Shown piece by piece: positions 1 to 30,204 of a stretch of DNA of 30,204 nt. The first letter of the stretch is position 1. Every line of letters begins with the position of its first letter. Origin of the DNA: a virus. Below the pieces are notes generated by a model. That model was not told where the DNA came from. It saw only the letters and a program-made list of their open reading frames with translations, and did not search any database. The position numbers and the translations under genes were made by a program. The stretch lies in the IMG/VR virus record IMGVR_UViG_3300024968_000003, positions 1-30,204 of that record; one strand, 5' to 3'.

Positions 1-37
1 GTCTAGAGCTTAAAAGCTACAGACTTTTAACCACCCC

Positions 38-415
38 CTACCTAGCACCAGTGAATCCACCATCTTCAGTTGCAGTCTTACGGTCATGGCACACCTTAGC
101 CATTGACTGCCAGTTGTTACGATCCCAAAACAAAACCATATCACCACGATGTGGAATGATATGGTCAACAACAGTGGCAACACTCAATTGCTTTTCACCT
201 TCTAAACAATCAGGACATTGGCACAATGGATGTGCCCTTAAGAATGCTTTACTTACAACTTGCCAGCGATAACCATAACCACGCCTAGTTGATGACTCTC
301 TCTTTGCTTCAATTTGCTTCTGCTTTAACTTTGCATGATCTGTGCAATACGCGCCTGCAGTCGTCAATGCTCTGCATCCGGGTTGCTTACATGGTCTAGG
401 GGCTGCTATTGGCAT
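38..415 (-). CDS. HNH endonuclease (phage packaging type)
   Basis: Small HNH nuclease of 125 aa. Such proteins sit beside terminase genes in HK97-like phages and assist DNA cleavage at packaging (family knowledge). The core is visible: VVDHIIPHRGD at residues 82-92 (D84, H85), WDRNNWQS around 97-104 and CHDRKT at 109-114 with the final His. Extra zinc-ligand candidates are C9, C14, C24 and H27, and C65, C67, C70 and C109. The frame is open upstream to 472, but that extension would translate a terminator hairpin (425-460), so I start at the ATG ending at 415, MPIAAPRPCK. Neither start has a clear ribosome site. It is the last gene at the left edge, and the terminase small subunit is expected just beyond. 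Confidence 0.85.
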   Translation of the reverse strand: MPIAAPRPCKQPGCRALTTAGAYCTDHAKLKQKQIEAKRESSTRRGYGYRWQVVSKAFLRAHPLCQCPDCLEGEKQLSVATVVDHIIPHRGDMVLFWDRNNWQSMAKVCHDRKTATEDGGFTGAR

Positions 416-424
416 GATATAGGC

Positions 425-460
425 AATAAAAAACCCGCAAGCTTTAGAAGGCTGCGGGTT
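425..460 (-). terminator. Rho-independent terminator, tR'-like
   Basis: Read leftward, the stem AACCCGCA/TGCGGGTT (460-453 with 439-432) is followed by TTTTTTATT. It lies about 25-60 nt after the predicted start of transcripts from the promoter at 492-521 and just before the HNH gene. A strong promoter followed at once by a terminator is the arrangement of lambdoid late promoters controlled by Q. Confidence 0.75.
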
Positions 461-491
461 GTATAGACGCATTAATTAACACGTTAGCAGA

Positions 492-521
492 ACTCTACTT
501 TAAATCGGCAAATAGTGTCAA
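492..521 (-). promoter_or_regulatory. Candidate late promoter (PR'-like)
   Basis: On the minus strand a perfect -35 TTGACA (521-516), an 18-nt spacer and TAGAGT (497-492) point leftward to a start near 485. The -35 is strong and the -10 is weak (4 of 6 matches). The next element is the terminator at 425-460, then the HNH gene. The 18-nt spacing equals that of the two early promoters in this phage. Late-promoter assignment is inference from position beside the Q-like gene. Confidence 0.5.
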
Positions 522-530
522 CATGTTTTT

Positions 531-1289
531 TTAAGTTTTTACTATCCCAAACCGCAAACCTCCATCCAGCACCAAACATTCGTTGTTTTTAAAATGAAGC
601 TTCAGCTGATCAACAACTCTACGCTTCTGGTCAGCAGTAAGGACTCTATCTGTGTGAATAATTATCTTATCGCCATCATCTGTCTTCAAACACCTAACTT
701 CATCCACAAAACCCACACCTAACAAATCAAACTCTGCGTGTAGCTGACTCAGTCTAGCTAGTGTTTCTTCATCCCAATTAAATTGATTAGCCACCTCATT
801 CAGTGCGTCGTCATCCCACCCAACGACTATGGCATAAATCCACGCTAGATGCCTTGTTGACGACCAATCTATAGATGAAAAAACTACTGCAGATCTTAGA
901 GATTGCAATACATGATTGTGCAAAACCTCAAGTGGCCGACCATCGCCTCCCACTAAAGTTGCCCTACTTCCATTGGTGTAATGATAGGTTTTGTTGTCTT
1001 GATGAAAATGGGCAGAAATACTATCTGGCACTCTCAACCCAATATGCTCATATATTTTTGCGGCCAAAATATAATCTTCATTTTTTAAAAAATCAGGATG
1101 ACTTAAATCCTGTACAGAACCGAACCATTGAACAAATAGTTTTATTTCGCCATTAGTAAATCCATCATAATACTCCGAACGCAATTTTTCACGATTTTGG
1201 TTTTCGATAGCAGCACGGTTAAGCATTGCATCTTTTGTAAAGCCCGTACCTACTTCAGTGTGGTTTCTTAAGTCATCAAGATTAATCAT
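531..1289 (-). CDS. Hypothetical phage protein, 252 aa
   Basis: I do not recognise this protein. It is soluble, with no membrane segment or signal peptide. The mix is ordinary and slightly acidic, with a W-rich middle (FSSIDWSSTRHLAWIYAIVVGWDDD, taken in two parts around residues 138-162) and a C-terminal alpha/beta-looking part (DKIIIHTDRVL, then LVLDGGLRFGIV). The ATG at 1289 has a strong GGAGGTG ribosome site that lies inside the end of the upstream Q-like gene, which stops 3 nt earlier, so the two are probably translated together. It is the last gene of the leftward early operon, between the Q-like gene and the late promoter. In lambdoid phages this place often holds accessory genes, but the sequence gives no function. 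Confidence 0.8.
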   Translation of the reverse strand: MINLDDLRNHTEVGTGFTKDAMLNRAAIENQNREKLRSEYYDGFTNGEIKLFVQWFGSVQDLSHPDFLKNEDYILAAKIYEHIGLRVPDSISAHFHQDNKTYHYTNGSRATLVGGDGRPLEVLHNHVLQSLRSAVVFSSIDWSSTRHLAWIYAIVVGWDDDALNEVANQFNWDEETLARLSQLHAEFDLLGVGFVDEVRCLKTDDGDKIIIHTDRVLTADQKRRVVDQLKLHFKNNECLVLDGGLRFGIVKT

Positions 1290-1292
1290 TGC

Positions 1293-1700
1293 CTACACCT
1301 CCATCGTAAAAAATCTATTAGGTGCAGACGTCTGCACTTTTACCGCCGGTAACGCCACGCCTGCAGCTAAGTCATTCAAGTAACCCAGCACATCGCGGTG
1401 TGCGATTGCCAGGCGTGAGTCGTAAGTTCTAATGCAGCAACCGCAACGCTTAGCCTTTTGGTCTTTGGTGCCGGTTTCGGTGTAGCACTTCATCAGCACA
1501 TCTTTACGCTCTGGCAGTAAGGCGCACACCACTTGATCAATCTCCAAACATTGGCTATCCATTTCAGGTGTCCAGTAGCCGCTTGATGCAGTCTCTTTTA
1601 CAAACGCACATTTTTTTGGGTAGCCAGTACCACCATCTAACCGGCGCGCTCTCCAGTTGGCCCATTGAATCATTCTGTTGGTCACATAGGTGTCTAGCAT
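1293..1700 (-). CDS. Q-like late antitermination protein
   Basis: Resembles the phage antitermination Q family of the phage 82/P22-like type (Phage_antitermQ), which binds DNA near the late promoter and lets RNA polymerase pass terminators. Seen here: WANWRARRLDGGTGYPKK at residues 13-30, matching the family's W-x-x-W...GYP opening; an acidic helical centre with LEIDQVVCALLPERKDVLMKCY (in two parts, 52-73); and a C-terminal CGCCIRTYDSRLAIAHRDV region (86-104) where the family carries a helix-turn-helix. The 135 aa length is usual. The start at 1700 has AAGGAA upstream, and the preceding gene's stop overlaps that site. It lies near the end of the early operon, about 0.8 kb upstream of a promoter-terminator pair that fits a Q target. 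Without a profile search the family call is moderate. Confidence 0.6.
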   Translation of the reverse strand: MLDTYVTNRMIQWANWRARRLDGGTGYPKKCAFVKETASSGYWTPEMDSQCLEIDQVVCALLPERKDVLMKCYTETGTKDQKAKRCGCCIRTYDSRLAIAHRDVLGYLNDLAAGVALPAVKVQTSAPNRFFTMEV

Positions 1701-1702
1701 TC

Positions 1703-1918
1703 TTATTTCCTTAGCTCAAAATATTTACATTGGTTGCCAATACGTGGCACATCTTTGTTTGTTGTTTTACGCGGGTCTGTACACATCACCTTGCCAAATG
1801 CATGGGTATGCTTATCGCAAGCCACGCACCCCAACTCTCTCAGTTCAAGGTGCTCAACCACTATGGCTGGATCACGGTATCGGTTGGCGGGCAATGCCGC
1901 ACTACGTTCACTAGACAT
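1703..1918 (-). CDS. Small Cys-rich phage protein
   Basis: A 71-aa protein with four cysteines, C31, C34, C46 and C64 (GCVACDKH at 30-37, then KVMC and NQCKYF), a spacing that would suit one zinc site. The N-terminal part RYRDPAIVVEHLELRELG looks helical. I have no function for it. It starts at 1918 after AAGGGGAAAAAGG and overlaps the end of the upstream gene by 8 nt, so it belongs to the same leftward operon. It precedes the Q-like gene. A nucleic-acid-binding role is possible but unproven. Confidence 0.7.
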   Translation of the reverse strand: MSSERSAALPANRYRDPAIVVEHLELRELGCVACDKHTHAFGKVMCTDPRKTTNKDVPRIGNQCKYFELRK

Positions 1919-2204
1919 CCTTTTTCCCCTTATTCACTATCGCTATGTTTTCCTGACACTTCACACCCAACTCTAAATACCTTGCGCCGCTAAACCACAC
2001 CCTGTAATCAGAATCCGCTTTGTAATTTTTTGGTTTAATCTCTTTACCGTTCTCACTCATCGCCAGCACTTGCACATCTTCGCCAAACAAGCCTTTCATA
2101 AAATCCACCATCTCAGAACATTCGGGCATTGCCGCCCGCACATTGGCCGCTTGCTGTTCGCGGCTAATCTTTTTAGGCAGGTCAAACTCATCGTGCGTTT
2201 TCAT
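1911..2204 (-). CDS. Hypothetical phage protein, 97 aa
   Basis: Unrecognised small soluble protein, MKTHDEFDLPKKISREQQ at the N-terminus, mixed charge, no membrane segment. The frame is open to 2222, but the ATG at 2204 is the more likely start because the residues before it would be encoded by GGTATGGAA repeats. The two outermost repeats lie directly upstream and supply the only GGAA that could serve as ribosome site. Anything bound to those repeats could therefore affect translation or transcription of this gene. It is the first gene after the candidate origin and overlaps the next gene by 8 nt. Confidence 0.6.
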   Translation of the reverse strand: MKTHDEFDLPKKISREQQAANVRAAMPECSEMVDFMKGLFGEDVQVLAMSENGKEIKPKNYKADSDYRVWFSGARYLELGVKCQENIAIVNKGKKDV

Positions 2205-2206
2205 CG

Positions 2207-2467
2207 TTCCATACCCTTCCATACCTTGCTGTGAGGTGTGGAAGCCTGAAAGCCGCTATTTAATTGGCTGTTCCATACCTTCCATACCTTCCATACTAGA
2301 AATGATGAAAATAAATGTGCGTGTGTGCGCGTGCGCGCGTGTGTGTGTGCGCCTGTGTGTATGTAACTGCCAAATAGGTATGGAAGGTATGGAAGGTATG
2401 GAACCACCGCATGCTTATTAGCTTCTAAGCATCCATACCATTTGCGCTCGGTATGGAAGGTATGGAA
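2207..2467. repeat. Iteron-like GGTATGGAA array with Z-DNA-prone core (candidate origin)
   Basis: Eleven 9-bp units lie in 261 bp. In TTCCATACC orientation they start at 2207, 2217, 2271, 2280 and 2289 (last base varied). In GGTATGGAA orientation they start at 2377, 2386, 2395, 2450 and 2459. A further variant, ATCCATACC, is at 2431. The two tandem triplets form a 28-bp inverted repeat (2270-2297 with 2377-2404, one mismatch). Between them is a 38-bp strictly alternating purine-pyrimidine run (2315-2352, GT/GC type) followed by TGTGTGTATGT. A smaller hairpin, ATGCTTA/TAAGCAT, is at 2411-2432. The array directly follows the primase-helicase gene, where iteron origins often lie. The origin role is inference. 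Confidence 0.6.
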
Positions 2468-2492
2468 CATTAAGCCGATAATTTGGGCGGAT

Positions 2493-4964
2493 TTAGAACG
2501 GAATCGTGTCATCATCATCCTTTCCTGGTATGGGTTCACCAGATGCGGTGCGCGTTTTGTTGCCTTCCGGCGGGGTGTACCAGAACCGTGACTCTTTGTT
2601 CGTTCGCTTTTCAATACGAGAGCAACCTAGCAGCCGCAATGCGTTCCCTACCCTAGTCTGTATATCTCTAGAGTGATTCTGCACTGGGATTTTCAGCACA
2701 TCGTTAAGCACGTAAAAGAGCGTAAAGTCATCAAGCTGCTTATCTACAAAGTCATACAGCGCATCATTGAAGCTGTCATACACGCTACGTGATAGCTGCT
2801 CTGGGTCAAACAACTCCTGCTGCTCTTCGTTGGTTGGCCAGTATCGATAACCCTCATTGACCAAATGCACAGCTTCAGCAAACAATTGATCCCGAATCTT
2901 TCTTAACCCATCAGCATCAATCTCCTGAGTTACCAGCACAGGCCAAAAGCGCCTGCCGCCGGTTGGATCTTTATTCCACTCAAACTCATTGATGGTGCCT
3001 GCAAAAACAAGCTGACGGGGCGCCTTGATGTTCCTACGGCCATACACTGGGCGGTACTCATCTACCTTGCGAGAGAGGAATGACTTTTGTTTGGATGATT
3101 CCGCCTTAGTGACCGAGCCCATCTCAGAGAACTCATAAAGCATCTTGCCCTGAAGTGCGGCCATTGAGTCTTTGTTATGTAAATCTAAGTCGGTGTCGCC
3201 ATAAAACTCACCCCCAATAACTTCCAGCGCCGTGGACTTCTTACGGCCTTGCGGACCTTCTAGCACTAGGCAATAGTCAAACTTGCAGCCTGGTTCAAAC
3301 ACGCGCTTCACCATGCCCATAAAAAACCACCGAGCTACACGAGCTGAATACTTTGAATACTTCACCCCCATAAACTCTTCCATCCAATGGTCAAGCCTAT
3401 TCACACCATCCCATTTCAAGCTTTTCAGCCAATCTTTAGGTGGGTTAACGATGTTATCTCTAGCCATCGTTTCAATTGCTTCAGCAACCAGTTTGGTAGA
3501 TGGGTTAAAGCGGTATAACTTGGTTAACCACATGGCTGTCCTAGCATCGTCCTGCTCGGTCCACTCACCAGCTTCACCCGTGTTATTCCAGAACGGTGGT
3601 GCTTTAAGCTTCATTACGCGGTATGAAAACTCATCAAACGCGATGATGTCTTTCCAACGATCATCGTTTTGCAAAATATCCACCACATTGGCGAGACAAG
3701 GGACTAGATCGCCATGATTATTGCGGAGTAGATAACGCTTCCACTTTGGCTCATCATTGCCGCCGCCCTCTTCCACCCCCGCGGTAGCAGGCGCGGTATT
3801 TGCGGTTTCTGCCTTTTTATTTATTGCAACAACGTTGTCCGGCACAGCCGCCAGCACAGGGCGAGTTTTGAGGATAAAGTTAAGTAAGGCGGCAGCATTC
3901 ATGCCTTCGTCTACGGCATCAGCAATATCCCAGCCTGAAGGTTTCTCTAGGGGCTTAGGGATATCTACTAAGTGAAATTCAGTGGCAGGGTCAAGCGCGA
4001 GTAACTTATCGCGGATTCGTAGCATAGCCTTCATGCCAGGTTGCTCATGTTCATGCAACAATGGCTTGCTTTCAGGGTCTACGCCCTCAGCCTGCTCTGC
4101 CTTGGTGAGCTTTTCTCTTTGCGCGTCACAATCAGACCAAGAGTAAATTCTTCTACCTGCTAATGGCGACCAATCAACCTTGTCGATTGCTTTGCTGCCA
4201 CCAGGCCAGCTTACAGTTACGCATTCCAGCATACCAACAGGCGCATCTGCGCACTTTTCACCCTCTACCAATAACACCCAAGCATCAGACTTAGCCGCAA
4301 GACGATCCAGCCCATACAATGGGCGGTTAGGTTCAGGCCACTGCATCCAGCGCCAGTCGTATTTCTTGGTTTCTGCATGCTGGCAATACGTGAGTGGTAA
4401 TGTCTCTTTACTGCCATCACTTTTGTTGAATCGGTAAATCCACCCTAAGCATTGGCCGTTAGCGTCTTTGTACTCCCATTTCATCACTGGCAGGCCGCGC
4501 ACTTGGTGAGCCAGTGGCGCTTCATGGGCATTGCTAGGCACCGGCATTACAGGGTGCCAGTGATTCTCTTCTTTTGGTTTAGCTTGTTTGACGGTGCTGG
4601 GATCAATCACCGGCTTTTGGCGCTCGGTGTTGGCCTTAGTCTTAGGTATGCAACCTTCAGGCAACCTGTAGCCAATCTGGTCAGCCACATCAATTGCAGC
4701 CTCCCATTGCTCAATACCTTCTAGGTATGCATACAGGCTAATGAGGTCAGTGCCAGCATCATTAGTAGCGAAGTCACCCCATTTACCTGATCGGAGATTG
4801 ATGCTGAATGATCCAGCCTCTTTGTCCGCACGTAATGGATTAGTTACCTTGTACTCACCAGAGACAGTTTTACCACCAGGCAGCCACTTCTTTACCAATG
4901 TTTCAGCATTTGATAAAGCGTAACTAGCAATTTCCGGATATGGAATAGGAACTAAACCAGCCAC
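2493..4964 (-). CDS. TOPRIM primase fused to VapE/VirE-type helicase
   Basis: An 823-aa replication protein. The N-terminal 100 residues resemble the zinc-less start of phage/plasmid primases. A TOPRIM fold is seen with VLLVEGEKC (230-238, E235) and SWSDCD (275-280, D278 and D280). The C-terminal half is a virulence-associated-E P-loop ATPase: LKWDGVNRLDHW (516-527), Walker A EGPQGRKKST (569-578), Walker B-like KMLYEFSEM (607-615), FAGTINE (654-660) and a GGRRFWPV arginine-finger region (669-676). Such proteins prime and unwind DNA at phage or satellite origins. The start is GTG at 4964, with the upstream CII-like gene ending as TAGTG, so the two are coupled by a 1-nt overlap. The last residues, GKDDDDTIPF, closely match the acidic C-terminal tip of single-stranded DNA-binding protein. 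Confidence 0.88.
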   Translation of the reverse strand: MAGLVPIPYPEIASYALSNAETLVKKWLPGGKTVSGEYKVTNPLRADKEAGSFSINLRSGKWGDFATNDAGTDLISLYAYLEGIEQWEAAIDVADQIGYRLPEGCIPKTKANTERQKPVIDPSTVKQAKPKEENHWHPVMPVPSNAHEAPLAHQVRGLPVMKWEYKDANGQCLGWIYRFNKSDGSKETLPLTYCQHAETKKYDWRWMQWPEPNRPLYGLDRLAAKSDAWVLLVEGEKCADAPVGMLECVTVSWPGGSKAIDKVDWSPLAGRRIYSWSDCDAQREKLTKAEQAEGVDPESKPLLHEHEQPGMKAMLRIRDKLLALDPATEFHLVDIPKPLEKPSGWDIADAVDEGMNAAALLNFILKTRPVLAAVPDNVVAINKKAETANTAPATAGVEEGGGNDEPKWKRYLLRNNHGDLVPCLANVVDILQNDDRWKDIIAFDEFSYRVMKLKAPPFWNNTGEAGEWTEQDDARTAMWLTKLYRFNPSTKLVAEAIETMARDNIVNPPKDWLKSLKWDGVNRLDHWMEEFMGVKYSKYSARVARWFFMGMVKRVFEPGCKFDYCLVLEGPQGRKKSTALEVIGGEFYGDTDLDLHNKDSMAALQGKMLYEFSEMGSVTKAESSKQKSFLSRKVDEYRPVYGRRNIKAPRQLVFAGTINEFEWNKDPTGGRRFWPVLVTQEIDADGLRKIRDQLFAEAVHLVNEGYRYWPTNEEQQELFDPEQLSRSVYDSFNDALYDFVDKQLDDFTLFYVLNDVLKIPVQNHSRDIQTRVGNALRLLGCSRIEKRTNKESRFWYTPPEGNKTRTASGEPIPGKDDDDTIPF

Positions 4965-5404
4965 TATCTAACAACCCGCTTAACACCAGCTTTAAATTCA
5001 AGCAACTTAGCAATGACTTCATCCACTTCAATCGATAAAGCATCAAATTCTTTACGAGTGTAGTTACCATCAGCATAGGAAGTTTGAAACGTTGAAGAAA
5101 CATCGCCAAGCTCTTTCATCGTGCCCATAAATAAATCAAGCAACCCCATGTCGCTTTCGGGAACATTCGGCACCTTCATGAACACACCGCCAGCCTTGGC
5201 CGCAAAGTATTCAGCCACATCCTGGTTGCGGTCTGCAAAGTCCACCATCGTTTCAAACTCTTCAATGTTAAGATGGTGCGATTCATTGTTAGGATTAAGC
5301 TTGTTTCGTAAGACTACGTCGCCCTTACCCATCAGGTTAGCTAAACCTGCTACCGAGCCTGGAAACTCATGGCCAATTCGATAAGCTAAATATTTAATAG
5401 TCAA
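4964..5404 (-). CDS. CII-like regulatory protein (Phage_CP76 family)
   Basis: A 146-aa protein whose N-terminal half, YRIGHEFPGSVAGLANLMGK (residues 7-26) followed by LRNKLNPNNESHHLNIEEF (32-50), is typical of the CP76/CII phage regulatory family. These are helix-turn-helix activators in the early operon. The C-terminal part is helical and may oligomerise. The first codon is TTG at 5404. A GGGAG at 5417-5413 lies 8 nt upstream, the proper distance, whereas the out-of-frame ATG at 5411 is too close to it and reads only five codons. Position after cro and before the replication gene is as in lambda. It is separated from cro by a terminator (5481-5516). Confidence 0.8.
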   Translation of the reverse strand: MTIKYLAYRIGHEFPGSVAGLANLMGKGDVVLRNKLNPNNESHHLNIEEFETMVDFADRNQDVAEYFAAKAGGVFMKVPNVPESDMGLLDLFMGTMKELGDVSSTFQTSYADGNYTRKEFDALSIEVDEVIAKLLEFKAGVKRVVR

Positions 5405-5480
5405 CGTTCATTCTCCCGATTAAAAACGTATTTTTAGTTAATGCTCGATTACATAATTGCTACATACAAACTCAACACGC

Positions 5481-5516
5481 AAAAAAAGCCCCAAGTAGCG
5501 TGGCGCTACAAGGGGC
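5481..5516 (-). terminator. Terminator between cro and cII (tR1-like)
   Basis: Read leftward: GCCCC, TT, GTAGCG, loop CCA, CGCTAC, TT, GGGGC, then TTTTTTT. The outer 5-bp and inner 6-bp stems are perfect around a TT/TT internal loop. It interrupts the leftward early operon between cro and cII, the place of tR1 in lambda, so expression of cII, primase and Q may depend on read-through or antitermination. Confidence 0.8.
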
Positions 5517-5606
5517 AAGCGGGAGAACAATATGCAAGCAAATACGACTGTTGAACAACACCAGAACAATCAACTGGTAAAACACTGGATGCAAGTGCAA
5601 AAACCA

Positions 5607-5870
5607 TTAAGCGGCACTCCGCATATGATCAGGCAATCCATCTTGTGGATGAGGGTAAATATCAGGACGCAACTCGTGTGGCGTAACTTGCCAATTAACA
5701 GATTTACACGCCTTGATTACATGGCGCTCTGGGATACCGTTAACCGTTACATTCAACCAATTCCAAACATGCGCTTGTTTAATTGGTTCTTCATCTGTCG
5801 CCAGAGCGTCTGCAAGGTTTTGCTGTTTACCACCCAGCAACTCAATTATTTTTTCGAGTTCTTTTTTCAT
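5607..5870 (-). CDS. cro: Cro/YdaS-like repressor
   Basis: An 87-aa DNA-binding protein of the YdaS/Cro type: MKKELEKIIELLGGKQQNLADAL leads into a helix-turn-helix (the stretch in two parts, residues 1-23), followed by VWNWLN and the typical tail VTPHELRPDIYP, as in many prophage YdaS proteins. The frame is open to 5882, but the ATG there would lie inside the predicted -10 of its own promoter, so I use the ATG at 5870. It is divergent from cI and separated from it by three operator-like sites. As in lambda it would start the lytic programme and block cI. Confidence 0.8.
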   Translation of the reverse strand: MKKELEKIIELLGGKQQNLADALATDEEPIKQAHVWNWLNVTVNGIPERHVIKACKSVNWQVTPHELRPDIYPHPQDGLPDHMRSAA

Positions 5871-5880
5871 ATTGCTGACC

Positions 5881-5910
5881 ATTTTACAAGTGTACTTGTA
5901 TTCAAGTCAA
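5881..5910 (-). promoter_or_regulatory. Leftward early promoter (cro promoter, PR-like)
   Basis: On the minus strand: TTGACT (5910-5905), 18-nt spacer, TAAAAT (5886-5881). The spacer carries a perfect operator-like palindrome. Over 34 positions it is about three-quarters identical to the rightward promoter at 7385-7414, including CTTGTTGAC and AATACAAGTA, so both appear to be controlled in the same way. The start point, near 5874, leaves a leader of only about 4 nt before the cro ATG. Confidence 0.6.
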
Positions 5911-5947
5911 CAAGTTTGATTGTTTGATTTATAACAATCTGAATTGT
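5886..5947. promoter_or_regulatory. Three CI/Cro operator-like sites between cro and cI
   Basis: Three 14-bp sites have centres exactly 24 bp apart: ACAAGTGTACTTGT (5886-5899, perfect 6-bp arms), ACAAGTTTGATTGT (5910-5923) and ACAATCTGAATTGT (5934-5947, degenerate). The first lies between the -35 and -10 of the cro promoter, the second overlaps the upstream side of its -35, and the third lies just before cI. This matches a lambda-type OR1/OR2/OR3 order in decreasing symmetry. Confidence 0.65.
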
Positions 5948-5952
5948 ATTGT
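5924..5952 (+). promoter_or_regulatory. Possible cI maintenance promoter (PRM-like)
   Basis: TTGATT (5924-5929), 17-nt spacer, TATTGT (5947-5952) would start transcription near 5959, 3 nt before the cI ATG. The match to consensus is weak, as expected for an activated promoter, and cI has no clear ribosome site, which suits a leaderless message as from lambda PRM. Other start sites are possible. Confidence 0.3.
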
Positions 5953-5961
5953 GAGAATATT

Positions 5962-6642
5962 ATGACGACATACGCAACTAGACTTAAGCTAGCCAGGAAA
6001 CATGCAAACTTGACTCAAGCACAACTTACTAATTTGTGCGGGAACGTATTTACTCAGCAAAACCTTTCCAACCTTGAAAAAAGTGAAGGTAAAGGCTCAA
6101 AATTCACCATGCAAATTGCCAACGCTTGCGGCGTTAACCCTGATTGGCTAGCAACTGGATTTGGCAACATGGAAGAACAAACACCGATTTTTTCCAGAGA
6201 AGTAAATCAAAAATTAGGTGACTATAACGTTAAAGAGGGCAACTCTATTAAGGGTAAATGCCCCGTAATATCTTGGGTGAGGGCTGGCGATTTGTGCGCA
6301 CCAGAGCATGTATTTAGTTTTAATGACGCTGAGGAATGGCGCGAATGTCCAGTTCCTCACAGCAGCAGCACTTTTGTTTTAGTGGTGATTGGCGATAGCA
6401 TGTACCCAGAATACATTGAGGGCTGGGACATCTTTGTCGATCCAACAATTCAACCAAACCATAATGATGATGTGATCGCCAGGGATGAAACAGGTAAAGC
6501 CACATTCAAGCGGTTACAAATAACGCCTGAAGGCCGATACTTACTTGCACTAAATCCAGACCATCCTGAAAGAAAAATCAAAGTACCAGAAGGCACGACC
6601 ATATGTGGCGTGGTTATCTATTCAGGTAAAAAGAGAAGATAA
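5962..6642 (+). CDS. cI: CI-type repressor with S24 (LexA-like) peptidase domain
   Basis: A 226-aa phage repressor that maintains lysogeny. Residues 3-65 hold an HTH_3 DNA-binding domain (RLKLARKHANLTQAQL ... QQNLSNLEKSEGKG). Residues 100-222 are an S24 LexA/CI autoproteolytic domain with the likely cleavage site Ala108-Gly109 (VRAGD), nucleophile Ser146 (GDSMYP) and Lys183 (ATFKRL). Such repressors are cut with RecA help during SOS, so the phage should be DNA-damage inducible (family knowledge). The open frame extends to a TTG at 5944, but the ATG at 5962 gives the usual N-terminus. There is no good ribosome site. It faces cro across the operator region. Confidence 0.92.
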   Translation: MTTYATRLKLARKHANLTQAQLTNLCGNVFTQQNLSNLEKSEGKGSKFTMQIANACGVNPDWLATGFGNMEEQTPIFSREVNQKLGDYNVKEGNSIKGKCPVISWVRAGDLCAPEHVFSFNDAEEWRECPVPHSSSTFVLVVIGDSMYPEYIEGWDIFVDPTIQPNHNDDVIARDETGKATFKRLQITPEGRYLLALNPDHPERKIKVPEGTTICGVVIYSGKKRR

Positions 6643-6667
6643 TTTTCATAGTGATTAAGGGGATATG

Positions 6668-7258
6668 ATGGCACTTGTAAAATGTCACGAATGCGGCACA
6701 GAAGTAAGCACAGAGGCTAAAGCCTGCCCAAAATGCGGCGCAAAACCAAAAATAAAACTTTCAGTCATACATTGGATTGGCATATTAGTCACCTTGTTGA
6801 TTTTATACATTTTTGCCACAAGCCCTAATACCCAGCAAGCCAACAATACTAAATCTGCAGGCGCTGTATCTAACGTCACAGAATTAACTGCCCCAGCAAA
6901 CACAAGCACTGAAAAACAAATATATCAGACTACATCACGGCAGCTATTTTCAGACTACGAAAAAAACGAAGTCGCCCTGGATGAAAAAATTAAAGACAAG
7001 CAAGTAGTCTTACTTGGTGTTATTCAATCCATAGACAAAGATTTTATGGACAACATAGTTATTAACTTAAAAACAAGTAACGAGTTTATGCCATCACATA
7101 TGCAAATGAATGAATCTGAAAAACCCACCGTACTAAAACGTCAAAAAGAAGATAAGGTTGCAATAACCTGTAAATCAATAAGCAGGGTGATGGGCTCACC
7201 ATCAGGAAGAGACTGTGTGTTTACCAACCCAATCAAGCCCCTGCCAGATTACAACTAA
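6668..7258 (+). CDS. Zinc-ribbon membrane protein with OB-fold-like domain (moron candidate)
   Basis: A 196-aa protein, probably inner membrane. A zinc ribbon, C6-x2-C9...C20-x2-C23 (KCHECG, CPKCGAK), is followed by one hydrophobic segment at about 33-50 (IHWIGILVTLLILYIFA) and then a soluble domain (about 87-190) with the SRQLFSDYEKNEVALDEKIKDK pattern (in two parts) of the tRNA_anti-like OB-fold family found in many bacterial envelope proteins. Two in-frame ATGs lie at 6665 and 6668. The AAGGGG at 6658-6663 is better spaced for the second. It lies directly after cI and before a strong terminator, so it is probably expressed in the lysogen. A role in host fitness or superinfection control is only inference. 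Confidence 0.7.
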   Translation: MALVKCHECGTEVSTEAKACPKCGAKPKIKLSVIHWIGILVTLLILYIFATSPNTQQANNTKSAGAVSNVTELTAPANTSTEKQIYQTTSRQLFSDYEKNEVALDEKIKDKQVVLLGVIQSIDKDFMDNIVINLKTSNEFMPSHMQMNESEKPTVLKRQKEDKVAITCKSISRVMGSPSGRDCVFTNPIKPLPDYN

Positions 7259-7286
7259 TGTAAAAGCCTAGCAAACCCACACATAA

Positions 7287-7309
7287 AACCGCCAATTGGC
7301 GGTTTTTTT
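7287..7309 (+). terminator. Terminator after cI and moron
   Basis: AACCGCCAATTGGCGGTT is a perfect 18-bp palindrome followed by TTTTT. It closes the rightward cI transcription unit and insulates the next early promoter. Confidence 0.85.
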
Positions 7310-7371
7310 ACGACTATTTTCCCAAAACAAACTAGACGTTCAAAAGCAAATATACAAATCAAACACAAAAT

Positions 7372-7409
7372 ACAAGTAAACTTGTTGACACAAATACAAG
7401 TATGATTGT
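7372..7409. promoter_or_regulatory. Second operator cluster (OL-like), two sites
   Basis: ACAAGTAAACTTGT (7372-7385, perfect 6-bp arms) and ACAAGTATGATTGT (7396-7409) have centres 24 bp apart, the same spacing as the cro/cI sites. The second shares the right arm GATTGT with the middle cro/cI site. One overlaps the start of the -35 and the other lies between -35 and -10 of the rightward promoter. CI or Cro binding here would silence the rightward operon. Confidence 0.65.
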
Positions 7410-7414
7410 ATATT
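7385..7414 (+). promoter_or_regulatory. Rightward early promoter (PL-like)
   Basis: TTGACA (7385-7390), 18-nt spacer, TATATT (7409-7414), start near 7421, 21 nt before the first gene. The -35 is perfect. It drives the operon from 7442 to the excisionase gene. Confidence 0.7.
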
Positions 7415-7441
7415 GCACTCACCTAACGCATGGAGGTGATG

Positions 7442-7663
7442 ATGAAAAAGTATCTACAAGCTAAAAAAGTGTGGGATTCCCTATCTGCTAATGCACGCAG
7501 AAAGCTGCTAGCACAGCATGGGCGCGATCAACTGTTGTCTTGTCGTTCTTACCCATATCTACCGCAACAAGTACGCGCAGATATTCAGCCCGGCTTGTTG
7601 AAAGACACACCAACACCATCCGCGCCAAAACAACCTAAGCATTACTGGTACCAAGAAATTTAA
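7442..7663 (+). CDS. Small basic phage protein, first gene of rightward operon
   Basis: A 73-aa basic protein, MKKYLQAKKVWDSLSANARR at the start, rich in Lys/Arg in its first 30 residues and proline-rich at the end (TPTPSAPKQPKHYWYQEI). I do not recognise it. The ATG at 7442 follows GGAGGTG (7432-7438). The earlier ATG at 7430 would overlap that site, so the shorter form is chosen. It is the first gene after the operator-controlled promoter, where lambda carries the N antiterminator, and the basic N-terminus fits an RNA- or DNA-binding role, but there is no real similarity to point to. Confidence 0.65.
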   Translation: MKKYLQAKKVWDSLSANARRKLLAQHGRDQLLSCRSYPYLPQQVRADIQPGLLKDTPTPSAPKQPKHYWYQEI

Positions 7664-7673
7664 GGAGAGAGTC

Positions 7674-7853
7674 ATGAGTTTAGCCATTGCCGAAAACACC
7701 AACTTACGCACGATTGAAACGCTAATTAGCGAGGCCAGAGCACTTGGTATGCGCGTGGTACACCGCCCAGAGCAAGCCAAAAGCAACGTGATTAACTTAG
7801 ATTGCGCCAGAGAAAAACTGCGTATGCAAATGTGCGCAAGCGCAGAGGCTTAA
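7674..7853 (+). CDS. Small phage protein, 59 aa
   Basis: The frame reads MSLAIAENTNLRTIETLISE at the start and ends in a charged stretch, NVINLDCAREKLRMQM. It starts at 7674 with AAGGAG 6-7 nt upstream and ends 3 nt before the next ATG, so it fits the operon tightly. It is soluble, with a helix-like N-terminal half. Function unknown. The good ribosome site and spacing are the evidence that it is real. Confidence 0.6.
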   Translation: MSLAIAENTNLRTIETLISEARALGMRVVHRPEQAKSNVINLDCAREKLRMQMCASAEA

Positions 7854-7856
7854 CCC

Positions 7857-8054
7857 ATGAACAACCACCCACTAGATGACCTTACATCAAGTGATTTCAT
7901 TTACCAGGTACTTAGAACTGTAGTCGCGGTAGTTGTATTTATGCTCATTGCCTACCAAGCAACACCGCTATTTTTGGAGTTATTACATGAAGCTTACATC
8001 GGTCTTTCTTACTGGCTGGCTATTGTCATGGATCACACACGGGCGGCTGATTAA
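7857..8054 (+). CDS. Small single-pass membrane protein
   Basis: A 65-aa protein with one clear hydrophobic helix (about residues 17-33, TVVAVVVFMLIAYQATP) and a second partly hydrophobic stretch (EAYIGLSYWLAIV). It starts at 7857, 3 nt after the previous stop. There is no strong ribosome site, so translational coupling is likely. Its 3' end overlaps the next small gene in another frame. Function unknown. Small early membrane proteins of phages often alter host physiology or exclusion, but nothing here shows it. Confidence 0.5.
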   Translation: MNNHPLDDLTSSDFIYQVLRTVVAVVVFMLIAYQATPLFLELLHEAYIGLSYWLAIVMDHTRAAD

Positions 8055-8139
8055 GCGCCTCAAAGACACAAGCTACTACATAACAAAACGCCATTACAGT
8101 CTAAAAACAGCATGGAAACTATCAGGGAGAACAATATGA
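7987..8139 (+). CDS. Very small basic phage protein, 50 aa
   Basis: Starts MKLTSVFLTGWLLSWITHGR and ends with a basic amphipathic tail (RHYSLKTAWKLSGRTI) like small proteins of other proteobacterial phages. A GGAG at 7976-7979 lies upstream of the ATG at 7987. It overlaps the membrane-protein gene in another frame, and its stop overlaps the next start as ATGA, a coupling signal that supports it. The N-terminal 16 residues are hydrophobic enough for membrane contact. Function unknown. Confidence 0.5.
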   Translation: MKLTSVFLTGWLLSWITHGRLIKRLKDTSYYITKRHYSLKTAWKLSGRTI

Positions 8140-8393
8140 GCGCAGCAATCTTAAATGGCAAACAATCATCAATAGAACTTGGACTATCAACATTGAGTTT
8201 AGCTACATGGACCAATGCAGGCTCATTTCATGTTAGTTCTGTAATGGCTGTATGGACAGGAAATGCGAACTGGCAAGTAAACCTAGACGCAGATAAATCA
8301 CAAGCACTTATCGATCTACTACACCTGCATATTGCCAACATTAAAGCTAATGAGCTTGAGATTTTGGCACTCCAAACAAAGGTGGCAGCATGA
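8136..8393 (+). CDS. Hypothetical phage protein, 85 aa
   Basis: Soluble protein starting MSAAILNGKQSSIELGLSTL, with a helical, leucine-rich C-terminus (QALIDLLHLHIANIKANELE). The ATG at 8136 has AGGGAGA upstream and forms ATGA with the previous stop. Its own stop forms ATGA with the next start, so three genes are coupled. The frame is open to an earlier ATG at 8112, but that would not fit the ribosome site. Function not recognised. Confidence 0.65.
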   Translation: MSAAILNGKQSSIELGLSTLSLATWTNAGSFHVSSVMAVWTGNANWQVNLDADKSQALIDLLHLHIANIKANELEILALQTKVAA

Positions 8394-8929
8394 CTGATCG
8401 TAGATTCTCTGTTGTACAAAAGAATGCAACAGGCGGCAACAGAGCGCAACGCCGCCAAGCAGAGCGCAACGCGCGCCGAGGCATTACACACACTGATCGC
8501 GTAGTGGCATTACCTGCCCTACTGGATGAATTTACAGTGTTTGATATTCCACAAAGAATATTCGGCCAGCTTAAAAACGGCGCGATTGATGCTGTAGATG
8601 ACGGTAACGGAAAGTTAATCCCTGTCTTTTTGGACAACGCAGGAGATCTCACTGAGGTAGTTCCGGCAATGCTCGGTTGGATTGAAACATGGGAAATGAT
8701 CAGTGAAAAACTAAATCTAGACTTAAGCCTACGTTGCCTCAAGTTTTTAAGCGCCAGCTTGCTAAATCATAAATTAGTAACACCACAACTACTGCAAGGG
8801 GCCAACAGAGAGTTTGAGACATGCCGCAATGCATTTAGATCAGCAGATCGCAAAGAGATTGTCAGCATTGCCAAAACAGCGCAGTTAAAAATATTGCTTG
8901 AAGAAAAAACCAACCAACCACACCACTAG
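8390..8929 (+). CDS. Hypothetical phage protein with Arg-rich N-terminus
   Basis: A 179-aa protein. Residues 16-31 (GGNRAQRRQAERNARRG) are a strongly basic helix like the arginine-rich motifs that bind RNA or DNA. The remainder is mixed: a beta-like segment (VFDIPQRIFG, LIPVFLDNAG) and a helical C-terminus (LKFLSASLLNHKLVTPQLL, then AKTAQLKILLEE). I know no family with certainty. It starts at 8390, overlapping the previous stop as ATGA, and ends 8 nt before the ParB-like gene. The basic helix could serve in antitermination or in DNA binding with the ParB-like protein, and neither is shown. Confidence 0.65.
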   Translation: MTDRRFSVVQKNATGGNRAQRRQAERNARRGITHTDRVVALPALLDEFTVFDIPQRIFGQLKNGAIDAVDDGNGKLIPVFLDNAGDLTEVVPAMLGWIETWEMISEKLNLDLSLRCLKFLSASLLNHKLVTPQLLQGANREFETCRNAFRSADRKEIVSIAKTAQLKILLEEKTNQPHH

Positions 8930-8937
8930 GAACCATC

Positions 8938-10692
8938 ATGGACAATCAATCACTGGGGCGACTAATACCATTATCATCCATCTACCCATCAAGTACCAAC
9001 CCGCGTAAACGCTTTAATGAGTCTGATCTGCAAGAGCTTGCCGAAAGCATTAAGCAGCATGGGGTTATGCAGCCAATTTTAGTACGGCCAACCAATGTTG
9101 AAGAGGTTAACAGCGGTAAATCTAATATTTATGAATATGAAATCGTTGCTGGTGAGCGCCGCTGGCGAGCAAGTAAGCTGGCAGATAAAGAATTTATCCC
9201 AGCAATTGAACGTGAGCTTAACGACCTTGAAACACTGCAGCTGCAGATCATAGAAAACCTGCAACGCTCAGACCTTCACCCACTTGAAGAGGCGCAAGGC
9301 TTTAAGGCGCTACTAGATAACAAAGACGCTAAAAGCTGGAACGCGGACCAGCTAGCCGAAAAAATAGGCAAAAGCCGTAGCTACATCTACGCCAGCTTAA
9401 AACTGTGCGAGTTGAGCACCTACGCGCAAGATATGTTTTTAGAAGACAAATTTGGCCGTGAAACCGCCCTGCTTATCGCACGCATACCAGGCTCAAAACT
9501 GCAGGAGCAGGCAGCAAAAGATATTATTAACAGCGAATATAGTTATCGTAGAGCTAAAGAATATATCCGACATCGCTTCACACTAGATTTGAACAAAGCT
9601 CCTTGGGACAAGATTAGCATCACCCTCTATCCTAAAGCTGGCAGTTGCTTAAGCTGCCCACAACGCACAGGAAATTATCCAGAGTTATTTGCAGACATAG
9701 AAAGTCCAGACGTCTGCACAGACCCCGCATGCTTTGCAGCCAAAAAAACTGCATATGCAAAAGATCTGATTGCCAATAACCCACGCGTAATTCATGGTGA
9801 TGAGGCTAAAGAAGTGGCGCCATACGGGGTTAACCAATACATCACACATGGCTACACATCAAATCTTGGTTACGTGCAGGTTGATGGCCACTATGCAGAT
9901 AAATTGCTAGCTGATTTGCCGCCAAATGAAGCTCCGCAACCATACATTGTTATCGATAAGGATAATGAAACCAGAACGGTTTACAACGAAAACGAAGTAA
10001 CTAACCTGATGAAGTTGAAGCTTGAAGAAAAAATAGCTTCAGGTGAAATTGTAATTACGCCCAAAGAAAAATCACCTTATCAACTGGAGCGTGAGGCGAT
10101 AGAGCTTAAGCAGGATGAAGAGAAGCAAAGGCGCCTGCATATATTCAATCGATTAGCACCCAATATCAGCCAGCAACATCAGGCATTGATTTTACGCATG
10201 GCCATTGATCAACTTAGCAGAGAAGTAAGCACGGACCTTGAGCCAGTATTAAATCTTTATGATTTTGAAGGCACTGAAGAAGAGTTTTTCACGGACTTTC
10301 AGCAAAGTGAACAAGATCTGGCCAGCTTAACAAAAATGCTTGCTTTACTCTTAATTGCACCAGGCGTTGAAGTTTCAAGCTGGCAATGGAAATCTGAAGA
10401 AGATAACGATAAAGACCAAGATTACCAATCATTACTCACCTTCATCAGCAATATGGGCCTCGATTTAGCGCAATTTTTAACCGCCGAACTGCCCCTTACC
10501 CCTCCTATTGCTGCGCAAGCGAAGGAATTGTCAGCCGACGAAAAAGCCCTACTCAGTACGCCGGAAGCTGCGCCGACTGAAGAGAAAAAGCTATCGCCTA
10601 AGTTGCAGGAAATTAAAGATAAAGAGCTGGCCAAGCGTGCCAGGAGAGCTAAGAACAAAGAACAAAAGGAGTCTGCTAACGCAGACGCATAA
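8938..10692 (+). CDS. ParB/RepB/Spo0J-family protein, 584 aa
   Basis: Carries the ParB N-terminal CTP-binding domain: NPRKRF (21-26), AGERRWRA (71-78) and ENLQRSDLHPLEEA (106-119, the E-N-x-x-R motif). A helix-turn-helix (135-158, NADQLAEKIGKSRSYIYASL) follows. A cysteine cluster C237, C240, C260 and C265 (SCLSCPQ ... VCTDPACF) may hold zinc. The C-terminal third is acidic, then Ala/Lys-rich. This length is typical of ParB-like proteins on phages and integrative elements, not of the chromosomal protein of about 300 aa. There is no ParA nearby and an integrase is present, so classical plasmid partition is unlikely. A role in DNA binding, regulation or recombination is more likely. It starts at 8938 after AGGAA. 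Confidence 0.88.
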   Translation: MDNQSLGRLIPLSSIYPSSTNPRKRFNESDLQELAESIKQHGVMQPILVRPTNVEEVNSGKSNIYEYEIVAGERRWRASKLADKEFIPAIERELNDLETLQLQIIENLQRSDLHPLEEAQGFKALLDNKDAKSWNADQLAEKIGKSRSYIYASLKLCELSTYAQDMFLEDKFGRETALLIARIPGSKLQEQAAKDIINSEYSYRRAKEYIRHRFTLDLNKAPWDKISITLYPKAGSCLSCPQRTGNYPELFADIESPDVCTDPACFAAKKTAYAKDLIANNPRVIHGDEAKEVAPYGVNQYITHGYTSNLGYVQVDGHYADKLLADLPPNEAPQPYIVIDKDNETRTVYNENEVTNLMKLKLEEKIASGEIVITPKEKSPYQLEREAIELKQDEEKQRRLHIFNRLAPNISQQHQALILRMAIDQLSREVSTDLEPVLNLYDFEGTEEEFFTDFQQSEQDLASLTKMLALLLIAPGVEVSSWQWKSEEDNDKDQDYQSLLTFISNMGLDLAQFLTAELPLTPPIAAQAKELSADEKALLSTPEAAPTEEKKLSPKLQEIKDKELAKRARRAKNKEQKESANADA

Positions 10693-10697
10693 ACATG

Positions 10698-10716
10698 GCG
10701 CTGGCATGGCCAGCGC
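10698..10716. other. Perfect 8-bp hairpin between ParB-like and winged-helix genes
   Basis: GCGCTGGC, loop ATG, GCCAGCGC. No T-run follows, so it is not a normal terminator. In the operon message it could mark processing or protect the downstream part. Confidence 0.5.
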
Positions 10717-10737
10717 AAACCAACGAGGATTAAACAA

Positions 10738-11382
10738 ATGTCACTACATCATGAAGTTTTAGAGCACCTAAGCGACGACGAAAATAAACCAATGACGTCT
10801 GGCCAGTTATATGAACTTTGCAAAGGCGCTGACACATCAGCAATTGTAAGCACGGCCCTAAGCCAGCTTTTCAATCAAGGCAGGATCAAGCGGAAAGTTT
10901 CACCAACCGGGTCTGGCGGCCTATATCTTTACTGGAAAAATCCTGAGCAAAGCCAGTCTGAAACTAAAGCAGTGCCGGCTGCAGTAAGTGAAGCGCAGGG
11001 AACAGAGGAAAATGGTGACCTGCAGCACAAGTACTCATCACCGTCCTTGATTGCTGGTGTCGTAGATAACCTAATGAATGCAATGAAGCCGGCAGCTGAT
11101 GCCGCAGAGATTGTTGCAGCAGTAAATCACAATGAGCCGCCTACGATTAACCTGAAGGCTAGAATTCTCCTACCAACCATGCCGACCACACTAAAGGTAG
11201 CCGGACTCAAGCCAGCAACACTAGACGATGCTTTCGCTTCAGGTGGGGATTTTGTTGTAGACGTCGGCACTTTGGATGAAGCAGCCGTTGAGCAAGTGAT
11301 TCAACGATGGGGCGTTGAGTTCAGAGCGCATGCAGAGAAGCTGAGAGTCAAGCACAGCATCAGACAACCGCTGCCGCGCTAG
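10738..11382 (+). CDS. Winged-helix-like phage protein, 214 aa
   Basis: The first 68 residues (HHEVLEHLSDDENKPMTSGQ..., ... ALSQLFNQGRIKRKV ... GGLYLYW) look like a winged helix: helix, helix, then a GRIKRKV turn and beta wing. The middle is low-complexity (Ser, Glu, Ala), and the C-terminal part (LDDAFASGGDFVVDVGTLDE) is unrecognised. It starts at 10738 after GAGGA. It follows the ParB-like gene in the rightward operon, so a DNA-binding accessory or regulatory role is reasonable. Exact family not identified. Confidence 0.65.
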   Translation: MSLHHEVLEHLSDDENKPMTSGQLYELCKGADTSAIVSTALSQLFNQGRIKRKVSPTGSGGLYLYWKNPEQSQSETKAVPAAVSEAQGTEENGDLQHKYSSPSLIAGVVDNLMNAMKPAADAAEIVAAVNHNEPPTINLKARILLPTMPTTLKVAGLKPATLDDAFASGGDFVVDVGTLDEAAVEQVIQRWGVEFRAHAEKLRVKHSIRQPLPR

Positions 11383-11423
11383 AAGAGTGACTTGAATACC
11401 CAAGCAACAAGGAAGAATAAACT

Positions 11424-11630
11424 ATGAGCGATATCGAATTAGCAATTAAAGCTGTACAAGCCTATGCTGAACGGCATCCAAGGCCGTTACAAGTCACACA
11501 AAAGCAAGCTGCTGAGATGCTGGAATTGTCAGTGCCAACCGTGCGTAAAATGGTGGCTAGTGGCGCACTAAAGCTAAATAAATGCGGAATGATACCGATC
11601 AGTCAAATTGACATCGCGCTGGCCGCTTAA
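11424..11630 (+). CDS. Excisionase-like HTH protein
   Basis: A 68-aa protein of the helix-turn-helix/excisionase type: VTQKQAAEMLELSVPTVRKM (residues 24-43) then VASGALKLNKCGMIPISQID, the pattern of MerR-like/Xis DNA-binding domains. It ends the rightward operon and overlaps the 3' end of the convergent integrase gene by 4 nt (11627-11630). The placement beside int, under the operator-controlled promoter, is what an excisionase needs. The start at 11424 has GGAAG upstream. A non-Xis HTH role cannot be excluded. Confidence 0.7.
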   Translation: MSDIELAIKAVQAYAERHPRPLQVTQKQAAEMLELSVPTVRKMVASGALKLNKCGMIPISQIDIALAA

Positions 11631-12607
11631 TCTAGCATAGCAGAAACATCATGCGCCTTCGGATTGTAATAAACGAGCGCCTGCTTTGTGTCAGACCACC
11701 CAAAAATCTTACATAAAGTCAGAACGTCAACCTTACGAGAAATCCACGTTGCTGCAGTATGCCTCGCATCGTGGAACGTAAATCCCTTAAGCTTAGCTTT
11801 ATCCCTAGCCTGCCGAAAAAGTACATCTCGAGTAGTAGAAGTAACTCTAAACACGGACTTTTTATCAAAGCCACGCATCTTATTAAAAAGCCTCACAGCT
11901 TTTTTTGATAATGGAACATCCCTGGGCGTTGTTTTTGTTTTAGGCAGCACACAATGCCGCTCATGCACCTTGTCCCAAGTTAAATTACATAACTCCCCTG
12001 CACGCATCCCAGTACGAAGCGCAACCAAAAAAAGCACGGCCACAGATTGCGAAGATGTCTTTATGCGGGATAACGGGGAGTAGCCAAGCGCTCTCAGCAT
12101 TAATTTTATCTGTCTACGAGTAATTGTTACCTCGCGGTGATCTGGGTGCTTAGGCTTACGGACATCTGCAACGGGGTTTTCACTAATCCACTTTAACTCA
12201 CGCCTGGCATATTCAAAGATACCCGACATTACGCCAAGCTCGCGAATTATAGATCCAGCAGAGATAGTCTGCGCATCACGCCAGACACCCAATACCTCGC
12301 TGGTGCAATCAATTAAAGGCAGCTCAATTGGCAGCTTACTTTCTTTTTTAAGAAATTTATTAATGCGCACAATTTCCCATCTAGACCCATCTTTCGTCGG
12401 AGATACCTCATCGCGGTATTTTTCAAACAACTCTCTTAGCGTTCGCTTTTCTTGGGGTGACTTCTTGGCATTTGCTCGCAGCTCAGTTTCCCTGGCAGCT
12501 GCCCATGCGTTAGCCTCTCGTAGAGTGCGGAAGATATCACTATCCCGCTGGCCTAAAACATAGACCTGAGCGCGATAGCCATTTTTGTAAGGCTTGATTG
12601 AGGCCAT
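11627..12607 (-). CDS. int: Tyrosine site-specific integrase
   Basis: A 326-aa phage integrase that joins attP and attB. The arm-binding N-terminus starts MASIKPYKNGYRAQVYVLG. The core SAM-like domain covers about 50-150. The catalytic domain has R202 (LRTGMRAGEL), the Lys region at 223-229 (KTKTTPRD), H279 and R282 (FHDARHTAATW), W304 in the usual second-His position (FGWSDTKQ) and nucleophile Y313 (LVYYNP). All catalytic residues are present and the length is normal. There is no good ribosome site before the ATG at 12607. It points away from the candidate attP, which lies about 140 bp upstream. It converges with the excisionase-like gene. Confidence 0.93.
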   Translation of the reverse strand: MASIKPYKNGYRAQVYVLGQRDSDIFRTLREANAWAAARETELRANAKKSPQEKRTLRELFEKYRDEVSPTKDGSRWEIVRINKFLKKESKLPIELPLIDCTSEVLGVWRDAQTISAGSIIRELGVMSGIFEYARRELKWISENPVADVRKPKHPDHREVTITRRQIKLMLRALGYSPLSRIKTSSQSVAVLFLVALRTGMRAGELCNLTWDKVHERHCVLPKTKTTPRDVPLSKKAVRLFNKMRGFDKKSVFRVTSTTRDVLFRQARDKAKLKGFTFHDARHTAATWISRKVDVLTLCKIFGWSDTKQALVYYNPKAHDVSAMLD

Positions 12608-13089
12608 GCGGTGTGCGTGCGTAATTTGTGGGGAGTTGCAGTTTAATTACTTTGCACTTTGGGCGCAATATAATTTTTAGGAATGGCTTGGAAGCCTTGA
12701 TATTTCACGGTTTTTCATTTTGAGTGAAACAAAGAAAAATAGCTCGGTTGCCTCTTCCGGGCACCAAACCTATAACAAACACGCCACTTCCAAGCCTTCG
12801 TGCGTAAATCGTGAGTAACTAGGTTTGAAATAGTAGAAAATCACAGCCTTGAATACTTCACAATCTTTATGCACATCCAGCTAACTAGAATCGATTATAA
12901 ACTTAATCGCATATATATTCAGAACTATTGATTTTACAAGTTAAGCGAAATCACCACTCCAACAAATACGCACACTCAACCAAAAAAATTTTTTCAATTT
13001 GGCGATTACAGAAACCAATGCCGTAGCCATGTTGAGATTTTGCAAGGGGGGATCGTGTGAGATTTTTGCCTTTATTAAATAATAACAGC
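12608..13089. other. Gene-free stretch containing the candidate attP arms
   Basis: I find no supported gene here. It is AT-rich, with the tRNA-like core at 12751-12766, an inverted repeat GGCTTGGAAG/CTTCCAAGCC (12685-12694 with 12787-12796) placed around it, and AGCCTTGA at 12693-12700 and again at 12845-12852, which could be integrase arm sites. Nothing else stands out to the right of 12860. Confidence 0.5.
12751..12766 (+). other. Candidate attP core resembling a tRNA 3' end
   Basis: CCTCTTCCGGGCACCA reads as the 3' half of a T-stem (CCTCT), the acceptor strand (TCCGGGC), discriminator A and CCA. The matching 5' acceptor would be GCCCGGA, usual for a tRNA-Leu. The left neighbour does not continue as a tRNA, as expected of an attP that carries only the end of its target. 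It lies 144 bp upstream of int. Confidence 0.5.
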
Positions 13090-13118
13090 TTGACCCACCA
13101 CAATATTTTGATTATAAA
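13090..13118 (+). promoter_or_regulatory. Promoter P1 of small-gene unit
   Basis: TTGACC (13090-13095), 17-nt spacer, TATAAA (13113-13118). The predicted message has a leader of about 175 nt that includes a 9-bp stem, GTGGCTCAA/TTGAGCCAC (13157-13165 with 13179-13187). Confidence 0.5.
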
Positions 13119-13194
13119 TACAGTTAATCGCTATATTTTGTGGCTTGAACGTGATTGTGGCTCAACCTTTTGCAGAGATTGAGCCACTAGGGAT

Positions 13195-13232
13195 GTGGTA
13201 AGTTACCACCGTACATGAAGTGTTACTATAAT
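13195..13232 (+). promoter_or_regulatory. Promoter P2 with operator-like palindrome
   Basis: TATAAT (13227-13232) is a perfect -10, with TTACCA (13203-13208) 18 nt upstream. The palindrome GTGGTAA-G-TTACCAC (13195-13209) covers the -35, a usual place for a repressor site. What would bind is unknown. Confidence 0.5.
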
Positions 13233-13302
13233 CTGAACAGATTTTAGAAGCAACGGATTTATTTACTCTCCCTTAGCCACTTTTAACTAATGGAGTTTTA
13301 TT

Positions 13303-13446
13303 ATGACTAAACCGTCACCAAGAAATGAACACACCAGCGCTTCAGTAGCATCAAAAGCTTCAGCTACTTTGCGTGATCCTAAATCAACACCAACACAGAA
13401 ATCAATTGCTGCGTCGGCGTTAACTCAAGCAAAAAACAAGAAGTAA
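13303..13446 (+). CDS. Short Ser/Ala/Lys-rich protein, 47 aa (moron)
   Basis: Reads MTKPSPRNEHTSASVASKAS and then ATLRDPKSTPTQKSIAASAL, ending QAKNKK. I recall short unannotated bacterial and phage proteins with a similar VASKAS-x-xLRD...AASALTQ pattern, but I know no function. A GGAG 8 nt before the ATG at 13303 supports translation. The gene has two promoter candidates and its own terminator and is transcribed against the surrounding late operon, so it is a self-contained unit, as morons are. It may be expressed in the lysogen, since neither promoter carries the phage operator. Confidence 0.65.
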   Translation: MTKPSPRNEHTSASVASKASATLRDPKSTPTQKSIAASALTQAKNKK

Positions 13447-13453
13447 TTTAACT

Positions 13454-13477
13454 AAAGGGGCTTCGGCCCCTTTTTTT
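13454..13477 (+). terminator. Terminator with UUCG tetraloop
   Basis: AAAGGGGC, TTCG, GCCCCTTT, then more T. It ends the small-gene unit and separates it from the convergent Dam gene. The stem could also stop leftward late transcription, though the T-run on that side is poor. Confidence 0.88.
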
Positions 13478-13516
13478 ATTTTATGCCAACTCAAACCTCA
13501 AACCAAAGGATGAGAG

Positions 13517-14311
13517 TTAGCCAAACAAACCTCCGGTGTTTTCTGCATCCCAATTTGTGATCACAAGCTCTCCGGACGTCTGCGACTCACCACCCTTCTG
13601 TAGTGTGTACTTAATATCTAACTCAAGCATCGGCAGACCATCAAACACCCGGCGAATATCTGGGTGATCATTAATGCTAATCATGGCCTTGCCTTTCATC
13701 GACCGCATTAAGTTGGCCATGAGCTCATACTCTTTGAAATCAAACGGAACGCCGTAACCTTCCGTTTGCCAGTATGGCGGATCCATGTAAAAGAACGTAT
13801 GAGGACGGTCGTAACGTTCTACGCAATCTTGCCAGGAGAGATTCTCTACATTGGTACCGCCCAATCTTCGCCAAGCTGCAGTAAGGCTTTCACCAATCCG
13901 CGTAATATCGAAATTTCCGCCTTCAGTAACGGTACCGTAGTTTTGCCCCTGGACCTTTGCGCCGAAGGCAATATGCTGCAAGTAATAAAATCTAGCCGCA
14001 CGCTGAATGTCTGTTAAGGTTTCCGGCCTTGTCATTTTCTCCCACTCGAATATCTGCCGGCTGGTAAGGGCGAACTCAAACTGGCGAATAAACTCCTGCA
14101 GGTGATACTTCAGCACTCGGTACAAACGCACCAGGTCGCCATTGATATCGTTAAGGACTTCCGTTTTAGCTGGAGTTGGCCGCATGAAGTAAAGAGCAGC
14201 GCCGCCGCAGAAAACTTCTACATAACAATCGTGAGGTGGAAATAAGGGAATGAGGCGATCAGCTAAGCGACGTTTGCCACCGATCCAAGGGATTACAGGT
14301 AATGTTTGCAT
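13517..14311 (-). CDS. DNA adenine methyltransferase (D12 class)
   Basis: A 264-aa N6-adenine methylase of the Dam/D12 family. PWIGGKRRLA (8-17), motif I VEVFCGGAAL (31-40), NDIN (54-57) and catalytic DPPY (177-180) with the aromatic W181 are present. The length is normal. The target is not readable from sequence; GATC is the usual target of this family. The ATG at 14311 has AAAGG 7 nt upstream. It is the last gene of the leftward late operon, after the lysis genes. A structured, probably plus-strand, RNA candidate covers its leader. Phage-encoded methylation may protect DNA from host restriction or affect packaging (inference). Confidence 0.93.
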   Translation of the reverse strand: MQTLPVIPWIGGKRRLADRLIPLFPPHDCYVEVFCGGAALYFMRPTPAKTEVLNDINGDLVRLYRVLKYHLQEFIRQFEFALTSRQIFEWEKMTRPETLTDIQRAARFYYLQHIAFGAKVQGQNYGTVTEGGNFDITRIGESLTAAWRRLGGTNVENLSWQDCVERYDRPHTFFYMDPPYWQTEGYGVPFDFKEYELMANLMRSMKGKAMISINDHPDIRRVFDGLPMLELDIKYTLQKGGESQTSGELVITNWDAENTGGLFG

Positions 14312-14339
14312 GTTGAGCCTTTCTTTTTATTAAAAAACT

Positions 14340-14456
14340 TGTTAGGCTCTCACCGCCGCGTCGACGTGGTGGGAGGCCTTGTCCTGGCTCACAGGCTAAA
14401 ACTGTGGGTTAAGGGACCATGTGATGTTGACGCATTACATGGTCGCCTCTTCTTAA
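14340..14456 (+). ncRNA. Candidate structured RNA antisense to the dam leader
   Basis: Three hairpins fill 14344-14444: 14344-14356 with 14366-14379 (one bulge), 14387-14394 with 14402-14409, and 14415-14426 with 14433-14444 (12 bp, loop TTGACG). Five pairs are G-U if the RNA is read from the plus strand and would be A-C mismatches on the minus strand (for example 14350/14372, 14355/14367, 14389/14407, 14423/14436), so the plus strand is favoured. A weak promoter, TTGCAT-16-TATTAA (14306-14333), lies upstream. The general look recalls the phage C4 antisense RNA, but I cannot confirm that. A structured dam 5' leader is the alternative. Confidence 0.5.
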
Positions 14457-14705
14457 TTAATACACTGTTGCTTCTGCTTCACTGATGTCGATGTAGTACT
14501 CCTTACCAGCCTCAAACATCTTTGCAGCCGGCTTATCTTCAGCAATTGCCATGCTTAGTGATCCTGAAGGCGTATATTTCGACCACATATTGTTTTCGTG
14601 ATTTGGATCAGGTGAATACACAGCACCAAAACTAACGGTTATCTGACCATGCGTCGGTGCTGATACGCCATGACATTTCATTTTTGCTCTAACTGTCTTA
14701 CTCAT
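14457..14705 (-). CDS. Small conserved phage protein, 82 aa
   Basis: Starts MSKTVRAKMKCHGV and contains VSFGAVYSPDPNHENNMWSK (in the middle) followed by TPSGSLSMAI, KMFEAGKEYYIDISEAE at the end. I recall similar proteins in many phages, with a small beta-rich build and a GAVYS-DP-ENA/N-W-x-x-TPSG signature, without known function. The ATG at 14705 has AGGAG upstream at a slightly long spacing. It lies between the spanin genes and Dam in the late operon, so it is probably made late. Confidence 0.7.
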   Translation of the reverse strand: MSKTVRAKMKCHGVSAPTHGQITVSFGAVYSPDPNHENNMWSKYTPSGSLSMAIAEDKPAAKMFEAGKEYYIDISEAEATVY

Positions 14706-14788
14706 TTTTTTATTGCTCCTGGTTATATGCCCATGTGGGCGGTAAAGCAGGATTTTTGTTTCAGTGTTGCGCCCTGCAAAAAAATTAA

Positions 14789-15382
14789 TTACTTACACTC
14801 ATGAATCCTGCACGCACCATCAGCCCACCTTCGTAAGCTGTTGTAATCCGAAGTGGTTACTGCGCAGGCAAGCTCAAGTGTTTCGTATGCTTGTCTAGCA
14901 GTGGCTGCGTCACAGTCCCGTTCACCTCCGGCAGATCCTTGGATATCGCCGGTATCGCCGAGCAATCCATAGGACGAATTACGCCCAACTTCGAGGCGCA
15001 CGCGCTCACGCCAAGCGCTATCATTAGCAGCTGCAGTATCGCCAGTTTTTTTAATTCGACTTTCATAAACACCCTTCAACACATTAACTTCAGTTTGGTG
15101 CCGATAATTGGATAACGCCAGATCGGCGTCAGCTTTCAGATATTTGGCCACATTTTCTTGTCGGCGCTTTTCTGCTTCAGCGACATCATCGGCAATGTGT
15201 GCTGCGTGAATCTTTAAAGCATCGTTACGTTGAGCCGTAAGCGCGTTAATTTTCCACAGCCCTAGCACAACTATTGCCAACGGCAAGAAAACGCGCCAAT
15301 GCTTGAATATGAAAGTCACGGTTTTAAGAAAACAACTAAACAATCGGCTAAGTGCAAAAACTAGTAGTTTTAAGATGGCCAT
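14789..15382 (-). CDS. Rz: Rz-like inner-membrane spanin
   Basis: A 197-aa i-spanin. One membrane segment (about 29-48, WRVFLPLAIVVLGLWKI) follows a hydrophobic N-terminus, then a long periplasmic helical region (AQRNDALKIHAAHIADDVAE, AEKRRQENVAKYLKADADLA) typical of spanin coiled coils. Spanins join inner and outer membranes and fuse them after the cell wall is cut. The gene overlaps the amidase end by 13 nt and contains the Rz1 gene in another frame, the classical nested arrangement, which is the strongest evidence for the call. Confidence 0.85.
   Translation of the reverse strand: MAILKLLVFALSRLFSCFLKTVTFIFKHWRVFLPLAIVVLGLWKINALTAQRNDALKIHAAHIADDVAEAEKRRQENVAKYLKADADLALSNYRHQTEVNVLKGVYESRIKKTGDTAAANDSAWRERVRLEVGRNSSYGLLGDTGDIQGSAGGERDCDAATARQAYETLELACAVTTSDYNSLRRWADGACRIHECK
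14857..15066 (-). CDS. Rz1: Rz1-like outer-membrane lipoprotein spanin (nested)
   Basis: A 69-aa lipoprotein wholly inside Rz in a shifted frame. The signal peptide MKVELKKLAILQLLMIALGV ends in the lipobox VSAC with lipidated C23. The short mature part has several prolines (IRPMD, AIPAIS, DLPEV, TQPLL), usual for o-spanins. The ATG at 15066 has AAGGG upstream. The GTG at 15072 is a less likely start. It pairs with Rz across the periplasm in lysis. Confidence 0.85.
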   Translation of the reverse strand: MKVELKKLAILQLLMIALGVSACASKLGVIRPMDCSAIPAISKDLPEVNGTVTQPLLDKHTKHLSLPAQ

Positions 15383-15933
15383 AATGAATCACCTAGCGGC
15401 ATCATCCCGCCTTTAATAAACGTGGCCATGTCGAATCCTGGGCAAATCTTCAGCCACTCGTTGCGTTCGATCTGGCCATTACCGTTCCGGTCTGGTGAAT
15501 AATCACGGTGGCCTTTTACGCTAATACCCATTACGCGGTAGAGCTCCAATGCAGAATCAGAAGTCATCACGACCTTACCTTTAATCGTGCCGGCAAGTTC
15601 AATCAGCAATTTGCGTAACGCATCCCACTGCGCTTTAGTAAACTTGTCGGTGCCGATCATGCAGATGCCAATCGATGTTGCATTACTGCCCTGGACATGA
15701 GCGCCGACCTCTTCTAGCGCCCTGCCAGTTTCAATCGTGCCATCGATGAGAATTACAAAGTGGTACCCGATATGCTTCAGGTGAGGGTTAAATGCTTTAA
15801 TCCACTGTGACGACCGATTGAAAGGCGTTGGCTTGGCCAGACCATGCATTACATCAATATCAGCAGCATTAAATGCCTTGCCGTTTGGCGTGGCTGCACA
15901 ATGGATAATTACGTTTTTAATTGTTCTCTTCAT
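15370..15933 (-). CDS. N-acetylmuramoyl-L-alanine amidase endolysin with EF-hand-like loop
   Basis: A 187-aa zinc amidase (Amidase_2, T7 lysozyme type) that cuts the bond between MurNAc and the peptide stem. Zinc ligands H11 (VIIHCAAT), H142 (KGHRDYSPD) and C164 (KICPGFD) are seen, with Y57 (GYHF) and K162 as likely catalytic partners. Between H142 and C164 lies DRNGNGQIERNE (148-159), an exact 12-residue EF-hand loop pattern (D1, N3, N5, G6, I8, E12). There is no signal peptide, so a holin is needed for export. AGGA precedes the ATG at 15933. The gene overlaps the upstream membrane-protein gene by 17 nt and the Rz gene by 13 nt. Confidence 0.92.
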   Translation of the reverse strand: MKRTIKNVIIHCAATPNGKAFNAADIDVMHGLAKPTPFNRSSQWIKAFNPHLKHIGYHFVILIDGTIETGRALEEVGAHVQGSNATSIGICMIGTDKFTKAQWDALRKLLIELAGTIKGKVVMTSDSALELYRVMGISVKGHRDYSPDRNGNGQIERNEWLKICPGFDMATFIKGGMMPLGDSLWPS

Positions 15934-16279
15934 TTTTTAATCCTGAGTTTGGTATTAATTCATTTCGCAGGCGTACACATATAGCCCACCTGGTGCACAT
16001 TGCTTTTAGGTGGCCCCATATGCACTTCATCCACATATGCCTAATACCTACCAAGGCAACAAATAGATTCATGATAACTTCTGCCCTGGTGCTATCCACA
16101 AACGAAACTTTGTCAGACACACACACTGCAAATGCCGAGAACCCTAATAAGCCGAATAAAATCTTCCCCAGGATCCCATCATTTACTTTTGGATAAAAAA
16201 CGCAGAACCACCCCCATAAACAAATGAAAGCAGCGGCAATAAGTTTTACTTGCAATAACACCTGGTAATTACTGATCAT
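15917..16279 (-). CDS. Membrane protein of lysis cassette (holin candidate 2)
   Basis: A 120-aa protein with three hydrophobic segments, about 10-28 (QVKLIAAAFICLWGWFCVF), 38-54 (GKILFGLLGFSAFAVCV) and 66-82 (AEVIMNLFVALVGIRHM), and a basic C-terminal tail. Overlap with the amidase gene by 17 nt and with the upstream holin-like gene by 11 nt, plus the strong AAGGAAG ribosome site, place it in the lysis operon. It could be the holin, an antiholin or a co-holin. Family not recognised. Confidence 0.65.
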   Translation of the reverse strand: MISNYQVLLQVKLIAAAFICLWGWFCVFYPKVNDGILGKILFGLLGFSAFAVCVSDKVSFVDSTRAEVIMNLFVALVGIRHMWMKCIWGHLKAMCTRWAICVRLRNELIPNSGLKNEENN

Positions 16280-16673
16280 TTGTAACTTCCTTATTTGTAA
16301 TTTCCTTCACGCCTAACTTGGCACGAATCAAAGATTTGATGAATGGCCATAAATCAAAGTCCGCCTGGTTGATTGACTTGATAATGGCTGCCAATAAAGA
16401 GCCACCAATTGCGCCAACAACAAAAGCGACAGCACTGGCGTACTCTGCAGGCATTTTGAAAAAAAGCATTAAAGCTGCTGCCATAAAGTGGGCGATTGCA
16501 CCACCTGATAGAAGAAACGCCATAAAAAATTGGCGCGCCTCTTTCGCTTCGACCGACTTGTCTTTGGGTGAAAATACATAAGCAACACCAGCACCAATTA
16601 CCCCAATAAATGCTGCGTCTAAGTAATCAATAAGCCGATGCCAGCAAATGATTAAACCGCTCCAAAGATCCAT
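16269..16673 (-). CDS. Holin-like membrane protein (LydA-like/superfamily III candidate)
   Basis: A 134-aa protein with three hydrophobic segments (about 16-35, 49-72 and 78-98: LDAAFIGVIGAGVAYVF, MAFLLSGGAIAHFMAAALML, ASAVAFVVGAIGGSLLAAII), usual for a holin, and a hydrophilic charged C-terminus. The ATG at 16673 has AAGGG nearby. A GTG at 16679 is possible. It is first in the lysis cassette, upstream of the second membrane protein and the amidase, and is separated from the tail genes by a terminator. The holin role follows from topology and position, not from a firm family match. Confidence 0.65.
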   Translation of the reverse strand: MDLWSGLIICWHRLIDYLDAAFIGVIGAGVAYVFSPKDKSVEAKEARQFFMAFLLSGGAIAHFMAAALMLFFKMPAEYASAVAFVVGAIGGSLLAAIIKSINQADFDLWPFIKSLIRAKLGVKEITNKEVTNDQ

Positions 16674-16692
16674 CTCCACCCTTTCTTTACAC

Positions 16693-16718
16693 GTAAAAAA
16701 CCGCCCGTAGGCGGTTTG
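16693..16718 (-). terminator. Terminator between tail and lysis modules
   Basis: Read leftward: AAACCGCC, TACG, GGCGGTTT, TTT. It lies between the small phage gene ending at 16735 and the lysis cassette, inside the leftward late operon. Confidence 0.8.
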
Positions 16719-16734
16719 TGCTTTTTATTATTTT

Positions 16735-17037
16735 TTATGGCTTTCCCTCATCAGATTCAATGCTTTTTTCGCAATGGTTGGGGTCGATCTTGTGCAGCAA
16801 CTTACACAGCACACATGCCCACTTTTCACCGCGTTTGCTGGCTTTGGCAGCTCTACTACTGATTAGCTCGTCTTCACTGCCGCCAGTGGTTGCATTGCCT
16901 AATTGGTCGAAAGATTTAGCGATAAGCCATGCGCGATTGCTGCCACTGATAATGGCTAATAACATCCAAACTGCTGCAACAAGATTGGTTACTTGGCACA
17001 GCAGCCAGATACCTAGCATGAATAGTCGCCACTTCAT
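16735..17037 (-). CDS. Conserved small phage protein, 100 aa (FDQLGN...GGS-D-E-L-SSR family)
   Basis: An N-terminal hydrophobic stretch (MLGIWLLCQVTNLVAAVWML) precedes AKSFDQLGNATTGGSEDELI, SSRAAKA and a C-terminal CKLLHKIDPNHCEKSIES. I recall this DQL-N-x-x-x-GG-x-DE-x-x-SSR...DP-HC-x-x-S pattern in many phage lysis regions, without a known function; database names for such proteins are unreliable. It overlaps the upstream gene by 1 nt (TAATG). The N-terminal helix suggests membrane association. Confidence 0.7.
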   Translation of the reverse strand: MKWRLFMLGIWLLCQVTNLVAAVWMLLAIISGSNRAWLIAKSFDQLGNATTGGSEDELISSRAAKASKRGEKWACVLCKLLHKIDPNHCEKSIESDEGKP

Positions 17038-17567
17038 TACCAGGTGATTGCCGCAATATCTTCAGCAGCGGCCGTTTCTGGCAATGCATTGAGATCATCT
17101 TCAAGCCGTTGGCGTTTGCCGATCAGCTGACCACTTAGCGTGGCAAACAAGTCTGCCTTAACAATAATGCGCGACACCAATTCAGCTTTATCAATGCCGC
17201 GTGATATGGCCAGAGAATCAATCAGCGGGGTAAGTGCACCATTACTTGCAAGATAAGCTCGTGCCTCAGTTTCTTGCTTTTTCCAGCTTTCACGTTCAAT
17301 CGCAGGGATGCCAGTAATGATCGGCAACATGGCTTTCTCAAATTCAGTGTTAATTTCAGAAAGCTTATTTAGCTTAAGCTTTGCTGTACTTGGTGCAGGT
17401 GCTTGATACTCAACCACCACACCATTTACTACATCAAAGCGATTAATTTGTGCATTTGTATAACGCGCATAAAGTTCATCAGGTATATCTAAAGCATCCA
17501 GTGGGATGTCTTGCGAGACACCAACTATATATATACCTTTTGTAGAATTTGAGTATTTTGCTTTCAT
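17037..17567 (-). CDS. Tail-fibre assembly/chaperone-like protein
   Basis: A 176-aa protein. The C-terminal helical part, KLNKLSEINTEFEKAM, then PAIERESWKKQETEARAYLA and AISRGIDKAELVSRIIVKAD, is typical of phage proteins just downstream of tail fibres (tail-fibre assembly/DUF4376-like). The first 60 residues are beta-like. It starts at 17567 with AAGGAAA upstream and directly follows the fibre gene, as chaperones usually do. Function is inferred from family and neighbour. Confidence 0.65.
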   Translation of the reverse strand: MKAKYSNSTKGIYIVGVSQDIPLDALDIPDELYARYTNAQINRFDVVNGVVVEYQAPAPSTAKLKLNKLSEINTEFEKAMLPIITGIPAIERESWKKQETEARAYLASNGALTPLIDSLAISRGIDKAELVSRIIVKADLFATLSGQLIGKRQRLEDDLNALPETAAAEDIAAITW

Positions 17568-17576
17568 TTTTTTTCC

Positions 17577-18548
17577 TTATATACCAATAGAAAACCAATC
17601 AATTACACCTGTTTTTCCCGCAACGGCCACCTGATCATTTACTGCATAAAAGTTAGTCAGTGATTTATCTCTAACATGGGGAACTTGAGAACTGTCAAAA
17701 CGAGCACCCGTGTATGTAAACGACGTAATTACTTTACACATACTGCTAAATGCAATAGGAAATGTAACCAAAACTTCAGCCTCAGCAGCTAAAGATGATG
17801 TTGAACCCCACTGGATTATTAACCCAGCAAGCCAGGTTGGAAACTTAATGTAACCATTTGCAGTCAATGAATAGGCAAAGCCAGCAGCGGTAGCAATCGC
17901 CGACATTGCACCGCGTATCCAACTAGTACTTGCTGGGGTTGAGGTGTTATCGACAAAAGTGGGGTCACTAACTGCTGTTACTACGCTAGAAGCGCCAACC
18001 TTTTGAAAAGTAATCCCAGTCACACCCACTGTCACATCTGTATCGTTAGTAATCTGCCAGTTTGTATCCGCATTTACGGTACCGGCTTTCACACGGATGA
18101 TCATGCCACCAAACAACTCAGCGCCAGTGTCAGCAGATGGGTCACGTGTTGCTGGCACGGCTGCGCCATTCCAAACGTAAACGCCACGGCTAGCTAGTGT
18201 TGCGTGGTCTTTCTCTAAGAAAGTATCGCCAGCCACCATTGCAACGCCGTCAATGTTCGCACCTGGTGCGGCAAGGTTGATGGCAGCAGTTGAGGCAACA
18301 CGCACGATTTTGTCTGCAGGGCCTTTGACTATATTATTGATAGCTTGCAATAGCTGGGTATTGTCAGCAGCTGATGGCGTTAATCCAGCACTTTCAATAA
18401 CGCGCACAATCTCTTCTTGCACCCCATTCATATACTCTGCGTTAACTATTGTCGCTGCAATACCTAACACTTTATTACCATCTCTAAAGCCATCTTTGCC
18501 GGGTCCATGCAAATCTGGCGCGACAAAGCTTCCATTAATTCTTTCCAT
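17577..18548 (-). CDS. Tail fibre protein
   Basis: A 323-aa fibre. The N-terminal part (MERINGSFVAPDLHGPGKDG) suits attachment to the baseplate of a Mu-like tail. The centre is beta-rich and low in charge (VTVGVTGITFQKVG). The C-terminal 85 residues, starting NGYIKFPTWLAGLIIQWGST, match the gp53-like fibre-tip pattern (G-Y-I-K-x-P...L-I-I-Q-W-G) that binds the host surface and may form the receptor-binding head. It is short for a fibre. AGGAGAG precedes the ATG at 18548. No invertible segment or diversity-generating repeat is seen around it. Confidence 0.8.
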   Translation of the reverse strand: MERINGSFVAPDLHGPGKDGFRDGNKVLGIAATIVNAEYMNGVQEEIVRVIESAGLTPSAADNTQLLQAINNIVKGPADKIVRVASTAAINLAAPGANIDGVAMVAGDTFLEKDHATLASRGVYVWNGAAVPATRDPSADTGAELFGGMIIRVKAGTVNADTNWQITNDTDVTVGVTGITFQKVGASSVVTAVSDPTFVDNTSTPASTSWIRGAMSAIATAAGFAYSLTANGYIKFPTWLAGLIIQWGSTSSLAAEAEVLVTFPIAFSSMCKVITSFTYTGARFDSSQVPHVRDKSLTNFYAVNDQVAVAGKTGVIDWFSIGI

Positions 18549-18558
18549 CTACTCTCTC

Positions 18559-19152
18559 CTATATATAAGCAAATACTGCAGTGGTGTGTGCCGGTTTAAA
18601 TTTGTTGATTCTGCATTCAATGGCTTCATCTCCCCATGCCTGCAATGGTTCGCCACAGGCGCTTTCACCACAACTGAAGTAATATATGGCGCCATCACTA
18701 GGTAAGTTTATTTGCCAGCAAGAACGGTCTGCTTCTGTCCAAAGTGAATCACCGCAGCCGCTTTCACCACAATTGAAGGTGTTGTATTCCCCAATCGTCG
18801 CGCCTGTGTACCCTAAGCTTTCGGCTATTTGAATAAAGTAAGCACGGCTTTGACCGCCTTGCATGGTGAGCTTACTCACCAATGCCTCACGCCTTTGCGC
18901 AACGGCTTGCTCTGCACTTACACAAACATCCGGCAGCCCGGCAACTCTTTCCCAATCCTCTAGGAGTTCGTTAGTTGTGCGTGGATCTGCCTCACTTAGT
19001 AAGCTATCGATACGAACATCAACACGCGAAAACTCTTCAGCAAATGCTGTAAGAATTTTAGTGTTTAACGCCCCCTCTTCACGTGGCCAAGCTGGACCAT
19101 TTGGCAGCAACGCTTGCAACTGAAGCAAGTAATCATTTGTTGAAAGTGCCAT
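18559..19152 (-). CDS. Baseplate protein, Mu gp48/YmfQ (DUF2313) family
   Basis: A 197-aa protein with the N-terminal DYLLQLQALLPNGPAWP, the central WERVAGLPD and the C-terminal repeats CGESGCGDSLW and CGESACGEPLQAWGDEAIEC, ending INKFKPAHT. These are the marks of the DUF2313/YmfQ tail family. In Mu-like phages it lies between gp47 and the fibre and joins fibre to baseplate. No clear ribosome site before the ATG at 19152, 2 nt after which the upstream gene has its stop, so translational coupling is probable. Confidence 0.88.
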   Translation of the reverse strand: MALSTNDYLLQLQALLPNGPAWPREEGALNTKILTAFAEEFSRVDVRIDSLLSEADPRTTNELLEDWERVAGLPDVCVSAEQAVAQRREALVSKLTMQGGQSRAYFIQIAESLGYTGATIGEYNTFNCGESGCGDSLWTEADRSCWQINLPSDGAIYYFSCGESACGEPLQAWGDEAIECRINKFKPAHTTAVFAYI

Positions 19153-19156
19153 TGTG

Positions 19157-20206
19157 TTATGCCCAAGTTATCGCGCCAAAAGTTGTGATATTGCCTACAG
19201 TGTTGGTTACATCCGCAATTGGCGCTGTCATTGTGTAATTGCTTTCACCTGCAGCAATCGAAATTGCCTCTCTGATATGGCTTAGATATATGGTGCCAGC
19301 TGGCGAAGCCTCGCGTTTTAACAAGTCTCGCAGCTCAAGCTCTACAGCCTCTTTCACTGCAAGAGAGTTTGGAGTAACTGAGATAGTGAAATTTAAAGGC
19401 ACTGCAATGGGCGCTACTACCGTTAAAGTAACTGTTACCGGCCTTAGCGCATTGATGTAGTCATAAACTGCAGCAACTTCACCAGCATCTGGAATAATGC
19501 TTGCGTCATCATCCCGCACAAATCGCACTGTGACTGTATTAACGCCTAACTCCCCTGGATACACCCACGCCCTGGTAACACCTGGCACTTCTAAAGCCCA
19601 ATTGATGTAATCATGCGTTGCACCACCGTGTGGCGGTGTTTGAATCCGCGCCAGCAGCCTTGCAAGTAATTTAGAGTCATCCTCCTGATCGGATCCTTGA
19701 GTTAGGCCATTAACGTCCACTACTGCAGTGCTGGAAACACCAGCTACAGGCGTAACCAAAGAAAGATATTCACCGGCTAACAGATTTGTATTACCGCCAC
19801 CAATTAAAGCCGTGACTGCTACTAATGCAACACCAGCGGCAATAGTTGCATCTGCTTCTGTCATGTATTCAACACCAATGGTAGAAACTAACACGCTGCC
19901 TTCTGGGATGATCGCTCCATTATCGCCAGTGAAAGTAATATTCCCCGCTGCAGGATATGCAGGCAGCCTAGATGTGCTTAACCATATGCCAGCCCAGCGA
20001 TCTAAATACTCGCTAGTGGCGGTGTCATAAATCACATTTTGTGCAATGAACTGCAGGTGGCCATGCAGTTCATGCGAGGCGCCTGCCAGTTCTTTTCCAT
20101 ACACTTCAGCATCAGATCTACGCAGTTGCTCAAAACTTAGTCTGGAAAAAATACCATCACGAATGCGCGTGATTAAATCGGATAAAGTTGGTCTTTTAAA
20201 CGGCAC
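19157..20206 (-). CDS. Baseplate J-like wedge protein (Mu gp47)
   Basis: A 349-aa baseplate J protein. PFKRPTLSDLITRIRDGI at the N-terminus is typical. TSEYLDRWAGIWL, FTGDNGAIIPEGSVL and PPHGGATHDYINWA (about 195-208) are conserved in gp47-like wedges. The frame is open to a TTG at 20230, but a GTG at 20206 with GGGAG 7 nt upstream gives the usual N-terminus. It overlaps the gp46 gene end by 11 nt. It forms the outer part of the baseplate that triggers sheath contraction. Confidence 0.9.
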   Translation of the reverse strand: MPFKRPTLSDLITRIRDGIFSRLSFEQLRRSDAEVYGKELAGASHELHGHLQFIAQNVIYDTATSEYLDRWAGIWLSTSRLPAYPAAGNITFTGDNGAIIPEGSVLVSTIGVEYMTEADATIAAGVALVAVTALIGGGNTNLLAGEYLSLVTPVAGVSSTAVVDVNGLTQGSDQEDDSKLLARLLARIQTPPHGGATHDYINWALEVPGVTRAWVYPGELGVNTVTVRFVRDDDASIIPDAGEVAAVYDYINALRPVTVTLTVVAPIAVPLNFTISVTPNSLAVKEAVELELRDLLKREASPAGTIYLSHIREAISIAAGESNYTMTAPIADVTNTVGNITTFGAITWA

Positions 20207-20633
20207 GTATATACTCCCAGGCGTTATCAAATCTTAAAACGGCTTGTGAGCCATCATCTCGGTAAATCGTGCACTGCAGTGCAATGCCATCCACGCCAAA
20301 GCGCTCTGCGATAACATCCACTTTGGTTGCTACACCATCATCAATCAGCCATTGCAAAGCTTCTTGTGCATATTCACGCGAACGGTTAATGGTGGACTGC
20401 AGCACCTTTTCACGAGATAGCAGCCAGAGGCGTGAGCCAATCTTGTCATTGGCAGATGGCGGCTCTATGCTATCGCCCCAGTAGCCCATCTTTTGGCCTT
20501 CAATCACATCATCCGCATTTGCACGGCGCCAAGTAAATAAGCTAATTATCACGGCGCGTGTGAGTGATTCTTCTTGCGATAAATCGGTAGAGTCTCTACC
20601 GTTCACCGTTATTTTTGCGTCTATCTCTAACAT
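20196..20633 (-). CDS. Baseplate protein, Mu gp46 family
   Basis: A 145-aa protein with SLFTWRRANADDV, GYWGDSIEP and KIGSRLWLLSREKV (residues about 65-78), which are typical of the phage GP46 family (a gp25-like wedge/hub part). It lies between gp45 and gp47. The ATG at 20633 has no good ribosome site and a terminator stands 14 nt upstream, so its expression depends on read-through of transcription from the gp45 gene. Confidence 0.85.
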   Translation of the reverse strand: MLEIDAKITVNGRDSTDLSQEESLTRAVIISLFTWRRANADDVIEGQKMGYWGDSIEPPSANDKIGSRLWLLSREKVLQSTINRSREYAQEALQWLIDDGVATKVDVIAERFGVDGIALQCTIYRDDGSQAVLRFDNAWEYIRAV

Positions 20634-20646
20634 CGGTTGCGCCCAT

Positions 20647-20669
20647 AAAAAAACCCGCCGGAGCGGGTT
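20647..20669 (-). terminator. Terminator between gp45 and gp46 genes
   Basis: Read leftward: AACCCGC, TCCG, GCGGGTT, TTTTT. It is almost identical to the element at 26077-26100, including the flanking CAT-A run. It lies inside the tail operon, so late transcription must pass it. Confidence 0.75.
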
Positions 20670-20678
20670 ATTAACTGA

Positions 20679-21215
20679 TTAAGGTATTTCAGGTGGCGCA
20701 TGGTTATGGTGCGGTTTTGCAACATCGTTATCGCGCCAGGTTTCCACGCCAAGGCCATCCCATTTTTCACCCTGTCCGTTTACATCAAACTTAAACTCAG
20801 AGTCAGCATGCAGTTTGATTTTATCGGCACGCACCTCAAAGGTGAAAGGCGTTTCAATCAGAATACGATCACGCTTAAGGTGGACTTTTTGCCCCAGGTC
20901 GTCACACAGCGCAACCTCACCCTCTTCCAACGTCGTAAGGCGGTAGCGCCTATCGGCTACAACAATAGCAACGCCATGACTACGATCACCATTGAAAAAC
21001 AATGTAATGGCTTCTGATCCAGGCTTTGGTTTACTTGTATACCCATACGGTTCAAAATGCTCGATGTTTTCTTTAGCCTCATTACCTCGCATCTTGATTT
21101 GTAGCGATTGCATCTTGCTAGCGGAATTAACCAATACAACCGTTGCACGTAAGCAAATATTGCTAACGGCTCGGTTAAGTGGCGCTAACATTCTATGCAT
21201 TAAACGTGTTGTCAT
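20679..21215 (-). CDS. Baseplate spike protein, Mu gp45 family
   Basis: A 178-aa protein. The N-terminal OB-like part (LQIKMRGNEAKENIEHFEPY) and middle beta-helix strands (KVHLKRDRILIETPFTFEVR) follow the gp45 pattern of a membrane-piercing trimer. The end AKPHHNHAPPEIP carries the H-x-H signature that binds an iron ion at the tip of P2 gpV and similar spikes. The start at 21215 overlaps the gp44 stop as ATGA. Confidence 0.87.
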   Translation of the reverse strand: MTTRLMHRMLAPLNRAVSNICLRATVVLVNSASKMQSLQIKMRGNEAKENIEHFEPYGYTSKPKPGSEAITLFFNGDRSHGVAIVVADRRYRLTTLEEGEVALCDDLGQKVHLKRDRILIETPFTFEVRADKIKLHADSEFKFDVNGQGEKWDGLGVETWRDNDVAKPHHNHAPPEIP

Positions 21216-22309
21216 ATTGAGTTAACCTCACTCCAAGAATCACCGCTTTTACCGGTTTTTTTGTCTTTTTCTGCCTTGGTAGTTTCAGGGCTTGGTATAT
21301 AACCATCTTTTGGCGCGACCTTTAAAGTGCAGGTCGTGCCACCACTGCCATTTCGATAGACCACTTCAACAATAAGCAAATCATCATCAAAGCCAATAAC
21401 AGGATCTTCTACGTGCACCATTTGATTAGGCAACCACAACGATCCATCCTGTTGCCGCCACCCTTGCACCGTATAATTGGTTTCAAGTGCTCTAGCATTA
21501 CGATATACACGCTCATACTTCACACGCTGCTGGCAATCCAACGCTGTCACATTGCCCGTTTGCTGAATGATTAGATTACGGTAACGAGCCATACCACTGT
21601 TGACTACAACCGCAGAAACCCCGGCAACAGCATCTGCAAAGTCATAGTCATTACCGGCTCGCTGCCCTTTGCTAACATACTCAGAAAATACATCTTTATA
21701 ATCAAGCGCAGCATCTGCGCTCAGTATGTTCTGCCCATACACCAATGCCGTATTTGCTTTACCGGCACTGCCTGCGTTGATTAACACGAGGTTGCCATCC
21801 GCATTGTCAGTGCTCAAGAACTGCCTAATTGATAACAAGCGGCCAATTGACTCATAAGCTGTTTCACCCGTATCAATCTGATGATCACTAATCGCAACGC
21901 CAGTATCAATCTGGGTAATTACTTTAACGCCGTATGGCTTTGCCAGATCACTAGCAATGCGCTCAATCTTTGAGTTGCGCCATTGCCCAGTTTTATGCGT
22001 TGCGCTGCAGTCAACTAAGTCTGCCGTTTTACTGCGCCCTGTTACCCCCACAGAAATGCTTGTAGCGCTGTAACTTACTGGCGTAGCATCAACATAACCA
22101 GTAAGCACCTTATCATTGCCAATAAACACCTCACAAACATCACCAGCCCGAATTCTGCGTGGAATATCAGTGGCACCAGGCCATGTGCGCGTAACGCCAA
22201 GCTTAAAATCACGCGCCTGGCGTTCAATGCCTAACGTTATTTCAACATCAAGCCAACCGCCGTAGTTAATGCCATTTACGCGTAATTTAATTTCGTTATT
22301 AGTTTGCAT
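21212..22309 (-). CDS. Baseplate hub, Mu gp44/gpP-like
   Basis: A 365-aa hub protein. It opens with IKLRVNGINYGGWLDVEITLG (in two parts, residues 6-26), then GDVCEVFIGNDKVLTGYVD and GVTGRSKTADLVDCSA, which are conserved in the gpD/gp27-like hubs of Mu-type tails. VVYRNGSGGTTCTLKVAPKD near the C-terminus is usual too. The C-terminal tail is lysine-rich (KAEKDKKTGK). It carries the spike encoded by the next gene. It overlaps the upstream small gene by 11 nt. Confidence 0.88.
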   Translation of the reverse strand: MQTNNEIKLRVNGINYGGWLDVEITLGIERQARDFKLGVTRTWPGATDIPRRIRAGDVCEVFIGNDKVLTGYVDATPVSYSATSISVGVTGRSKTADLVDCSATHKTGQWRNSKIERIASDLAKPYGVKVITQIDTGVAISDHQIDTGETAYESIGRLLSIRQFLSTDNADGNLVLINAGSAGKANTALVYGQNILSADAALDYKDVFSEYVSKGQRAGNDYDFADAVAGVSAVVVNSGMARYRNLIIQQTGNVTALDCQQRVKYERVYRNARALETNYTVQGWRQQDGSLWLPNQMVHVEDPVIGFDDDLLIVEVVYRNGSGGTTCTLKVAPKDGYIPSPETTKAEKDKKTGKSGDSWSEVNSI

Positions 22310-22505
22310 CTGGGACTTCTTGCTTAACAGTATTTAACAAACTTAAACCTATCCAGCCATAACCTTTTTCTCGCAATAACTGCTGAGCCTCTTTAGCTTC
22401 AACAATCAACTTTGCAAGCAACTCAACATGTGAAGCATCACCTTCATTTAAGCTATCAACTGCCTTTAAGATTAATGCCATCTGACGATTCACTTTGTCT
22501 CTCAT
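22299..22505 (-). CDS. Small helical tail-operon protein, 68 aa
   Basis: A short helical protein (MALILKAVDSLNEGDASHVE, LLAKLIVEAKEAQQLL) of unknown function. It overlaps the upstream gp43 stop as ATGA and the following hub gene by 11 nt. The tight coupling shows it is translated. Its position between gp43 and gp44 is shared with some Mu-like phages, and a minor tail or chaperone role is possible. Confidence 0.65.
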   Translation of the reverse strand: MRDKVNRQMALILKAVDSLNEGDASHVELLAKLIVEAKEAQQLLREKGYGWIGLSLLNTVKQEVPDAN

Positions 22506-23698
22506 GAGCTTAGCACCTTAATTGTATTGGCTGGCACAAAGCCAGGATGACGCACTTTGTTACGCTCAGTTATTTCAGACTCACGGCCAGCATCTTCATA
22601 CAAATCATATGAAAGCACCAATGCTGGCATCACCTCTTTTGGTGAGATTTCTTTCAAACGCGCAGCGCTTTGCGTGCGCGATGTAATGTCAGCGTGCGTT
22701 TTAGATCTGAGGGTTTTTAAAGCAAGGTAAGTTGTATCATTTGCCGTCCCAGCCTCATCATCTATCGTGGTAAGTATTTCGTTTTTAAGCACAATAGCAT
22801 CGTCATATACTGGCAATGGCATTGATGCTGCCATACCCGCGGCTTGCACGATTAACGATTGTCTAACCAACGTATCAATCGCAATACTGTTTTTGACCAT
22901 TTGCGCACGCGTCGGTGTTTTACCTACTGCATAGGATGTTTTAAATAAGCTAGTAAGTCTTAATGTAGTTAAGGCATTTAACATGTTTAAAGCGTTGATA
23001 TCACCTAAGCCTGATAAAGCGCTTAGGACCGCACCACCCTTTGCATAAACTGCAAAAAATCTTGAGGCTAAATCACCGGGCGCACGGACTAAATCCGCCA
23101 TCTCATTGCTAAGCAATGATAGCGGGTTAGTCAAAACAACACCTACCTTACTTAATGATTGATCAATAGATCCTAAAGCCCCATTAAACCCAGCAACAGC
23201 ATCTTGTACAGCAAAGTCAGGTAAGCTTTCAACGGTAAACGTGTTTGAAAAGTCAGCAATACTTGCAGATTGCAAAGCATCAGCAGCTAATAGGCTTTGC
23301 GTACTAGTAGAGTTTACGGCTGCAGGATAAGCAAGCTCCCCAGACTCCACGAATGAGATCTGAAAAGTGCACATACCACCATCACGCAATGAGTGGCTGA
23401 CACGCACATCGCCAACTGAAACATTCATACGACCATAGTACGGATGCACCAACTCACCTGGGCCGGCCTTTTCAAGTGCACCAAGCAGCTCATCGCGCTT
23501 AGTCATGTAATCGTCACCGATTACAAACCCTGTGAGGTTCTTTTCACGCGCCTTACGGCCTAAGTCCTCAACATACGGAACATCGCGCTGCGGGTACTCA
23601 TGCGTCTCACTACGGCGGCCAAAGGTTGCATCGTCCGATTCAACCTCAAAACCAACACCGCGAAAACTAGCTTTTTGTAACTGATCACGCCAAGCCAT
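22502..23698 (-). CDS. DNA circularisation/tail protein, Mu gp43/gpN-like
   Basis: A 398-aa protein. The N-terminal domain, FRGVGFEVESDDATFGRRSE followed by HEYPQRDVPYVEDLGRKARE and FVIGDDYMTKRDELLGALEK, and then HPYYGRMNV, is the DNA-circulation N-terminal family (gpN) of Mu-like tails. The C-terminal half is helical. It sits between tape measure and hub, as in Mu. A seven-G run lies before the ATG at 23698, partly serving as ribosome site. Confidence 0.9.
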   Translation of the reverse strand: MAWRDQLQKASFRGVGFEVESDDATFGRRSETHEYPQRDVPYVEDLGRKAREKNLTGFVIGDDYMTKRDELLGALEKAGPGELVHPYYGRMNVSVGDVRVSHSLRDGGMCTFQISFVESGELAYPAAVNSTSTQSLLAADALQSASIADFSNTFTVESLPDFAVQDAVAGFNGALGSIDQSLSKVGVVLTNPLSLLSNEMADLVRAPGDLASRFFAVYAKGGAVLSALSGLGDINALNMLNALTTLRLTSLFKTSYAVGKTPTRAQMVKNSIAIDTLVRQSLIVQAAGMAASMPLPVYDDAIVLKNEILTTIDDEAGTANDTTYLALKTLRSKTHADITSRTQSAARLKEISPKEVMPALVLSYDLYEDAGRESEITERNKVRHPGFVPANTIKVLSS

Positions 23699-23699
23699 A

Positions 23700-25259
23700 T
23701 TACCCCCCCATTACCAAGCGGCGGTAGCCAACATCAGCCAGCATGTTCACACCGCCTTGATTCGTTTTTGCAGAATCAACACGCATACCAGGTGGCGCGT
23801 TATCAAACTTAACAACCACTTCACCATTCAACTTGGATTGATTACCGACAATGTTTTGACGGTTACGTGCCAACTCAGCATATTGCTGATTACTTTTAAA
23901 AATGCCTTGCGGGTTTTTATAAGAATCTTGCTTACTGGTGCCGTCAGGCAGGCCAATACCATTGGCACGTAAAGCAGCTTTTGCCTCTTCATTACCAAAA
24001 AATGCCAAGGCTCTGGCAATGGTTTCACCGATCTTGTCTTTAGTTGACTCACTCAGCGCAGCACTAATTGCCGTGCCGATGCCATAACCGACTAATGCAG
24101 CAGCCCCTAATAAACCAGCGCTTCTTGCTATAACACCCAAGTTACTTGCCATGCTAGCTGCTGCAGAAGCGCCAAAAGAACCGGCAACAGCAGTGCCCGA
24201 TGCGGCAGCAGAAATAGATAGGGCTGTAAATGCCAGGCGTAAGCGCCACACAGCAGCCATGATTGACATTAACGCTGCAATTGGCCCAGCCGCCCATGCT
24301 AGACCCAACCCATAAACCAAGGTTTTAACACCGCCAATGGCGTCAATAAAGCCCCTGATATCGACAATTGTCTCTTTGATACCCCTGAATACTTCAACCC
24401 AGTTCACTTGCTTAAGGGCGTTGGCAATGTCAGAGATTGCACCAACGATTTCTGTTTGCAAGAACTCTTTATTGGCAGCAATCCACTCTGTCATCTGCGT
24501 GACAATTGGCATAATCACCGGTACTAACTTAGCCATCGCATTAGTCAGCAATGAGCGTACTTGAGTTTGCACCTGACCAACACCATCACCTAAGTCATCC
24601 AGGGCGGCGACCGACTCTTCTTTAACAATAACACCTAAGCGCTCTTGCTCTTTAATCCATGCAATAACACCTTCACGGCCTTTTGCCAAGATTGGTATCA
24701 TCTTAGTGCCGCCCTTGCCAAATAACTCCATGGCAATGCGTGTACGTACAGCAGGATCTGTATTTTTCTCGAATCCAGCGGCTAGATCAGGCAGTATATC
24801 TGTCAACCCTACCAGCTCACCTTTTGCATTTTTTAAAGGGATGCGCAGCTTTTTCATCAGGGCAGCAAAGCTTTTATCTGCGCCTGCAGCACCGTCTGAA
24901 ACGCCTTTATTAAATTTAGTGAAAGACGCCTCGGCATCTTCGGCAGTACCTCCAACCATCCCAAGCATATTACTTAATGCCTGGTAGTTTTCTACACCTG
25001 CACCAGTCCGATCACTGGCATCTTGTATTGCCCCAGCATAATCCATTGAGGATTTCATTGCGCCTACTGCAGCAGCACTCACTGCAGTAAATGATAAAAA
25101 GGCAGGCATGCCAATTTTACGCATCAACTCACCGCCGGCAGTCCCGATATCGCGTAAAGATTTATGCAAAACTTTGACGGATTTACCGATTTGCGTAGTA
25201 GTTGGTGTGATTTTATCGACAGCGGAAAGTATCGCTTTGAGTTGAAACTTATCTGCCAT
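23700..25259 (-). CDS. Tail tape measure protein (short)
   Basis: A 519-aa tape measure. The N-terminus (MADKFQLKAILSAVDKITPT, residues 1-20) and the phage_tail_TMP-like stretch (ASDRTGAGVENYQALSNMLG, KGGTKMIPILAKGREGV) are typical. Hydrophobic segments lie at about 310-345 and 350-410 (AAALVGYGIGTAISAAL). At about 1.5 Angstrom per residue it suggests a tail of about 80 nm. The open frame reaches 25271, but the ATG at 25259 has a GGGGCAGG site. It overlaps the frameshifted end of the tail-assembly chaperone by 11 nt. Confidence 0.87.
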   Translation of the reverse strand: MADKFQLKAILSAVDKITPTTTQIGKSVKVLHKSLRDIGTAGGELMRKIGMPAFLSFTAVSAAAVGAMKSSMDYAGAIQDASDRTGAGVENYQALSNMLGMVGGTAEDAEASFTKFNKGVSDGAAGADKSFAALMKKLRIPLKNAKGELVGLTDILPDLAAGFEKNTDPAVRTRIAMELFGKGGTKMIPILAKGREGVIAWIKEQERLGVIVKEESVAALDDLGDGVGQVQTQVRSLLTNAMAKLVPVIMPIVTQMTEWIAANKEFLQTEIVGAISDIANALKQVNWVEVFRGIKETIVDIRGFIDAIGGVKTLVYGLGLAWAAGPIAALMSIMAAVWRLRLAFTALSISAAASGTAVAGSFGASAAASMASNLGVIARSAGLLGAAALVGYGIGTAISAALSESTKDKIGETIARALAFFGNEEAKAALRANGIGLPDGTSKQDSYKNPQGIFKSNQQYAELARNRQNIVGNQSKLNGEVVVKFDNAPPGMRVDSAKTNQGGVNMLADVGYRRLVMGG

Positions 25260-25685
25260 CACCTGCCCCATCTATCATTTTTACAATTCGCTCAGCTTGA
25301 GCGTTGTATTGCGCTATTTTTGTTAGCGACATGTCTAAAACAGCATCGGGTGAGAGTCGCCAGAAATAGGCGATTTCAAACACCCGATCAATGTAAATTT
25401 CTACACTGTCGCTTCCACCCCGAAAAAACTCATTACCGCACCTGTCAGCGTATTTAAATCACCAGCTGAGAGCTGATCAACAGAGCTTGGCGGGATCCCA
25501 GCTAAGCGAGATACATATCTACCAACCGTTTTAACTTGAATTTGTATCGCCTGTTCGTCATTAGCGATGACAATCAGGTAAGGAAAGCCAATTTCTTGCA
25601 CATCCTTACCTGTAGGCTCCCGAAGGTCTAACTCTTTAACCTCTTCACCATGCGCGGTGATTGCTTTTGATAAAGTTACTTTCAT
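25249..25685 (-). CDS. Tail-assembly chaperone, -1 frameshift product (gp41-E'-like)
   Basis: The short chaperone frame can be extended at T TTT TTC (25428-25422) by a -1 shift, after codon 88, into a second frame that reads CGG GGT GGA and continues for 57 residues to a TAA at 25251-25249. The added part, DRVFEIAYFWRLSPDAVLDM and SLTKIAQYNAQAERIV, resembles the E'/GpE+ C-terminal parts of P2 and Mu chaperones. The long form (145 aa) would bring the tape measure into tail assembly. The short and long forms together are known from many tailed phages. Confidence 0.7.
25401..25685 (-). CDS. Tail-assembly chaperone, short form (Mu gp41-like)
   Basis: A 94-aa protein of the phage tail_assembly/gp41 family: KELDLREPTGKDVQEIG, then IANDEQAIQIQVKTVGRYVS and AGIPPSSVDQLSAGD. 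It lies between tube and tape measure. The ATG at 25685 overlaps the tube stop as ATGA. It ends at a TAG, but part of the ribosomes probably shift frame at 25428-25422 to make the longer product. Confidence 0.85.
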   Translation of the reverse strand: MKVTLSKAITAHGEEVKELDLREPTGKDVQEIGFPYLIVIANDEQAIQIQVKTVGRYVSRLAGIPPSSVDQLSAGDLNTLTGAVMSFFGVEATV

Positions 25686-26053
25686 GACCAAATGCCTTTG
25701 ATACCATTAAATTCAAGCTCTACTTCACCTGAGTCTGATTTATAAGCTGATTCACCAACGGTAAATGCACCACTTAAGGTGTAAACGCTACCGTTAATAA
25801 ACTCGACAGTTACCGTGATGTCAGTGGCTTCATCCAACTTTTCACGCGGGAAGTTTGGACCAACAATAAACGTGCCTTTTACATACGGAATTTTTGCCGT
25901 TTCTTTTAAACCAGCAACACCGCTCTGGCCCATCACAGCCTCACGTACTACAGATGAAAGTGGTACCTCAATACCGCTTTCGTTTTTTAACTCCAGCTGA
26001 TCGCCATCTGCTTTTACATAGCAGGTACCAGCTACTTTTGGTGCTTGAGCCAT
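25682..26053 (-). CDS. Tail tube protein (Mu gpM-like)
   Basis: A 123-aa tube protein (MAQAPKVAGTCYVKADGDQL, then VPYVKGTFIVGPNFPREKLD-like stretch, EVELEFNGIKGIW at the end) with the beta-rich build and the A-G-T-x-Y-V-K-x-D-G opening of the gpM family. The ATG at 26053 has GAGAGGAA upstream. The frame to 26068 would include that site. It follows the sheath gene and a terminator, a usual way to set the high amount of tube. Confidence 0.87.
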   Translation of the reverse strand: MAQAPKVAGTCYVKADGDQLELKNESGIEVPLSSVVREAVMGQSGVAGLKETAKIPYVKGTFIVGPNFPREKLDEATDITVTVEFINGSVYTLSGAFTVGESAYKSDSGEVELEFNGIKGIWS

Positions 26054-26076
26054 ATTGATTCCTCTCAAAAACTCAT

Positions 26077-26100
26077 AAAAAAACCCGCCGAAGCGGGTTT
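26077..26100 (-). terminator. Terminator between sheath and tube genes
   Basis: Read leftward: AAACCCGC, TTCG, GCGGGTTT, TTTT. Its sequence is nearly the same as at 20647-20669. Confidence 0.75.
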
Positions 26101-26118
26101 GTGATTTGGTTGATTAAC

Positions 26119-27603
26119 TTAATATTGCAAGCGGAACTGTGTAAGCACAGCAAAAATACGTAGCTGGTTCACAAGGTCTGGTGGGTACAACACATTTAAT
26201 CGGTTAGGATCATTTCCATCACGTTCTACAATCAAGTTTTCTGCAAAGGCTTTGGCATTTTCTACAATACCCTGCTCTTCAAGTGCTGCATACTCACTTA
26301 AGATTTCGCCGCGCACCACGCTTGGGGTAACAATCGCTTGGCCAGCACCAAAGCGTGTACCGTCATTTGCCAACTTATGGCGTGGATATTTCTGTGTTAC
26401 CACGTAACGTAAACGGCGAATTACGTGTGCCAGTGTGTGCATGGTTTCACTATCCAAATAGCTTGGGTCAGTTTGGTTCCATGCGTTTTTTTGGTAAGTG
26501 GTAATCGCACGCTCAATACGCACAGCACCACCGCCTACATAGCTAGTTGCAATGCCGCTGTTAAGCAGAGTGCCGCGCTCAGTTTGAATAAAGCGACTTG
26601 AGGCAGGCGCTGGCAAGATGCCAAGCAACTCCCCTGTTTGTGTTGGCCTTGCTGGGTCTGCAGCAATAAACACTGCATTACGTGCGCCATATGCTGCTGC
26701 ATACTCCCAGCTAGGATTAGGGGCATCAGCTTCATAACCAGCAATGGTTGTGTGCTCATCATTACGCGCTAAACCTAAAGCAACTAAGTTTGAGAAAGTA
26801 TCTGATTTAGCAGTGTAAACATGGCCATAAATTTGGCGGTTATATGCCCAACGACCAGTGGTGTTGTTCATGAGCGATTTCAAAGCATCTAGCGATGTGC
26901 TGTCCGTAAATGGATGAATGATAAAATCATACTCATCATCACCAAGCGCAGCCAATGCTGTAGTAAGCACAGAAACGCCAGTGCCTGGTGTTGTTTGCGC
27001 AAAAGCAACTGTGATGCCAGTTGGTGTTTTTTCACCGCCAGCAAGCCCTCGGTAGTTAAGTTGAAACTTAACATCATTGCCAACCAAGCCTTTATGCTTG
27101 TTCGTTGCTGTCACCACACCTAGCGCACTAGTAGCCGTGACTGGTAAATCTGGATTTGCGTTAATCGCTGCAGCAATTGCAGTAGCGATAATCGTTGGCG
27201 TATCACCACTGACCACAGCAACTTGTAGTTTTTGGCCAGCAATATACAAGTTAAGCGTGCCGCTTTCCGTTGCATTGCCTGTTGTGGTGATTGTTTCAAT
27301 AGCAGCAACACCAGCCTCTAAGTCATCCAACAGAAGCATCCAAACTTCACCAGTGGAATCATTAAGGCGGTACGCCTCATGCATACGTGCAGCAATTGAG
27401 CCTTGCCCAGCAAGCAACTTAGCTTCATCAGTACGTGAAACTAAGATCGGTGTGTTTGCCACACCAATCCCTGTTGCCTTTTTTTGCCCGATCAGCAAAG
27501 TGCGCAAATTTTGTGTGAAGTAGCCAGCCTGAGAGTTATCAACTTCCGCGTAAAACAGCGGAACCTTAAGGTTGGAAGGTGTATTGTTAAATGAAACTGC
27601 CAT
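26119..27603 (-). CDS. Tail sheath protein (Mu gpL-like)
   Basis: A 494-aa contractile sheath. The N-terminal MAVSFNNTPSNLKVPLFYAE and the central WEYAAAYGARNAVFIAADPA, then PAPASSRFIQTERGTLLNSG, are typical of Mu gpL sheaths; the C-terminal MHTLAHVIRRLRYVV and FGAGQAIVTPSVVRGEIL are usual for the contractile-sheath core. The start at 27603 is chosen because TGGAGG lies 5 nt upstream; the frame to 27630 would run through that site. A terminator stands directly before it. It proves a contractile tail. Confidence 0.93.
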   Translation of the reverse strand: MAVSFNNTPSNLKVPLFYAEVDNSQAGYFTQNLRTLLIGQKKATGIGVANTPILVSRTDEAKLLAGQGSIAARMHEAYRLNDSTGEVWMLLLDDLEAGVAAIETITTTGNATESGTLNLYIAGQKLQVAVVSGDTPTIIATAIAAAINANPDLPVTATSALGVVTATNKHKGLVGNDVKFQLNYRGLAGGEKTPTGITVAFAQTTPGTGVSVLTTALAALGDDEYDFIIHPFTDSTSLDALKSLMNNTTGRWAYNRQIYGHVYTAKSDTFSNLVALGLARNDEHTTIAGYEADAPNPSWEYAAAYGARNAVFIAADPARPTQTGELLGILPAPASSRFIQTERGTLLNSGIATSYVGGGAVRIERAITTYQKNAWNQTDPSYLDSETMHTLAHVIRRLRYVVTQKYPRHKLANDGTRFGAGQAIVTPSVVRGEILSEYAALEEQGIVENAKAFAENLIVERDGNDPNRLNVLYPPDLVNQLRIFAVLTQFRLQY

Positions 27604-27618
27604 ATTGCCTCCAGGCAT

Positions 27619-27641
27619 AAAAAAAGCCACCTGAAGGTGGC
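27619..27641 (-). terminator. Terminator before sheath gene
   Basis: Read leftward: GCCACC, TTCA, GGTGGC, TTTTTTT. It lies 15 nt before the sheath ATG, overlapping the approach to its ribosome site. Confidence 0.78.
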
Positions 27642-27671
27642 CGACTACGTTAAAAAATAATTAATAGATAA

Positions 27672-27845
27672 TTAGTCTTGTTTGTTTTTTTCTGGCTTTG
27701 CAATCTCTACATCGCCATCATTAATTCTGCGTTGCCAGTAAATATCGTTAACATCGACCTTAGCGCCTGATTCTGGCAAAAATCCACCGCGCACTGGGTC
27801 TGGTATCTGCTTACCTTTTTTCGGCTTAATGAACACGCTGCTCAT
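27672..27845 (-). CDS. DUF2635-like small tail protein (Mu gp38-like)
   Basis: A 57-aa protein, MSSVFIKPKKGKQIPDPVRG then FLPESGAKVDVNDIYWQRRI and NDGDVEIAKPE. The opening IKP-x-x-G-x-x-I-x-DP and the V-x-x-x-x-YW-x-RR-x-x-DGDV stretch are characteristic of the DUF2635/Mu gp38 family that precedes the sheath gene. The ATG at 27845 has AAAGGAAA upstream. Exact role in the tail is unknown. Confidence 0.85.
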   Translation of the reverse strand: MSSVFIKPKKGKQIPDPVRGGFLPESGAKVDVNDIYWQRRINDGDVEIAKPEKNKQD

Positions 27846-27862
27846 ATTCTTTCCTTTGAAAA

Positions 27863-28447
27863 TTATTGAGGTATTACGACTTCTAAACTAACTTCTAATG
27901 TGCCATCAGGCCCTTTTTCACCTGGTGCAACACGGTTAGGGTCAAATGGGTCTATCGTATCAACATCCATTTGCACTTTACCAAACGCAGGCAATTCAGC
28001 ATTTACCGAACCTTGCCATGTATCAGCCTCGCTAAACTGTGTTTCAGATGCATATTCAAACTGGTAATAAAGCCGTGACCGATCAACATCAAGCAATTGC
28101 CCGCCTTCATACTCAATTGGCCCATGCTCCGAATCAGGCGACCACGAAAGCAAGGATGCATTTAAAATATTGCGAATACCTTGCACCTGGGCAACGCTAC
28201 TATTGCCCAACTCATCAGCGGCATTACTTAACACCACAATGACGGCAAAGCCATCTCTTACTATTTGTGAGTAGCCATTTTCTGAGGTGTTAGGCTGTGC
28301 GCTATCGTCCAGCGGTATCACGTAAGCGCTAGGTAAATTTAATTTTGCATCTGGCGACAATGCTGCAAACTCGGCAGCACCAGCAATACGCCCTGCGAAA
28401 GTTGCATTTGTTCTTACTTTTAATGCCTCAACAATTTGAACGATCAT
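27863..28447 (-). CDS. Tail terminator-like protein (Mu gp37-like)
   Basis: A 194-aa protein (MIVQIVEALKVRTNATFAGR, then LPSAYVIPLDDSAQPNTSEN and VRDGFAVIVVLSNAADELGN). The P-S-A-Y-V-I-P-L and F-A-V-I-V-x-L pattern with beta structure suits the gp37/phage tail terminator family that closes the head-proximal end of the tail. It lies between the head-completion genes and the sheath, as expected. Family call is moderate. Confidence 0.75.
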   Translation of the reverse strand: MIVQIVEALKVRTNATFAGRIAGAAEFAALSPDAKLNLPSAYVIPLDDSAQPNTSENGYSQIVRDGFAVIVVLSNAADELGNSSVAQVQGIRNILNASLLSWSPDSEHGPIEYEGGQLLDVDRSRLYYQFEYASETQFSEADTWQGSVNAELPAFGKVQMDVDTIDPFDPNRVAPGEKGPDGTLEVSLEVVIPQ

Positions 28448-28449
28448 AT

Positions 28450-28854
28450 TTATCTCGGTATCAACGCACCTTGCAGTGCATTAAATATTGCTGTGCGTGA
28501 AGTTTCTCGACGCGTATCTAGCGCATCTGTCATGAAGTTTTTACGTGCTTCAAGGTTGTTTTTTATGCTGCCGTAATGTAAAAAAGCAGGATAAAAGTCT
28601 TTCATCTCAGCAGTTTTATAAGGGGCAATTCTTACCAGAAATCCGGGTTTTGATAGCTTAACTTTAATCGAGCGCATTAATCGGCCAGTGCGCTTTGCAG
28701 GGTAATCGCCAACGCTATCAATCATGCGTTTTGATACCATCTTACGAGCCACTTTTTGTATCGCGCGGCCTTCTATTCTTAAGGCGTTTCTAACTTTTTT
28801 GCGGTCAAAGTCAATCCGGCTAAAGCCTGTGATGGTGGCATTAAGCTCAAACAT
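28450..28854 (-). CDS. HK97 gp10-like head-tail/tail completion protein
   Basis: A 134-aa basic protein. RKKVRNALRIEGRAIQKVAR, then GDYPAKRTGRLMRSIKVKLS and FYPAFLHYGSIKNNLEARKN (about 86-105) follow the HK97 gp10 pattern (G-x-L-x-x-S-I...Y-x-x-F-x-E/H-Y-G...R-P/K-F). It overlaps the upstream head-closure gene by 8 nt. Such proteins complete the head-tail connection. Confidence 0.82.
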   Translation of the reverse strand: MFELNATITGFSRIDFDRKKVRNALRIEGRAIQKVARKMVSKRMIDSVGDYPAKRTGRLMRSIKVKLSKPGFLVRIAPYKTAEMKDFYPAFLHYGSIKNNLEARKNFMTDALDTRRETSRTAIFNALQGALIPR

Positions 28855-29200
28855 TCCCTAAACACTCCGCTTCAATAAGCACAAAAGTACGGTCATCATG
28901 CAAATCACTTGCTCGACGAACACGATAGCGGATAGTTTCACTATTAATTACCTGGTCTATCACATGATCACCGGTGATTGTCATATCATTCACAACGCCA
29001 GGCTGGTAACGCACAATAATGCGGTGAGTTACATTTTCACCAACTTGCTTGGTCCCATGAAAAATTGCATTACCTACTGGCTCTACGTTGGCCCATACCT
29101 CTTTGCCAGCATCAAACGTTTGGGTGATGGCTGCGCCCATTGCTGGTATATCAGACTGCTTACGCAACGTAACACGGCGATTTAATTTGCCAGCATCCAT
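28847..29200 (-). CDS. Head closure protein (head-tail joining, SPP1 gp16-like)
   Basis: A 117-aa protein, MDAGKLNRRVTLRKQSDIPA at the start, then VWANVEPVGNAIFHGTKQV and THRIIVRYQPGVVNDM, the common arrangement of Phage_H_T_join proteins (L-x-x-R-V-x-L...W-A-x-V-x-P...H-x-I-x-x-R). GGAG precedes the ATG at 29200. It seals the portal after packaging. Confidence 0.87.
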   Translation of the reverse strand: MDAGKLNRRVTLRKQSDIPAMGAAITQTFDAGKEVWANVEPVGNAIFHGTKQVGENVTHRIIVRYQPGVVNDMTITGDHVIDQVINSETIRYRVRRASDLHDDRTFVLIEAECLGNV

Positions 29201-29201
29201 G

Positions 29202-29774
29202 CTAGATACTCCAGATCCGAAACGAATCTAACAATGAATCATAAAATCTATTTGGTATTTCGTAATTTTGCTCAGAGGTCACTGCACCACGATTTCTGTA
29301 CAAAGACTCTATCGTGAGTAGCATCCAAGATTTAATTGCACCTGGTACGACATCAGCATCACCGTAGCCAGCAACGAATTTGATTTTTACAACATTTGAT
29401 TCCAGTTGAGTTTCAGGCCATTGTGCACCAAACGCTAATTTAACTGAGTGCTTTATCCCATAATCGTTAAGACTATAAAGCTGTGTAGGCAATGTCACTT
29501 CATCACCTGTTGTAGATATATATTCAATACTCAACACTTCCTGCACGGCAGATACTGGCAAGATAATCTCACTTGCCGGGAAGCTATTAAGAGTAAATTC
29601 CAAAGTTTGGGTAATAAATGCGCGGCCAGTTAGATGCTCAGCCTTTTCACGGGCAGATTTAATAAATATTGCCAACAAAACATTATCAGCATCATGATCT
29701 ACTTTGCATTGAATCTTTGCTTCATCCAATGAAACTGGCTCAGTTTCTGGCTCTTGAATAATCTTGTATGCCAT
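29202..29774 (-). CDS. Head-tail connector protein (HK97 gp6-like)
   Basis: A 190-aa protein (EPETEPVSLDEAKIQCKVD, then LAIFIKSAREKAEHLTGRAF and FVAGYGDADVVPGAIKSWML) typical of the Phage_connect_1/gp6 family, which adds a ring beneath the portal. It stops 1 nt before the head-closure gene start. The weak ribosome site (AGG 12 nt upstream) and the terminator before it suggest modest expression. Confidence 0.88.
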   Translation of the reverse strand: MAYKIIQEPETEPVSLDEAKIQCKVDHDADNVLLAIFIKSAREKAEHLTGRAFITQTLEFTLNSFPASEIILPVSAVQEVLSIEYISTTGDEVTLPTQLYSLNDYGIKHSVKLAFGAQWPETQLESNVVKIKFVAGYGDADVVPGAIKSWMLLTIESLYRNRGAVTSEQNYEIPNRFYDSLLDSFRIWSI

Positions 29775-29813
29775 ATTTAATTTGCCTAACCTAAAAATAC
29801 TTCAAATACCAAT

Positions 29814-29841
29814 AAAAAAAGGCACTCCTGAGAATGCCTTT
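29814..29841 (-). terminator. Terminator after capsid-proximal small gene
   Basis: Read leftward: AAAGGCATTCTC, AGGAGTGCCTTT pairs as a 10-bp stem (one G-U) around TCAG, followed by TTTTATT. It lies between the repeat protein and the connector gene, inside the late operon. Confidence 0.78.
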
Positions 29842-29858
29842 GATATTGATACTAACGA

Positions 29859-30164
29859 CTATTGCTTTTGCGACTTTGCGTAATCTATTGCTGCATGGTT
29901 CGTATCAACCATCCCATGCGCTGTATAAGCATCTACTTCCGTTAATGCGATTTTAACTACATCGCCAACTTCGCCTAAATTACTATCGCGCAACAAGACA
30001 GCCTCTACTAACTCACCAGCTGCGGCTTGGTCGGCTGCGGCTTGGTCGGCTGCGGCTTGGTCGGCTGCGGCTTGGTCGGCTGCGGCTTGGTCGGCTGCGG
30101 CTTGGTCAGCTGCGGCTTGGTCAGCTGATAACAAATCATCAGCTTTAGCTTGGTTCTTTGCCAT
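29859..30164 (-). CDS. Capsid-proximal small protein with DQAAA repeats
   Basis: A 101-aa protein. After MAKNQAKADDLLSA come seven DQAAA units (residues 15-49), then LVEAVLLRDSNLGEVGDVVK and AHGMVDTNHAAIDYAKSQ. The C-terminal half resembles small proteins often found just after the major capsid gene (L-L-R-D...G-x-V-G-D-V-V...A-x-G-x-V-D). The repeat is probably an Ala-rich helical linker. AGGAG lies 8 nt before the ATG at 30164. Function unknown; a decoration or minor head part is possible. Confidence 0.7.
   Translation of the reverse strand: MAKNQAKADDLLSADQAAADQAAADQAAADQAAADQAAADQAAADQAAAGELVEAVLLRDSNLGEVGDVVKIALTEVDAYTAHGMVDTNHAAIDYAKSQKQ
30019..30123. repeat. Seven tandem 15-bp repeats coding DQAAA
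   Basis: Seven copies of GCTGCGGCTTGGTCG (last base or two varied) start every 15 bp at 30019, 30034, 30049, 30064, 30079, 30094 and 30109. They are GC-rich against an AT-rich background. Changes in copy number keep the frame. Confidence 0.95.
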
Positions 30165-30186
30165 ATCAGGCTCCTAATGAATGATT

Positions 30187-30204
30187 ATTAAAAAGGGGCG
30201 AAGC
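30187..30204 (-). terminator. Partial terminator cut by window edge
   Basis: Read leftward, GCTTCGCCCC followed by TTTTT looks like the 3' half of a GGGGC-TTC-GCCCC hairpin. It would follow the gene beyond the edge, probably the major capsid gene. Only half is visible. Confidence 0.45.

Follow-up and report, generated by a model that had tools for sequence, protein, structure and literature searches.

The replication origins of PICI and SaPI elements, phage-inducible chromosomal islands known from Gram-positive bacteria and E. coli, lie directly 3' of the rep gene and consist of two sets of iterons placed around a melting region (PMC6092414), and Rep acts on these iterons through its C-terminal domain (PMC7581432). 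In the P4 alpha protein, a DnaG-type primase and a helicase are fused to a winged-helix DNA-binding domain that acts on repeats (as cited in PMC4234260). The origins of the plasmid pRN1 and of Bordetella phage BIP-1 are defined by a stem-loop and have no iterons (PMC4234260). The telomere sites of the N15 type are inverted repeats around an alternating core, forming perfect palindromes that are cut by protelomerase. It has long been an open question whether Z-DNA has a clear biological role in bacteria and phages.

Here, we describe an element from a viral genome record (IMG/VR IMGVR_UViG_3300024968_000003), of which one strand of 30,204 nucleotides was analysed; this whole stretch is referred to as the window in the following. 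The element, at 2207-2467, is very likely an iteron replication origin that resembles those of PICI and SaPI elements but has a GC-rich, Z-DNA-prone centre; its activity is inferred. It is composed of twelve GGTATGGAA/TTCCATACC units, nine of them exact (minus strand at 2207, 2217, 2271 and 2280; plus strand at 2377, 2386, 2395, 2450 and 2459) and three with one mismatch to GGTATGGAA (2235, plus; 2289 and 2431, minus). Across the entire window, GGTATGGAA is matched 19 times with at most one mismatch, compared with 5.5 expected occurrences, and none of 100 shuffled sequences contained as many.

These units follow a strict order. Two inverted units, a lone direct unit, a 27-bp spacer and three inverted units lead up to the centre, beyond which the mirror image follows: three direct units, a 27-bp spacer, a lone inverted unit and two direct units. 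The whole element is mirror-symmetric, with 36 bp from lone unit to inner triplet (start-to-start) on both sides. Its inner triplets (2270-2297 and 2377-2404) constitute an inverted repeat in which 27 of 28 positions are paired, and its outer unit sets form short inverted pairs. In a neutral scan for opposed tandem dimers, it was the single such place in the window. Just inside each lone unit, the spacers (2244-2270 and 2404-2430) carry a mirrored motif of about GCCtGAAAGCC, the function of which is unexplained and which is also found in elements built from other units (L144 and L065). Hairpins inside the 27-bp spacers had folding energies no better than those of shuffled sequences.

An earlier note, made from the sequence alone, had described this element correctly in all essentials. 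Its count of eleven 9-bp units nearly held, its 28-bp inverted repeat of opposed triplets held with the one unpaired position given above, and its purely alternating tract at 2315-2352 was confirmed exactly; the mirror symmetry and the outer inverted pairs were not mentioned there. Its placement of the array after a TOPRIM/VapE-type gene was likewise confirmed and extends to all 68 comparable loci (see below). The coordinates of all features are compiled in Table 1.

Table 1. Features of the element and of the adjoining genes, in window coordinates.
Feature	Position	Strand	Remark
Next gene of the primase operon	1911..2204	-	Start codon 2 bp beyond the last unit
Outer tandem pair, inverted units	2207..2225	-	Adjoins the start of the next gene
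Lone unit GGTGTGGAA	2235..2243	+	
Mirror spacer with motif GCCTGAAAGCC	2244..2270		
Inner triplet, inverted units	2271..2297	-	Third unit with one mismatch
Short AT-rich border, away from the primase	2298..2314		Candidate melting site; read from sequence, family profile likewise
Alternating purine-pyrimidine tract, 38 bp, Z-DNA-prone	2315..2352		Longest run of the window
Inner triplet of GGTATGGAA units	2377..2403	+	Pairs with the opposite triplet (27/28)
27-bp spacer with mirrored, semi-conserved motif about GCCtGAAAGCC	2404..2430		Without hairpin signal
Lone inverted unit GGTATGGAT	2431..2439	-	One mismatch
Outer tandem pair of GGTATGGAA units, primase side	2450..2467	+	Arrangement common to relatives
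VapE-type primase-helicase, 823 aa, probable initiator	2493..4964	-	PF05272, E 3.9e-70
C-terminal winged helix (residues 722-803), probable unit reader	2556..2801	-	Models, fold comparison, residue 794

For the 823-residue primase-helicase, an AlphaFold model with a mean pLDDT of 83.8 was compared to known structures with VIA-align. Residues of about 4-107 adopt a DnaG-like zinc-binding fold (Z 10.6 to the DnaG zinc domain) and residues of about 134-372 a TOPRIM/DnaG RNA polymerase domain (Z 13.6), while residues 406-804 match the structure of Staphylococcus PriRep1 bound to dsDNA (7pds, Z 31.2); the SaPI5 primase-helicase (7om0) gave a lower match (Z 11.5). The protein is thus predicted to combine a DnaG-like primase with a helicase of the PriRep1/SaPI type that ends in a winged helix. 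The C-terminal 82 residues were also modelled as a winged helix when taken alone. This domain matched 7pds and, for the most part, generic winged helices best, all with modest Z; one of the many generic matches is Zalpha of PKZ (Z 5.7, from fold comparison only).

A DNA-level search of a phage collection with window positions 1700-5500 gave no match, after which relatives were traced by protein and pattern searches. Exact copies of the 18-mer GGTATGGAAGGTATGGAA are present in 59 stretches of viral contigs from IMG/VR and in 72 stretches of GTDB genomes, dozens of which show the identical mirror layout with identical distances. Overall, the layout (-- + --- tract +++ - ++) was found in about 60 distinct viral or prophage loci, and the named bacterial carriers are mainly betaproteobacteria (Nitrosomonas, Methylophilaceae, Methylobacillus, Methylovorus, Rhodocyclaceae, Dechloromonas and Rhodoferax). 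In every one of the 68 loci that retain the neighbouring gene, to which this count is restricted, the element is located 0-56 bp directly 3' of a VapE-type primase-helicase gene; in one of them, the outermost unit overlaps it. As a smaller set of loci (L008, L013, L023, L027, L092 and L128) has only the inner arrays around the tract, the minimal core is likely to consist of an inverted pair, the tract and a direct pair. An extended element with an additional unit set on the primase side, bringing the units to 15 instead of 12, was seen in L022 and L103 (1700-2022 in the latter). Many further GGTATGGAAGGTATGGAA matches, in contigs of Bacteroidetes, Firmicutes and archaea, lack the layout, being single copies or simple tandem arrays, and were not considered further. 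Literature searches, which excluded most subscription papers, for the unit and for Z-DNA in connection with phage origins or genomes yielded no earlier description of this family.

The layout is not tied to one unit sequence. Relatives whose primases are 47-59% identical and which lack any GGTATGGAA build it from GGTTAGGAA units (L065-L067), and a scan of further VapE relatives revealed it with GTTGGGAA units in L179 and with other unit types, including GTCCAACC, CTGGAACA and GGGTACA. Marinobacter phage PS3 uses units of the GGGGTGACC/GGTATGACC type, and Pseudomonas phages have the layout with GTCCCAC units, one small gene further on. In these Pseudomonas-type phages (L225-L302), the element starts about 380 bp past the primase stop, its units are of the GTCCCAC/GTCCTAC type, and its centre is a composite of a Z-prone part followed by an AT-rich part. 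A unit-blind detector, which requires tandem dimers facing their inverted copy 40-130 bp away, found such arrangements downstream of 116 of 231 primases, but upstream of only two and in none of the 231 shuffled sequences. Looser detection in the remaining 115 loci yielded 65 downstream, compared with 10 upstream and one shuffled; it includes opposed dimers 150-190 bp apart in an Acidovorax/Variovorax group, weaker matches that were left out of the main figures. No element was seen in Burkholderia phage Mica, a distant VapE relative. Thus, comparison shows an iteron array that is conserved, strictly placed and mirror-symmetric, and in which the unit changes as a set between lineages.

VapE genes of low-GC or Gram-positive phages are also followed by iterons (L305, L306 and L307). 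Enterococcus phage phiFL4A has GTATCCAT iterons around a TATATA-type centre (L306, 3880-4220), a Staphylococcus phage has GTGTTAC iterons after its VapE gene, and a Corynebacterium phage has GGAACAA iterons at this place, without alternation.

Unlike the units, the central tract is not conserved as a sequence. In the window, its purine-pyrimidine alternation is unbroken over 38 nt, whereas the next-longest run has 15 and no run in 200 shuffled windows exceeded 23. With a GC content of 0.68, as opposed to 0.45 for the genome, and a long alternating run rich in CG, CA and TG, it has the sequence features expected of Z-DNA-forming DNA. By a simple energy model, no other 80-mer of the window is as Z-prone as the tract region; in a simple superhelical model, its estimated critical -sigma for the Z transition (0.043) is the lowest of the 30 kb. 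The same model gave a median of 0.046 for the family and of 0.065 for shuffled sequences, although these values are only indicative.

The same property recurs across the family. In 53 distinct centres of the GGTATGGAA type, steps alternate with a frequency below 0.5 next to the arms, increasing to mostly 0.8-1.0 in the central part, yet each position is a purine in only about half of the elements, and the phase of the alternation is therefore free. These centres also share, in their profile, the short AT-rich border on the side distal to the primase. When all unit types are considered, 67 of 98 distinct centres contain a 40-mer in which at least 80% of the steps alternate, in contrast to 0.2% of 2972 control windows, and no other 40-mer of the locus alternates as strongly as the tract in 63 of the 86 loci with a length of 5 kb or more. 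The alternating tracts are GC-richer than their own locus in 97% of cases, with a median difference of +0.12, and several contain pure runs of 38-55 nt. Among close relatives, transitions outnumber transversion-type changes by 33 to 8 in the tract, compared with 71 to 68 in the flanks (p 0.001), implying that changes that would break the alternation are avoided. Comparison thus shows that selection acts on alternation and that the centre is conserved for alternation and high GC content, but neither for sequence nor for phase. The tract is not universal, however, because some relatives with the array have weak or no alternation (L144, L190, L217, L218 and L008); in others, the centres between clear arrays alternate only weakly or are richer in AT (L175, L193, L304 and L199). 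We consider it slightly less likely than not that Z-DNA formation is a real functional step; no experiment shows Z-DNA.

Evidence on the protein that reads the units comes from the primase itself. When every alignment column was compared with the unit class, the strongest association of the whole protein was found for residue 794, a phenylalanine (F794) in the last strand of the wing. A tyrosine occupies this position in seven of eight phages with GGTTAGGAA/GGTTGGGAA (GGTTRGGAA) units, but in none of 51 with GGTATGGAA (p 2.3e-8). When the last 110 residues of the primase are excluded from the tree, the unit class switches at least five times on well-supported branches; residue 794 follows the switch in four to five of five independent pairs and never goes in the opposite direction. 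A sign test on these pairs alone gives p 0.06, there being too few pairs to reach 0.05. Furthermore, codon 794 is only about 110 bp away from the element, so recombination that transfers the end of the gene together with the element might account for part of the covariation. If linkage were the only cause, however, many columns of the C-terminus should score highly, whereas those ranking next after residue 794 are located in other parts of the primase. The covariation of unit and residue is shown by comparison; that the adjacent primase-helicase reads the units is very likely but lacks binding data. Residue 794 is accordingly a candidate specificity switch for iteron recognition.

The origin reading rests on the constant position 3' of the VapE gene, on the covariation between units and residue 794 and on the PICI/SaPI-type layout; architecture and placement are shown by comparison. 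As the most probable overall explanation, though without replication, binding or Z-DNA experiments, we propose a theta origin with a C-terminal reader and a centre that unwinds. The element would serve as an origin of theta-type replication, at which the C-terminal domain of the primase-helicase would contact the opposed arrays, with the protein probably forming two hexamers that face each other. Once the initiator is bound and the DNA negatively supercoiled, the central tract would flip to Z-DNA or otherwise absorb unwinding, which would help to open the neighbouring short AT-rich border. The two helicase-primase complexes would then leave in opposite directions, and the fused DnaG-like primase would prime both forks. 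Binding, melting, Z-DNA and bidirectionality are all inferred, and it counts against the origin reading that the usual AT-rich melting region is reduced here to short borders. The earlier note had also proposed an origin, which the comparison strongly supports, leaving binding, origin activity and Z-DNA inferred; the conservation check that it suggested turned out as predicted, with units and alternating tract kept in relatives and the sequence of the tract varying.

In a bolder version, which we regard as plausible but rather less probable than its negation, a switch to Z-DNA would be a functional component of a widespread origin family in phages. Opposed iterons, recognised by the C-terminal wing of the adjacent primase-helicase, would hold between them a GC-rich tract under selection for alternation alone, whose flip to Z-DNA would drive opening and replace the classical AT-rich unwinding element. 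Whichever version applies, dozens of diverged phages have retained an alternating GC-rich tract at this place despite turnover of its sequence and phase. A function of Z-DNA can thus be tested directly in an assayable system, a small replicon.

Among the alternatives, the one that survives best accepts the same origin but regards the tract as a flexible, easily unwound or unbound spacer that never forms Z-DNA. We lean slightly against it. In its favour, an alternating sequence has the highest possible number of pyrimidine-purine steps, which stack weakly, the tracts show no depletion of TA steps relative to composition, and the TATATA-type alternating centre of the low-GC relative phiFL4A would melt rather than form Z-DNA. 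Against it stand the long pure runs and the GC enrichment of nearly all tracts described above, since easy melting would ask for the opposite, while Z-DNA favours GC.

Much weaker is the possibility that the element acts as RNA, with a long hairpin in the transcript of the primase operon controlling termination, processing or translation of the next gene. The element does lie inside the operon, its triplets could pair over 27 of 28 positions, and the start codon of the next gene lies in or adjoins the last unit in most relatives. However, neither arms nor spacers show pairing covariation: the arms have one compensatory and 18 one-sided changes, and the complementarity of spacers to their own partner (11.3) does not differ from that to other phages' spacers (11.5, p 0.69). 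Moreover, the unit is conserved as a sequence and tracks residue 794, which is inferred to bind DNA, and the element has no match in Rfam. We therefore consider this explanation very unlikely; the long hairpin with a transcript-level role, initially raised as the rival idea, finds no support in covariation.

It is similarly improbable that the element is a regulatory operator of another kind or a partition site (centromere) for a phage-encoded ParB-like protein. A ParB-domain protein is indeed encoded in the window, and repeated inverted sites are typical of centromeres and operators, but among 22 records bearing the element, possibly fragments, just 10 have a ParB_N match, whereas VapE is always adjacent, and the covarying residue belongs to the primase. 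Lastly, a packaging (cos/pac) or recombination site is very unlikely: the element is about 2 kb from an HNH gene at the end of the window, where a terminase would follow, and repeats and Z-DNA can promote recombination, but the annotated cosR of the related Variovorax phage VarioGold is about 2 kb away from the corresponding region, the element of Marinobacter phage PS3 is about 7 kb from the terminase, and the constant neighbour is the primase, not the terminase.

Returning to the origin reading, the element also abuts the next gene of the operon (at 2204-2222), which has an alternative ATG at 2222, inside a unit. As this gene starts at or inside the last unit in most loci, an added effect of the element on its expression is possible, and initiator binding at the outermost unit could conceivably exert such an influence; the outermost units were initially suggested to form the leader of this gene. 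Elsewhere in the window, a protein at 8938-10692 contains ParB_N plus HTH_ParB domains, and a small late-region protein at 29859-30164 has a tandem AADQA repeat. The record begins at an HNH gene (1-472) and ends in late genes (29859-30204), and no terminase, portal or capsid genes were identified in it, late-gene families not having been searched one by one; for these reasons, it is probably an incomplete phage or prophage map.

With regard to known systems, one resemblance is to the telomere sites of the N15 type, with which the element shares inverted repeats around an alternating purine-pyrimidine core. Unlike these, its tract is no palindrome, and at 11627-12607 the window encodes a recombinase, the only one identified, that matches ordinary integrases. 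Like the pRN1 and BIP-1 origins, the element directly follows the 3' end of a gene for a primase-helicase that carries a C-terminal winged helix, and it has inverted arms around a loop. Its units, however, are conserved at the sequence level, and no covariation of pairing is seen. With P4 alpha, compared via PMC4234260 only, its primase-helicase shares the domain plan with a winged helix. The P4 unit sequence and origin layout differ from those of the present element, and the P4 origin is not known to have a Z-prone centre.

The closest parallel is that to PICI and SaPI origins. As in these, the element lies directly 3' of the initiator gene, two iteron sets flank a central region, and the initiator is related to the SaPI Rep/PriRep1 helicases with their C-terminal DNA-binding domain. 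By contrast, the criterion of an AT-rich centre is not met, as the centre is GC-rich and alternating with only short AT-rich borders; extra mirrored outer unit sets are present at fixed distances, and the primase has a fused DnaG-like primase with a zinc-binding fold. The carriers, too, are tailed temperate phages and not satellites: the window has a phage-like late gene block (judged from the list of open reading frames, families not having been searched individually), so that the satellite criterion of lacking own tail genes is not met, and capsid, portal and terminase genes are present in the complete genomes of the related phages PS3 and Haddon. Given the centre that is not AT-rich and the tailed carriers, we refer to the element as a variant rather than a member of the PICI origins. 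An origin layout said to be unique to satellite islands thereby extends to a large group of temperate phages, and offers a way to annotate their origins.
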